Positions 1 through 64,000 of a DNA stretch of 64,000 nt are shown piece by piece (within the stretch, counting starts at the first letter, position 1; every line of letters begins with the position of its first letter). The notes beneath the pieces were generated by a model. The model had not been told where the DNA came from, searched no databases, and saw only the letters and a program-made list of their open reading frames with translations. The position numbers and the translations under genes are program-made. This DNA comes from Pseudomonadota bacterium (GTDB lineage Bacteria > Pseudomonadota > Gammaproteobacteria > Burkholderiales > Gallionellaceae): contig JAPLQK010000069.1 of the NCBI GenBank assembly GCA_026399735.1, positions 1-64,000 on the forward strand, given 5' to 3'.

Positions 1-1133
1 AGAATCGCCGCTGCCGCTTTCTCGGCGGTGTTCTGCCGCAACGTGTGATGTAATTCGGTAAAGGTATGTTCGAGCTGCGATACCGCATCCTGATCATTCA
101 ATAGATTGAGAAGAGCCTGTGACAGATTCTCAGGCGTTGCATCGTCTTGCAGAATTTCCGGCACGACAAATCGTCCGCACAGAATGTTCGGCAAACCGAA
201 ATAAGGCAGATAGCTTTTGCGTTTCATCATCCGCCATGTCATCGGATTCAGGCGATAGGTGATAACCATGGGACGTTTGAGCAAGGCGCATTCCAGCGTC
301 GCCGTGCCGGACGCCACCAGCACCATATCGGCCGCAATCATCGCGTCCTGCGCATGGCCGAACAGCAGAAAGAACGGCAACTCATCCGCATTGCAATCAT
401 AAATTGCCTGTTCGAAGATCGTCCGCGTTTCGCGGGAAACCAAGGGCACCAGAAAGCGCGCTTCCGGCAATTGCTGCAAAATCAGTCTGGCCGTTTCAAT
501 ATACAAGCGCGCAAGTTGCCTGACCTCGGACTGCCGGCTCCCTGGCAAAAATGCAAATACGGTAGTTTGCAACGGAATGCGCATCGTCTCGCGCATCCGG
601 TCCCGGTTAGGCCAATCCGGCAACATATCGGCCAACGGATGACCGACATAATCCACCGGCACGCCGGCATCCCGGTAAAGCTTCGGTTCATGCGGGAACA
701 GCGCCAGCATGTGCGACACTGCCCGCCTGATTTTTTTGATCCGCTCACCGCGCCATGCCCAGATCGACGGGCTGACGTAATGAATGGCGGGGATGCCGCG
801 CCGCTTAAGCGAGCGTTCCAGATCAAGATTGAAATCCGGTGCATCCACCGCGATGAACAAGGCCGGGCGGTTAGCCAGAAAATAGGCACGCAATTTAGCG
901 CGTATACCGGTTATTTCGCGATAATGGCGCAGCACCTCGACATAACCGAACACCGCCAGCTTTTCCATCGGATACAACACCTGCATGCCGACAGACTGCA
1001 TCCTCGGCCCGCCGATACCGACGAACTCCACCTCAGGGCACGCCTGTTTCAAGGCCGCCATCAAATGACTGGCAAGCAAGTCGCCCGATGCTTCGCCCGC
1101 GACGATACCGATAACAATTTTTTGCTGAACCAT
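1..1133 (-). CDS. lpxB: Lipid-A-disaccharide synthase, partial (C-terminus runs off the window start)
   Basis: Minus-strand reading from ATG at 1133 gives MVQQKIVIGIVAGEASGDLLASHLMAALK...VGIGGPRMQSVGM...; absent from the ORF track because it is truncated; directly downstream of lpxA. Confidence 0.93.
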   Translation of the reverse strand, partial: MVQQKIVIGIVAGEASGDLLASHLMAALKQACPEVEFVGIGGPRMQSVGMQVLYPMEKLAVFGYVEVLRHYREITGIRAKLRAYFLANRPALFIAVDAPDFNLDLERSLKRRGIPAIHYVSPSIWAWRGERIKKIRRAVSHMLALFPHEPKLYRDAGVPVDYVGHPLADMLPDWPNRDRMRETMRIPLQTTVFAFLPGSRQSEVRQLARLYIETARLILQQLPEARFLVPLVSRETRTIFEQAIYDCNADELPFFLLFGHAQDAMIAADMVLVASGTATLECALLKRPMVITYRLNPMTWRMMKRKSYLPYFGLPNILCGRFVVPEILQDDATPENLSQALLNLLNDQDAVSQLEHTFTELHHTLRQNTAEKAAAAI

Positions 1134-1142
1134 GAACGAACC

Positions 1143-1913
1143 TTAGCGCACGATGCCGCGTTCTGAATTAGCCAGAAAATCAGCCAGTGGTTGCAGCTCG
1201 GCATGCTCCGTCAGTTGCTGAGCTATCGTGTTTTTGGCGTCGTTAAGGCTCAGTCCCGATTTATACAGCGTCTTGTAGGCACGCTTGATCGCCATGACAG
1301 ACTGACTGGAAAAGCCGCGCCGTTTCAGTCCTTCGCTGTTGATGCCATGCGGTGAACTGGGATTGCCCGAAACCAGCACATAGGGCGGCACATCCTGCAA
1401 CAGGATCGTCCCCATGCCGGTGATGATGTGCGCGCCGATACGGACGAACTGATGCACGACGGTGAAACCGCCCAGAATCGCATAATCGCCGACCTCAACG
1501 TGCCCGGCCAGCTGCGCATTATTGGCAAAAATGGTGTGATTGCCGACCTGACAATCGTGCGCCAGATGCACGTAGGCCATGATCCAGTTGTGATTGCCAA
1601 CGCGCGTCACGCCAACATCCTGAGCCGTGCCGAGATTGAAGGTGCAGAATTCGCGTATGGTATTGTGATCGCCGATTTCCAGCCGCGTCGGCTCATTCGC
1701 ATATTTCTTGTCCTGCGGGATTTCGCCCAGCGAACAAAACTGAAAAATTCGATTTTGCTGACCGATGCGCGTATGGCCGTTGATCACCACATGCGGACCG
1801 ATTACCGTAGCTGCGCCAATTTCGACATGTTCGCCGATGATCGAATACGCCCCGACCTCGACATCATCGGCGAGTTGGGCATTGGGATGAACAATGGCTG
1901 TCGGATGAATCAT
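1143..1913 (-). CDS. lpxA: Acyl-ACP--UDP-N-acetylglucosamine O-acyltransferase
   Basis: [33 protein letters not shown] hexapeptide-repeat protein; fabZ-lpxA-lpxB order. Confidence 0.97.
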
Positions 1914-2383
1914 TAAGCCACCGTTTTAACCGTGCACATCAATTCAGCTTCAGCCGCCAGTTGTCCGTCCACTTCGGCAATAGCTTTGAACTTATACACG
2001 CCGCGCATACTGCGGGTCAATTCGACCTTGAAAATCAGTTGATCGCCGGGAGTCACGGGGCGTTTGAAGCGCGCGCCGTCGATACCGGCGAAGTAATACA
2101 CCGTTTTTTCATCCGGCTTTTTTTCCATGCTTTGAAAGGACAACAAGGCAGCGACTTGCGCCATTGCCTCGATAATCAACACGCCGGGCATCACCGGATG
2201 ATGAGGATAATGACCGGGAAAGAAAGGCTCATTGATAGTCACATTTTTCAACGCGACGATGTTTTTTCCCGGCTCGATCGACAACACACGGTCAACCAGT
2301 AAAAACGGGTAACGGTGCGGCAAGCTTTCAAGGATTGCGTGGATATCCATCGCGTGCGCTGATTTCTCGGATTGCTTACTCAT
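1913..2383 (-). CDS. fabZ: 3-hydroxyacyl-ACP dehydratase FabZ
   Basis: [12 protein letters not shown]...[26 protein letters not shown] hot-dog fold signature. Confidence 0.97.
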
Positions 2384-3426
2384 TCTGCATTACCTTTCAT
2401 TGATTCCTGTTTTGACAACATTTTCTCTAACACTTTGATTCTATTAGACATTTCATCAAGGTGACGCAGATGAACCGCGCTCTTCTTCCAGTCGTCCGTC
2501 TTGCTGAAAGGGTAAATCCCCGCATACGAACCCGCCTCGCGGATGGACTTGCCGATCAGCGTAAACGATGAAATCACCACGTGATCTGCAATCTTCAAAT
2601 GTCCCAGGATTCCCGCGCTGCCGCCGATCTGGCAGTATTTTCCGATGGTCGTACTGCCCGCAATCCCGACACACCCGGCAATCGCAGTGTGCGCACCGAT
2701 GCGTACGTTATGTGCGATCTGTATCTGATTATCCAGTTTCACGCCGTCTTCGATCACCGTATCGTCCAGCGCACCGCGATCGATGGTGGTATTCGCACCA
2801 ATTTCCACATCGCGGCCGATCACTACCCGGCCGATTTGCGGAATCTTGATCCAGCGCCCCTCGTCCAGTGCGATGCCGAAACCATCCGAGCCGATCACCA
2901 CACCGGAATGCGCAATCAGGTTGTCGCCGATAACGCAGTCGTGATAAATCACCACGCGCGGATACAAGCGCACACCCTCACCGATCACCACATTATCCCC
3001 GATACAGCACCCTTCGCCGATCACCGAATGCGCGCCGATCTCGACACCCTCGCCTATCGTTACCATCGCGGCGATACTGGCGGAAGCATCCACCCGTGCC
3101 GTTGCGCTGACGACAGCACCGGGATGAACACCCGCTTTAATTGCAGGCAGCGGATTGAGCAAATTTGAAATACGCGCAAAACAGGCGTAAGGATTGGCTG
3201 AAATAATACGCGGCAAATCCGTCGCGTCCGCGTCGGCCTCGCCCAGTATCACCGCACCGGCACGGGTAGTGGCCAGTTGTGCGTAATACTTCCGGTTGGT
3301 CAAAAAGCTGATCTGGTTCGGTTGCGCACGCTCCAGCGTTGCAATTTGACTTATTTTCACCCCGGGATCGCCCAACACACGCCCGCCAAAACGCGCTGCA
3401 ATTTCTGCCAGTGTATAAGACATCAT
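2380..3426 (-). CDS. lpxD: UDP-3-O-(3-hydroxymyristoyl)glucosamine N-acyltransferase
   Basis: Hexapeptide repeats plus LpxD N-terminal domain; syntenic with skp and fabZ. Confidence 0.96.
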
Positions 3427-3429
3427 TGT

Positions 3430-3954
3430 TTACTTGCTGTCAGCCTTGTCCAGCGCAAGGTTTTTAATCACCTTATCGGTGATATCGATCTTCGGGTTGC
3501 GATAGACTGCCTCTTGCAGGATAAGATCGTATTTTTCGGTTTCTGCAATCGACTGTATCGCCTTGTTGGCACGCTCCAGCACAATCGCCAGTTCCTCGTT
3601 TTTACGCAGACTCAAGTCCTCTCGGAATTCACGCTGCATGCGTTGCAGATTCACGTTCAGCGCGCTCAGCTCGCGCTCCTTATTGCGGTGATCCGCCTCA
3701 CTCAAACCGGAGGCATCCTTTTCCAGCAATGCCTGCAAGTCTTTAGTCTGTTTCATGGTTTTCTTGATTTCCTGATCTCTGCCCGAGAACTCCTTTTCAA
3801 TCTTCTTCTCGGCCTTCATCGCCGGGGCAGATTCACGCAACACGCGTTCGGTATCGACCACGCCCACTTTGAAATCCCCGGCACAAGCCGATCCGGCAGC
3901 CAGCAACAGCAGCACCATCATTACCATCGTCTTCATCATCATTCCTCTGTACAT
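3430..3954 (-). CDS. skp: OmpH/Skp family periplasmic chaperone
   Basis: Signal peptide, FKVGVVDTERVLRESAPA, coiled-coil body; between bamA and lpxD. Confidence 0.92.
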   Translation of the reverse strand: MYRGMMMKTMVMMVLLLLAAGSACAGDFKVGVVDTERVLRESAPAMKAEKKIEKEFSGRDQEIKKTMKQTKDLQALLEKDASGLSEADHRNKERELSALNVNLQRMQREFREDLSLRKNEELAIVLERANKAIQSIAETEKYDLILQEAVYRNPKIDITDKVIKNLALDKADSK

Positions 3955-3995
3955 CGTTATCAGCCTGTATTCCCTGTCCTTGCAATTGCAAGATC

Positions 3996-6269
3996 TCAGA
4001 ACATCGTGCCCATGGTGAATTGAAACTTTTGCAACATATCCACGGTCTGTCCGTTAAGCGGCACACCATAACTGAACTTCAATGGCCCCATTGGCGATAA
4101 CCAGGTGAGCGCAACGCCAGTCGAAGCACGTATACCCGCCGTACCTGGCAAATCGCCCGGGCCATAGACGGCACCCGCATCCACAAATCCACTCAAACGC
4201 ACCGATCTGTCCTTGACGCCCGGGATGGATGTCATCAGTTCCATACTGCCGGCCACGCGACTCGTACCCCCTAACGGCAGGTTACTCGCATCGCGAGGCC
4301 CCAATGAATTGGCCTGATAGCCGCGTACCGATCCTGTGCCGCCCGCATAGAAATTCTTGAAGAATGGCATGGGCTTGCCGGCATAGCCGCCGCCGAAACC
4401 AATCATCGCATTGGTCATTGCGGTCCAGCTGGTCGTCAGCGGGTAGAACCACTGATTATCGTAATTGACCTTGTAATAGCGCATATCCATGACCGGCAAG
4501 GCAATTTCCGTGTACGCGTGTTGCACCATACCTGAAGTGGTATAAATCGCACTGTCACGGGTGTCGCTGCCCCAGCCTACGGTACCCAGCACCGTGGTAT
4601 TGGTAGAGCCAAAAGTATTCACGTAGTTAATGTAACGCGGCGGACTCAGCGTTGTCAGGCCGATACTGGTTCTTTCGGCGGAAGCACCAAAACTCACGCT
4701 CTGATCTTCGCCGATAGGCACGCCGAAACGCACCCCGCCACCCATAGTAGCAGATGTGTATTGACTGATCGCAATCGTGGTGGCATTGACGTTGCGCTTG
4801 TAAATATCGAAACCGCGGCTCATCCCCTCATCCGTGTAATAAGGGTTGGTATAAGAAACCGAAACATTCTGATTGACCTTGCTGGTATTGAGCTGGGTGG
4901 ACAAGGTATTCCCGCTGCCGAACAGATTGGCCTGGCTGACACCGCCGGTAAACACCAGTCCTTCACCCTGATTTATCCCGGCGCCCACCGTAAAGCTCCC
5001 GGTGGATTTCTCTTTGACAGAGGCATTGACGTCCATCTGATCCGTCGTACCCTGCACCGCCGGCGTCTCCACATTGACTTCCGAGAAATAATTCAAGCGG
5101 TCAACCCGTTGCTTGGATTTCTTGATTTTGGTCACATCAAACCAGGCACCTTCCACCTGACGGAATTCGCGGCGGATGACTTCATCGCGCGTCTTGGTAT
5201 TCCCTGCGATATTGATGCGGCGGACATAGACGCGCTGCCCCGGGTCGACCATGAAGTTAAACGCGACTTCATGCTTCTCCTTGTCCAGATCAGGGATCGC
5301 GTTCACATTGGCAAAGGCATAACCTTCCTCGGCCAGGCGCTCGCCAACCAGTTTGCTGGTTTCAGTCAGCGCTTTCCGGGAGAAAGCATCGTGCGGTTTA
5401 ATCTGAACGAGCTTCTCGATGACGGCACGAGGTACGATCGTATTGCCCGACACGGTCACTTTGGACACCGTGTATTTGGCGCCTTCAGTGACATTGATGG
5501 TGATGTAAATATCCTTCTTGTCCGGGGTAATCGATATCTGCGTGGAGTTGATATTGAATTCCAGATAGCCGCTGTCCATGTAGAACGAACGCATCGCTTC
5601 CATGTCGGCAGAGAGTTTCTGCTTGGAATACTGATCGTTCTTGCTGAACCAGCTCATCCAGTCCGGCGTACTGAGCTTCATCAAATCCAGCAGATCAGAC
5701 TCTTTATAAACCGAATTTCCCACGATATTGATCTGTTTGATCTTGGAAACTTCACCTTCAACCACGTCGAACACGATGCCGACGCGATTTCGCTCCAGAT
5801 CGGAAACCTTGGCATTGACGGTCACACCATACTTGCCGCGCGCCACATACTGGCGTTTCAATTCCTGCACGGCCTTGTCCAGCGCGCCTTTATCGAAGAT
5901 GCGCGCTTCTGCCAGTCCGGCATATTTCATGTTGTCTTTGAGCTGATCCTTGGGAAAGTCCTTCACGCCGTTGACGACAATACTGGCAATCGACGGACGT
6001 TCCTTGACCAGCACGATCAACACGCCCTGTTCGACTTCAAGGCGTACATCCTTGAAAAATCCGGTGCCATACAGGGCGTGGACAGCGACGTCCGCCTGTT
6101 CGTCGTTCATCGTATCACCGACCTTGACCGGCAAATAGCTGAACACCGTACCCGCTTCGGTGCGCTGTATGCCTTCAACACGGATATCCTTGACCGTGAA
6201 AGGGGTGATCGCCCAGGCGGGAGACATGAATAACAGTGAGATAATTCCTGCAAGTTTTGTTTTGTTCAT
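3996..6269 (-). CDS. bamA: Outer membrane protein assembly factor BamA
   Basis: POTRA repeats (FTVKDIRVEGIQRTEAGTVFSYLPVKVGD) and C-terminal barrel with GGTGSVRGY motif. Confidence 0.97.
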   Translation of the reverse strand: MNKTKLAGIISLLFMSPAWAITPFTVKDIRVEGIQRTEAGTVFSYLPVKVGDTMNDEQADVAVHALYGTGFFKDVRLEVEQGVLIVLVKERPSIASIVVNGVKDFPKDQLKDNMKYAGLAEARIFDKGALDKAVQELKRQYVARGKYGVTVNAKVSDLERNRVGIVFDVVEGEVSKIKQINIVGNSVYKESDLLDLMKLSTPDWMSWFSKNDQYSKQKLSADMEAMRSFYMDSGYLEFNINSTQISITPDKKDIYITINVTEGAKYTVSKVTVSGNTIVPRAVIEKLVQIKPHDAFSRKALTETSKLVGERLAEEGYAFANVNAIPDLDKEKHEVAFNFMVDPGQRVYVRRINIAGNTKTRDEVIRREFRQVEGAWFDVTKIKKSKQRVDRLNYFSEVNVETPAVQGTTDQMDVNASVKEKSTGSFTVGAGINQGEGLVFTGGVSQANLFGSGNTLSTQLNTSKVNQNVSVSYTNPYYTDEGMSRGFDIYKRNVNATTIAISQYTSATMGGGVRFGVPIGEDQSVSFGASAERTSIGLTTLSPPRYINYVNTFGSTNTTVLGTVGWGSDTRDSAIYTTSGMVQHAYTEIALPVMDMRYYKVNYDNQWFYPLTTSWTAMTNAMIGFGGGYAGKPMPFFKNFYAGGTGSVRGYQANSLGPRDASNLPLGGTSRVAGSMELMTSIPGVKDRSVRLSGFVDAGAVYGPGDLPGTAGIRASTGVALTWLSPMGPLKFSYGVPLNGQTVDMLQKFQFTMGTMF

Positions 6270-6275
6270 TTAGTG

Positions 6276-7658
6276 CTAACCTGAGATGAGGCGATTAATA
6301 TCGTTATAGATGGCACAAACCATCAGCGTACCCAGCAATGCAATGCCGATCTTCTGACCGATTTCCCAAGCCCGGTCTGAGACCGGACTACCTTTGAGCA
6401 TTTCGGCGACATAATACAGCAAGTGCCCGCCATCCAATAAGGGAACCGGCAGCAAATTCAACACACCCAGGCTAATACTGATCAGCGCCAGAAATCCCAG
6501 ATAGGCTGCCAGCCCCATATGTGCCGACTGTCCGGCATAATCTGCGATGGTGATCGGACCGCTCAAGTTTTTCATTGAAACCTCGCCCATCACCATTTTA
6601 GCGAGCATTTTCAGGCTGATAACCGCAGTATCGATCGTTTTCTTCAACGACTGAATCAGCGCGTCCAGCGGTCCGTAACGCACTTCAGTGAACATCGCCT
6701 GCACTGCAGCCTGATCCACTTTGGGTGCAGCACCGATCTTGCCGACCATTTTTTGGGTGCCCGGCCCAGAGCTTTTCGGATCGGACTCGATAACCGCTTG
6801 CGGAATCACGACAATATTCAGGGTCAACTCACCCCGCTTGATATCGAGCGAGAGGGGTTTCCCCGGATGGCTTCGCACCCTGTCCACCAGCATGCTCCAG
6901 CTTGACACCGGCAGACCTTGTGCACGCAAAATCAAATCACCTTCTCGCAGCCCGGCAAGCTCCCCCACGCCCGCCGTTGTCAGCTTGCCGATCACGGGCA
7001 AGAAAGTCGGCTGATCAAGATGCAGGCCTAACTTATCAAGAAACTCTCCATCCAGATCGCGCGCTTGTAAACCGCTTAAATCCAGCGAGTGATATACCGT
7101 GGTACCGCTGACGGTTTGCGCCTCAATTCTTGCATCACCTTGCTTGATTGCCAGCATCAGCAATTCCCAGCGCAACTCCTGCCAGCCTGGTATTGCCTCA
7201 CCGTTGATGCTGATAATGGTTTCACCCTGATGCATCTGCGCGGTCGCTGCCGGCGTACCCGACTGCACCTCGCCCAGCACAGGCTTCAAGCCCGGCACGC
7301 CATGAATGAACAGCACCCAGTACAGCACGACGGCCAGCAGAAAATTAGCCAGCGGCCCAGCGGCTACGATCGCCATACGCTGCAACACCGGTTTACGGTT
7401 AAACGTCAGGTTGAATTCGCAAGGCAAAACCTCGCCTTCCCGTTCATCGAGCATTTTGACATAGCCGCCCAACGGCACCATCGAAATCACCCATTCGGTG
7501 TCCGAGCCGGCAAAACGTTTGCGATAAATAACCTTGCCGAAACCCAGCGAGAAAACCAGCACTTTCACCCCGCAGCGACGCGCCATCCAGTAGTGTCCAT
7601 ATTCGTGGAACACCACCAACAGCGCAATTGCACCGACGAAAGCAAACAGCGTAATCAT
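6276..7658 (-). CDS. rseP: RIP metalloprotease RseP (site-2 protease)
   Basis: HEYGH zinc motif near the N-terminus, PDZ domains, [15 protein letters not shown]. Confidence 0.96.
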
Positions 7659-8836
7659 TTGATTAATAACGATATTTTATTCTCTGCAGCACGACGCGCA
7701 CAGGCGTCGGCTTCCAGCACATCGTCCAGACAGGTCACGGAATTGACAGGCAATGCGTTCAGCACATCTTCTACGACAGCAGGAATAGACAAAAACGAGA
7801 TCTTATTATCCAGAAATGCGGCGACGGCGATTTCATTCGCCGCATTCAATACCGCAGGTGCGGTGCCGGCGCTGCGCAACGCCTGATACGCCAAAGCAAG
7901 ACAAGGGAACCGCTCGAAGTCAGGTACCGCGAAATCAAGGGTTGCAACCTTGAATAAATCCAGTGCCGCCACACCCGAGTCGATGCGCTCAGGGTATGCC
8001 AGACCGTAAGCGATCGGCGTGCGCATATCGGGATTACCAAGTTGCGCAATCACCGAACCGTCCACGTATTCGACCAGCGAATGAATCACGCTCTGCGGAT
8101 GTATCACTACCTGAATGTCATCTGCACTGGCATTAAACAACCAGTGCGCCTCGATGACTTCCAACCCCTTGTTCATCATGCTGGCCGAATCCACTGAAAT
8201 CTTGCGCCCCATCGACCAGTTAGGGTGTGCGCACGCCTGATCCGGCGTGACATGTTGCAAGGCCTCAATCGGCGTGTTGCGGAACGGCCCGCCTGACGCG
8301 GTGAGCAGAATGCGCCGTACACCGTTACCTTTCAGATCGCCGTTATAGCCACGCGGTAAGGCCTGAAAAATCGCGTTGTGTTCGCTGTCTATCGGCAACA
8401 ACGCCGAACCACTGGCGCGCACGGCATCCATGAACACATGACCCGCCATCACCAGCGTCTCTTTATTCGCCAGCAGGATCTTTTTACCTGCTTTTGCTGC
8501 AGCCAGCGTCGGGCGCAAACCCGCCGCACCCACGATGGCGGCCATCACCGCATCCACTTCCGTCAGTACGCAGACCTGCTCCAGCGCGTCAACACCGCAC
8601 AACACCTCGGTCTTTAATCCGGCATCGCACAACATTGCGCGCAACTGTGCCGCAGTCACAACATCAAGCAACACGGCAAAGCGCGGCTTGAATTGCACAC
8701 ATTGGCGGAACAGCAGATCAACCTGGCGGTTAGCGGTCAGTGCGACCACCCGGTACTTATCCGGATGGCGCGCAACGACATCCAGCGTGCTGATACCGAT
8801 ACTGCCCGTGGAGCCCAGAATAGTTAAATTTTGCAT
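7655..8836 (-). CDS. dxr: 1-deoxy-D-xylulose 5-phosphate reductoisomerase
   Basis: [42 protein letters not shown] track begins 6 codons upstream. Confidence 0.96.
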
Positions 8837-8837
8837 A

Positions 8838-9665
8838 TCAGGAAAGTTGCCCAAACAGGATGACCATCGTGGCCAATGGCAAAGTTGAAGTCAAGGCATC
8901 GATGCGATCGAGCAGACCGCCGTGTCCGGGCAGTAAGGCACCGCTGTCCTTGACACCCGCCTGACGTTTGATCGCAGATTCAAACAAGTCGCCGATCACC
9001 GCCAGCCCCACCCACCACCAGGCTGCCAGCAACAACACCGGCAGGAATGCGAACGGAACAACAGCGTGAACGATGAGTACGTAGACGGATACACCGAGCA
9101 TCCCGCCTGCGACGCCTTCCCATGTTTTTCCGGGACTGATGCTGGGCGCAAGCTTGTTCTTGCCGAAACGACGGCCGGCAAAGTAGGCGCCGATATCCGC
9201 AACCCACACCAGCCCCATCAGCAGCAACAATACCCACGGACTGATCGCATGCAGATCCAGCATGGCCAGACCGGTCGGCATCAGCACCGCCCACCCTGTC
9301 AGACACATCAGGAACTGGCTTTCAACACGCCAGCCGGCAATCATCCAGGTCGGCACGATGATGAGCCAGAGCAAGGCTGACACCGCGTAAATCATCAAGT
9401 GCGGAATAACTTGCTCCGCATCGGTGTGATTGTTATCGAACCAGACCAGCATCAGCATCAGCGCCAACGTCAGTGCGCTGTAAATATAGGCATTTCTGCC
9501 GGACAGTTTGGACAACTTCGACCATTCCAGCGTACCCTGCATCACGACCAGCACCACCACCGCGATCCACCAGCTATCCGGCAGGGCGAACAGCACCAGC
9601 AGCAACAGCAGTAACAAAATAACGGCAGTAATGATTCTGGATTTAAGCACGCGGCTCCCCTTCAT
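8838..9665 (-). CDS. cdsA: Phosphatidate cytidylyltransferase
   Basis: Multiple TM segments; [13 protein letters not shown]...[34 protein letters not shown] signature. Confidence 0.95.
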
Positions 9666-10452
9666 TCATTTTCGACTGACTGCTTGCCAGCTGTTCGCTG
9701 GTACGTCCGAAACGCCGCTCGCGATTCTGGTATGAGGCAATCGCCTTCTCAAGCTCTTTGCGGTCAAAGGCTGGCCACAAGGTATCGGTGAAATACAGCT
9801 CCGTATACGCGAGCTGCCACAGCATGAAATTGCTGATGCGCTTCTCGCCGCCGGTACGGACAAACAAATCAGGCTCAGGCGCATCGCTCATGGACATATA
9901 TGGCTGTAAATCTTCTTCGCTGAACGAAGTCGCCAATTCCGGATGATTCTGCAACAGGCTATGCACCGCATGCATCACATCCCAACGCCCGCCGTAATTT
10001 GCCGCGATGGTCAGCGTCAGGCCGGTATTGTTTTTTGTCAGCGTTTCGGCATCATTCATGGTCTTCTGCAGTTTGTCGTCAAAACGACTGCGGTCACCGA
10101 TGATTTTAAGGTGGATATTGTTTTTGTGCAGGCTGGCAACCTCGCGTTCCAGCATTTTCAGAAACAGCGACATCAGAAAGGAAACTTCATCAACCGGGCG
10201 ACGCCAGTTTTCGCTGCTGAACGCAAATACCGTCAGATATTCCACACCCAGGTCACGGCACGCCCGCACGGTCGCGCGCAAAGATTCCACACCGCGCTGA
10301 TGTCCCATAATGCGAGGCATGAAGCGCTTCTTTGCCCAACGCCCGTTGCCATCCATGATGATGGCAATATGACGGGGTACGCGTGCCACATCGGGGATAA
10401 CACGTGTAGAACTGGGCAGATTCGTCATATGGGATCGCGGATTGAGGATCAT
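9643..10452 (-). CDS. uppS: Isoprenyl (undecaprenyl) diphosphate synthase; start possibly 10428
   Basis: PRHIAIIMDGNGRWAKKR and RTGGEKRISNFMLWQLAYTELYF motifs. Confidence 0.95.
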   Translation of the reverse strand: MILNPRSHMTNLPSSTRVIPDVARVPRHIAIIMDGNGRWAKKRFMPRIMGHQRGVESLRATVRACRDLGVEYLTVFAFSSENWRRPVDEVSFLMSLFLKMLEREVASLHKNNIHLKIIGDRSRFDDKLQKTMNDAETLTKNNTGLTLTIAANYGGRWDVMHAVHSLLQNHPELATSFSEEDLQPYMSMSDAPEPDLFVRTGGEKRISNFMLWQLAYTELYFTDTLWPAFDRKELEKAIASYQNRERRFGRTSEQLASSQSKMNEGEPRA

Positions 10453-10511
10453 GGATTAGAAGAATACACGAATCGGCAGTTTAATCCCGAATCCTGCATC
10501 CCGAATCCTGG

Positions 10512-11069
10512 TTACACAGCCATTAAATCAACTTCTTTAGCGGCCAATGCCTGATCAATTTCAGCAACGAAACGATCCGTCAGTTTCTGAATATCATCCT
10601 GCACCCGGCGCTCATCGTCTTCGGAGATTTCTTTTTTCTTGAGCAAGTCTTTCAGCGAACTGTTCGCATCGCGGCGAATGTTGCGCACCGCAATCTTGGC
10701 ATCTTCACCTTCGGATTTAACCAGTTTGATCATGTCGCGACGACGTTCCTCGGTCAACATCGGCATCGGCACGCGAATCAATTCGCCGTTGGTTGCAGGG
10801 TTCAGGCCCAGATCTGCATCGCGAATCGCGCGCTCGACCTTGCCGACCATGTTTTTTTCATACGGCTGCACACCGATCGTGCGTGAATCGACCAGCGTGA
10901 TATTGGCGACTTGCGTCACCAGCGTCGGACTACCGTAATAATCCACCATCACGTGATCCAGCAAACCGGTATGCGCACGTCCGGTACGAACTTTGCCCAG
11001 ATCTGCGCGCAAGGAATCAATCGACTTGCGCATTCTTTGCTCGGTATCTTTTCTGATTTCAACAATCAT
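10512..11069 (-). CDS. frr: Ribosome recycling factor
   Basis: [35 protein letters not shown]. Confidence 0.97.
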
Positions 11070-11108
11070 CGTTTTCTCCTAATATTTGCGAGAGTGGTCA
11101 GCACCACA

Positions 11109-11828
11109 CTACTCAACACGCACCAGCGTACCTTCGCCTTCGCCGAATACCACACGCTTCAACGCGCCCGGCTTGAAGATACTGAACACAATAATCGGCA
11201 ATTTCTGATCACGGCACAACGTCAGCGCAGTGGCATCCATTACCTGTAAATTCTTGCTGATCGCTTCATCAAAACTTAAACTTTGATAGCGAACCGCGTG
11301 CGGATCCTTCTTCGGATCAGCAGTATATATTCCATCCACCTTGGTGGCCTTGATCACCACTTCGGCACTCATTTCCACGCCGCGTAGCGCCGCAGCCGTA
11401 TCGGTGGTAAAGAACGGACTACCGATACCTGCCGCGAAAATCACGACCTTACCTTCTTCCAGATAACGCAGTGCCTTGCCGCGAATGAACGGTTCGGCGA
11501 CCTGCTCCAGATTCAGCGCTGACTGCACGCGGCAATCTAACCCTGCGCGATTCATCGCATCCTGCAACGCCATCGAGTTCATCACCGTCGCCAGCATACC
11601 CATGTAATCGGCCGTAGCCCTGTCCATCCCCGCTGCGGCTGGCGCCACACCACGGAAGATATTGCCGCCACCGATCACCATCGCCACTTGCACACCCATC
11701 GCCACGACTTCCGCAATTTCTGCGACGATGCGCTCGATCACTGCACGATTGATACCGTAACTGTCGTCGCCCATCAGGGCTTCGCCGGAGAGTTTCAGCA
11801 GAATTCGTTTATAGACGGGTGCGCTCAT
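11109..11828 (-). CDS. pyrH: Uridylate kinase
   Basis: [21 protein letters not shown]...IGGGNIFRG. Confidence 0.97.
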
Positions 11829-11833
11829 GATGA

Positions 11834-12733
11834 TTATCCTTGTGCTGCTGCGATAGTTGCAGCCACTTCAGCCGCGTAATCTTCAACCTTCTTCTCGATG
11901 CCTTCGCCCACCACAAACATCTGGAACGAAGCAACCGTTGCGCCGCGAGCTTTCAGCAGCTGCTCGATGGTTTGCTTGCCGTCATCAGCCTTGACGAACA
12001 CCTGACCCAGCAGGGTAACTTCCTTCAGGAACTTTTGCACGGTACCTTCAGCGATTTTTTCCAGCATCGCTTCCGGTTTGCCGGCTTCGCGCGCCTTTTC
12101 GATCGCAATACGGCGTTCAGTTTCGATATCTACCGGATTAACGCCGGACATATCGACTGATTTTGGCTTGGAAGCCGCAATGTGCATGCAAATGTCACGA
12201 CCCAGTGCTTCGTCGCCGCCGGTGAAATTCAGCAACACGCCGATTTTACTGCCGTGCAGGTAGCTTGAAAGAGTACCAGTGGTTGTTTCATAACGCTCGA
12301 TACGGCGAACGGTAAGATTTTCACCCAGCTTCATCACCAGTGCTTTGCGCGTTTCTTCCACGCTGTCCGTGCCGTTAGCGATGGTCATATCAGACAACGC
12401 TGCGATATCGGCAGGATTGTTCTTCGCGACTGTTTCAGCGACATTTTTGGCAAACGCATTGAAATCGTCGTTTTTGGCCACAAAGTCGGTTTCGCAGTTC
12501 ACTTCAGCGACCGCACCAGACTTGCCGTCCGCCGCGATAAACGCGCTGACCACGCCTTCAGCCGTGACGCGTGAAGAAGCCTTGCTGGCCTTGGCGCCGC
12601 TCTTGATGCGCATCTGCTCTTCAGCAACCTTGAAATCGCCATTGGCTTCAACCAATGCCTTTTTACATTCCATCATGCCAAGGCCTGTCGCCTCGCGCAA
12701 TTCCTTAACCATACTTGCGGTGATATCTGCCAT
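11834..12733 (-). CDS. tsf: Elongation factor Ts
   Basis: [36 protein letters not shown]. Confidence 0.98.
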
Positions 12734-12770
12734 GCTAAGCTCCTGAATTTCTTATAAAAAACTTACAAAA

Positions 12771-12790
12771 AAAGGGGCTTGCGCCCCTTT
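12771..12790 (-). terminator. Intergenic hairpin AAAGGGGC-GCAA-GCCCCTTT followed by a T tract (minus strand) between rpsB and tsf
   Basis: 8-bp perfect stem with T-rich 3' side on the minus strand; candidate attenuator. Confidence 0.75.
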
Positions 12791-12807
12791 CCGCGCCAAA
12801 TTGTGAA

Positions 12808-13542
12808 TTAGGCTACTTGTTCTGGCTCTTCAGCTGCAACTTGCTGAACCAATTCATTCAAAGCCTGTGCGCGACCTTCCAGCACCGCATCAGCGATACC
12901 GCGAGCATACAGACGAATCGCCTGAGTAGAATCGTCGTTACCCGGAATCACGAAATCCACGCCGATTGGCGAGTTATTGGTATCGACAATGCCGATCACC
13001 GGAATACCGAGCTTCTTGGCTTCAACGATCGCACCCTTCTGGTAACCGACGTCGATAACGAAAATTGCATCAGGCAGATTAGGCATATCCTTGATACCGC
13101 CCAGACTGCGATTCAGTTTTTCCAGTTCGCGCGCCATCATCAGCGCCTCTTTCTTGGAAACGCCCTCACCGGTGCTGTCAGCGGCAATCGCTTCCAGCTC
13201 ACGCAGACGCTTGATGGATTGTTGAACTGTTTTGTAGTTGGTGAGCATACCGCCCAGCCAGCGATGATTCACATACGGTGAGTTTGCGCGAACCGCTTCT
13301 TCCTGCAAAATTTCACGCGCCTGACGCTTGGTCGCCACGAACAGGACGGTGCCTTTTTTCGCGGACAGTTTGCGTACATAGCTTTCTGCTTCTGCAAACA
13401 GCGCTACGGACTTTTCCAGATTGATGATGTGAATACGATTGCGGTGGCCGAAGATGAACGGTGCCATCTTAGGGTTCCAGAAACGGGTTTGGTGACCAAA
13501 GTGAACACCAGCATCCAGCATTTGACGCATTGTTACAGCCAT
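12808..13542 (-). CDS. rpsB: 30S ribosomal protein S2
   Basis: [26 protein letters not shown]; start trimmed relative to the ORF track. Confidence 0.97.
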
Positions 13543-13829
13543 GATAATTCCTATCGTAAGGGTTAGAACTACCACTCGCCAGCCTGACTCTTATCGAAAA
13601 CGCCCCAAATCAGTTTACGATCCGGACTTTAATCTTACGAGCACCCCAACTTGTGCGAGCGGGATATTTACATCGGCCAATTCCGATGCAACGCGCATTC
13701 TACCACCAATTGGCCACATGCTTCAACCACGATAAACAATTCCAAATGATTCAGAATGCCAACAAACAGGCTGTTCGGGGTAGAATCACGTATTTTATTG
13801 TGCAGTAACACAATCAGGGCAAGGGCAAT

Positions 13830-16800
13830 ATGGATATGAATCAATTTCTCGGGTTGAATGACAATTCAGAAGACTCATCTGCCGCACGTGAACAACTTCA
13901 GCTGTACATCAACCTGAAGCTATCCTCCTCCGGCCAGCCTCCCTGCGAGGAAGGCAGCGACAGCAGTTTTCTCGAAGTTGCCAACAACCTGCTCAAGAGT
14001 TACCGCGAGAAATCGCGCCTGCTCGCGGGTTATCTGTGTCCGCCCGACCAGCGCATCCAGTCCTATCTCGACGATTACCTGGCCGACGTTGCCGAAGGTG
14101 AGTTGCCTCGCCTTCCGGAAAATACGCTGATCCTCGATCGCCACGGCGTGGCGCGCGAACTCTCACTGCCGGTTAAACTGGACGAATTCAAGAGTGAATA
14201 TGTCAGCAGCTATCGCATCCGCAACGGCGTACTGAACAACCCCCTTAATGACAGACGTACCACCCAAGGCTCGTTCCATATCGCCGAGGAAGGATTACCC
14301 ATCCCCGCCGACAAAAAGGTAGTGCCCAAACTGGCGTTTGCGCGCATGCTCAAAGCCGCGCTAAATCCACCGGAGGAGCTGCTGCGCCTGCCTTTCACCG
14401 CAGGACAAAAAGAAGAAGCCAGAATGTTTGTCTCGCTGCTGCTGCGTCCTGTCGTGTGTCCCGAGATTCCCGGTCATGAAGCGGAAAAGAGCATGGAAAT
14501 CCGCTTTTTTGCCCCCGGCAGTCTGGTCAGCAACCTTGATTTCGTCGAAAGCATTTTCGGCAACAGCGGCAATCCGGTATTGGCATCCAACGATGCGGGT
14601 CTCGATGTGGAACACTGGTCAGGCCACAGCGGCTGCGTGATACTCGCGCCGCATCTGATTAAATTCACCAAGAAGGAACTTGGCCTGCCGTACCGTGATT
14701 GCGCCACCCCGCGCCAGTTGACGGACGGCATGTACTGGGATGAAGCAGGCGAACTGTACAACGACGGCGCCGCATTCAAGATTACCGCACGTGACGAGCG
14801 CGGCGTCATCGTCACGATTCTGGCCGACAATTACTTTGGCTATTGCAAAAAGGAAGTCAAAACCCAGATCAGCTACGCCGCCAACCTGTTTGGCCTGGCA
14901 GAAGAAGAACACGCCGGCGGCGCGCTGGCCTTTCCGCGCCACAACCACGGCGAAGAATTTGGTGTGGACAGCATCACCCAGGTGGCCGGCTACAGTTTCG
15001 AGGAAATGACAGCGAACTACGGCGAGCTGATGCAACTGCAACCGCAAGGCTACGGTATAGACAAGCTGCACCCTGAAGTCATCTACGTGCCGCAAAATTT
15101 GCGCATGCATCTGCCCAATCAAACCATCAGCTGGATCAACGACGGCGTACAGCAATCCATCAAGCTGCAACCCGGAAAAATCTACATCCAGCCCAACGGC
15201 TACAAGGTTGAAATGCAAAAGCATCCGGGCGCACCGTCCTGGCGTCTGGTGGGCACAGATCCTGAAGGGACTTTTTGCCACAAGCCCTGCACCGTATCGG
15301 GCGGCGGAAAATCGGAAATTTCCAAATCGATGACCGATGCCGTGATCTATGCGCCGTTATTCGTATTGAATCTGGAACACGATCTCGATCAGGTAGAAGC
15401 CATTTTCAACCACGATTACAGCACGCGCTTCAAACCCGGTTTTGAATCCGAGGGGCGCCATCCCAGCCGCGCGCTGCTCAGCACGGAGCGCAGCATGGGT
15501 TCCGTGATCAAAGTACTCACTCCCTCCCCATCCTACAGCGCCGAATTCAACGCCTGGCTGGAAGAAATTCCGGACCGCATTCTCGCGCTGGCTTTCGTCA
15601 TCAAGCGCATGTATCGCCCTGACTGGGGCAATAACTGGCGGCAGTATCTGTCCGTCGATTTCGTCAACGGCCATCCCGGTCATGAACTGAAGCTGGGCGA
15701 GCGAAAACTGGTCGGTTCCTATTTGCGCGTCGGTTTCACGGAAAAAGGTTCATGGCGCGTATTCAAGATGCGCCAGGATTTCATTCCTGCCGAAAAAGTA
15801 CAGATGGAAGACGACATCAGCGCGTCAGTGGTCGTTCCGGTCGAAATGTTGCCCAACACCTCGCCGAAAAGCGCCGACCCCTCTGTCAAGCTGGTGCGCA
15901 ATTGCGAATACCGCCTGTTCCAGCGCCCGGATGACGCGATCCATCACGGCTTCGATAAACAGACTGAGAAAGACATCGCCCGGCAAGACAATTTTCTGGC
16001 AAATTACGAGCCGCTCAAGGGCGATACGCTGAGCGAAATCATCGAAGACGTGGCGGGTTTCGGCCAGTACACCGAGCCGATGCGTAAAATTTTACAGGAG
16101 GCGTCTGATGCGGGCCAGATCGTCGTGTCATCAGCACACCCGCGTCTGGTTGACGGCAAGCCAAGCAAAAATCCGCGTTACCTGCAACTTCGCCCCGACA
16201 TCGCAAATCCGGTACGGCGCTATGTAGCCGAAATCGGCGCACGTTTCAACCGCCGCGTGCCACTCGGCACCGCCGTGGTGGAACCGGTTAATGCCGTACT
16301 CATCGGCCGCCGCAATAACCCGCCCTCCCCCGGCAACCGCCCGCTGGCGGTGTACAACCCGATCCACTATCAGGAATTGCCCGAGTTGTTCATGGACTTC
16401 GTGTGCAGCCTCACCGGCAAGTCCCCTTCCACCACCGGCGCCGGCAGCGAAGGCGCCCTGACCAAAGGCCCTTTCAATGCGCTGCGCCCCGCGATCGACC
16501 TTAACAACGCGCTGGTTTCCTTCATTCTCAGCGGCTATGCCGGATACTCGACCGCCGCCGGACATGTCGGCCCCAAACTTCGCGTTGATCATGACATCAG
16601 CCTGCTGGTGCCGGAAATCTGGTCGCGCCTGTCACCGCAGGCACGCGATCCGCGCTTTTTAATCGAAAATGGCCATCTTGAAAAAATCGAGGATTTCGAA
16701 TATCAGGGTCACCTGATCCGGGCCAGCCGCCTGGGCTACCGCATTACTGACCGCTTTGTGCACGGTTTCATGGGCAAGATGTTCGACGCACCCCGTGCGG

Positions 16801-17294
16801 TATTCGGTGAACACATCCTCAGACCGGAAACTCAGGATCTGGGCGTATTCGTTGATGGTGTGGAAAATATCGTCGAAGCACAGCAGAAGGTCGCCGCACT
16901 CTATCTGGAAGCCGGCAGCGCGGACGATGCCTGTCCGCCGCTCAGGGCATTGCTCCACATCATGGCAACAGGCAGCTACCAAGGAATGGACGCGCATCAC
17001 CCCGATATTCGCCGCCTGTTTACCCGTGAAGCACTGCTCGCCTCCGACTGGTACCACGAACGTCTGGAAATAAAACAGACCAGGGATATTCGTCTTTGGG
17101 AACGTCATATCGCCTATCTGGAGGCCTTCGCAAGCCGCGCCAGCCATCGCGATGTGGCGGAAAAACTCGACATACAAGGCAGGCTCGAAGGAGCCCGCAC
17201 CAGACTTCTGTATGTGAGCGGCAGCGTCTACCTGCAAAGTCTGCGCGGCACCATCGGCGCTGACCCCATAGGGCGCGGGCGAGGCGAAATATAA
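13830..17294 (+). CDS. Large (1154 aa) protein; probable PPi-type phosphoenolpyruvate carboxykinase family
   Basis: Size and recalled motif style (RNGVLNNPLNDRRTTQGSFHIAEEGLPIPADKKVVPK; P-loop-like CTVSGGGKSEISKS; HNHGEEFGVDS) fit the PPi-PEPCK family; no search was run. Confidence 0.6.
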   Translation: MDMNQFLGLNDNSEDSSAAREQLQLYINLKLSSSGQPPCEEGSDSSFLEVANNLLKSYREKSRLLAGYLCPPDQRIQSYLDDYLADVAEGELPRLPENTLILDRHGVARELSLPVKLDEFKSEYVSSYRIRNGVLNNPLNDRRTTQGSFHIAEEGLPIPADKKVVPKLAFARMLKAALNPPEELLRLPFTAGQKEEARMFVSLLLRPVVCPEIPGHEAEKSMEIRFFAPGSLVSNLDFVESIFGNSGNPVLASNDAGLDVEHWSGHSGCVILAPHLIKFTKKELGLPYRDCATPRQLTDGMYWDEAGELYNDGAAFKITARDERGVIVTILADNYFGYCKKEVKTQISYAANLFGLAEEEHAGGALAFPRHNHGEEFGVDSITQVAGYSFEEMTANYGELMQLQPQGYGIDKLHPEVIYVPQNLRMHLPNQTISWINDGVQQSIKLQPGKIYIQPNGYKVEMQKHPGAPSWRLVGTDPEGTFCHKPCTVSGGGKSEISKSMTDAVIYAPLFVLNLEHDLDQVEAIFNHDYSTRFKPGFESEGRHPSRALLSTERSMGSVIKVLTPSPSYSAEFNAWLEEIPDRILALAFVIKRMYRPDWGNNWRQYLSVDFVNGHPGHELKLGERKLVGSYLRVGFTEKGSWRVFKMRQDFIPAEKVQMEDDISASVVVPVEMLPNTSPKSADPSVKLVRNCEYRLFQRPDDAIHHGFDKQTEKDIARQDNFLANYEPLKGDTLSEIIEDVAGFGQYTEPMRKILQEASDAGQIVVSSAHPRLVDGKPSKNPRYLQLRPDIANPVRRYVAEIGARFNRRVPLGTAVVEPVNAVLIGRRNNPPSPGNRPLAVYNPIHYQELPELFMDFVCSLTGKSPSTTGAGSEGALTKGPFNALRPAIDLNNALVSFILSGYAGYSTAAGHVGPKLRVDHDISLLVPEIWSRLSPQARDPRFLIENGHLEKIEDFEYQGHLIRASRLGYRITDRFVHGFMGKMFDAPRAVFGEHILRPETQDLGVFVDGVENIVEAQQKVAALYLEAGSADDACPPLRALLHIMATGSYQGMDAHHPDIRRLFTREALLASDWYHERLEIKQTRDIRLWERHIAYLEAFASRASHRDVAEKLDIQGRLEGARTRLLYVSGSVYLQSLRGTIGADPIGRGRGEI

Positions 17295-17315
17295 CTTAGC
17301 AGCTCACCACGCACA

Positions 17316-19103
17316 TCAATCCAGCGGCGGCGCAACCTTGATAACTTCTTCAGGCGTGGTGAGTCCTGCCGCCACTTTCTCGGCCCCGGAAAGACGCAAC
17401 GGCTTCATGCCTTCCTGCTGCGCCTGCGCTCTGATTCCGGACAGATCCGCCCCCTGCGCCACCAGCCTTTGCATTTGCGCACTGAACGGCAGCATTTCAT
17501 AAATACCGGTTCGCCCCCGATAGCCTGTCATCCGGCATTCAAGGCAACCGGTAGCCATGCTGATTTCGGCTGGCATTGCAGCTTTCCACGGACTGACCAG
17601 CTCCTGCCAATCCGCCTCACTGATCTTCCCCTTCGTCTTGCAATGAGGACACAGCGTGCGCACCAGACGTTGCGCCATCACCCCCAGCAGCGTCGAGTTG
17701 AGCAGATAAGACGGCACCCCCAGTTCGTGCAGACGCATGATCGCGGACGGCGCGTCGTTGGTGTGCAACGACGACAACACCAGATGGCCGGTGAGCGCCG
17801 CCTGTATCGCCATTTCAGCGGTTTCCGTATCGCGTATTTCACCCACCATGATGATATCGGGATCCTGGCGCAGCAAGGTGCGCACGCCGTTGGCAAAACT
17901 CAGTCCGATATTGTGCTGCACCTGCATCTGGTTGAAGGCAGGTTCAATCATCTCGATCGGGTCTTCCACCGTACAGACATTCACTTCCGGTGTGGCAAGC
18001 TGTTTCAGCGTGGAATACAAAGTGGTCGTCTTGCCTGACCCGGTCGGCCCCGTCACCAGGATGATGCCGTTGGGCTGACTCGTCCAGCCACGCCATAGCG
18101 CCGTCTGCTCGCGTGAAAACCCTAGATCGGTGAAGTTCTTCACCAGAATTTCCGGGTCAAAAATCCGCATCACCAGTTTTTCGCCGAAAGCGGTCGGCAT
18201 AGTGGACAGACGCAACTCGATCTCATCACCCTCCGCGCTTACCGTCTTGATGCGCCCGTCCTGCGGCCTGCGTTTCTCGACCATATCCATGCGCCCCAGC
18301 AGTTTGATACGGTTGGTAATGGCATTATTGACACTTGAGGGCAACTGATAGACCTGATGCAACACACCGTCGATGCGAAAGCGCACGATGCCGATATCGC
18401 GGCGCGGCTCCAGATGAATGTCGCTGGCGCGCTGCTCGAAGGCATATTTGAACAGCCAGTCCACCAAGGTCACGATATGCTGCTCGTTGGCATCCAGATT
18501 CTTGTTTTTGCCCAATTCGACCAGTTGCTCGAAATTCTGCACTCCCACCGCCTGCCCTGACCTGGCCCGGCTTGCCAGTTGCACCGAGTTGGCAAGGTTG
18601 TAGATTTCCGGCAGATAATGGTTAATGTCCAGTGGACTTGCCAGCACCAGCCTGATTTTCAAATTGAGGATGCGCTCCAGTTCCGCCACCCAATCGGTGA
18701 GGAACGGCTCGGCAGTAGCAATGGTAACCTCTTTGTCGCTGAGTTTCACCGGCATGATTTTCAGCCGCTCCGCGTAAGACTTGGAGATGATATTGGCGAT
18801 GCTGCCGAAATTCAGCTGCAACGGATCGATGTGAAAATACGGCATACCGATGCGTATCGCCAGCCACTCGGTAAGAAACTCCACGCCAAGTAACTTGCCG
18901 GGCATAAGCTGGCTGCGCCATTTCTGTTCGGCGATCACCACCAGCGGATGCAAACTGTCGGCCTTGCGATTTTTCGCAAACAACTGCGCGTCCGCGGGCG
19001 TCACCATGCCGTCTTGTATCAGCCAGCTCAGCAACTGACCCAGCGTTAGCTTGGCTTCAACCAACTGCGGCGTAAAAGGAATATCTTTGCTCATCACTTG
19101 CAA
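17316..19103 (-). CDS. GspE/PilB-type secretion/pilus assembly ATPase
   Basis: Walker A GPTGSGKTTTLYSTLKQL; RASDIHLEP; IMVGEIRDTETAEMAIQAALTGHLVLSSLHTNDA; CPHCK...CLECRMTGYRGRTGIYEML zinc motif. Confidence 0.93.
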   Translation of the reverse strand: MQVMSKDIPFTPQLVEAKLTLGQLLSWLIQDGMVTPADAQLFAKNRKADSLHPLVVIAEQKWRSQLMPGKLLGVEFLTEWLAIRIGMPYFHIDPLQLNFGSIANIISKSYAERLKIMPVKLSDKEVTIATAEPFLTDWVAELERILNLKIRLVLASPLDINHYLPEIYNLANSVQLASRARSGQAVGVQNFEQLVELGKNKNLDANEQHIVTLVDWLFKYAFEQRASDIHLEPRRDIGIVRFRIDGVLHQVYQLPSSVNNAITNRIKLLGRMDMVEKRRPQDGRIKTVSAEGDEIELRLSTMPTAFGEKLVMRIFDPEILVKNFTDLGFSREQTALWRGWTSQPNGIILVTGPTGSGKTTTLYSTLKQLATPEVNVCTVEDPIEMIEPAFNQMQVQHNIGLSFANGVRTLLRQDPDIIMVGEIRDTETAEMAIQAALTGHLVLSSLHTNDAPSAIMRLHELGVPSYLLNSTLLGVMAQRLVRTLCPHCKTKGKISEADWQELVSPWKAAMPAEISMATGCLECRMTGYRGRTGIYEMLPFSAQMQRLVAQGADLSGIRAQAQQEGMKPLRLSGAEKVAAGLTTPEEVIKVAPPLD

Positions 19104-19175
19104 TCCTTTGGATCGAATGACGCAAGTCTAATGACTTATGCCACCAATGTGAAACACTTCCACAAAACACATGCC

Positions 19176-19207
19176 GATAAAAAACCGCATCTCTGCGGCT
19201 TTTTATC
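19176..19207 (-). terminator. Intrinsic terminator after fabG (GATAAAAAA-CCGCA / TGCGG-C-TTTTTATC)
   Basis: GC stem flanked by A/T tracts, located directly after the fabG stop. Confidence 0.75.
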
Positions 19208-19226
19208 GCATCGGTCAATCTGACAG

Positions 19227-19970
19227 CTATTCCATGTACATCCCGCCGTTCACATGCAATGTGACGCCGGTGATGTAAGCGGCAGCAGGGCCTGCCAGAA
19301 AAGACACGGCATTGGCGATATCGGCAGGCTGACCCAGACGCTTCAGGGGCACATGTTCGACCAGTTTGGCGCGTTGTTCGTCGCCCAGACCTTGCGTCAT
19401 GTCGGTGTCAATAAACCCCGGAGCGACGCAGTTCACGGTGATGTTGCGGCTGCCGATTTCCTGGGCTAGCGACTTGGTGAAGCCGATCATACCGGCCTTG
19501 GAGGCGGCATAGTTGGCCTGCCCCGGATTCCCCATGCTGCCGACCACCGAGGAAATGCTGATGATGCGCCCCGTCCGGGCTTTCATCATCGCGCGCAGCA
19601 CGGCGCGTGACAAACGGAACACGGATTTGAGATTGGTCGAAATCACATCGTCCCACTCGTCATCCGTCATGCGCGCCAGCAGATTGTCGCGGGTGATACC
19701 GGCGTTATTCACCAGAATCGAGATTTCGCCGTATTGCTTGCGCAACTCAGCCAAAACCTGTTCAGTCTGCGCCATGTCATTGACGTTAAGTGTATAACCC
19801 TGCCCCTTGATGCCGGCCGCTGCCAGATAGTCGCTGATCGCCTGCGCGCCCTTATCCGAGGTGGCGGTGCCGAGCACCGTTGCGCCCTGCTTGCCCAGTT
19901 CAAGTGCGATGGACTGACCGATGCCGCGAGATGCACCGGTGACCAGCGCGATTTGTCCTTGTAGTGTCAT
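19227..19970 (-). CDS. fabG: 3-oxoacyl-ACP reductase FabG
   Basis: ALVTGASRGIGQSIALELG; NNAGITRD; YAASKAGMIGFTKSLAQE. Confidence 0.97.
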   Translation of the reverse strand: MTLQGQIALVTGASRGIGQSIALELGKQGATVLGTATSDKGAQAISDYLAAAGIKGQGYTLNVNDMAQTEQVLAELRKQYGEISILVNNAGITRDNLLARMTDDEWDDVISTNLKSVFRLSRAVLRAMMKARTGRIISISSVVGSMGNPGQANYAASKAGMIGFTKSLAQEIGSRNITVNCVAPGFIDTDMTQGLGDEQRAKLVEHVPLKRLGQPADIANAVSFLAGPAAAYITGVTLHVNGGMYME

Positions 19971-19980
19971 GTTCTGCTCC

Positions 19981-20913
19981 TTACGCGAAATTAGTTAACG
20001 CCAGTGTCAGCGCTGCGCCGTCGTTGATGGCGGATGCCTGCTGATTAGTGTCGATACGCTTGTTCAAGCCTGCGAGCACACGACCCGGCGCGCATTCGAC
20101 ATTGTGCGTGATGCCCTGACGGCCGAATTCCAGCACGGTTTCAACCCAGCGCACCGGCGAATACAACTGGCGCACCAGCGCATCGCGAATCTGAGCAGCA
20201 TCGCTGTAAGCGGCGACATCGGCGTTATGCAACACCGGAATACTCGGCGCACCAATTGCAACCTTGCCCAGATACTCGCGCAACTGCTCCGCTGCGCCTT
20301 TCAACAGGCTGCAATGCGACGGTACGCTCATCGGCAACATGATGGCGCGCTTGGCGCCGCGAGCACGAGCCAGTTCCATGCCGCGCTCGACCGCTGCGCG
20401 GTTCCCTGCGATCACCACCTGCCCCGGCGAATTGTAATTGACAGCCTCCAGCACTTCACCCTGCGCGCCTTCGAGGCACACAGTACGCACGACTTCATCG
20501 TCCAGACCTAAAATCGCAGCGATGCCGCCCACGCCTTCAGGCACCGCCTGCTGCATGCACTCGGCACGGTAGCGCACCAGCGGCAACGCATCGGCAAAAC
20601 TCAATGCGCCGGCTGCGACCAGTGCGGTATATTCGCCCAGACTATGCCCGGCCATCATCGCAGGTGCAGCGCCGTTTTGCGACTGCCAGGCGCGATACAC
20701 CGCCACACCTGCGGTCAGCATGATAGGTTGCGTATTCACAGTGGCATTGAGCTCCGCGTCGCTGCCATCCAAAACCAGTTGCCACAGATCCTGTTTCAAC
20801 ACATCGGAGGCTTCAGTGAAAGTGTCGCGCACCGCAGTAAAATCGGCGTAGCCGTTCATCATGCCGCGCGATTGAGAACCTTGCCCGGAAAATACGAAAG
20901 CGAATTTAGTCAT
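19981..20913 (-). CDS. fabD: Malonyl-CoA:ACP transacylase
   Basis: FAFVFSGQGSQSRGMM; GHSLGEYTALVAAGAL. Confidence 0.97.
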   Translation of the reverse strand: MTKFAFVFSGQGSQSRGMMNGYADFTAVRDTFTEASDVLKQDLWQLVLDGSDAELNATVNTQPIMLTAGVAVYRAWQSQNGAAPAMMAGHSLGEYTALVAAGALSFADALPLVRYRAECMQQAVPEGVGGIAAILGLDDEVVRTVCLEGAQGEVLEAVNYNSPGQVVIAGNRAAVERGMELARARGAKRAIMLPMSVPSHCSLLKGAAEQLREYLGKVAIGAPSIPVLHNADVAAYSDAAQIRDALVRQLYSPVRWVETVLEFGRQGITHNVECAPGRVLAGLNKRIDTNQQASAINDGAALTLALTNFA

Positions 20914-21023
20914 AGAAACAGTTGATAGTTATTAGTTGATAGTCGTAAGTAGCAAGTCGCCGGTAGTGAGTTGGATTTATCCGCTACGCTGCCGGCAACC
21001 AAAAACCGAAAACTGTTTCTCAG

Positions 21024-21983
21024 TTACCACCTGAGCAGCACCGCACCCCAGGTAAATCCGCCGCCGATGGCTTCGAGCAAGACATTTTGTCCGGCCACAA
21101 TACGGCCATCCCGCACCGCCACATCCAGCGCCAGCGGAATCGAAGCCGACGAAGTATTGCCGTGATCGGCGACGGTGACCACCACGTTATCCAGGCTAAG
21201 CCCGAGCTTTTTGGCAGTGGCTTCAATGATGCGGATATTGGCCTGATGCGGTACCAGCCAGTCGATGTCGGTGTCTTTTAATCCTGCCTGCGTCAGCACT
21301 TCATCAACCACGCGGCTTAGCACGGTGACGGCAAATTTGAATACGGCCTGACCTTCCATCCTGATGAACGGGTCGCCTTGCACAACGCCATCGCAGATAC
21401 TGCCATCCACCCGCAACAATGCGTGGTGCTGACCATCGGAATGCAGCTTGGCGGCCAGAATACCGGGCGCGTCGCTGGCCTGCAAGATCACCGCACCCGC
21501 ACCGTCACCGAATAACACGCAGGTCGTGCGATCTTTCCAGTCCAGCATACGCGACATGATTTCAGCACCCACCACCAGCACCGTCCTGGCCTGGCCGCCG
21601 CGTATGTATAAATCAGCGGTATTCAGCGCATACACGAAACCGCCGCACACCGCCTGCATGTCGAATGCCGCACCGCCGTTTTTGATGCCGAGCTTGTCTT
21701 GCAGGATACAGGCGGTACTGGGGAAAATTTTGTCAGGACAGGTGGTCGCGACGATGATCAGATCGATATCGTTCGCACTGATGCCGGCCATCTCGATGGC
21801 ACGCAGACTGGCCTGCAATGCAAGGTCGCTGGTTGCTTCACCGTCCGCTGCGATATGCCGCTGATGAATGCCGCTGCGCGACACGATCCATTCATCAGTC
21901 GTATCCACGATCTTTTCCAGATCAAAATTGGTCAGCGTTTTGGCCGGCAGATAACTACCGGTACCGATAATCTTTGCATGCAT
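21024..21983 (-). CDS. fabH: 3-oxoacyl-ACP synthase III
   Basis: [41 protein letters not shown]. Confidence 0.97.
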
Positions 21984-23065
21984 CAGGACACTCCCAATTG
22001 GGTATTTTGACGTTCATTGTGCCACTTTTCGATATGCTCGCTGATGTGCTGCCACATACTCTCGCGCGCTTCCTCTGCCGCCTTCTCAATGGCGCAGCGG
22101 AACGCAAACACATCCGCCGAACCGTGGCTCTTCACCACGATACCGCGCAGCCCCAGAAAACTCGCGCCATTGTAGCGCCGGTGATCCAGTCTGTGCTTGA
22201 ATGCGCGGAGCACAGGCAACGATATCAGCGCTGCAAGCCTGGTGTACAAACTCTTTGAAAAACCTTCCTTCAGAAAGCCGCCCATCATTTTGGCGACCCC
22301 TTCGGCGGTCTTAAGCGCAACATTACCGACAAAACCGTCGCACACCACCAGATCGGTGACGCCATTGAAGATGTCGTTGCCTTCGACGTTCCCGTAGAAA
22401 TTAAGGTCGCTGGCTCGCAGCAACAGCGCGGCCTGTTTGACCACCTCGTTGCCCTTGATATCCTCAGAACCGATATTGAGCAGACCCACCGTAGGGTTAG
22501 GCTTGTGCTCAAGCGCGGTGACCAGAGATGCGCCCATCATCGCAAATTGCAGCAAATGTTCGGCACTGCAATCGGTATTGGCGCCCAGATCGAGCATACA
22601 CACCTGACCGTTTTTGGTCGGCAGATAAGATGCAATGGCAGGACGATCGATACCAGGAATGGTTTTGAGCACATAACGCGCCGTTGCCATCAGCGCACCG
22701 GTATTACCCGCGCTGATACAGGCCGATGCCTCGCCGCTCTTGACCAGATTAATGGCCACGCGCATCGAGGAATCTTTTTTGCCGCGCAAGGCGGACTGAG
22801 GCTGCTCGTCCATACCGACCACCTGCGATGACGGATGAACGCGCAGGCGCTCACCAAACGCATCAGGTTTGATTCCCAGCGTTCGCAATCCGGTATTAAT
22901 AGCATCGGGATGACCCACCAGAATGATGGTATCGCGGGGATACTGCTTCAGATACTCGACGGCGGCAGGGATAGTGACTGCGGTACCGTGGTCGCCCCCC
23001 ATCGCATCGATAGCTAATGTGACATCCACTAAGTGATCCTTGGCGATGAACTCAGACAAAACCAA
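21983..23065 (-). CDS. plsX: Phosphate acyltransferase PlsX
   Basis: [39 protein letters not shown]. Confidence 0.96.
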
Positions 23066-23121
23066 ATCCGATAGAAATGAAAACGCAGCCGACGAGTCGG
23101 CTGCGCTGAAGACGTTGAGAC

Positions 23122-23301
23122 TTAGTCAGCCTTGGTCTTTACTACTTTTCTGCCACGATAGAAACCGGTCGGGCTAATGTGATGACGCAGATGATTTTCG
23201 CCGGTTGTCGGCTCAATCGCCAAAGCCGGTGATGTCAAAAAATCATGGGCGCGATGCATACCACGCTTGGAAGGGGACTTTTTATTTTGCTGAACTGCCA
23301 T
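23122..23301 (-). CDS. rpmF: 50S ribosomal protein L32 (59 aa, just below the ORF-track cutoff)
   Basis: Read directly: [59 protein letters not shown]; between yceD and plsX. Confidence 0.97.
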
Positions 23302-23326
23302 GCTATTACTCCTTGGATAAATCTAA

Positions 23327-23851
23327 TTAATTGCGTTTCAAATTCTCTAATACTGCAAAAGGATTCCGCTTGCCCTTTTGCTTATCTTCACCTTCATCCG
23401 CCTGACAAGCGCCCAAGTCATGCATAGGAGCGATAGGCAGGCTTAACAGAATCTCGTCTTCCAGCAACTCCAGCACATCCAGATTTTTATCAGCAAGAAT
23501 CCCGTCAAACTCTTCTTCCTGATCATCCAACGCATCCAGACTCGCCTGATCGCACAGCAGCAGGCGCGCATCATGCTGTACCGCATAATCCATGCCCTTC
23601 AGACAACGCTGACAACGCAACTGACAACTGCCATTAATACTGATATCTAATACGAAACGCCCCTGATCATCCTGCCCGCCTTGCAGGATATAATGCAAAC
23701 TCCCTTGCGGGTTATCCAGCAACTCCTGCAAACGTGACAACTCCGCAACAGGCACTTTCGCGTCTATTTGCTTGCCGTTTTCGGCAAAATCCAGGCTATC
23801 AATAATAGGTCGTGCGTACATGAGCCGCGCATGATATATTTTTCGCAGCAT
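23327..23851 (-). CDS. yceD: YceD/DUF177 family protein
   Basis: CQLRCQRCLKGMDYAV cysteine pair; EDEILLSLPIAPMHD; upstream of rpmF. Confidence 0.9.
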   Translation of the reverse strand: MLRKIYHARLMYARPIIDSLDFAENGKQIDAKVPVAELSRLQELLDNPQGSLHYILQGGQDDQGRFVLDISINGSCQLRCQRCLKGMDYAVQHDARLLLCDQASLDALDDQEEEFDGILADKNLDVLELLEDEILLSLPIAPMHDLGACQADEGEDKQKGKRNPFAVLENLKRN

Positions 23852-24005
23852 TCTGTCAAAAATCCTGCTTAAAATACTGAAAAAAACTGCATAATAACCA
23901 TGTTACCGGTACATTCGATCAGGGTTCATGCCACGTTCCCCGCACAACTCCGTTATTGCGTGAATGATCCGGGAGTCAGAAAAATCACATGTTAAAGGAA
24001 TTGTA

Positions 24006-24590
24006 TTGAGTTCTCAGTTACTGGTTTTAGCCTCCACTTCCCCTTATCGCTGCGAACTGTTAAAGCGCCTGCAACTCCCCTTTACCACCGCATCTCCTGA
24101 TGTGGATGAGACACCGCAGCCCGATGAAGCAGCACGAGCGACATCGCAACGGCTGTCTCAGGAAAAAGCACGTGCCGTTGCAGACCGCTATCCGGATGCC
24201 CTGATTATTGGTTCGGACCAGGTCGCCCTGCTGGAGGGTCAGCAAATCGGCAAGCCGCTGACCCACGACAATGCGGTCAGGCAGTTGCGCAGCATGCGCG
24301 GCAAGACCACCTGCTTTTATACCGCGCTGACGCTGCTCAACAGCCGCACGGGTCGCATACAGACCGAAGTGGCGGAAAATTACATCACCTTGCGCAACCT
24401 GACCGACGAAGAGATCGAGGGTTATTTGCTCAAGGAACAACCCTATAACTGCGCCGGCAGCGCAAAATCTGAGGGTCTGGGCATTGCACTGATGAGCAGC
24501 ATGACGGGCGACGACCCGAATGCACTGATCGGCCTGCCGCTGATTCTGCTGATTGAAATGCTGCGCCGCGAAAATGTGAAACTATTTTGA
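24006..24590 (+). CDS. Maf family nucleotide pyrophosphatase (probable TTG start; ORF track begins at 23964)
   Basis: [42 protein letters not shown]. Confidence 0.92.
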
Positions 24591-25315
24591 ACATGACAAA
24601 CAACTTAGGTACCCTGTATCTGATTCCCTGCACGCTGGGCGACACACCCGCAGAGCAGGTATTACCGCAGCACGTGATCAACATTGCGCGGTCTTTGCAA
24701 CATTACGTGGTAGAGCAGGCCAAGACGGCACGGCAATTCCTGTCAGCACTCAAACACGAACATCCCATCCAGTCGCTGCATTTCGCTACGCTCAACGAAC
24801 ACACTGCTGCCGCCGAACTGCCTGCGCTGCTGGCACCCCTGCTGGCGGGACACGATGTCGGCATTATCTCCGAAGCGGGCTGCCCTGGCATCGCTGATCC
24901 GGGTGCCGCACTGGTCAATCTGGCACACAAGAGCGGCATCCGCGTCATTCCACTGGTCGGCCCCTCCTCCATTCTGCTGGCATTGATGGCATCAGGCATG
25001 AACGGACAATGTTTCGCCTTTCACGGCTATTTGCCGATAGCCGAATCCGACAGAAACAAAATGATCACAACGCTGGAGTCGGAATCGGCTAGCCGACGTC
25101 AAACCCAGATGTTCATTGAAACGCCGTATCGCAATGACAAGCTGTTCAACGCACTGCTCGCCCAATGCCGCCCGCAAACGCTGTTATGTGTCGCCACAGA
25201 CATCAGCCTGCCCTCTGAGCAGATACAGACGCGCACCGTAGTGCAATGGAAATCAAAGCCAGCACCGCAACTGAACAAGCGACCCAGCCTGTTTTTATTG
25301 CTCGCAAACCGTTAA
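24587..25315 (+). CDS. SAM-dependent methyltransferase, tetrapyrrole methylase/RsmI-like family
   Basis: [58 protein letters not shown]. Confidence 0.88.
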
Positions 25316-25402
25316 TTTGAACTTAATCATTTTTTTAGTTGCGATTAAACTCGCAATCTGATATTAAAGCGGACTTAATTTTTTACACGTCGGAGAAGTG
25401 CC

Positions 25403-25825
25403 ATGTCGCAACTATCACTAAAGCCCATCGCCCCCTATCAAACAACCGAGGGCGAGTCCTACATGAACCAGAATCAGCGCGAACATTTTCGCCAGGTTCT
25501 GCAGTCAATCAAGTCAGGCCTGGGTGAAGATATCGACCGTACCGTACACACCATGCAGGACGAAGCGACTGTGTTTGCCGACCCGAACGACAGAGCCACG
25601 CAGGAATCAGACATCAGCCTGGAACTGCGCAATCGCGATCGTGAGCGCAAACTGATCAAGAAAATCGATGAAATGCTCGTAAAAATAAAAGCCGATGAAT
25701 ATGGCTACTGCGAAAATTGCGGCATCGAAATCGGCTTAGGGCGCCTCGAAGCCCGCCCGACCGCCACTCAATGTATCGACTGCAAATCGCTGGACGAAAT
25801 CCGAGAAAAACAGATGGCCAAGTAA
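25403..25825 (+). CDS. dksA: RNA polymerase-binding transcription factor DksA
   Basis: TraR/DksA zinc finger YGYCENCGIEIGLGRLEARPTATQCIDCK. Confidence 0.94.
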   Translation: MSQLSLKPIAPYQTTEGESYMNQNQREHFRQVLQSIKSGLGEDIDRTVHTMQDEATVFADPNDRATQESDISLELRNRDRERKLIKKIDEMLVKIKADEYGYCENCGIEIGLGRLEARPTATQCIDCKSLDEIREKQMAK

Positions 25826-26018
25826 TTGGACATCTTTTTCTGCGCCAGCTAAAAGCAGATGGAAAAATAACACTTTGCCATCTGGCTCTGCAGGGATGAT
25901 ACCCAGTGGGCATCAACTCGCAAACGATTAAGGCAGGGATGGTATTCAGCGAACATCGAATGGCAAAATAAAACATTATTAATCAACATGTTATTCCATA
26001 TTCTCAACACATCTTCAC

Positions 26019-26050
26019 AATAAAAAACCCGCCGAAGCGGGTTTTTTATT
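26019..26050. terminator. Bidirectional intrinsic terminator between dksA and pnp (AATAAAAAACCCGC-CGAA-GCGGGTTTTTTATT)
   Basis: Perfect inverted repeat with A/T flanks between convergent genes. Confidence 0.88.
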
Positions 26051-26066
26051 CACATCAAATTACTGA

Positions 26067-28173
26067 TTACTCGGCAATAGACGCGCCATTCGCAGAAGGG
26101 GCATCCAGCAGCGCCTTCATGGAAAGCTTCATACGGCCACGGTCATCCATCTCCAGCAGCTTCACGCGCACAACCTGACCTTCCTTGAGGTAGTCGCCCA
26201 CGCTGTTGACGCGCTCGTGTGCGATCTGGGAGATGTGCAACAGACCATCCTTGCCCGGCAGGATATTGATCAAAGCGCCGAAGTCGAGCAACTTGACCAC
26301 CGGACCTTCGTAGATCTTGCCGACTTCAACATCCATCGCGATATCTTCGATACGCTTCTTGGCCAACTCACCCGCTTCTCCGTTTACGCTGGAGATGGTG
26401 ATATTGCCCGCATCGTCGATATCAATCGTAGTGCCGGTTTCTTCAGTCAAGGCACGGATAACCGCACCGCCCTTGCCGATCACGTCGCGAATCTTTTCAG
26501 GATTGATCTTCATCTTGATCATGCGCGGTGCAAACTCGGACAGTTCGCTGCGCACGCCGGACATGGATTCCTTCATGATACCAAGAATATGCATACGGCC
26601 TTCCTTGGCCTGACTCAATGCAGCCTGCATGATTTCACGGGTGATACCGTTGATCTTGATGTCCATCTGCAACGCAGTGATACCGTTTTCAGATCCTGCG
26701 ACCTTGAAGTCCATATCGCCCAGATGATCTTCATCACCCAGGATATCGGTCAACACGGCAAAACGGTTGCCTTCCTTGATCAGACCCATCGCGATACCTG
26801 CAACATGCGCCTTCAGAGGAACACCCGCATCCAGCATCGACAGGCAACCGCCGCAAACGGAGGCCATCGAACTGGAACCATTCGACTCGGTGATTTCGGA
26901 AACGATGCGAACTGCATAGCCGAAATCTTCTTCGTTTGGCAGCACGGCAACCAGTGCGCGCTTGGCCAGGCGACCGTGACCGATTTCACGACGTTTAGGA
27001 GAACCTACGCGTCCTGTTTCACCGGTTGCAAACGGAGGGAAGTTGTAATGCAACATGAAGCGATCAGTAAATTCACCTTGCAGCGCATCGACCTTCTGCG
27101 CATCGCGCATACTGCCCAATGTCGCCACGACGACAGCCTGCGTCTCTCCGCGTGTGAACAAGGCGGAACCGTGCGTGCGCGGCAGCACGCCGTTGCGGAT
27201 GGTGATCTTGCGCACGGTGCGCGTATCGCGACCGTCGATGCGAGGCTCACCGCTCAAGATTTGACCGCGAACGATCTTGGCTTCCAGCGCGCCGAACAAT
27301 TCATTGACGGCATTCTTTTCAAGATCAGGCGATACAGCCGCCATCACTTTACTGTGAATTGCAGAAATTGCATCGGTGCGTTCCTGTTTGGAGCGAATAG
27401 CGTAAGCTTTTTGCAGATCAGCGTCAGCCAGTTCTGCAATCTGAGCGATCAGCGCTTCATTCCTGGCAGGAGCTGTCCAGTCCCATGTCGGCTTGCCGAC
27501 TGCATCCGCCATTTCATTGATCGCTGCGATAACGACCTGGAATTGCTCATGGCCGAACATCACCGCACCCAGCATCACTTCTTCGGACAACTGCTGCGCT
27601 TCGGATTCCACCATCAGCACGGCACGGTCGGTGCCTGCAACAACCAGATCCATCTGCGAAGTCTTCAGTTCAGTCTGGGTCGGATTGAGCAGATATTGAC
27701 CGTCAAAATAACCCACGCGTGCAGCGCCGATCGGGCCTTCAAATGGAATACCCGAGATCGCCAATGCCGCAGACGCGCCGATCAGTGAAGGAATATCGGA
27801 ATCGATTTCGCTGTCAGATGACATGACGGTTGCGATGATTTGCACCTCGTTGTAGAAGCTTTCAGGAAACAGCGGACGCAGCGGACGATCGATCAGACGG
27901 GACGTCAGAATTTCCTTTTCGCTGGCGCGGCCTTCGCGTTTGAAGAAACTGCCTGGAATCTTGCCTGCGGCGTAGGTTTTTTCCTGATAATCCACGGTCA
28001 GCGGGAAAAAGTCCTGCTCAGGTTTGGCGTCTTTACGACCGACCACGGTGACCAGCACCACGGTGTCATCTAAGCTCACCAGAACTGCACCACTTGCCTG
28101 ACGGGCGATTTCGCCGGTCTCTATGGTCAACTGATGCTTACCGAACGCGATTGTTTTTTTGAAATGACTCAAG
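26067..28173 (-). CDS. pnp: Polyribonucleotide nucleotidyltransferase; probable TTG start around 28173 ([15 protein letters not shown]), ORF track starts at 28205
   Basis: RNase PH, KH ([21 protein letters not shown]) and S1 domains. Confidence 0.95.
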
Positions 28174-28268
28174 ATAGACCTCTTATGACATACATGACGC
28201 GCCATCGCGCCACGTTAAAATAGACGAGACTAAACGACACGGGCCGCAATTGCGACCCGCTGGTAATA

Positions 28269-28538
28269 CTACTTACGAATTGCCAAACGCTTGATCAGAA
28301 TTTGGTAGCTCGCTTCATTCTTGCTCCTCAGGTAGTCGAGCAGCTTGCGACGGCGGCTAACCAGGCGCAACAAACCGCGACGGGAATGGTGATCCTTGGC
28401 ATGATCCTTGAAGTGATCTGTCAGGTAAGTGATACGTGCAGTGATCAGAGCCACTTGTACTTCCGGGGATCCGGTGTCGGCCGTAGCACGTTGATAGTCT
28501 GTCACGATTTGCGCTTTTTGCGCGGCGGTAATTGCCAT
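28269..28538 (-). CDS. rpsO: 30S ribosomal protein S15
   Basis: [51 protein letters not shown]. Confidence 0.98.
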
Positions 28539-28586
28539 TGGTTTTGCTCTCCTAAAAAAAGTGCTAAATTATACTCTTGAATATGG

Positions 28587-29561
28587 TTACTGCTCAACCA
28601 CTTCCGTCAAATCTGACTTGGCGGCCAATTTTGCTACACTGGAAATCAATCGTACCGGTGCGATGCGACGGCCTTGTTGCAAACCGACACCGACAAATCC
28701 ATCCGGACTGTACAGACCAACCTTGCCATCCGGCAAGCCTGTCTCCAACCCCAGACGCTGCCCTTGCGCCAGACGCTTGATCTGCACCTCGTCTAAAACC
28801 AACTGCGGCATGTCCGGCATCAGGCTGACCAGCGGCATCAGACAGGCATCACGCTCCGCATCGCTCATTTCCGTCAACTGCTGCAGAGTGTGCCCGTCGC
28901 TCAATTTGAAATGCGCAATCGCGGTGCGGCGCAAACCGATAAGATGAGCACCGCAGCCCAATGCTGCGCCGATATCCTCGGCCAGCGTACGCACATACGT
29001 GCCTTTGCTGCATCGTACGGAGATTTCCATTTCAACGCCTGCCCAACGGTTCACGGCCAACTCATGAATTAACACAGCGCGCACGGGCCGGTCTATGGTA
29101 ATCCCTTCGCGGATGTATTCGTAAAGCGGGCGCCCCTGATGTTTGAGCGCACTGTACATCGGGGGCAATTGCTCAATCTCCCCACGAAAACGCGCCAAAA
29201 CCATATCCAGATCAGACTGTGTAAAATTAACCGGCAACTCAGATGTAATTTCCCCCTCCGCATCCCCGGTCGCAGTGGTCTGCCCCAGACGCAGCAACGC
29301 AGTATAGGACTTATCCGCGTCCAGCAACGCGTTGGAAAATTTGGTTGCCTCACCGAAGCAGACCGGCAGCAGACCCGTGGCCAAGGGATCCAGCGTGCCG
29401 GTATGCCCGGCCTTTTCAGCCTGGAACAGGCGGCGAATCTTTTGCAGCGCATCGTTAGAGCTCAGTTCAAGCGGCTTATCGAACAGCAAAACGCCATCAA
29501 TAGCACGCCATTTATTCCTGAACTGCGGTTTACTTTTCGTCAAGATGAAAATCGCTGGCAA
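28587..29561 (-). CDS. truB: tRNA pseudouridine(55) synthase
   Basis: [45 protein letters not shown]. Confidence 0.95.
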
Positions 29562-29892
29562 CCGCCTGATCGATCATTTGCGACAAATGACTGCCACGCT
29601 CGACCGATGAGTCAAACACAAAATGTAATTGCGGCATGATGCGCAACTTGATGCTGCGTGCCAGACGGCTACGCAAAAATCCCGCTGCCCGATCCAGCCC
29701 CTCTTGCGCCTCTTCATGCTTACCATCCAGACGCGTAAAGAAAATTTTGGCATGTGAATAATCACCTGCCACCTCAACACCGGTGATGGTGACCAGCTTC
29801 ACGCGCGGGTCGTTGATTTCAAGACGCACCAGTTGAGCGATTTCCCGCTGCATCTGCTGCCCGACACGGTCTGTTCTCGCAAAATTAGCCAT
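29530..29892 (-). CDS. rbfA: Ribosome-binding factor A
   Basis: [26 protein letters not shown]; infB-rbfA-truB order. Confidence 0.95.
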
Positions 29893-32570
29893 TACAGAGT
29901 ACGCGCAACCTCAACGATTTCATAGACTTCCAGCTTGTCGCCGACTTCCAGATCATTAAAGCCCTTGATCGACAAACCACATTCAAAGTTGGCGCGCACT
30001 TCTTTCGCGTCATCCTTAAAGCGTTTCAACGAATCCAGTTCGCCTTCGTGGATCATTTCATTGCCGCGCTTCACACGCACTTTGCAACCGCGTTTGACGA
30101 CGCCTTCGAGCACCATACAGCCGGCAATGGTACCGATCTTGGAGACCACAAACACCTGACGCACTTCAACCAGACCCAGGATGCTTTCACGCATCTCGGG
30201 TGCCAGCATCCCTGACAAGGCCGTCTTGATGTCATCCGCCATCGCATAAATAATGCTGTAGTTGCGGATCTGTACGCCGCAGGATTCAGCCAGTTTGCGT
30301 GCTGGCGCATCGGTACGGGTGTTAAAACCGATCAGAATCGCTTTTGACGCAAGCGCCAGATTGATGTCTGACTCATTGATCGAACCGACACCGCTGTGTA
30401 TCAAATTAACCTTGACTTCGTCCGTAGACAACTTTTGCAACGTCTGCGCGATTGCTTCTGCAGAACCCTGCACGTCAGATTTTACAATCAGCGACAAAGT
30501 ACGGACTTCACCTTCGGCCATCTGGTCGAACATATTTTCCAGCTTAGCCGCTTGCTGTTTCGCCAACTTCACGCCGCGATACTTACCCTGACGGAACAAC
30601 GCGATTTCACGCGCACGCTTCTCATCGGTCAACACCATCAGCGACTCGCCTGCATCGGGCACTTCCGACAAACCTTGAATTTCAACCGGAATAGACGGTC
30701 CTGCTTCGGCAATACTCTTGCCATTTTCATCCAGCATGGCACGCACCCGGCCGAATACCGAACCGATCAGCACCGCATCACCGCGCTTCATGGTACCCGA
30801 CTGAATCAGCACGGTCGCAACAGGACCCTTACCCTTATCCAGACGCGCCTCGATCACCAAACCCTTGGCATTACAGTCGCGCGGCGCTTTCAATTCCATC
30901 AACTCAGCCTGCAACAGAATGGATTCCAGCAGCTGATCGATCCCGTGACCTGATTTGGAGGAAACTTCGACGAACATCGTATCGCCGCCCCAATCTTCAG
31001 GCACCACCCCCTCGGCTACCAGTTCCTGTTTGACGCGCTCGATATTGGCATCAGCCTTATCCACCTTGGTAATCGCCACCACAACAGGCACGTTACCCGC
31101 CCTGGCATGCGCGATCGCTTCCTTGGTTTGCGGCATCACGCCGTCATCTGCAGCGACCACCAGAATCACAATATCGGTTGCCTTGGCACCACGCGCACGC
31201 ATCGCGGTAAACGCTTCGTGACCCGGTGTATCCAGGAACGACACCATACCGCGCGGCGTTTCAACGTGATACGCACCGATATGCTGAGTAATCCCGCCTG
31301 CCTCGCCTGATACCACACGGGTACGGCGAATATAATCGAGCAAGGAAGTCTTACCGTGATCGACGTGACCCATCACGGTAACCACCGGCGCACGCGGTTC
31401 AGGCTCGACATCGTGATGTACTTCATCATCCATCAGATACGCGTCCGGATCATCCAGCTTGGCGGCTTTGGCAACGTGACCCAACTCTTCCACCACGATC
31501 ATCGCAGTTTCCTGATCCAGCACCTGGTTGATGGTCACCATCATACCCATTTTCATCAACACCTTGATCACTTCAACGGCTTTGACAGAGAGCTTTTGCG
31601 CCAGTTCGGCAACGACGATGGTTTCCGGAACGGCCACTTCGCGCACAACTGCTTCCGTCGGCAACGTAAAGGCATGAGCCGCCTCTTCAACCACATGCTT
31701 GCCATGACGTCCATGTTTGGGTGCACGAACAGGCATCGCCCATGACTTGTCCTTGGTCGTCGTTTTAGGAGGTATGCGTGTCGTCGTTTTGGCCGGCACA
31801 CGCTTACCGGGCTTGTCTTCACGCGCGGCAGGCGTTGCAGCTGCGGTTTCAACCTTAGGTTTCCTGTCCGGCCTGATAACCTTATCGCCCGGACGCATGG
31901 CAGGTTTATGCAACGTGCCATGCGCAGCCTCTGCCGCCTGTGGCGCTTTTACTGGAGCAGGTTTAGCGGCTACCGGCGCGGCAGCTGATTCGGTTTCAAC
32001 CGGCGTTACTGCAGCTTGTGCAGCGGCTTCATCCACCACCGGCGTCTGAACGACCGGCTTGATCACAGGCGCTTCGGCCTGAGTCAGTTTTTCAGCACGG
32101 CGTTTATTAAATGCCTGACGGGCGAGCAGCTCCGCCTCCTGGCGGGCCGCCAGCTCTGCCTGCAATCGCGCTTCTTGTTCACGCGAATCAAGCTCAGCAC
32201 TGCCCAGCACTTTAATTTGCTCAGCGCTGGTTAAGATCACCGGCGCTGTCGCCTGAACCGACTCAATCGTCATGGGCGCCACGATGCGACGCTTGCGCAC
32301 CTCAACCTGAATCGTACGCGCCCGTCCGGATTTGTCTGAACTCTGGATTTCCGTGGTTTCACGGCGAGTCAATGTGATTTTTTTGGCAGCATGATCAGCA
32401 CCATGCGCCTGACGCAAATGCTCAAGCAACTTGGCCTTGTCTTTTTCAGAAACCAAATCCGTCGCATCCGATTGTTCGCCCCCGGCCGCATGCAACTGCT
32501 CCAGCAACAAAGCTACCGGCAGACCCAGTTCGACCGCAAATTGTGTTACGTCTAATTTTCCCATTACCAT
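29892..32570 (-). CDS. infB: Translation initiation factor IF-2
   Basis: [21 protein letters not shown] domain; [18 protein letters not shown]-terminus. Confidence 0.98.
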
Positions 32571-32742
32571 CCTTTAAACAACTCCAACGGGCATGGCAAC
32601 CACCCCGATGATACAAACGATTCTCGCAGGAATATTACCCTCATGGCAATAACTCGCAAAACCCGCTACACCTGCTCCCGCGTCAACCGCCTGCGCGGAG
32701 CAACTGTGCAACGAACCTGTTCGTCGCACCTTTCAAACCTTA

Positions 32743-34215
32743 TTACACAAACCAGGGCGCGCGCGCTGTCATAATGAGCGCGTTTGCTTCGTCCGCAGCC
32801 AAACCGGACAGCTCCACCAACTCGTCGACATCCAGATCAGCCAATTGCTCTTGCGTAGTGATGCCCTTGACGGACAAGACGCGCGCCAACTCATCATTCA
32901 TGCCATCCAACTTGAGCAAATCGTCGATGCCATGCTCAACCTTCTCTTCATTAACCAGGGCCGCATTCAGCAGCGCATTACGCGCACGACTGCGCAACTC
33001 ATTAACAGTCGCCTCGTCGAAGGTCTCGATTTCCAGCATTTCTTCTACAGGAACATAAGCTACTTCTTCGAGCGTAGCAAAACCTTCCTGAACCAGGATA
33101 TCGGCAACCTCTTCATCGACATCCAGCTTTTCCATGAAAATTGCGCGCGTCTTGACGAATTCCTGATCGTGTTTTTCCTGAGCCTGTTCAACAGTCATAA
33201 TGTTGAGTTCCCAGCCGGTCATTTCGCTCGCCAGTCGAACGTTCTGGCCGCCACGGCCAATTGCCTGCGCCAGATTTTCTTCCTCAACCACCACATCCAT
33301 GCTGTGACGGTCTTCATCCACCACAATACTGGAAACTTCAGCTGGCGCCAGGGAGTTAATCACATAAGTCGCCGGATCTTCCGACCACAGTATGATATCT
33401 ACACGTTCACCCGCCAGCTCATTGGTCACGCTTTGTACACGTGAACCGCGCATCCCCACGCAAGTACCGATAGGATCTATGCGTTGATCGTGCGATTGCA
33501 CTGCAATCTTGGCACGAGACCCCGGATCGCGAGCTGCGCCTACGATTTCCAGCAGATTTTCTTCGATTTCAGGCACTTCAAGTTCAAACAATTTGACCAG
33601 CAAATCCGTCGAGGTACGCGACAGAATCACTTGCGGGCCGCGCGGGCCGCGATCAACGCGCAACAGATGCGCCCTGACCCGGTCACCGATGCGCATATTT
33701 TCTTTAGGAATCATCTGATCGCGCGGCAACAGCGCCTCGATCTTGCCGAATTCGATGATCGCACTGCCGCGCTCCAGCCGCTTGACGGTACCGGACACAA
33801 GGTGCTCCTTGCGATCCATGAAATCCGCGAGGATCTGTTCGCGCTCGGCATCACGAATTTTCTGGAAAATAACCTGTTTGGCCGCTTGCGCACCGATACG
33901 CCCGAAGTCGATAGACTCCAGCGGCTCTTCGATAAATTGACCCAACTGAATGTTGGCATCGCGTTTTTGCGCTTCTTCCAGCTTGATATGCAGGTCTGGC
34001 GTCTCAAACGTTTCGTCGTCCATCACTTCCCAGCAACGGAAGGATTGAAACTCACCCGTATTGCGGTCAATCGCGACGCGCACATCGGCTTCATCTTCAA
34101 ATCGCTTCTTGGTAGCTGAAGCCAACGCTGATTCCAGCGCAGAAAACACGACTTCCTTGTCCACGTTCTTCTCACGAGACAACGCATCAACCAGCAATAA
34201 AACTTCACGACTCAT
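32743..34215 (-). CDS. nusA: Transcription termination/antitermination factor NusA
   Basis: [38 protein letters not shown]1/KH domains. Confidence 0.97.
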
Positions 34216-34256
34216 ACCATTCCCCTGCTATTCGCTCAAGCTGCGAGCATTAAATT

Positions 34257-34682
34257 CTAAAAAGTCGGCACTAAGCGCGCCTTGTCCACGTTGGCCAGTT
34301 CGATCTCGACCTGAACCCCCTCTACATCCATTTTTAACACGCCAGAACTCACCTCACCGAGAATTCCGATGAAATTCTTGCGGGCAGCGACCGGCATACG
34401 CAATTTAACTTGCGCTTTACAACCTGCAAAGCGAACGAAATCAGACTCTTTCTTCAGTGCGCGATCAAGTCCGGGAGACGACACTTCGAGCCGGTCATAA
34501 TCGACATTTTCGACCGTAAACAGCCGGGTCAGCTGATTGCTGACCAACTGACAATCTTCCACGGCGATACCATCGGGCTTATCGATGAACACGCGCAACA
34601 AACCACGGCCTGCGCGCTCAACATCCACCAGCTCGTACCCTAAACCGCCTACCGTTGTTTCTATTAACTTAACGACATCCAT
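34257..34682 (-). CDS. rimP: Ribosome maturation factor RimP
   Basis: [39 protein letters not shown]; 142 codons from the internal ATG. Confidence 0.93.
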
Positions 34683-34806
34683 TTTTGCGACCCACAAATA
34701 AAAAACGGGCACAAAGCCCATCCATCTACAAAACGCGCGGATTATAGCAAAAATTAGCGCATAAGGCAAAAAAACCGCAATGCCTTATACGCGCACGGAG
34801 ATTGTG

Positions 34807-36411
34807 TCAGAAGCTATCCTGATAGCGCACTGTAATGGGATAGCGCCAATCCTTACCATAGCCGCGCTCAGTAATCCGCACACCGGTTGCTGATTGCCTG
34901 CGTTTATATTCGCTGATCTGTATCAGCCGCACCACGCGCCTGACATCAGCTTCCCGGTACCCGCGTGCAATAATTTCGGGTATCGGCAGGTTTTTTTCCA
35001 CATAACACTCCATAATGCCGTCCAGCACATCATAAGGCGGTAAATTATCCTGATCGGTCTGATCAGGGCGCAACTCGGCACTAGGCGCACGCGTAATGAT
35101 GCGTTCAGGAATCACGTAGCTCAGCGTATTGCGATAGCGCGCCAAACGATATACCAGCAGTTTGCCGACATCCTTCAATACCGAGAAACCGCCCGCCATA
35201 TCGCCATAAAGGGTCGCATAGCCGACGCTCATTTCCGATTTATTGCCCGTCGTCAACACCAGCGCGCCCAGTTTATTAGACAATGCCATCAGCAAATTAC
35301 CGCGTATGCGCGCCTGCAAATTTTCCTCTGTCGTATCCTCGGCACGCCCGGCAAAACTATCCTTGAGCGTAGCCAGATAACCTTGCATGATAGGCTCGAT
35401 ACAAAATTCGTCGTATTGCACGCCGAGTATTTTTATCATTTCGCGCGAATCGTCCAGACTGATTTGCGCGGTATAGGGAGAGGGCATCATCACTGCATGC
35501 ACCTTGTCCGCACCCAGCGCATCCACAGCAATCGCCAGCGTCAGCGCGGAATCGATACCACCGGACAAACCCAGTAGCACCCCTTTAAAACCGTTCTTGC
35601 CGATATAGTCGCGAAGTCCCAGGCACAGGGCGCGATAAACACCTGCTTCCAGTTCCGGCAATACCGCCATTTCTCCTGCCGGCTGAACATCATCCGACAA
35701 CGCCAGATACGACAATTGTTCTTCGAACACAGCCCCCTGAAAAGTCAACTTACCGGAACGATCCATCGCAAAAGAACCGCCGTCAAAAACCAGTTCGTCC
35801 TGCCCCCCCACCATGTTGGCATACACCACAGACATGCCGGTTTCGCTAATACGCTGGCGCAAAACTTCATAGCGCGACGACAGCTTTTGCACCGCATAGG
35901 GCGATGCATTCAACACCAGCAATACTTGCGCACCTGCGCTGACAGCCAACTGCGCTGCCTGCGGCTCCCAAACATCCGCACAAATATTAAGCCCGAAACG
36001 AATGCCGGACAGTTCAAAAACAAGCGGTTCGACCCCGCAGGAAAAATAGCGCTCTTCATCAAACACCGCATAATTAGGCAGAAAGTGTTTGAAATAGGTC
36101 GCAACCACCTGTCCGTCACGCAACAACGAAGCGGCGTTGTAACGCTTCCCGTCCAACTGGTGCGGATGCCCCACGATCACGGCAATACCGGAAATACGCT
36201 GTGCAAGATCCTTTAACGCCTGATCACAGGAATTAAAAAAGCCATCCCGCAGCAGCAAGTCTTCCGGCGGATAACCACACAGGCTCAATTCGGGTGTCAA
36301 CATCAGCTGAGCACCCTTCAGCCTTGCCTGTTCCGCATAATTCAGTATCTTCGCGGCGTTTCCCGTCAAGTCACCCAGGACACAGTTAATTTGTGCGATT
36401 GCCAGTTTCAT
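34807..36411 (-). CDS. nadE: NAD+ synthase (glutamine-hydrolysing)
   Basis: N-terminal nitrilase domain plus C-terminal LLGLSGGIDSALTLAIAVDALG. Confidence 0.96.
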   Translation of the reverse strand: MKLAIAQINCVLGDLTGNAAKILNYAEQARLKGAQLMLTPELSLCGYPPEDLLLRDGFFNSCDQALKDLAQRISGIAVIVGHPHQLDGKRYNAASLLRDGQVVATYFKHFLPNYAVFDEERYFSCGVEPLVFELSGIRFGLNICADVWEPQAAQLAVSAGAQVLLVLNASPYAVQKLSSRYEVLRQRISETGMSVVYANMVGGQDELVFDGGSFAMDRSGKLTFQGAVFEEQLSYLALSDDVQPAGEMAVLPELEAGVYRALCLGLRDYIGKNGFKGVLLGLSGGIDSALTLAIAVDALGADKVHAVMMPSPYTAQISLDDSREMIKILGVQYDEFCIEPIMQGYLATLKDSFAGRAEDTTEENLQARIRGNLLMALSNKLGALVLTTGNKSEMSVGYATLYGDMAGGFSVLKDVGKLLVYRLARYRNTLSYVIPERIITRAPSAELRPDQTDQDNLPPYDVLDGIMECYVEKNLPIPEIIARGYREADVRRVVRLIQISEYKRRQSATGVRITERGYGKDWRYPITVRYQDSF

Positions 36412-36468
36412 AGCTATACAGGAATACGTTAAGATTACGCATCATAATCGATTTTCACGGCAACATAA

Positions 36469-36498
36469 AAAAAGCGGGCTGTTTCCAGCCCGCTTTTT
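36469..36498 (-). terminator. Intrinsic terminator after the OmpA-like gene (AAAAAGCGGGCT-GTTTCC-AGCCCGCTTTTT)
   Basis: 12-bp perfect stem immediately downstream of the minus-strand gene. Confidence 0.85.
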
Positions 36499-36514
36499 CA
36501 GCACCTGCAAAAAA

Positions 36515-37549
36515 TTACTTGCTTACACGTACTTTTGACTCTTCACGTACAACCGAACGGATTTCTACGCGACGGTTTTGTGCGCGTCCGGCACGAGTCT
36601 TGTTATCGCCAACGGGCATGGTATCAGCCTCACCCTTAGTGGTGATACGGTCAGCTGCAACACCCTTCTTGACCAGGAATGCCTTGACCGATGCAGCACG
36701 CTTTTCGGACAACTTTTGATTCAGTTTCTTGGAGCCAGTGCTGTCGGTATGACCCGTGACAGCCAGGTTTGACTCTTTGTACTTGGCAGCAAAATCAACC
36801 ACCTCATTCAACTTCTTGTCAGCAGCAGGCTTCAGCTTTGCAGAGTTGGTGTCAAAATTCGCGCCTTCAATCGTCACCGGCTTGTCAGTGAAAATTGTCT
36901 TGAAGGATTCCTGAGGCGCCGCAACCGGAGCAGGTGCTGAAACCGCCTTAGCCACGACCGGTGCTGCAACAGCAGCAGCTGGTGCAACATAAGGAGAATC
37001 GAAGTAATAATTTACGCCGATAGTGAGGTTGTTGTTAGTCAGCTTGCTGCCTGCATTTTTAGCACTGGCAGAAGTATATTCACCCGCCACGCTCCAATGA
37101 GGCGCAAACTTGTATTCCACGCCCAGGCCAAGATGTGCGCCACTTGCGCCAAACGTGCTGGCGGCGCCATTCGCGTTGATGCGGCCATAGCCTAATTTTG
37201 CGTAAGGCAGCCAGTTGCCTGAAGGCAGACCCAATTTTGCGTCCAGACCGTAGTCCTTGCTGCCATAACTAACCGCTCCCGGGTTATGAGTAGCAGAACG
37301 ATTTGAATCAACAAAGCCATCCACACCCAGCAGAAAACTGCTTACATCCCAGTTGTAGCCTGCTTCAACGCCATACGTGTTTGCGCTTTTGGTGTCCAAA
37401 GTTGTCAGAGAAGAACGGTCAGAGCCCGCTTTTGCGCCGACCCAACCACCGGAAAACTCACCGGCCTGTGCAACTGAAATACTTAACAGCGCAGCTGCCA
37501 GTGCAATACTCATGGTATTTTTTTTCATCATCTTTTCCTTTTGGTTCAT
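36515..37549 (-). CDS. OmpA-family outer membrane protein (copy 1)
   Basis: Signal peptide, N-terminal barrel, C-terminal OmpA domain (VTGHTDSTGSKKLNQKLSEKRAASVKAFLVKKGV...RAQNRRVEI). Confidence 0.92.
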   Translation of the reverse strand: MNQKEKMMKKNTMSIALAAALLSISVAQAGEFSGGWVGAKAGSDRSSLTTLDTKSANTYGVEAGYNWDVSSFLLGVDGFVDSNRSATHNPGAVSYGSKDYGLDAKLGLPSGNWLPYAKLGYGRINANGAASTFGASGAHLGLGVEYKFAPHWSVAGEYTSASAKNAGSKLTNNNLTIGVNYYFDSPYVAPAAAVAAPVVAKAVSAPAPVAAPQESFKTIFTDKPVTIEGANFDTNSAKLKPAADKKLNEVVDFAAKYKESNLAVTGHTDSTGSKKLNQKLSEKRAASVKAFLVKKGVAADRITTKGEADTMPVGDNKTRAGRAQNRRVEIRSVVREESKVRVSK

Positions 37550-37658
37550 TTAAAATTCTTGACCCGACTCAGGCGCCGGTATTTTTTCGGCATTCTATCC
37601 CAATACAGCTAACTGACAAGTCACGTTGCAAAAATACAACAAACTTTTTCAGTACGGA

Positions 37659-38798
37659 TTATTCTGTAACGCGGACTTTCTTTTCTTCCCTGATACCTGA
37701 GCGAATTTCTACACGACGGTTTTGTGCACGGCCTTCTTCTGTATTGTTATCCGCCACCGGCTGTTCAAAGCCAAAACCCTGGGTACTGATGCGCTCGGCC
37801 GCAACGCCCTTCTTGACCAACGCACCCTTGAAGGCTGCCGCACGACGCATCGACAGTTTCTGGTTGTAAGCCTTTTTGGATTTACCGGCCCGAAAGTCAG
37901 TGTGTCCGGCTATTTGCAGCTGTGCGTCCGGGTACAGTTTGGCAAATTCAGCCACCTCATCAAGTCTGGTATCGGCAGCAGGCAACAATTTCGCTGACTT
38001 CGTATCAAAATTGACCCCGGTAAAAGTCACAGGCTTATCTTCCAGCAACGTCTTCCAGACTTCCTTCGGCTGTTCCTTGACGACTACTTTCGACTCTTCC
38101 TTAACCACAGGCACTTCAATCGGCACTTTGGGCAATTCCCGTTTGGCGACCGGTGCAATTTGCGGCGCATAAGGAATATTGTTGGTATCGAAGTAGTAAT
38201 TAAGCCCCAGCATGAAGTTATCATTGTTCAGCCGGGTCACTCCGCTCGTGGCATTCGCACGGGCATATTCACCCGAAACGCTCAATTCCGGCGTAAATTT
38301 ATATTCCGCACCCAGCCCCAGGTGCGCGCCGCCCCCGCTGATCTGACGGGCGTCGCCATTCCCAGATGTGCGCACATAACCCAACTTGGCATAAGGCAAC
38401 CAGTCACCCATAGGTACGCCGATTTTTCCGTCAAAACCTAAAGCGCGGCTACCATAATTAACCGGCCCGGGGTTATGGGCAGCCTTGCCGTTCAAGTCCG
38501 CGAAACCATCCACACCCAGCAGAAAAGACTCAACATTCCAGTTGTAGCCGCCCGCAAGGCCAAAGGCAGTCGCGCCTTGTTTGTCCCAACCTGACAGGTC
38601 AGACTGATTGTAGCCCAGCCTGGCACCGAGCCAGACGCCGTCAAATTCACCAGCTTGCGCTGCATTTATCCCCGACAGCGCAACGGCCAGCGCCAAGATA
38701 CCTTTGTTCATTGCTATCTCCCTTAAGGTCGAAAAATCAAATTTAATCAAAATATTCAATGACTTAAATAGCCTCCGTCCGCTGCCGTCTTGCCTCAA
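37659..38798 (-). CDS. OmpA-family outer membrane protein (copy 2; start probably an internal Met, MNKGILALAVALSGINAAQA)
   Basis: Same architecture as copy 1: IAGHTDFRAGKSKKAYNQKLSMRRAAAFKGALVKKGV...RAQNRRVEIRSGIRE. Confidence 0.9.
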   Translation of the reverse strand: MRQDGSGRRLFKSLNILIKFDFSTLREIAMNKGILALAVALSGINAAQAGEFDGVWLGARLGYNQSDLSGWDKQGATAFGLAGGYNWNVESFLLGVDGFADLNGKAAHNPGPVNYGSRALGFDGKIGVPMGDWLPYAKLGYVRTSGNGDARQISGGGAHLGLGAEYKFTPELSVSGEYARANATSGVTRLNNDNFMLGLNYYFDTNNIPYAPQIAPVAKRELPKVPIEVPVVKEESKVVVKEQPKEVWKTLLEDKPVTFTGVNFDTKSAKLLPAADTRLDEVAEFAKLYPDAQLQIAGHTDFRAGKSKKAYNQKLSMRRAAAFKGALVKKGVAAERISTQGFGFEQPVADNNTEEGRAQNRRVEIRSGIREEKKVRVTE

Positions 38799-39507
38799 AC
38801 AAACAGATACCGGTACTCACCGACACATTCAGGCTTTCCACGCTGCCCAGCATTGGGATGCGCACCAACTCGTCACAGGTTTCCATCGTCAGGCGCCGCA
38901 AGCCCTCGCCTTCCGCGCCCAAAACGATCGCCAGTGCGCCGGTATGTTTGAAACTGTGCAAATCCTGCTTTGCCTCGCCTGCCGCGCCGACCACCCAGAT
39001 ACCCTGCTCCTTCAATTCACGCAAGGTGCGGGCCAGATTGGTGACGGTAATATAGGGTACCGTTTCCGCAGCACCACAGGCCACCTTTTCCACCGTCGCG
39101 GTAATGCCCACTGCGCGGTCTTTGGGTGCGATCACCGCATGTACGCCGAACGCATCGGCGCTACGCAGACAAGCACCCAGATTATGCGGATCCTGTATAC
39201 CATCGAGCACCAGAAGCAATGGAGGCTCGGTCAGCGTATCGAGCACATCGGACAGATGTTGCACACGCCTTGCCGCATCCACACGTGCCGCCACGCCCTG
39301 ATGGCGGGCACCGCCAGCCATCCCATCCAGACGTGCGCCATCCACCGGAATGACCCGTACACCACTGGTCTCGCACAGTGCAATCAGGTCACGCATCCGC
39401 TGATCCTGACGCTGTGATTGCAGATAGACTTCCATCACGCCATCCGGATTCTGGCGAATACGCGAAGTAACCGCATGAAAACCGTAAATAAGTCTCAGAT
39501 CAGCCAT
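38764..39507 (-). CDS. rlmB: 23S rRNA (guanosine-2'-O-)-methyltransferase RlmB
   Basis: MADLRLIYGFHAVTSRIRQNP; SpoU motifs VLDGIQDPHNLGACLRSADAFGVHAVI and LVRIPMLGSVESLNVSVSTGI; start trimmed to 39507. Confidence 0.94.
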   Translation of the reverse strand: MADLRLIYGFHAVTSRIRQNPDGVMEVYLQSQRQDQRMRDLIALCETSGVRVIPVDGARLDGMAGGARHQGVAARVDAARRVQHLSDVLDTLTEPPLLLVLDGIQDPHNLGACLRSADAFGVHAVIAPKDRAVGITATVEKVACGAAETVPYITVTNLARTLRELKEQGIWVVGAAGEAKQDLHSFKHTGALAIVLGAEGEGLRRLTMETCDELVRIPMLGSVESLNVSVSTGICLFEARRQRTEAI

Positions 39508-41737
39508 GTTTTTTCTTCCCTTTTGCTTTCTTTGGCTTAGCAGCGCCTGCTGACTCACCCACAGCCACTTCCGAGTGCAGCACGAAGTCGATCTTGGTGC
39601 TCTCCATGTCCACCTTGACCACACGCACTTCTACCCGGTCGCCCAGACGATAGCTCTGCCCGGTACGCTCACCCAGCAAATGATGTTTGGCCGCATCGAA
39701 ATGGAAGTAATCCTTGCCCAGTTCGGAGATATGCACCAGTCCTTCGACATACAGATCATCAAGCGAAACAAACATACCAAAACTCGTGACAGAAGACACC
39801 GTACCGGTAAACACGCTGCCCAGATGATCGCGCATATAGAAACACTTCAGCCAGGCTTCCACGTCGCGCGTCGCATCGTCGGCACGGCGCTCAGTCATAG
39901 AGCAGTGGATACCCAGTTCAGCCCATTTCTGCGCAGGCTTGTACTGTTTTCCCTGCAACACAGCCTTGATGGCGCGATGTACCAGCAGATCAGGATAGCG
40001 TCTGATAGGGGAGGTGAAATGCGTATAAGCTTCATAGCCCAGACCGAAGTGGCCGATATTTTCCGGTTCGTACTTGGCCTGACGCAAGGAGCGCAGCATC
40101 ACGGTTTGCAGCAAGGCGGCATCAGGACGCCCCTTGATACGTTTGAGCAACTTGGAATAATCCGCCGCCTGCGGCTCGTCATCTCCCGTTAAACCCAAAC
40201 CAAACTCTTTCATGAATTCGCGCAAGGCTTCCAGTTTCTCCGGTGTCGGCCCCTGATGGATACGATACAACACAGGATGCTGATGCTCGTGCAGGAATCC
40301 TGCCGCACACACGTTCGCTGCCAGCATACATTCTTCAATCAGTTTATGTGCGTCGTTGCGCACTACCGGCACGATGCGATCGATCTTGCCCTGTTCGGTA
40401 AAAATCATCTGCGTCTCGACCGTTTCAAAGTCGATTGCACCGCGCTTTTCGCGCGCTTTTAACAACTTCTGGAACAATTCATGCAGATGTTGCAGATGCG
40501 GCACAATCGACACATTTTGTCTGGCCAACTCGCCATCCGGCTGCGCCAGCATTTCGGCAACCTGGTTATAAGTCAGGCGCGCGTTGGAATACATCACCGA
40601 CGGATAAAAACGGTATTCACCGATCTCACCCTTGCCACTGATATGCATGTCGCACACCATACACAAGCGATCTACCTGCGGGTTCAAGGAACACAAGCCG
40701 TTGGACAACTCTTCGGGCAACATCGGAATCACGCGACGCGGGAAATACACCGAATTGCCGCGCAGAATGGCCTCGCGATCTAACGCATCGTTGGTCTGCA
40801 CATAATGACTGACGTCAGCAATCGCGACCACCAGACGGTAACCGCCTTTTTCAGGTACGCAATACACGGCATCATCAAAATCCCGTGCGGTTTCGCCATC
40901 AATGGTCACCAGCGGCAGATTGCGAATATCTTCACGCCCGGCCCAGTCTTCAGGGGATACCACAGGTGAGATCGCTTTAGCCTGTTTTTCCGCATCCTTG
41001 GGAAAATCATGCGGCAAATCATGCTTACGCAACGCGATCTCAATTTCCATACCCGGATCGGCATAGTTACCCAACACCTGCACGATGCGACCGATCGGTT
41101 GCGCATGCTTGTCCGGATGTTTGATAATTTCAAGGATAACCACCTGACCTGCTTTAGCGCCACCCGACCCGCCTGCTGCGACCAGAATATCCTGAGTGAT
41201 GCGGCGATTCTCGGCGACTACGAACTGAATGCCGTGTTCCTCGTACAGACGACCGACCACTTTATTGTTGGCCCGCTCCAGCACTTCGACAATTTTAGCC
41301 TCAGGACGACCGCGACGGTCGGTACCTGCCTGCCTCACCATCACCACGTCGCCGTTCAATACCTGATGCATTTCCTTCTCGGAGAGAAACATGTCGGCGC
41401 TGCCGTCTTCAGGTATCAGGAAACCGAAACCATCCGGATGGCCTTGCACCTTACCCTTCACCAGATCGAGTTTATCCATCACGCAGATCGCACGTTTGCG
41501 GTTACGCATGATCTGACCGTCGCGTTCCATTGCACGCAGTCGGCGCGAAAACAGATCCTCCTCATCGCGCTCGATGAGCAGCATATCCAGCAGATCGTCA
41601 TCCGCCATGGGTGCACCATGTTCGGTCAAAATCTGCAGAATAAATTCGCGGCTTGGCAACGGATGTTCGTATTGTTCGCGCTCTCTTTCCAGAAACGGAT
41701 CCTGCAAACGTAAATTATTTTTCTTTTTCATTGACAA
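39500..41737 (-). CDS. rnr: Ribonuclease R
   Basis: RNB domain (TIDGETARDFDDAVYC), S1 domain, basic C-terminus. Confidence 0.95.
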   Translation of the reverse strand: MSMKKKNNLRLQDPFLEREREQYEHPLPSREFILQILTEHGAPMADDDLLDMLLIERDEEDLFSRRLRAMERDGQIMRNRKRAICVMDKLDLVKGKVQGHPDGFGFLIPEDGSADMFLSEKEMHQVLNGDVVMVRQAGTDRRGRPEAKIVEVLERANNKVVGRLYEEHGIQFVVAENRRITQDILVAAGGSGGAKAGQVVILEIIKHPDKHAQPIGRIVQVLGNYADPGMEIEIALRKHDLPHDFPKDAEKQAKAISPVVSPEDWAGREDIRNLPLVTIDGETARDFDDAVYCVPEKGGYRLVVAIADVSHYVQTNDALDREAILRGNSVYFPRRVIPMLPEELSNGLCSLNPQVDRLCMVCDMHISGKGEIGEYRFYPSVMYSNARLTYNQVAEMLAQPDGELARQNVSIVPHLQHLHELFQKLLKAREKRGAIDFETVETQMIFTEQGKIDRIVPVVRNDAHKLIEECMLAANVCAAGFLHEHQHPVLYRIHQGPTPEKLEALREFMKEFGLGLTGDDEPQAADYSKLLKRIKGRPDAALLQTVMLRSLRQAKYEPENIGHFGLGYEAYTHFTSPIRRYPDLLVHRAIKAVLQGKQYKPAQKWAELGIHCSMTERRADDATRDVEAWLKCFYMRDHLGSVFTGTVSSVTSFGMFVSLDDLYVEGLVHISELGKDYFHFDAAKHHLLGERTGQSYRLGDRVEVRVVKVDMESTKIDFVLHSEVAVGESAGAAKPKKAKGKKKHG

Positions 41738-41785
41738 ATTTTCCTTTAACTATAAAATGCGCGCCTTCAGCAAGAAACATTGCTT

Positions 41786-41870
41786 GCCCAGATGGCGGAA
41801 TTGGTAGACGCGCACGGTTCAGGTCCGTGTGCCGTAAGGTGTGGAGGTTCGAGTCCTCTTCTGGGCACCA
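41786..41870 (+). tRNA. tRNA-Leu(CAG), CCA encoded
   Basis: GCCCAGATGGCGGAATTGGTAGACGCGCACGGTTCAGGTCCGTGTGCCGTAAGGTGTGGAGGTTCGAGTCCTCTTCTGGGCACCA; 7-bp acceptor stem, anticodon loop TTCAGGT, long variable arm. Confidence 0.97.
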
Positions 41871-42225
41871 GAAACAAGTTAAAGCCAGCGCAAGCTGGCT
41901 TTTTCTTTTGAGCCCAGAAAGTAAAGCACCTGCGTGCTTTACGACAGGACTCGAAGGGCATCCGGTACTACGGATGCCGGGGTCGCGCCTGCGTGACCGA
42001 GACTCTTCTGGGCACCAGAAACAACTAAATAGCTCACGCAAGTGAGCTATTTTTTCGTGCCCAGAAAGCGAAACAACTGCTTGTTTCGCGACAGGACTCG
42101 AAGGGCATCTGGCACCGCCGGCGTCGCAGTAGCGCAAGCTACTCGCTTCTGGGCACCAGAAACTAGAAATAGTCAGCGCAAGCTGGCTATTTTTTTTCGT
42201 GCAGAATAAACGAAACAACGACACA
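41858..42225 (+). repeat. Array of three tandem tRNA-3'-end-initiated units (starts 41858, 42005, 42146; spacing 147 and 141 bp), third unit truncated
   Basis: CTTCTGGGCACCAGAAAC present three times; GCAA-loop hairpins at 41881-41902, 42028-42051, 42168-42191; CTGC-loop hairpins at 41921-41942 and 42068-42089; CGACAGGACTCGAAGGGCATC at 41942-41962 and 42089-42109. Confidence 0.93.
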
Positions 42226-42251
42226 ATACGCACAACGGTTACCGATAAAAC

Positions 42252-42281
42252 AAAAACGTGGCGCACTGGCGCCACGTTTTT
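42252..42281. terminator. Perfect 13-bp inverted repeat AAAAACGTGGCGC-ACTG-GCGCCACGTTTTT, terminator downstream of purA (minus) and of the tRNA/repeat region (plus)
   Basis: Perfect stem with flanking A/T tracts, bidirectional. Confidence 0.88.
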
Positions 42282-42411
42282 TTCATTGCCAGCTTGACGC
42301 TGCCGAATACCGGCAAGCATCAAGCCAGGCGTTTGTCCGCGTAGCATACAAACCAGACTACTGGCCGGGCCGTACGCTAGCGGGAAAGCAGGCTTCACCA
42401 TTAAAGCAGCT

Positions 42412-43758
<1,347 letters not shown>

Positions 43759-44937
43759 TCAACAATTAACCGTTGTTAACTGTATACCGACAACTTGCCA
43801 GACGCCGTCCTGCAAAACCAGATCACGATTGCATTGCAACTCGCCGGGGCAATCTATACAACCTGGCAAGCTCACCACCACCATTTCACCCGCTACGCGC
43901 AATCCTGCAATCACAGCATTCAAGGCAACATCATCCAGACAGGGCGCGCGTATACCAAGGGGTTCAGCATTTGCCGGCAACAGGCGATACAACTGGCGCA
44001 AATCCATACTGAATCCGGTTGCAGGACGCGCACGACCAAAGCTCTTACCCAGATCATCATAACGACCGCCCAGCGCAATCGCATCGTGACTACCCGCATG
44101 ATAAGCCGCGAACACCATACCGCTGTGATAGTGATAACCACGCAAATCGGCAAGATCGATTCCAATGCCGGAAACGGATGCCTGCAATTTGCCCGACACC
44201 GCCTGCAAGTCAGCCAAAGCCGCTGAAATTTCAGGGTAAGCAGGTAACAGGATACGCGCACGCAACAGCACATCATCGCAACGGCCATACAGCGTGGGCA
44301 ATACCAGCAGCGCACTGCGCAGTGCATCATCCAGACCGGCCGTCAGCCCTTGCAAGGTTGTACTGTCCTTGTTTTGCATCGCTGCAAACAGTTCATTTTC
44401 AAGGGATTTATCGAATTGCGCATGGCGAACCAATGCGCGAAACACACCCACATGACCGAGATCAAGATGCACATCTTGCACGCCGATCAATACCAGCGCC
44501 TGCAGCATCAGCTGCTGAATTTCCAGATCACTCTCGATACCCGCGTGACCATACAGCTCGGCACCGATCTGCAGCAACTCGCGGGTGCGGTTCAAACCGG
44601 CAGGTATCGTATGCAGCACGCTGCCGGCATAGCACAGACGAGCCACACCCTGACGGTTGAGCAGATGCGCATCGATGCGCGCCACTTGTGGCGTGATGTC
44701 GGCACGCAGTGCCAGTGTGCGTCCGCTCAACTGATCAACCAGTTTGAAAGTGCGCAGATCCATGCCGGCACTATCGGCAATCAACAAGGATTCCGCATAT
44801 TCCAGCAACGGCGGCGCGACCAGCTGATAGCCAGATTTACGCAATAAATCAAGCACTTGCGTGCGCATCATCTCAACACGCCACGCCTCTTCGGGCAGCA
44901 TGTCCTGTATATATTCAGGGAGTAACCAGTTTTGCAT
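43759..44937 (-). CDS. hisZ: ATP phosphoribosyltransferase regulatory subunit
   Basis: HisRS-like paralog: WLLPEYIQDMLPEEAWRVEMMR...; between hflC and purA. Confidence 0.92.
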   Translation of the reverse strand: MQNWLLPEYIQDMLPEEAWRVEMMRTQVLDLLRKSGYQLVAPPLLEYAESLLIADSAGMDLRTFKLVDQLSGRTLALRADITPQVARIDAHLLNRQGVARLCYAGSVLHTIPAGLNRTRELLQIGAELYGHAGIESDLEIQQLMLQALVLIGVQDVHLDLGHVGVFRALVRHAQFDKSLENELFAAMQNKDSTTLQGLTAGLDDALRSALLVLPTLYGRCDDVLLRARILLPAYPEISAALADLQAVSGKLQASVSGIGIDLADLRGYHYHSGMVFAAYHAGSHDAIALGGRYDDLGKSFGRARPATGFSMDLRQLYRLLPANAEPLGIRAPCLDDVALNAVIAGLRVAGEMVVVSLPGCIDCPGELQCNRDLVLQDGVWQVVGIQLTTVNC

Positions 44938-44967
44938 TAAGAAACCTTTAAAAATCTATTTCCAGAC

Positions 44968-45846
44968 CTACTTGCCCGCCTTACCCGAACTTTTCAGGTA
45001 CTTGAAGAACGCGGAACTCGGGTCCAGCACCATCACATCGCTCTTGTTCTTGAAACTTTGTTTGTACGCTTCAAGACTGCGGTAGAAGGAATAAAACTCG
45101 GCATTTCGGCCAAAAGCAGCAGCATAAATTGAAGATGCCTTCGCATCGCCTTCACCCTTGGTTTTCTGCGCATCACGATACGCCTCGGCCAGAATCACTT
45201 CACGCTGCTTGTCGGCATCGGCCTTGATCTTTTCACCATCGGCCGCCCCCGAAGCGCGTAATTCATTCGCAACGCGCTTACGCTCAGCATCCATACGGCG
45301 ATAGACCGAATCGCTGATCTCGGAAGGGAAATCAACACGCTTTAAGCGTACATCCAACACCTGCACACCGATCTTGCGCGCATCCGCATCGGCCTTTTCG
45401 CGCAACACCGTCATGATCTCCTCGCGTTCACCCGACACCACCTCGTGTATCGTGCGTTTGCCGAACTCTTCGCGCATGCTCGAATTGACCGTCTGCTTTA
45501 AACGCGTGTTGGCACGCACTTCATCCCCGCCGACGCTGATGTAGTACTGCTTGACATCGACGATGCGCCATTTAACGAAGGAGTCCACCATCACGTTTTT
45601 CTTTTCCGCCGTGATGAAACGCTCGGGCTCACCGGTGTCCAGCGTCAAAATACGCGAATCGAAATAGCGCACGTTCTGCACCAGCGGGATCTTGAAATAC
45701 AAACCCGGCGCCGTCTTGACGCTGACCATTTCACCCAACTGGAACACGATCACCGTCTGGCGCTGATCCACAATAAACAGACTCAGACTCAATACAATCA
45801 GCGCGAGTACCGCACCGATCAGGCTATTAGCTACATTGGTTTTCAT
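44968..45846 (-). CDS. hflC: Protease modulator HflC
   Basis: SPFH domain, SLSLFIVDQRQTVIVFQLGE; follows hflK. Confidence 0.95.
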   Translation of the reverse strand: MKTNVANSLIGAVLALIVLSLSLFIVDQRQTVIVFQLGEMVSVKTAPGLYFKIPLVQNVRYFDSRILTLDTGEPERFITAEKKNVMVDSFVKWRIVDVKQYYISVGGDEVRANTRLKQTVNSSMREEFGKRTIHEVVSGEREEIMTVLREKADADARKIGVQVLDVRLKRVDFPSEISDSVYRRMDAERKRVANELRASGAADGEKIKADADKQREVILAEAYRDAQKTKGEGDAKASSIYAAAFGRNAEFYSFYRSLEAYKQSFKNKSDVMVLDPSSAFFKYLKSSGKAGK

Positions 45847-47048
45847 GGACGAGCCTCCCGGTCGCGACTCAACAGAGAATCGCGTGCGCGCTGCGCGGCA
45901 TTGTTGTCATTTCCCTGAGAAGTCACAGGCGCTGCATCAGCCTTGGGCGCTGTCGGTGCATCCACTGCGGCACCCGAAGTCCGGCTGGATTCAATCAGCT
46001 TATCCAGTGGCAAGTACAACAGACTGTTGCCGTTTTTCTGATCGACCATCACCTTGCTGATATTGCCCATCACTTGCGACATCATATCCAGATACATCCG
46101 GTCGCGGGTCACAGCCGGCGCCTTTTCGTATTCGACCAGAATTTGCTTAAAGCGACTCGCATCTCCCTCGGCATTGGCAATCACGCTTTGCTTGTAGCCT
46201 TCCGACTCTTGAATCAGGCGGGCTGCCGTACCTTTTGCGCGCGGCACCACGTCGTTGGCATAAGCCTGGCCTTCATTCTTTTGCCGCTCCCGATCCTGCC
46301 CCGCTTTCACCGCATCATCAAAGGCAGCCTGAACCTGTTCGGGCGGCTGGGCATTTTGCATGGTCAGCTTACTGATCACGATACCCGATTTATAGCGATC
46401 CAGAATATCCTGAATCAGACGGGTCGCGGAAGCTGCAACCGCCTCACGCCCTTCATACAACACGAAATCCATCTTGTTTTTGCCAACCACTTCGCGAATC
46501 GCAGTTTCCGCCGCCTGACGCACGTTTTCGTCGGGATTGCGGTTATTGAACAAATATTCGCCCGGATCGCGCAGGAAATATTGCACCGCAAACTGAATAT
46601 CGATGATATTTTCATCGTCCGTCAGCATCAATGATTCTTTTGCAATTTTGTTCTTGACGTTATCGCGATAGCCGACTTCGACCGTACGAACCTGACTCAA
46701 GTTGACCAGTTCCACCGTTTCAACCGGGTACGGCAGATGCCAACGCGGCCCTGCCAGCGTGACATCCACTTGTTTGCCAAAGCGCAACACCACACCGCGC
46801 TGACTTGCATCAACAATGTAAAAGCCGCTCCCGACCCAGATCAGCACCGCGATTACGACGAGCAGACCTAATCCGCCGCTGCTGAGCTTCGGCATACCCC
46901 CGTTGCCCGGGCTGTTTTTGCCGGAGCCACCTTTATTGCCCAGCAAAATCGCCAGTTGCATCTTCAGCTTGCGCAACAATTCTTCCAGATCAGGCGGGCC
47001 GCCATTATTATTGTTTTTATTACCCCATTGCGGGTCATTCATTCCCAT
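45843..47048 (-). CDS. hflK: Protease modulator HflK
   Basis: GSGFYIVDASQRGVVLRFGK; N-terminal Gly/Asn-rich tail. Confidence 0.95.
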   Translation of the reverse strand: MGMNDPQWGNKNNNNGGPPDLEELLRKLKMQLAILLGNKGGSGKNSPGNGGMPKLSSGGLGLLVVIAVLIWVGSGFYIVDASQRGVVLRFGKQVDVTLAGPRWHLPYPVETVELVNLSQVRTVEVGYRDNVKNKIAKESLMLTDDENIIDIQFAVQYFLRDPGEYLFNNRNPDENVRQAAETAIREVVGKNKMDFVLYEGREAVAASATRLIQDILDRYKSGIVISKLTMQNAQPPEQVQAAFDDAVKAGQDRERQKNEGQAYANDVVPRAKGTAARLIQESEGYKQSVIANAEGDASRFKQILVEYEKAPAVTRDRMYLDMMSQVMGNISKVMVDQKNGNSLLYLPLDKLIESSRTSGAAVDAPTAPKADAAPVTSQGNDNNAAQRARDSLLSRDREARP

Positions 47049-48187
47049 GGCAAATTTCTCGCTTGTTTAATTTGATTTTCACTCTGTTCCAAAACCAGCT
47101 TTGCATCCTTCGCTTCACACAACGCCGCACGCAACTCATCCAATCCTGCACCGGAGACAGCGCTCAGAAAAATGCGGCTGATTCTATCACAGTCGTCTCG
47201 CTCTACACCGGCAGGCATCTCTGTCAGATCGACTTTGTTATAGATCATCAGCTGGGGAATATCCCCCGCATCGATTTCCTTCAACACCTTGTTCACTTCG
47301 TTGATCTGGTCGTCGCGATTGGGGTTGCTGGCATCCACCACATGCAGTAGCAAATCAGCCTGTATCGTCTCTTCCAGCGTGCTGCGGAAGGCGGCAACCA
47401 GACCGTGCGGCAAATGCCGGATAAAACCTACCGTGTCCGACACCACAATCTCGCCGGCGCCTTCGGAATACATGCGACGTGAAGTGGTATCAAGGGTTGC
47501 AAACAACTGATTCGCCACATACACGTTAGCCTTGGTCAGTCGATTGAACAGCGTGGATTTCCCGGCATTGGTGTAGCCTACAATCGACACCGAAAAAACG
47601 CCGGAACGATTGCGCGAGCGTCGCATCACATCCCGCTGCGCTTTCAACTTCTCCAGACGCTCTTTGAGCAGATGCACGCGTTTATCCAGCTTGCGCCTGT
47701 CCAGTTCCAGCTGGGTTTCACCGGGACCGCGCGCGCCCACCGCAAATTTCTGCTGCCCCATGTCGGTATTGAGCCCTACCAGACGGGTCGCCATATACTT
47801 GAGCTGCGCCAGTTCGACCTGCACTTTGCCTTCATGGCTTTGCGCACGCTGGGCAAAAATATCCAGAATCAGCATGGTACGATCGATGACGCGGGTATTC
47901 AGTCTGGCAGTCAGATTACGCATTTGCGCAGGCGACAGATCGTGATTGAAAATCACCAGCGGGACTTCTTTTAACTCAACCATCTCGGCGATTTCGGCAA
48001 CCTTTCCGCTACCGGCAAAAAGAGCTGCATCGGGACGTATGCGTTTCGCCTCGAAAGTCGCCAGCGTACGTACACCCGCCGTTTCAGCCAGCAGGCGCAA
48101 TTCCTCCAGACTCTCGCGATAATCGGCGCCGCCCAAGTCTATGCTGACCAGAATAGCCGCCTGAGTACCTTCAGATGTTTGCTGCAT
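47039..48187 (-). CDS. hflX: GTPase HflX
   Basis: VSIVGYTNAGKSTLFNRLT; GARGPGETQLELDRR. Confidence 0.96.
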   Translation of the reverse strand: MQQTSEGTQAAILVSIDLGGADYRESLEELRLLAETAGVRTLATFEAKRIRPDAALFAGSGKVAEIAEMVELKEVPLVIFNHDLSPAQMRNLTARLNTRVIDRTMLILDIFAQRAQSHEGKVQVELAQLKYMATRLVGLNTDMGQQKFAVGARGPGETQLELDRRKLDKRVHLLKERLEKLKAQRDVMRRSRNRSGVFSVSIVGYTNAGKSTLFNRLTKANVYVANQLFATLDTTSRRMYSEGAGEIVVSDTVGFIRHLPHGLVAAFRSTLEETIQADLLLHVVDASNPNRDDQINEVNKVLKEIDAGDIPQLMIYNKVDLTEMPAGVERDDCDRISRIFLSAVSGAGLDELRAALCEAKDAKLVLEQSENQIKQARNLPWE

Positions 48188-48189
48188 AC

Positions 48190-48429
48190 TTACGCGTCAG
48201 TATCGTCATAAACGATATTCACGGCGCGTGCCGGAACGATCGTGGAAATTGCGTGTTTATAGACCATCTGGATAACTGAATTATTTTTCAGCAATACCAC
48301 GTACTGATCAAATGACTCGACCTGACCTTGCAGCTTGATGCCATTGACCAGATAAATGGCGACCTGGACATGTTCTTTACGCAGGGTATTGAGGAAGGGA
48401 TCTTGCAACTGCTGGCCTTTTGCACTCAT
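48190..48429 (-). CDS. hfq: RNA chaperone Hfq
   Basis: [46 protein letters not shown]...[10 protein letters not shown]. Confidence 0.98.
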
Positions 48430-48527
48430 GTTATTGCTCTTTTTTTAAGGTTAGGAGTTACACTTTACTGGATTCAGGCACGAATGACCAGACGCCAGCA
48501 CCAATTCAAATCCAAAAACACGTTTCT

Positions 48528-49346
48528 TCAGCGGCCTGGCAGCGCCCGAATCAACTTGTTGCATTTCGCCTGAAAATTCAGCGTATGCGTCAAACCAAGC
48601 AGATTGGCATGTTGCCGTATTTCCGAAACCGACGGCGGAAACGCACTGTTTTTCACGGCAATGACCACTTTATTGACACTCTTTTCAGAGTCGACAACGA
48701 TCACCGCACCTGCAAAACTGTTGTGGATGCGCTCCAGATACTCTTCATAATGCGGGTACCCGCCCCACAAATTGGCCACCAGAATCCCCTGATCAGCCAA
48801 TGATACGAAGCAATCATCGTAAAAGCGCTGGCTGGCCAGTTGTTCAGGCAGCCCGCCTGTATCGAAACCATCCAGTATCAGTACATCCGGCTGCCATCGG
48901 GTATCGGCAACCCACAAAATGCCATCGCCTGATACAACCTGAAAGCGCGCATCATCGGCAGGGATGGCAAATTCATTGCGCAGTGCGATCACGTCAGGAC
49001 TGATTTCGATCACTTTGATTTCTGACGACGGCAAATACCGGTAACAGTACTTCGCCAGCGAGCCACCGCCCAGTCCGATCATCGCGATACGTTTTGGCAC
49101 AGGTTGCAGCAACAGAAAGCTCATCATGGCCCGGGTATACGAGATGACCAGTTCATCCGGCCGGTCGATGTACATTTCGCTTTGCACTGACATCACGTCA
49201 AAATTCAACGCAAGAATCCCGTCGCGCTCGGTCAGATAAGGCTTGCCCGCTTCCGGTTTGGCCTCTCGCTCAGCCGTCCAGGCCAGCATCTGATCAATCT
49301 GCCGGTGCATTGCTCTGCTGAAGTTTTTGACATGGTTAAAGGACAT
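48528..49346 (-). CDS. Spermidine synthase-like methyltransferase-fold protein
   Basis: RIAMIGLGGGSLAKYCYRYLPSSEIKVIEISPDVIALRNEFAIP...VLILDGFDTGGLPEQLAS. Confidence 0.75.
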   Translation of the reverse strand: MSFNHVKNFSRAMHRQIDQMLAWTAEREAKPEAGKPYLTERDGILALNFDVMSVQSEMYIDRPDELVISYTRAMMSFLLLQPVPKRIAMIGLGGGSLAKYCYRYLPSSEIKVIEISPDVIALRNEFAIPADDARFQVVSGDGILWVADTRWQPDVLILDGFDTGGLPEQLASQRFYDDCFVSLADQGILVANLWGGYPHYEEYLERIHNSFAGAVIVVDSEKSVNKVVIAVKNSAFPPSVSEIRQHANLLGLTHTLNFQAKCNKLIRALPGR

Positions 49347-49358
49347 GTATCTGAATGG

Positions 49359-49838
49359 TTAAAACTTGCGGCGCGCAGGCAGCGGCTTGCGGCGCAGCGG
49401 ACGCTTGGGATCGACGACCGGCTTGATTTTTGGCACCAACAGGTTTTTGCCTGCATGTTCCTTTGATGCCTGATGCTCATGAACGGCCGCACTCAGCTGC
49501 GCTTCCGTGACCAGAATGGCCGGATGATCGCCCTTCAGGTTATATGCGGACAGTGCAGCCTTGAGGCCGTGCATGCGCTCCTCATTATCGGCCTTTTTGC
49601 GGCCTGCGCTCATGATGGTCAGCGCCACCGGTGTCAGCGCGTAGCCGTCACCCGCTTGCACGATCAGACCATACTGTGATAAGCGATGAAATGCTTCGGT
49701 CAGCTCTGCTTTTAAAGGAACAGAACCATGAATCAGATCGTTTGCAGCGATGATCTCGACCAGCTCAGCCGAACGCCGCTTGGAGGAAATCGCTATAGAA
49801 AGTAAAAGAAGTGCATCAACATCGCGAACTGGGTGCAT
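49359..49838 (-). CDS. Hypothetical protein, possible winged-helix N-terminal domain, basic C-terminal tail
   Basis: 159-aa ORF; LTEAFHRLSQYGLIVQAGDGYALTPVA. Confidence 0.6.
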   Translation of the reverse strand: MHPVRDVDALLLLSIAISSKRRSAELVEIIAANDLIHGSVPLKAELTEAFHRLSQYGLIVQAGDGYALTPVALTIMSAGRKKADNEERMHGLKAALSAYNLKGDHPAILVTEAQLSAAVHEHQASKEHAGKNLLVPKIKPVVDPKRPLRRKPLPARRKF

Positions 49839-50162
49839 CGGTCAACCTTTTATTAAAAATAAATACAATTAAATCAACAGCTTAAATATAAAATCTCAGC
49901 AACAGACAAAACGCTTGCACGTGCAGTGTAATGGTTTATGCCGAAAAACCAAACAATTGAATGGCACACAGCAAATGAGAACGGCATTATTCGTTCATAT
50001 TAGAGTGCATGATGCCGCAAGACCACAAGGGTCTTCCCTCGAAACAACGCAGCTTGAGCTGTTGCTGCTGAATGAAAGCTCCTGTTTCTGAATGAAGGGC
50101 ATTGATGAAAATGCAGCTTACGCTGGCGGATATTGCGACATACCGAAATCCAACCAACGGCA

Positions 50163-50237
50163 TCATAAGCCGGAATCCAGTTTCGCGACAAAACCCACCA
50201 ACTCTGGCGGCAGAGGCGCGCTGATGCGCATCACCTC
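50163..50237 (-). pseudogene. Degenerate second copy of the rluC 3' end
   Basis: Minus-strand EVMRISAPLPPELVGFVAKLDSGL* aligns gap-free with the RluC C-terminus EPMQISAPLPPELASFVEKLDAGAVA; preceded in frame by a stop. Confidence 0.85.
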
Positions 50238-50302
50238 TCATACAGGGGAAGTGCAATAAGACGAAAGGTGACAATAGGCACACATCAAGCTAAACTGATG
50301 GC

Positions 50303-50596
50303 ATGAAACCATTTCGCTGGAACCATGAGAAAAACGAGACGCTGAAAATCGAACGCAGTATTTCGTTCGAGGAAATCGTTCTTGCGATTGAAGCAGATGG
50401 ATTGCTGGATGAATTGCGCCACCCGAACCCGGAAAAATATCCAAACCAGTCCGTTTTTGTCGTGGCTCTTGATGGTTATGTTTACCTGGTGCCTTACGTT
50501 GAAGAAGCGGATTACTACTTCTTGAAGACCGTGATTCCAAGCAGGAAGGCGACCAGAGACTATTTGCAAAGGAGCAACCCCGATGAAAAAACTTGA
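50303..50596 (+). CDS. Putative toxin of a toxin-antitoxin pair (BrnT-like start FRWNHEKNETLK)
   Basis: 97-aa ORF overlapping a small CopG/BrnA-like partner by 14 bp; FVVALDGYVYLVPYVEE..YYFLKTVIPSRKATRDYL. Confidence 0.65.
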   Translation: MKPFRWNHEKNETLKIERSISFEEIVLAIEADGLLDELRHPNPEKYPNQSVFVVALDGYVYLVPYVEEADYYFLKTVIPSRKATRDYLQRSNPDEKT

Positions 50597-50906
50597 TGCA
50601 TTTGAGGCAGATATCCTGAGCGACTATGAAGCGGGCGAATTGAAGTCCACTTCACCTTCAAAAACCGATTTGGCCAAATTCAAGGCTGCGGCTACTGCAA
50701 CTTTTATCAAGGACAGGCGAATCAATATCCGGCTATCCTCGCCCGACCTGATGGACATTCAGGCACGCGCCCTGGAGGAAGGCATTCCGTACCAGACTTT
50801 TATCGCCAGTATTTTACACAAGTATGCCGCTGGTCGCCTGTTTGAGAAGCCATCAAGTCTGACCCATCGCTCAACCGGACGGGCCGACAAGCTGCGCACC
50901 AGTTAG
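50583..50906 (+). CDS. Putative antitoxin, CopG/BrnA-like
   Basis: IKDRRINIRLSSPDLMDIQARALEEGIPYQTFIASILHKYAAGRL, ribbon-helix-helix-like. Confidence 0.7.
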   Translation: MKKLDAFEADILSDYEAGELKSTSPSKTDLAKFKAAATATFIKDRRINIRLSSPDLMDIQARALEEGIPYQTFIASILHKYAAGRLFEKPSSLTHRSTGRADKLRTS

Positions 50907-50942
50907 TCAGATCAGGGTGTGATTGATTAGTAGCGCTATCAA

Positions 50943-51959
50943 TCACGCCACTGCGCCGGCATCCAGTTTCTCGACAAAACTCGCCAGCTCCGGCGGCAGC
51001 GGTGCGGAAATCTGCATCGGCTCGCCGGTTAACGGATGCGCAAAGGCGATACTGTGCGCGTGCAAAAACATGCGTTTCAAACCTAGCTTCATCAATTCCC
51101 GGTTGCGCGCAAAGTCGCCGTATTTATCGTCTCCGGCAATCGGAAACCCCAGATGCGACAAATGAACGCGAATCTGGTGGGTCCGTCCGGTTTTTAACTG
51201 CGCTTCCAGCAAGCTGAAGCCTGTCGGCATAAACACCGACCAGTTTTTCTGCAAACTGAAAATGGTATGCGATACCTGCCCACCCTCCCTTACCATCACG
51301 CGTTTCTCGCCTTGCGGGGTGTCGAATTTGAAAAGCGGCAGCCTGACATGTTGTTTGACGTTATGCCATTGCCCCAGCACCAGCGTCAGATAACGCTTGT
51401 CGCTGTTACCCTCCCGCATAATTTCGTGCATCGCGGTCAAGGCGGAGCGTTTCTTGGCCAGCAGCAAAACGCCTGAGGTTTCCCGATCCAGCCGGTGCAC
51501 CAGTTCCAGAAACTTGGCCTGTGGACGAGCTCTGCGCATTTGCTCGATCACGCCGAAGCTCACCCCGCTGCCGCCATGCACCGCCAGACCGGACGGTTTG
51601 TTGATCACCACCAGTGCATCGTCTTCATAAATGATCGGCAATTCCAGCGCCGGAATATAAACCTCGTCCACTTCCTGTTTTTGCGCCACACGCACCGGCG
51701 GAATACGCAACAAATCGCCCAATTTCAGCCGGTAGGTCTGATCGACTCGTTTTTTATTTACCCGGACTTCACCGCGCAAAATGCGATAAACATGGCTCTT
51801 GGGCACGCCTTTCAAATGCCGAAACAGGAAGTTGTCGATGCGCTGTTCTTCGCCGCTTTCGTCGATTGTGAGGAATGTGACAGATTCTTTGCTTAAACTA
51901 TTCATTATGCTTATACTTCGCCGTTCGCGCGTTTTGGATCGGGTAAGTTTGGGATACAT
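50943..51959 (-). CDS. rluC: 23S rRNA pseudouridine synthase RluC (start probably the internal Met near 51903)
   Basis: S4 domain then ALVVINKPSGLAVHGGSG; LVHRLDRETSGVLLLAKK; RTHQIRVHLSHLGFPIAGDDKYGD. Confidence 0.93.
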   Translation of the reverse strand: MYPKLTRSKTRERRSISIMNSLSKESVTFLTIDESGEEQRIDNFLFRHLKGVPKSHVYRILRGEVRVNKKRVDQTYRLKLGDLLRIPPVRVAQKQEVDEVYIPALELPIIYEDDALVVINKPSGLAVHGGSGVSFGVIEQMRRARPQAKFLELVHRLDRETSGVLLLAKKRSALTAMHEIMREGNSDKRYLTLVLGQWHNVKQHVRLPLFKFDTPQGEKRVMVREGGQVSHTIFSLQKNWSVFMPTGFSLLEAQLKTGRTHQIRVHLSHLGFPIAGDDKYGDFARNRELMKLGLKRMFLHAHSIAFAHPLTGEPMQISAPLPPELASFVEKLDAGAVA

Positions 51960-52380
51960 TCCCGCCGATAATTACTGACTTTTTCCTGCGAAAAAGTACA
52001 GATTGCTGGCACAGGCGCCCTGCGCCCCCCGCCAACCGCAACCCGGTTAATATCACTCACCGGAACCAGCAGTGATAGTAATTGATTTACGCGCTCAAAG
52101 CACCTGTGAATTCCGCAACGGGGCAGACGAGTTGAAATACCTTTGCTGGTTGAGCCAGATAATTGCAGGTGCCGCCATTTAGCCGCGCTGCGAAAGTCCA
52201 GGAATTCTCCCCGATGGTTTTTCGACGAATGCCATGTTGCCCAAAACTTATTGACCAGACTATAGAGAACCAATTTGACCAACCGTTTGTGTAACCAACG
52301 CTGTCAACTGCTACTCTCACACGCTTAACCTGCGCGTAGTTTGAGTCTTGCCCGTGTAAGAGCGCGGGAGAAAAATAAAA

Positions 52381-54900
52381 ATGAAACGCATGTTATTCAA
52401 TGCGACACAACCGGAAGAACTCCGTGTCGCCATTGTTGACGGTCAGAAACTGATTGACCTCGACATTGAAATCGCCGGCAAAGAACAACGCAAGAGCAAC
52501 ATCTATCAAGCCATCATCACCCGCATCGAGCCCAGCCTCGAAGCCTGCTTCGTCGAATACGGCGGCAACCGTCACGGTTTCCTGCCTTTCAAGGAAGTCG
52601 CTCCCCAGTTTCACCAACCCGGTTGCGGCCCTCGCCCTTCAATCAAGGAAGCCTTGCGTGAAGGCCAGGAATTGCTGGTTCAGATTGAAAAAGACGAGCG
52701 CGGCAACAAGGGCGCAGCGCTGACCACCTATATCAGCCTGGCAGGACGCTACATCGTCCTGATGCCGAACAACCCGAACGGCGGCGGTGTTTCACGCCGC
52801 ATCGAAGGCGATGAACGCGCAGAATTGCGCGAAGTGCTGTCGAATCTGGAAGTACCGGACGGCATGAGCATCATCGCGCGCACCGCCGGTATCGGACGCA
52901 ATGAAGAAGAGTTGCAATGGGACCTGAACTACCTGAATCAGCTGTGGACCGCGATTGCAGATGCCGCAAAATCTGAAAAAGCGCCCTCGCTGATCTACCT
53001 GGAAAGCTCTCTGGTGGTACGCGCGATCCGCGACTATTTCAACCCGGAAATCGGCGAAATTCTGATCGACACCGACGAAGTGTATCAACAGGCTCACGCC
53101 TTCATGAGCACCGTGATGCCGGACAACGTCAACCGCATCAAGCGCTACGTGGACGATGTGCCGCTGTTCTCGCGCTTCCAGATCGAACACCAGATCGAAT
53201 CCGCCCATTCACGCGAAGTGCGCCTGCCATCGGGCGGCGCGATCGTGATCGACCACACGGAAGCGCTGACCGCGATCGACATCAACTCGGCACGCGCCAC
53301 CAAAGGCTCGGACATTGAAGCGACCGCTTTCAATACCAACCTGGAAGCGGCGGAAGAAATCGCACGGCAAATGCGCCTGCGCGATCTGGGCGGCCTGATC
53401 GTGATCGACTTTATCGACATGGAAAACAGCAAAAACCAGCGCGACGTTGAAAACCGTCTGCGCGATTCGCTGCGTTTTGACCGCGCCCGCGTGCAAACCG
53501 CGAAAATTTCGCGTTTCGGCCTGCTGGAACTCTCCCGTCAGCGCCTGCAACCGAGTCTTGGCGAGAGCAACTACATCACCTGCCCGCGCTGCAGCGGTAT
53601 CGGACATATCCGTGGCACCGAATCTTCAGCATTGCACATCCTGCGCATCATTCAGGAAGAAGCGATGAAGGACAGCAGTGCGGCTATCCACGCACAAGTG
53701 CCGGTCGATGTTGCAACCTTCCTCTTGAATGAGAAGCGCAGCGACCTGCACCGCATCGAATCACGCCTGAAAGTGCCGATCACCCTGATTCCTAATCCGC
53801 ATCTTGAAACGCCAAACTACAGCATCAACCGTCTGCGTCAGGACGAACTGAGCGGTGAAGCGCCTCAGCCCAGCTACACGCTGGTAGAAAAGCCGGAAGA
53901 AAATAAAACGGCTCAGGAACCACAAAAAGGCGTACGCACTGTTGCAGCCGTCAAGGGTATTACGCCCGTGGCGCCTGCACCGATGAAGGCTGAACAGCCG
54001 GCAGCAGCGACTCCCGGCCTGCTCAGTCAGATCGGCGGCTGGTTTAAATCTCTGGTTGCGGCAGAAAAGCCCGTCGAAGCACCCGCAGTGAGTCGCCCTC
54101 CCCGCAGTCGCTCCGAACGTCCCGAACCGCGTGGCGAAGGTGGCAATCGCAAGCGTCGCGACCGCAATGACCGGCCCGAACGCAGCGCGGCTCAGGCTAT
54201 TGAGAAACCAGTTGAAAAGATGACTGAAAAGACGGCTCCGGCAGAAGTCAGACAGCCAAGACCGCCACGCCCGCCCAAAAAGCCGGTTGAACCGCGCATC
54301 GTGGAAGAAAAACCGGTTCTCGAAACCGTCGTCGCATCTGCTGAAGGTACAGGCGAAACTGAAGCGGAAAAGACTGAGAAAAGCAGCGCTCGCCGTCGCG
54401 GACGCCGTGGCGGTCGTCGTGAACGCGAAAAACGTGATGTCGTACCAGGCACAACGGAGTCGACTGATAACACAACAGAGCAGCCTGCCGCAGTTGAACA
54501 GATCGTCAGAGTCAGACCGACAGAATATGTTGCGATGCCAAGCAACATGATGACCGCTGAACCCGTCGCGACAGTGGCTACGGTCGCGGTTGTGACACCC
54601 GCACCTGCTGCTGAAGCGGCACCTGTCGCAGTTGTGACACCGGCACCTGCTATTGAAGCAGCACCTGTCACTGAACTGGCACCTGCACCGGTCGCACCGG
54701 TCGTTGAAGCCAAGCCGGCAGTTGTCCCAGTTCCGGCCGAAACGCTGGTGCAAATCGAAACGGCAGCCAGCAAGGTTGCAGTGGTTACTGAGAATACTGA
54801 ACGGCCTCAGCCGGTCATTCGCCGCCGTGCACGTCAGCTCGAAGTGTATGTGGAGAGTGAGCCGCTGGTTCAGATCGAAACGCAAAACCCCAAGGTTTAA
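52381..54900 (+). CDS. rne: Ribonuclease E
   Basis: [63 protein letters not shown] zinc link; low-complexity C-terminal half. Confidence 0.97.
54589..54672 (+). repeat. Two 42-bp tandem repeat units inside rne encoding [14 protein letters not shown] / [14 protein letters not shown]
   Basis: GTTGTGACACCCGCACCTGCTGCTGAAGCGGCACCTGTCGCA followed by GTTGTGACACCGGCACCTGCTATTGAAGCAGCACCTGTCACT. Confidence 0.9.
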
Positions 54901-54914
54901 GTTTCACTAGCACC

Positions 54915-54948
54915 AAAAAGCCGCATGATGAAAATCATGCGGCTTTTT
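54915..54948. terminator. Intrinsic terminator after rne, bidirectional (AAAAAGCCGCATGAT-GAAA-ATCATGCGGCTTTTT)
   Basis: 15-bp perfect stem between convergent genes. Confidence 0.92.
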
Positions 54949-54965
54949 AATTATTAATCAATGAG

Positions 54966-55454
54966 TTATAAATCATCCTGCCTGATGTGCTGCAACAAGC
55001 CTTGCGCAGCATCCTCCACCATATCCAGTACATACTCAAAGCCCAGCGCTCCGCCATAATACGGATCGGGCACTTCACGCTCGCGGTGATGACGGGAAAA
55101 GTCGAGAAACAGTCCCACCTGTTTTTTGCATCCGCGCGGAGCCAGATATTGCAAAATGGCAAGATTCGCCTTGTCCATCGCCAGCACATAGTCAAAACGC
55201 TCAAAATCAAGGGGTTCAACCTGCCGCCCGCGCAGGCCGCTCATGTTGTATCCACGCTGTTCTGCTGCGCGCTGAGAACGTAAATCAGGCGCATGACCGA
55301 TATGATAATCATGCGTTCCTGCCGAATCGATCAGGATGGATTCAGACAACCCGGCATTCTCAACGTAATGGCGGAACACCGCTTCAGCCGTGGGGGAGCG
55401 GCAGATATTGCCCATACAGACGAATAGAACAGAAATTTTTTCTTTATTTTTCAT
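54966..55454 (-). CDS. Low-molecular-weight protein-tyrosine phosphatase
   Basis: VLFVCMGNICRSPTAEAVFRHYVE; VPDPYYGG. Confidence 0.95.
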   Translation of the reverse strand: MKNKEKISVLFVCMGNICRSPTAEAVFRHYVENAGLSESILIDSAGTHDYHIGHAPDLRSQRAAEQRGYNMSGLRGRQVEPLDFERFDYVLAMDKANLAILQYLAPRGCKKQVGLFLDFSRHHREREVPDPYYGGALGFEYVLDMVEDAAQGLLQHIRQDDL

Positions 55455-55465
55455 AATGTTACAAC

Positions 55466-55669
55466 TTAATCCGATGTTCTGCCGGGCAACTGTTTTAGCA
55501 TTCGGTCGAAGTCCGATTCGAAACGCTGATCGTCCAACACCCTATCAAGATTGTAGTGCGCCACTTCGTACTGCTTGCCATCAGCGGCAATGAATTGACA
55601 AAGTACGTACCTTTTTCGCGCTCCGAGACGGAGGCTAATCGGTAAGTATTGAGCTGCTTCTAAGTGCAG
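55466..55669 (-). pseudogene. Coding remnant without a start codon (possible truncated gene, weak RhuM-like feel)
   Basis: Open frame LHLEAAQYLPISLRLGARKRYVLCQFIAADGKQYEVAHYNLDRVLDDQRFESDFDRMLKQLPGRTSD*, protein-like composition, in-frame stop just upstream. Confidence 0.35.
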
Positions 55670-55785
55670 TCATGTGGGTATATTTGAACAAGATGTGGCG
55701 TTTTTAAAAACCGAGGCATAACTATACAATAAAATATTAATTATCAATTAGTTAGCTGCGCAACCGCGATCCTGATATTTCAGCA

Positions 55786-56073
55786 TCACGCTGCCAATAA
55801 CTCACGCGCGGCGTCTTCCAGCACCTCATCCGACACACCGCGCTTTTTCAGCGCCTCGATCAGCCTTGCCGTTGCGCCAAAAGTATATTGCACCTCATCA
55901 CGCCTCAGCCCTTCGCCGATGTAGGACTTGAGCAAAGGTTGATAGCCGGAAAATCCTCGTTGTGGCGCAATTTCCTTCATTGAATCCACTACATCAACGG
56001 GGATGCGCATGGTAATAGAAATCATCGGACGATCTTTTTGCAGCCGTGTTTTCAAGCGTTCAGGAATGCTCAT
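55786..56073 (-). CDS. Putative BrnA-type antitoxin
   Basis: MSIPERLKTRLQKDRPMISITMRIPVDVVDSMKEIAPQRGFSGYQPLLKSYIGEGLRRD; overlaps the upstream BrnT by 14 bp; ORF-track start at 56268 is too long. Confidence 0.8.
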   Translation of the reverse strand: MSIPERLKTRLQKDRPMISITMRIPVDVVDSMKEIAPQRGFSGYQPLLKSYIGEGLRRDEVQYTFGATARLIEALKKRGVSDEVLEDAARELLAA

Positions 56074-56368
56074 AGTTGCGCCTCTCTTCGTTGGTCGCCT
56101 TGCGGGCGGAAATAATACAGATGAATTTACCCTCAACCTCAATATGCACCACAAACAACAATCGACTTGAGGCATCGAAACCAATAATTGCATCACGCGC
56201 TTCGTCGTTACACCCCGCCTCGAGCAATGCAAAAAACGGGTCAAAAAATACCGCCGCCGCTTGTTCAAAAGTTATTCCATCATGCTTAACTGGATTACCA
56301 GCGGCTTTCCTGGCGTGCCACACAAAGCTTGTACCGTTGATTTCATAATGAATATCCATGTGACGCAT
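56060..56368 (-). CDS. BrnT family toxin
   Basis: FVWHARKAAGNPVKHDGITFEQAAAVFFDPF...IGFDASSRLLFVVHIEVEGKFICIISARKATNEERRNYE. Confidence 0.85.
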   Translation of the reverse strand: MRHMDIHYEINGTSFVWHARKAAGNPVKHDGITFEQAAAVFFDPFFALLEAGCNDEARDAIIGFDASSRLLFVVHIEVEGKFICIISARKATNEERRNYEHS

Positions 56369-56415
56369 TCTATCAATTGTATTTACATTGTCAATAAATT
56401 CAGCAGCATCCCAAC

Positions 56416-56461
56416 AAAAAGCCCCGGAAAATCAGCTCTCTGCCGACTCTCCGGGGCTTTT
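56416..56461 (-). terminator. Intrinsic terminator after pfp (AAAAAGCCCCGGA ... TCCGGGGCTTTT)
   Basis: GC-rich stem with a longer loop, located just past the stop codon. Confidence 0.75.
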
Positions 56462-56473
56462 AGTTTAAACGTA

Positions 56474-57661
56474 TTACAAACGACCGATTTTCGGCAATTC
56501 GCCCACCAAAGGCGCGACATAATCAATCCATGCCTGCGTCACATCGTTGCTCGCCGCATTAATGTACTCGTCCTTCATATGAGTCGCTTCTTTTGCCACC
56601 GACGACAAGGGCGTGATGAAGCATTCGCTGGCATAAGGCTGACTTGAGAGGCGTTTAATCGACACTGAGCCGGGTTGACCCGTTGTAGCTGCATGATTCA
56701 CGGCATAACTGCCCACGTCACGCGCTTCACGGGAATCGACCTCGGAAACGATGGTCGGGAATGAACGTTGCAAGTAACCGAACGTATCGGCGCGTACCCG
56801 CACCTTCTGCCCCGGAAACGCATCCTTTACCAGCGCTGCCAGCGCATCGCCCAATGCTCCGCTGCCGGACAACTGGATGTTGCCGTGCGAGTCGCGTTCG
56901 CCGCTGGTGGAAATCGGATTGCCGTCCTTGTCGGTAATTCCTTCTGAGACGGCGATCACACAACGACCATATTTTGCCATCACATCGCGGACATCCTGCT
57001 GGAAAGACTCAACATTGAACACGCGCTCCGGCAGATAAATCAGATGAGGACCGTCGCCATCGGCCTGACGGGCCAGCGCAGCAGCGGCCGTCAGAAAGCC
57101 TGCGCTGCGCCCCATCACCACATTCACCTTGATGCCGGACAGAGCCGCATTGTCGCGGTCGTCGCCCATGAACGCCAGTGCCACGAAGCGCGCGGCGGAC
57201 GCGAAACCCGGACAATGATCGGTGACCTTCAAATCGTTATCGATGGTTTTGGGAATATGCACGGTGCAAAAATCGTAATTCGCCTCTTTTGCCATCTCGG
57301 CGATGATGTGTGCGGTTTCGGCAGAATCGTTGCCGCCGACGTAGAAGAAAAAACGCACGTCATGCTTTTTAAAGACTTCGAACACCTTTTCGCATTCCGC
57401 TTTTCCCGGCTTCAATCGTACTGAACCCAACGCGGCAGCGGGCGTGGCAGCGACCAGCTCAAGCTGTTCGACGCTTTGCGTGGTCAGATCGATGAAATCC
57501 TCTTTCATGATACCGGCGATGCCGTGATGTGCGCCGAGAATGCCGGTGATATTCGCGTGCTGACGTGCTGCCAATATGGCACCAACCAGCGACTGATTGA
57601 TAACTGCTGTAGGACCACCCGATTGACCGATAACCATCTTGCCGATAAGTTGCGTTGCCAT
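56474..57661 (-). CDS. pfp: 6-phosphofructokinase, PPi-dependent type
   Basis: GKMVIGQSGGPTAVINQSLVGA; GGNDSAETA and PKTIDNDL (Lys in place of the ATP-type Gly). Confidence 0.88.
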   Translation of the reverse strand: MATQLIGKMVIGQSGGPTAVINQSLVGAILAARQHANITGILGAHHGIAGIMKEDFIDLTTQSVEQLELVAATPAAALGSVRLKPGKAECEKVFEVFKKHDVRFFFYVGGNDSAETAHIIAEMAKEANYDFCTVHIPKTIDNDLKVTDHCPGFASAARFVALAFMGDDRDNAALSGIKVNVVMGRSAGFLTAAAALARQADGDGPHLIYLPERVFNVESFQQDVRDVMAKYGRCVIAVSEGITDKDGNPISTSGERDSHGNIQLSGSGALGDALAALVKDAFPGQKVRVRADTFGYLQRSFPTIVSEVDSREARDVGSYAVNHAATTGQPGSVSIKRLSSQPYASECFITPLSSVAKEATHMKDEYINAASNDVTQAWIDYVAPLVGELPKIGRL

Positions 57662-57777
57662 AACGTCGTCTCCTTGAGTAAAGAGTCAGCATTTTAACCG
57701 AATACGACACGACTACAGTGCGCCGCATCGCTTATAATTGTAAAATATTTCATTCCAACTTATTTCAAGGAGAAGCC

Positions 57778-58320
57778 ATGAGTTTGCTGAACGTCCGTCC
57801 CGGAAACAAACTACCCCACGAATGCAATGTCATCATAGAAATTCCAAAGCATGCCGACCCGGTCAAATACGAAGTGGACAAGACATCCGGCGTACTGGTG
57901 GTGGATCGTTTTATCGGCTCGCTGATGCGCTATCCCTGTAACTACGGTTTTATCCCGGAAACCATCGCAGACGACGGCGACCCGGTGGACGTACTGGTCA
58001 TCACCCCTTTCCCTATCGTTCACGGCGCGATCATCCCCTGCCGTCCTGTAGGCGTATTGCAAATGAGCGACGAAGGCGGCGACGACGCCAAAATCATCGC
58101 GGTTCCTACCGACAAGCTGACCCCGCTCTATCACGAGATCAAGACCTATGAGGATTTGCCGAAAATCACGCTGGAACAGATCAAGCATTTCTTTGAACTG
58201 TACAAGGCGCTGGAACCGGGCAAGTGGGTCAAAATCAGGGGTTGGGAAGGTATTGAAGCTGCTCATGCCGAAATCACCAACGGCCTTGCGGCCTACCAGA
58301 AATCAATTGCGGAAAAATAA
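57778..58320 (+). CDS. ppa: Inorganic pyrophosphatase (family I)
   Basis: [63 protein letters not shown] before the trimmed start. Confidence 0.96.
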
Positions 58321-59180
58321 TGACTGCTCAAATCATTGACGGCAAAACCATTGCGCAGCAAGTGCGCGCTGAATGGAAAGTTCGCGCAGATGCCCTGATC
58401 GCACGCGGCGTCACGCCCGGCATGGCGGTGATTATCGTAGGCAACGATCCTGCCTCCCGAGTCTACGTTGCCAACAAGGTGAAGGCCTGCGCAGAACTGG
58501 GTCTGTATTCCATACACGTAGAGATGCCGGCCGACACGACCGAAGCGGCCCTGCTCGCCGAAGTCAACGCGCTGAACAACGATCCAAAGATACACGGCAT
58601 CCTGGTGCAACTGCCGCTGCCTAAACATCTGGACGCACACAAGGTGATCGAAGCGATCAATCCCGACAAGGATGTGGATGGCTTCCACGAAAAGAATGTC
58701 GGCGCGCTGGTTACCGGCGAAACGCCTTTCCCTTCCTGCACGCCATACGGCGTGATGGTGATGCTGGAAAAAACCGGCATTCAAATCGAGGGAAAGCACG
58801 CCGTGGTGGTGGGCCGCAGCAACATCGTCGGCAAACCAATGGCGCTGCTGTTGCTGCACAAGAACGCGACCGTGACGATCTGCACCTCCAAAACGGTGGA
58901 TCTGGCCAAACACACCAAAGACGCCGATATTCTGGTGGCGGCTGTGGGTCGCCCCAACTTTATAAAAGGTGATATGGTCAAACCGGGCGCGGTCGTGATC
59001 GATGTCGGCATCAACCGCAACAGCGATGGAAAACTGGTCGGCGATGTGGAGTTTGCCAGCGTGAAAGAAGTCGCAGGCTACATCACCCCGGTACCCGGCG
59101 GCGTGGGTCCGATGACCATCACCATGCTGGTGGCGAACACGGTGAGAGCGGCAGAACGGCTGTCGGGTTTGGGCAGCTAA
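58320..59180 (+). CDS. folD: Bifunctional methylenetetrahydrofolate dehydrogenase/cyclohydrolase
   Basis: [52 protein letters not shown]. Confidence 0.98.
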
Positions 59181-59256
59181 TAACAGGGGCACACTTCTGC
59201 CGCCCGGCGGAACAAAAACGCGCCTTACTAAAAATTACATTTAATCAAATAGTTAT

Positions 59257-59290
59257 AAAACAAAATGACCGCTTGCGGTCATTTTGTTTT
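59257..59290. terminator. Perfect 15-bp stem terminator after folD (AAAACAAAATGACCG-CTTG-CGGTCATTTTGTTTT)
   Basis: Perfect inverted repeat with T tract. Confidence 0.85.
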
Positions 59291-59380
59291 TCCATACGCA
59301 ATATGACAAGATTGTTTTCGGCGCTTAGCAAGAGTAGAGTTCCGCCCCATTCTTCCTGAGCGAAGAAAAGGGATACTAAA

Positions 59381-61246
59381 ATGAGTGCAACAAAACAAAA
59401 AATGTCTACGCTGGTGCTAGGCGCAGTCGGCGTGGTGTTTGGCGACATTGGCACCAGCCCGTTATACGCGCTGCAAACCACCTTCACAGGCTCTGCGCCA
59501 CTGCCCGTCATCGAAGCAAATATTCTGGGCGTGCTGTCAACGATGTTCTGGACCATCATGCTGCTGGTGTCACTCAAATATGTGATTATCATCATGCGCG
59601 CAGACAATCATGGCGAGGGCGGCTCGCTGGCTTTGCTGGCGCTGGTCACTGAACTGACCGCAAAACGTCCGAAAACGAAATGGTTCCTCACCGCGCTCGG
59701 TGTATTGGCTGCCGCGCTGTTTTTTGGCGACGGGATGATTACTCCCGCGATTTCTGTACTGTCGGCTGTAGAAGGTCTGGATCTGGTATCGCATCAGTTC
59801 AAGATATTCGTACTGCCGATTACTTTCGTCGTACTGACCGGATTGTTTTTTATTCAGAAACGCGGCACAACAACGGTTGGTCTGGCATTCGGCCCCATCA
59901 TGATCGTCTGGTTTCTCTGTCTGGGATTTTTTGGCATCCTGTCCATTCTGGAAACGCCCCAGGTGTTATGGGCAGTTAACCCGATTTATGCCTACCACTT
60001 TCTGATTGCAGATCCGTGGATATCCTTTCTGGCGCTAGGCTCAGTGGTGCTGGCCATCACCGGCGGCGAAGCCTTGTATGCCGATATGGGACACTTCGGA
60101 AAATCTCCGATTCGTCTGGCCTGGTTCTACTTCGTGCTGCCCGCACTCGCCTTGAATTATTTCGGCCAGGGCGCGCTTTTGCTGCACAACCCAAAAGCAA
60201 TCGAAAATCCATTTTACTTGTTAGCGCCTGCATGGGCATTAGTGCCGATGGTGCTGCTCGCCACGGCGGCAACAGTGATCGCATCACAAGCGGTGATTTC
60301 CGGCGCATTCTCCGTTGCGAATCAATCGGTACAAATGGGTTTTCTGCCGCGCATGGAAGTCCGCCAGACATCTGACAAAGCGCAAGGACAGATCTATGTG
60401 CCGGCCACCAACTGGATACTGTATCTGGCCGTCATCTTTCTGGTGTTTGCCTTCCAAAGTTCCAGCAACCTGGCAGCCGCGTACGGCATTGCCGTCACCG
60501 GCACCATGACCATCACCACCATACTGATCGGCTTCGTGATGATTTTTTACTGGCGCTGGTCGTTGGCCATTACCCTCCCTCTGGTCTTTGTGCTGTTCGC
60601 GGTAGATTTCACCTTCTTTGCGGCCAATGCCATGAAGATTCCGCAAGGCGGATGGTTCCCTTTAGGAATAGCGCTCATTTCCTTTACCGTACTGACCACC
60701 TGGAAGCGCGGACGAAAATTGCTGTTCGAACAAATCGCCAAGCAATCTGTACCCATACAGCTTGTTCTGGATGACGCCGACAGCGTCAATCGGGTGCACG
60801 GAACGGCGATATTCCTGACCGGCGTAGGTGAAGGGGCACCTTCTGCGCTGTTGCATAACCTCAAACACAATCAGGTGTTGCACGAACGTAACATTTTGCT
60901 GACCGTTATCATCGAAGACAAACCCTACGTCACGAAGGGCAACCGATTATTGATCGAGGACTTGGGCAAGAATTTCTATCGTGTAAAAGTTTTCTACGGG
61001 TTTATGGAAATGCCTGACCTGCCGGCAGCGCTTGATTTGTGTGCCACAATGGGATTGCCTATGGACATGATGAGCACATCGTTCTTTATATCGCGTGCCA
61101 TGATCGTGTCCAGCCCCAACCCTGGCATGGTGAAATGGCGTGAGCGTCTGTTCCTGGCATTATCTAAAAACGCCATGAATGCGGCAGATTTTTTCAAAAT
61201 TCCGACCAACCGTGTCATTGAAATGGGTACACGTATCGAAATCTGA
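59381..61246 (+). CDS. kup: Kup/Trk-type potassium uptake protein
   Basis: [55 protein letters not shown]. Confidence 0.96.
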
Positions 61247-61317
61247 CAACCTGTTCAGCCGATAGCCGCATATAATTACGTTGAAACAAAGTTCGTCCAC
61301 CTACAAGGAGAAATATC

Positions 61318-61389
61318 ATGGCTAAAGGTCAGCAACGCAAAAACAAAGAAGTGAAGAAACCAAAAAAGGAAGCGCCGCCCGTCAAGTAA
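61318..61389 (+). CDS. 23-aa Lys-rich small protein MAKGQQRKNKEVKKPKKEAPPVK
   Basis: AAGGAG RBS 7 nt upstream of ATG, TAA stop; below the ORF-track size cutoff. Confidence 0.65.
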   Translation: MAKGQQRKNKEVKKPKKEAPPVK

Positions 61390-61492
61390 TTTGCGGTTAA
61401 CGCTAACCATCCGCTGCCATAAAGGCTGCATCTGTTATATCGGCGCGGACAACTGATTTTTTCAGGCCGATTTAACTTTTTCAGGATTTGAC

Positions 61493-63646
61493 ATGAAAAC
61501 ATGGTGGGACGCACTTTCCATTCGGAACAAGTTGCAATTTCCTATTCAATTGCTGCTGTTTTTAGTCATCCTGCTTGTGCAATACTTCGCACTCGACATG
61601 TTCGAAAAGCATGTACTCACGGAAGCCCGGCATAGCGCGCGAGTCTCAGCAGACGGGGTATTAAACGGACTGAACATGCTGATGATCAACGGCATCATCA
61701 GCGATACGGCTCAGCGCGCCCTGTATGTCGAAAAAATGGGCGCATCAGAAAAACTGAATGAACTGCGCGTTATCCGCAATACGCCGGTCAGCGGACAATA
61801 TGGTCCCGGCCAACCCTCCGAACAGGCAAAGGATGAGCTGGATCAAGCCGCCTTAAATACCGCCCAGATGCAAGTCCAGGAATCGCAACGCGCGGGTCGC
61901 CACGAATTGCGCGTGGTTGTACCCTTCGTTGCACAATCTAATTTTCGTGGCACAAATTGCCTGACCTGCCATATCGTACCTGAAGGAACGGTGCTCGGTG
62001 CAACCAGTGTTTCGACGGATTTGACCGAAGAATTCGAACTCATCGCCAAAGTCAATTACAGCACATGGGCATTACAAATTGTCGTGCAAATTCTGCTGTA
62101 CTTCCTGATCAGAAAACTGATTTACCGGGTTACCGCGCCTGTACTGCACTCGACCGATACCGCAAATCACATTGCCTCGGGCGATCTTTCCTCAACCATT
62201 AAAATCGAAGGGGATGATGAGGTTGGTCAGCAACTCAAGGCGATGCAGGCAATGCAAACCAGTCTGCGCAATCTCGTAAGTGAGATAAAAACCATCGTAC
62301 AGGCCGCAGTACGGGGAGATTTCAGCATCAAAATGAATATGGACAACAAGATGGGATATACCCGCGAGCTGTCCGAATTACTCAACCAGCTCACCGAAAC
62401 GGTCGATGCCGCGTTCAAAGACACCATACGCGTAACGCAAGCGCTGTCCCGGGGCGATCTTAGCCAGAAGATCACCAAGGAATATTCCGGTGCATACAAC
62501 GAGGTCAAGGTGAGCGTCAACACCACTGCGGAATCACTGACGATGCTCGTCGCCGAGATCAAGAACATCGTCGAAGGCGTCGCGGTACGGGGCAATTTCC
62601 ATGTCATGATGAGTATGGACGGCAAGTCCGGCTATGCCCGCGAGTTATCCGAACTGCTCAATCAGTTGTCGAATATCACCGGGGCGGGCCTCAATGACGT
62701 GCTGCGTGTGGCCAATGTACTGGCTAAAGGTGATCTGACCCAGTCCATCAGCAAGGACTACCCGGGTACATTTGGCGAAATGAAGCTCGGCATCAACGAC
62801 ACGGTCGAGAAGCTGAAGGAACTGGTGGGACAGATCAGGGAGGCCACCGATACCATACACACGGCCTCCGAAGAAATCTCGGCAGGCAATTCCGATCTGT
62901 CGCAACGCACGGATGAGCAGGCCAACAGCCTGAAACGGACAGCCGCCAGCATGGTGCAACTCACCTCCACCGTGAAACAGAATGCCGAAAATGCACATCA
63001 GGCGAATCAACTCGCCGTCGGCGCATCGCTGATTGCGGTCAAGGGCGGCAAGGTGGTCAACGAAGTCGTGTACACCATGTCTTCCATCAGCGACAGTTCC
63101 AAAAAAATCTCGGACATTATCAGCATCATCGACGGTATTGCCTTTCAGACCAATATTCTCGCGCTTAATGCCGCCGTGGAAGCTGCGCGTGCCGGTGAGC
63201 AGGGTCGCGGCTTTGCAGTGGTGGCATCCGAAGTGCGCAATCTGGCCAAACGCAGTGCGGACGCTGCCAAAGAAATCAAGGCATTGATCAATGAATCGAC
63301 CGAAAAAGTCTCGGCCGGAACAGCGCTGGTGGACAAAGCCGGAAAAACCATGGAAGAAGTCGTGAGTGCAGTCAAACAAGTCACCGACATCATGGGCGAA
63401 ATTACAGCGGCCTCGACTGAACAAAGTCGGGGTATCGAACAGGTAAACCAGGCAATTTCACAGATGGATGACGTGACCCAACAGAATGCCGCGCTGGTTG
63501 AAGAAGCGGCTTCTGCTGCCAGTTCACTGGAAGAACAGTCGCAAAATCTTGCCGCTGCGGTATCCGCCTTCAAGGTAAATGAAAACCAGCGCCCCGCAAC
63601 GCCACAACTACCGATGCCGGCCCGCAAGGCGATTGCCAGATTTTGA
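61493..63646 (+). CDS. Methyl-accepting chemotaxis protein with periplasmic CxxCH (heme c) sensor domain and repeated HAMP-like segments
   Basis: N-terminal [22 protein letters not shown], repeated [27 protein letters not shown] / [30 protein letters not shown] hairpin [37 protein letters not shown]. Confidence 0.94.
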
Positions 63647-63850
63647 TCATGCAGGCTCAATTAAGGTAACATTTGCAAGTCAATTCAGGCGTTGCGCGTT
63701 CGCCCTAAGGAAACCCGCCTGTCGGCAGGCAAACCTGCTCACACCACTTTGTGAACGGTGCAAAGCAACCGTATCGAAGCTGATCGCTATGCGCCACCCT
63801 GCCCGCTGGTTATAATCCCCCCTTTATCTCGCGTATCCGGAGCCATTGCC

Positions 63851-64000
63851 ATGTCGCACAACTTGTTCAACACCCGCACTCACTTCAATTTAGCCGCAGG
63901 CCACCTGGGCACGCTGTATTCCCTGCCGGCGCTGGAAGCGGCAGGCTTGGGGAAGATTTCACGGTTACCGGTGTCGATTCGCATTGTGCTCGAAGCCGTA
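63851..64000 (+). CDS. acnA: Aconitate hydratase, N-terminal part only
   Basis: MSHNLFNTRTHFNLAAGHLGTLYSLPALEAAGLGKISRLPVSIRIVLEAV; runs off the window end. Confidence 0.85.
   Translation, partial: MSHNLFNTRTHFNLAAGHLGTLYSLPALEAAGLGKISRLPVSIRIVLEAV

Follow-up and report, generated by a model that had tools for sequence, protein, structure and literature searches.

Tandem self-antisense elements trailing tRNA genes in Burkholderiales: a structured family and a possible cis switch on read-through pre-tRNA

The closest described system to the array studied here is rtT (RttR) of the E. coli tyrTV operon, in which a tRNA gene is followed by tandem units that each close with a copy of its 3' end. 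Inspection of that locus (L100, reverse strand) showed that the rtT units also contain internal hairpins and that every one of them holds an antisense arm, GGGGAAGGAT against ATCCTTCCCC, directed at the tRNA-Tyr 3' end. Arms of the tRNA end can thus close a long stem in rtT as well. Trailers of stable-RNA genes provide a further point of reference. The 3'ETS-leuZ of E. coli, a tRNA 3' external transcribed spacer, reportedly acts as a sponge, and we know of no parent-antisense arms or tandem arrays in 3'ETS or RrA/B/F RNAs. The latter, located between two rrn terminators of E. coli, are made by read-through of the first terminator (PMC8144298).

The window analyzed here, a stretch of 64,000 nucleotides from the genus Gallionella, carries two complete units and one truncated unit 3' of a tRNA-Leu(CAG) gene (Table 1). 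The complete units are spaced at 147 and 141 nt. A preliminary description of this DNA had reported three copies of the tRNA 3' end, three GCAA-loop hairpins, two CTGC-loop hairpins, and an invariant block, and had named rtT as the nearest analogue. All of these elements were recovered, the repeat CTTCTGGGCACCAGAAAC at 41858, 42005, and 42146, the hairpins at the positions given in Table 1, and the block CGACAGGACTCGAAGGGCATC in both units; the analogy holds and extends to the antisense arm of rtT. The GCAA hairpins are ordinary hairpins of the intrinsic-terminator type. Overlooked at that stage were the nature of AGGACTCGAA within the invariant block, which is antisense to the T-loop and the 3' strand of the T-stem of the tRNA; GCCCAGAA, which lies 5' of the CTGC hairpin and is antisense to the 3' strand of the acceptor; hairpins B and C of unit 1; and the truncated third unit.

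Table 1 Features of the tRNA-Leu(CAG) locus and its array in the window
Feature	Position	Strand	Evidence
Sigma-70-like promoter of the tRNA gene, TTGACA-16-TAAAAT	41731..41758	+	sequence
tRNA-Leu(CAG) gene, CCA encoded	41786..41870	+	
Terminator hairpin 1, GCAA loop, T-rich tail	41881..41902	+	
Unit 1 arm P1a GCCCAGAA, antisense to tRNA positions 65-72 (acceptor 3' strand)	41912..41919	+	
Unit 1 hairpin A, GTAAAGCAC-CTGC-GTGCTTTAC	41921..41942	+	sequence and covariation
Unit 1 arm P2a AGGACTCGAA, antisense to tRNA positions 54-63 (T-loop, T-stem 3' strand)	41946..41955	+	
Unit 1 hairpin B, GGCATCCG-n6-CGGATGCC	41957..41978	+	sequence and covariation
Unit 1 hairpin C, GGTCGCG..CGTGACC, conserved G.U pair	41981..41998	+	covariation
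Sense copy of the tRNA 3' end GAGACTCTTCTGGGCACCA, arms P2b and P1b	41999..42017	+	
Terminator-type hairpin 2 (GCAA loop), then T run	42028..42051	+	
Unit 2 arm P1a GTGCCCAGAA	42057..42066	+	
Unit 2 hairpin A, GCGAAACAA-CTGC-TTGTTTCGC	42068..42089	+	
Unit 2 arm P2a AGGACTCGAA	42093..42102	+	
Unit 2 hairpin B/C region, diverged	42104..42145	+	R1 match, 53.8 bits
Third copy of the tRNA 3' end, with GAAAC flank	42146..42163	+	
Terminator-type hairpin 3 (GCAA loop), then T8	42168..42191	+	
Third unit, truncated: remnant of P1a and hairpin A 5' strand	42199..42219	+	

A unit is a non-coding segment of ~140-150 bp in which a copy of the tRNA 3' end with its terminator is followed by arm P1a, hairpin A (CUGC loop), arm P2a, hairpins B and C, and then the next copy. 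In this architecture P1a is antisense to the acceptor 3' strand and P2a to tRNA positions 54-65. Among the units of the family, most stand behind a terminator and most have a sense copy of the tRNA 3' end after hairpins B and C. The intergenic RNA of both complete units folds far better than dinucleotide shuffles (z of -4.2 for unit 1 and -4.5 for unit 2). The tRNA gene is flanked by rnr and purA homologues, both on the minus strand, and its neighbors, assigned from translations, are homologues of rnr, purA, hisZ, hflC, hflK, and hflX, with no integrase gene among them; BLAST of the organism's own genome returned no second copy of the array. Two other features of the window were recorded. Between the array and purA, positions 42252-42281 form a strong hairpin, AAAAACGTGGCGC-n4-GCGCCACGTTTTT, able to terminate on both strands, and positions 36515-38798 hold two adjoining genes for OmpA-like outer-membrane proteins that, from translations only, have the appearance of a tandem duplication.

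BLAST against 60 relatives placed the unit, often decayed, 3' of tRNA-Leu(CAG) in many Gallionella genomes. Units are decayed or lost in many Gallionella genomes, which indicates that the element is dispensable. In two genomes the same core follows tRNA-Leu(CAA), with the arms refitted to that tRNA (CCGGGG, GGGGGAATCGAA). Covariance models then recovered the architecture across Burkholderiales, 3' of tRNA-Leu, Asp, Ser, Glu, Thr, and SeC genes, which does not support an array specific to tRNA-Leu or to this lineage. Model R1, built on the core, found units in 38 of the 159 genomes of the family, and the order-wide matches included Leu(CAG), Asp, Ser, and SeC loci. Model R2, which includes P2, was positive in 25 of 400 genomes of the order. 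In a 292-genome sample of the class R2 matched only the window's own genome and none of the other 291, mostly from other orders; the filters of this search were strict, so weak relatives may be missed. When 85,488 species genomes were scanned for the hairpin C pattern, 89 stretches emerged, and the recorded taxonomy of nearly all of them is Burkholderiales (Burkholderia, Paraburkholderia, Cupriavidus, Trinickia, Bordetella, Alcaligenes, Roseateles, Ideonella, Pandoraea, and Gallionella). The remaining handful come from metagenome bins whose labels are coarse or possibly wrong; one bears the name Saccharibacteria.

In the curated set, 144 of 149 units lie 3' of a tRNA gene and on its strand, at ten isoacceptors: Leu(CAG) with 109 units, an excess due in part to the search pattern, Asp with 13, Ser(CGA) with 6, Ser(GGA) with 5, Glu with 4, Ser(GCT) and Leu(CAA) with 2 each, and Ser(TGA), Thr, and SeC with 1 each. 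A T run separates the tRNA from the element in 112 of the 123 tRNA-proximal units. Among plasmid sequences, BLAST matched the tRNA-Leu loci of Cupriavidus chromids, from which the cleanest units come; phage sequences matched only through their tRNA-Leu genes and not the element, and the hairpin C pattern had no match in viral contigs. The element cores cluster mainly by tRNA identity, across genera, which points to mostly vertical inheritance and weakens the idea of a rampant mobile element. The preliminary description had asked whether the array might belong to a dispersed repeat family. The family is indeed dispersed, but the curated units occur almost only at tRNA 3' ends and their arms are tailored to each tRNA.

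Several variants of the element were encountered. An orphan Asp-type unit (L103 1501-1589, G321:C2) has no tRNA within ~1.5 kb on its contig. At five loci, from several Gallionellaceae and possibly one related MAG, the loop of hairpin B carries an extra insert of ~50-60 nt (GTGGTTGTTGCCGCTTTAGCGGCTTTACAACCACGGCGTAC...) with hairpins of its own, which reads as a second, nested element. At one tRNA-Leu(CAG) locus (L104 after position 1587, G320) a GC-rich hairpin splits the sense arm P2b between CGAGTCC and CTCTTCTGGGC. Behind a tmRNA (ssrA) gene (L069 1029-1800, G013:C121) lie tandem repeats with a CCTGCG hairpin of similar kind and with stretches antisense to the 3' end of the tmRNA. The order of these parts differs from that of the tRNA family, and the repeats look like a tmRNA version of the same idea; L086 1-170, at a contig start, resembles them.

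The preliminary description of a structured tandem array with covarying hairpins was borne out by the covariance models and the alignments. In the alignment of 47 units fitted by covariance model, 92.1% of the cells are paired and 25 of the 30 pairs show double changes, figures that are upper readings because alignments fitted to a structure lean towards that structure. Controls slid along the same alignment reached at most 49.5% paired and lay below the units on all measures. None of the shuffles attained the pairing, double-change, or covariation measures, and 2 of 500 reached the pair-type count. An alignment of 110 matches agrees with this result. The changes are compensatory and keep the pairs: both sides are changed in 301 cells, and double changes far exceed single ones. 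Loops, linkers, and module order are conserved and the stems vary. One G.U pair persists in hairpin C (34 of 38 and 92 of 97 rows), also between lineages with different flanking pairs.

The fit of the arms to the adjacent tRNA was assessed with one representative per distinct tRNA tail (21 tails). The arms match their cognate tails at 347 of 420 positions, compared with a mean of 284 and a maximum of 310 after permutation, and none of 5000 label permutations was as good. Hairpin A is located at the boundary between acceptor and T-stem, where it splits the two arms; in 85 Leu(CAG) units the partner of the base 5' of it is tRNA position 65, and in the majority of Ser units and of Asp units that have P1 it is position 66. 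Of 106 distinct cases, the antisense runs as far as T54 in 70 and stops at position 59 in 22 others, the latter chiefly the GACGAGAA variant seen in Cupriavidus, Bordetella, and others. Most units have a recognizable P2; P1 is lacking at several Asp and Glu loci, chiefly in Asp and intercistronic copies. As a separate observation, P2a reads GACGAGAA or GGCGAGAA, not GACTCGAA, at eight loci, and these variants occur at both Leu and Asp loci of one genome (G438), a pattern in the sequences that suggests concerted change across different tRNAs.

The identity of the partner to which the arms are fitted is best seen in genome G426, where the cores of the Ser(TGA) and Ser(GGA) units are 91% identical and the arms of each fit its own tRNA. 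Both units are without a full sense copy, which indicates that the partner kept in register is the tRNA and not the copy. We set aside the idea that the fit to the tRNA is kept more tightly in the arms than in the sense copy. Where arm and copy disagree, the arm fits the tRNA in 105 cases to 9, but the copy is then usually the decayed partner, and the arms are not better conserved overall (mismatches to the tRNA at ~12% of arm positions and ~7% of sense-copy positions).

We tentatively read the family as a tRNA-trailing, self-antisense element that could act as a cis switch on read-through pre-tRNA, a model in which leaky read-through past the tRNA terminator would transcribe the element. The antisense arms would then zip onto the 3' half of the tRNA, extending the terminator hairpin and competing with the cloverleaf, and the downstream sense copy could reclaim them. 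Read-through pre-tRNA would in this way be discarded, delayed, or redirected in its 3' processing. At many loci the terminator hairpin can indeed continue downwards into the pairing of arm and tRNA, so that the arms can zip from the terminator stem. In the equilibrium fold of the read-through RNA, a calculation that ignores kinetics, co-transcriptional tRNA folding, and tRNA modification, the tRNA 3' half pairs with downstream sequence in 15 of 17 loci (mean p ~0.7-1.0). Against this model stand the dispensability seen in Gallionella, the loci without P1, and arms that are no better conserved than the sense copy. The copies of the tRNA 3' end are direct repeats and hence allow the copy number to change; arrays may grow and shrink by recombination between them. 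Should the arms work as RNA, bacteria would possess a layer of self-antisense control specific to each tRNA. The bolder proposal, in which tailored antisense refolds the tRNA, couples termination to maturation, and uses copy number as a dosage dial, would make this a new class of tRNA-gene-encoded RNA switch, and we regard it as rather doubtful.

Since covariation in hairpins can arise by template switching too, G.U and A.C pairs were compared. Mutation produces the two with equal likelihood, but they are not equivalent in RNA. In the terminators of the same loci G.U exceeds A.C by 42 to 4, whereas the counts are 9 to 3 in hairpin A and 5 to 6 in hairpin B (together 14 to 9), and counts based on the alignments agree. 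The terminators thus behave as RNA. Hairpins A and B are almost purely Watson-Crick with little strand bias; hairpin B, and perhaps hairpin A, appears to be maintained as a near-perfect inverted repeat without strand preference. Constant loops and changing paired stems, from which selection on RNA or hairpin-DNA structure had originally been proposed, are therefore insufficient alone to show selection on RNA, and maintenance at the DNA level becomes a serious rival. The conserved G.U pair of hairpin C points the opposite way and argues for RNA. It is this mixed outcome that keeps the RNA reading tentative and leaves DNA-level maintenance as a somewhat unlikely alternative.

According to that alternative, the unit is a DNA palindrome, an inverted repeat kept by template switching, by a hairpin-recognizing recombinase or transposase that uses single-stranded DNA, or by both. 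The tRNA 3' end would serve as the template of the arms in quasipalindrome correction, and the unit could be a tiny non-autonomous element directed at the 3' ends of tRNA genes. Besides the absence of a significant G.U bias in hairpins A and B, the predominance of double changes is as expected from such correction, which would moreover yield cognate arms without selection. Direct repeats of the tRNA 3' end bound the unit, a congener (L034) lacks it near-precisely at the site where L079 has it, and units appear to have moved between tRNAs with their arms refitted, from Leu(CAG) to Leu(CAA) in Gallionella and between Ser(TGA) and Ser(GGA). Self-correction, however, would remove the G.U pair of hairpin C, and it does not account for loops, linkers, and module order that stay fixed while the stems vary; this conservation indicates that something recognizes the unit. 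The lack of a neighboring integrase gene, the tRNA-only phage matches and unmatched viral contigs, the mostly vertical grouping of the cores by tRNA, and the placement of nearly all curated units on the tRNA strand and 3' of the tRNA likewise weigh against it. If template switching does maintain the arms, the family offers a clear example from nature of palindromes that correct themselves against an essential gene as template.

Improbable, in our estimation, is a trans-acting RNA, in which read-through or processed transcripts would work as a sponge or sRNA and the tRNA-like arms would serve processing or stability only. The element sits where known trailer RNAs do, with a terminator of a stable-RNA gene on either side, as described for RrA/B/F of E. 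coli (PMC8144298), and the CUGC loop and hairpin C are conserved and possibly exposed. Nevertheless, the constant unpaired stretches are short, and a target in trans leaves the tracking of the adjacent tRNA by the arms unexplained. Neutral debris, that is, repeated tandem duplication of the tRNA 3' end and trailer with slowly decaying chance palindromes, would suit the frequent decay and loss in Gallionella and the direct repeats that bound the duplications, but it is equally improbable, being largely refuted already by the covariation (compensatory double changes in 25 of 30 pairs and 92% of cells paired, with slid controls at 50% or less) and at odds with the persistence of the same modules at unrelated tRNAs across Burkholderiales.

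No description of the family was found in the open-licence literature, and the accessible parts of the B. cenocepacia TSS papers make no mention of such an RNA. The 'Burkholderiales-1' motif, known to us from a table entry and absent from Rfam, may overlap it (Weinberg 2010; PMC2864571). The array had no Rfam match at the gathering threshold, and permissive thresholds gave no usable match either; sX4 and similar sub-threshold matches were rejected, being located mainly on tRNA-Ser itself. The Rfam RtT model matched neither the window nor nine related loci at gathering, nor did it appear in sub-threshold scans, and R2 in turn did not match rtT (best 9.4 bits, E 0.13).

Set against known systems, the tRNA-trailing element would share with 3'ETS-leuZ and RrA/B/F the origin of a short RNA in the trailer of a stable-RNA gene, its own transcript being a predicted one. 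With the integrative elements that use tRNA 3' ends as att sites for tyrosine recombinases it has in common the flanking direct repeats that restore the tRNA and the near-precise empty site; unlike these, the unit is ~140-150 bp long and non-coding, is without a nearby recombinase, contains internal antisense arms, and has a core inherited mainly with its tRNA. REP/BIME palindromes and integron attC sites also consist of non-coding units rich in hairpins, with stems that vary and, in some cases, a tandem arrangement, but the present units occur almost only at tRNA 3' ends and, in contrast to attC, have no constant core-site boxes and have arms that change with the adjacent tRNA. The similarity to rtT is the closest and is nonetheless partial. 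rtT is found at tRNA-Tyr only, in enterobacteria, whereas the present family trails Leu, Asp, Ser, Glu, Thr, and SeC genes in Burkholderiales; its arm is contiguous, with no splitting hairpin, and stops short of the T-loop; its units have no intervening terminator and do not share the core of the present family, and a tpr ORF is annotated. The family, which includes laboratory-friendly Cupriavidus, offers a large comparative set for the long-open question of what such repeats do, and rtT, an isolated curiosity of E. coli, becomes one case of a wider principle in which mirror copies of a tRNA 3' end are kept behind the gene.
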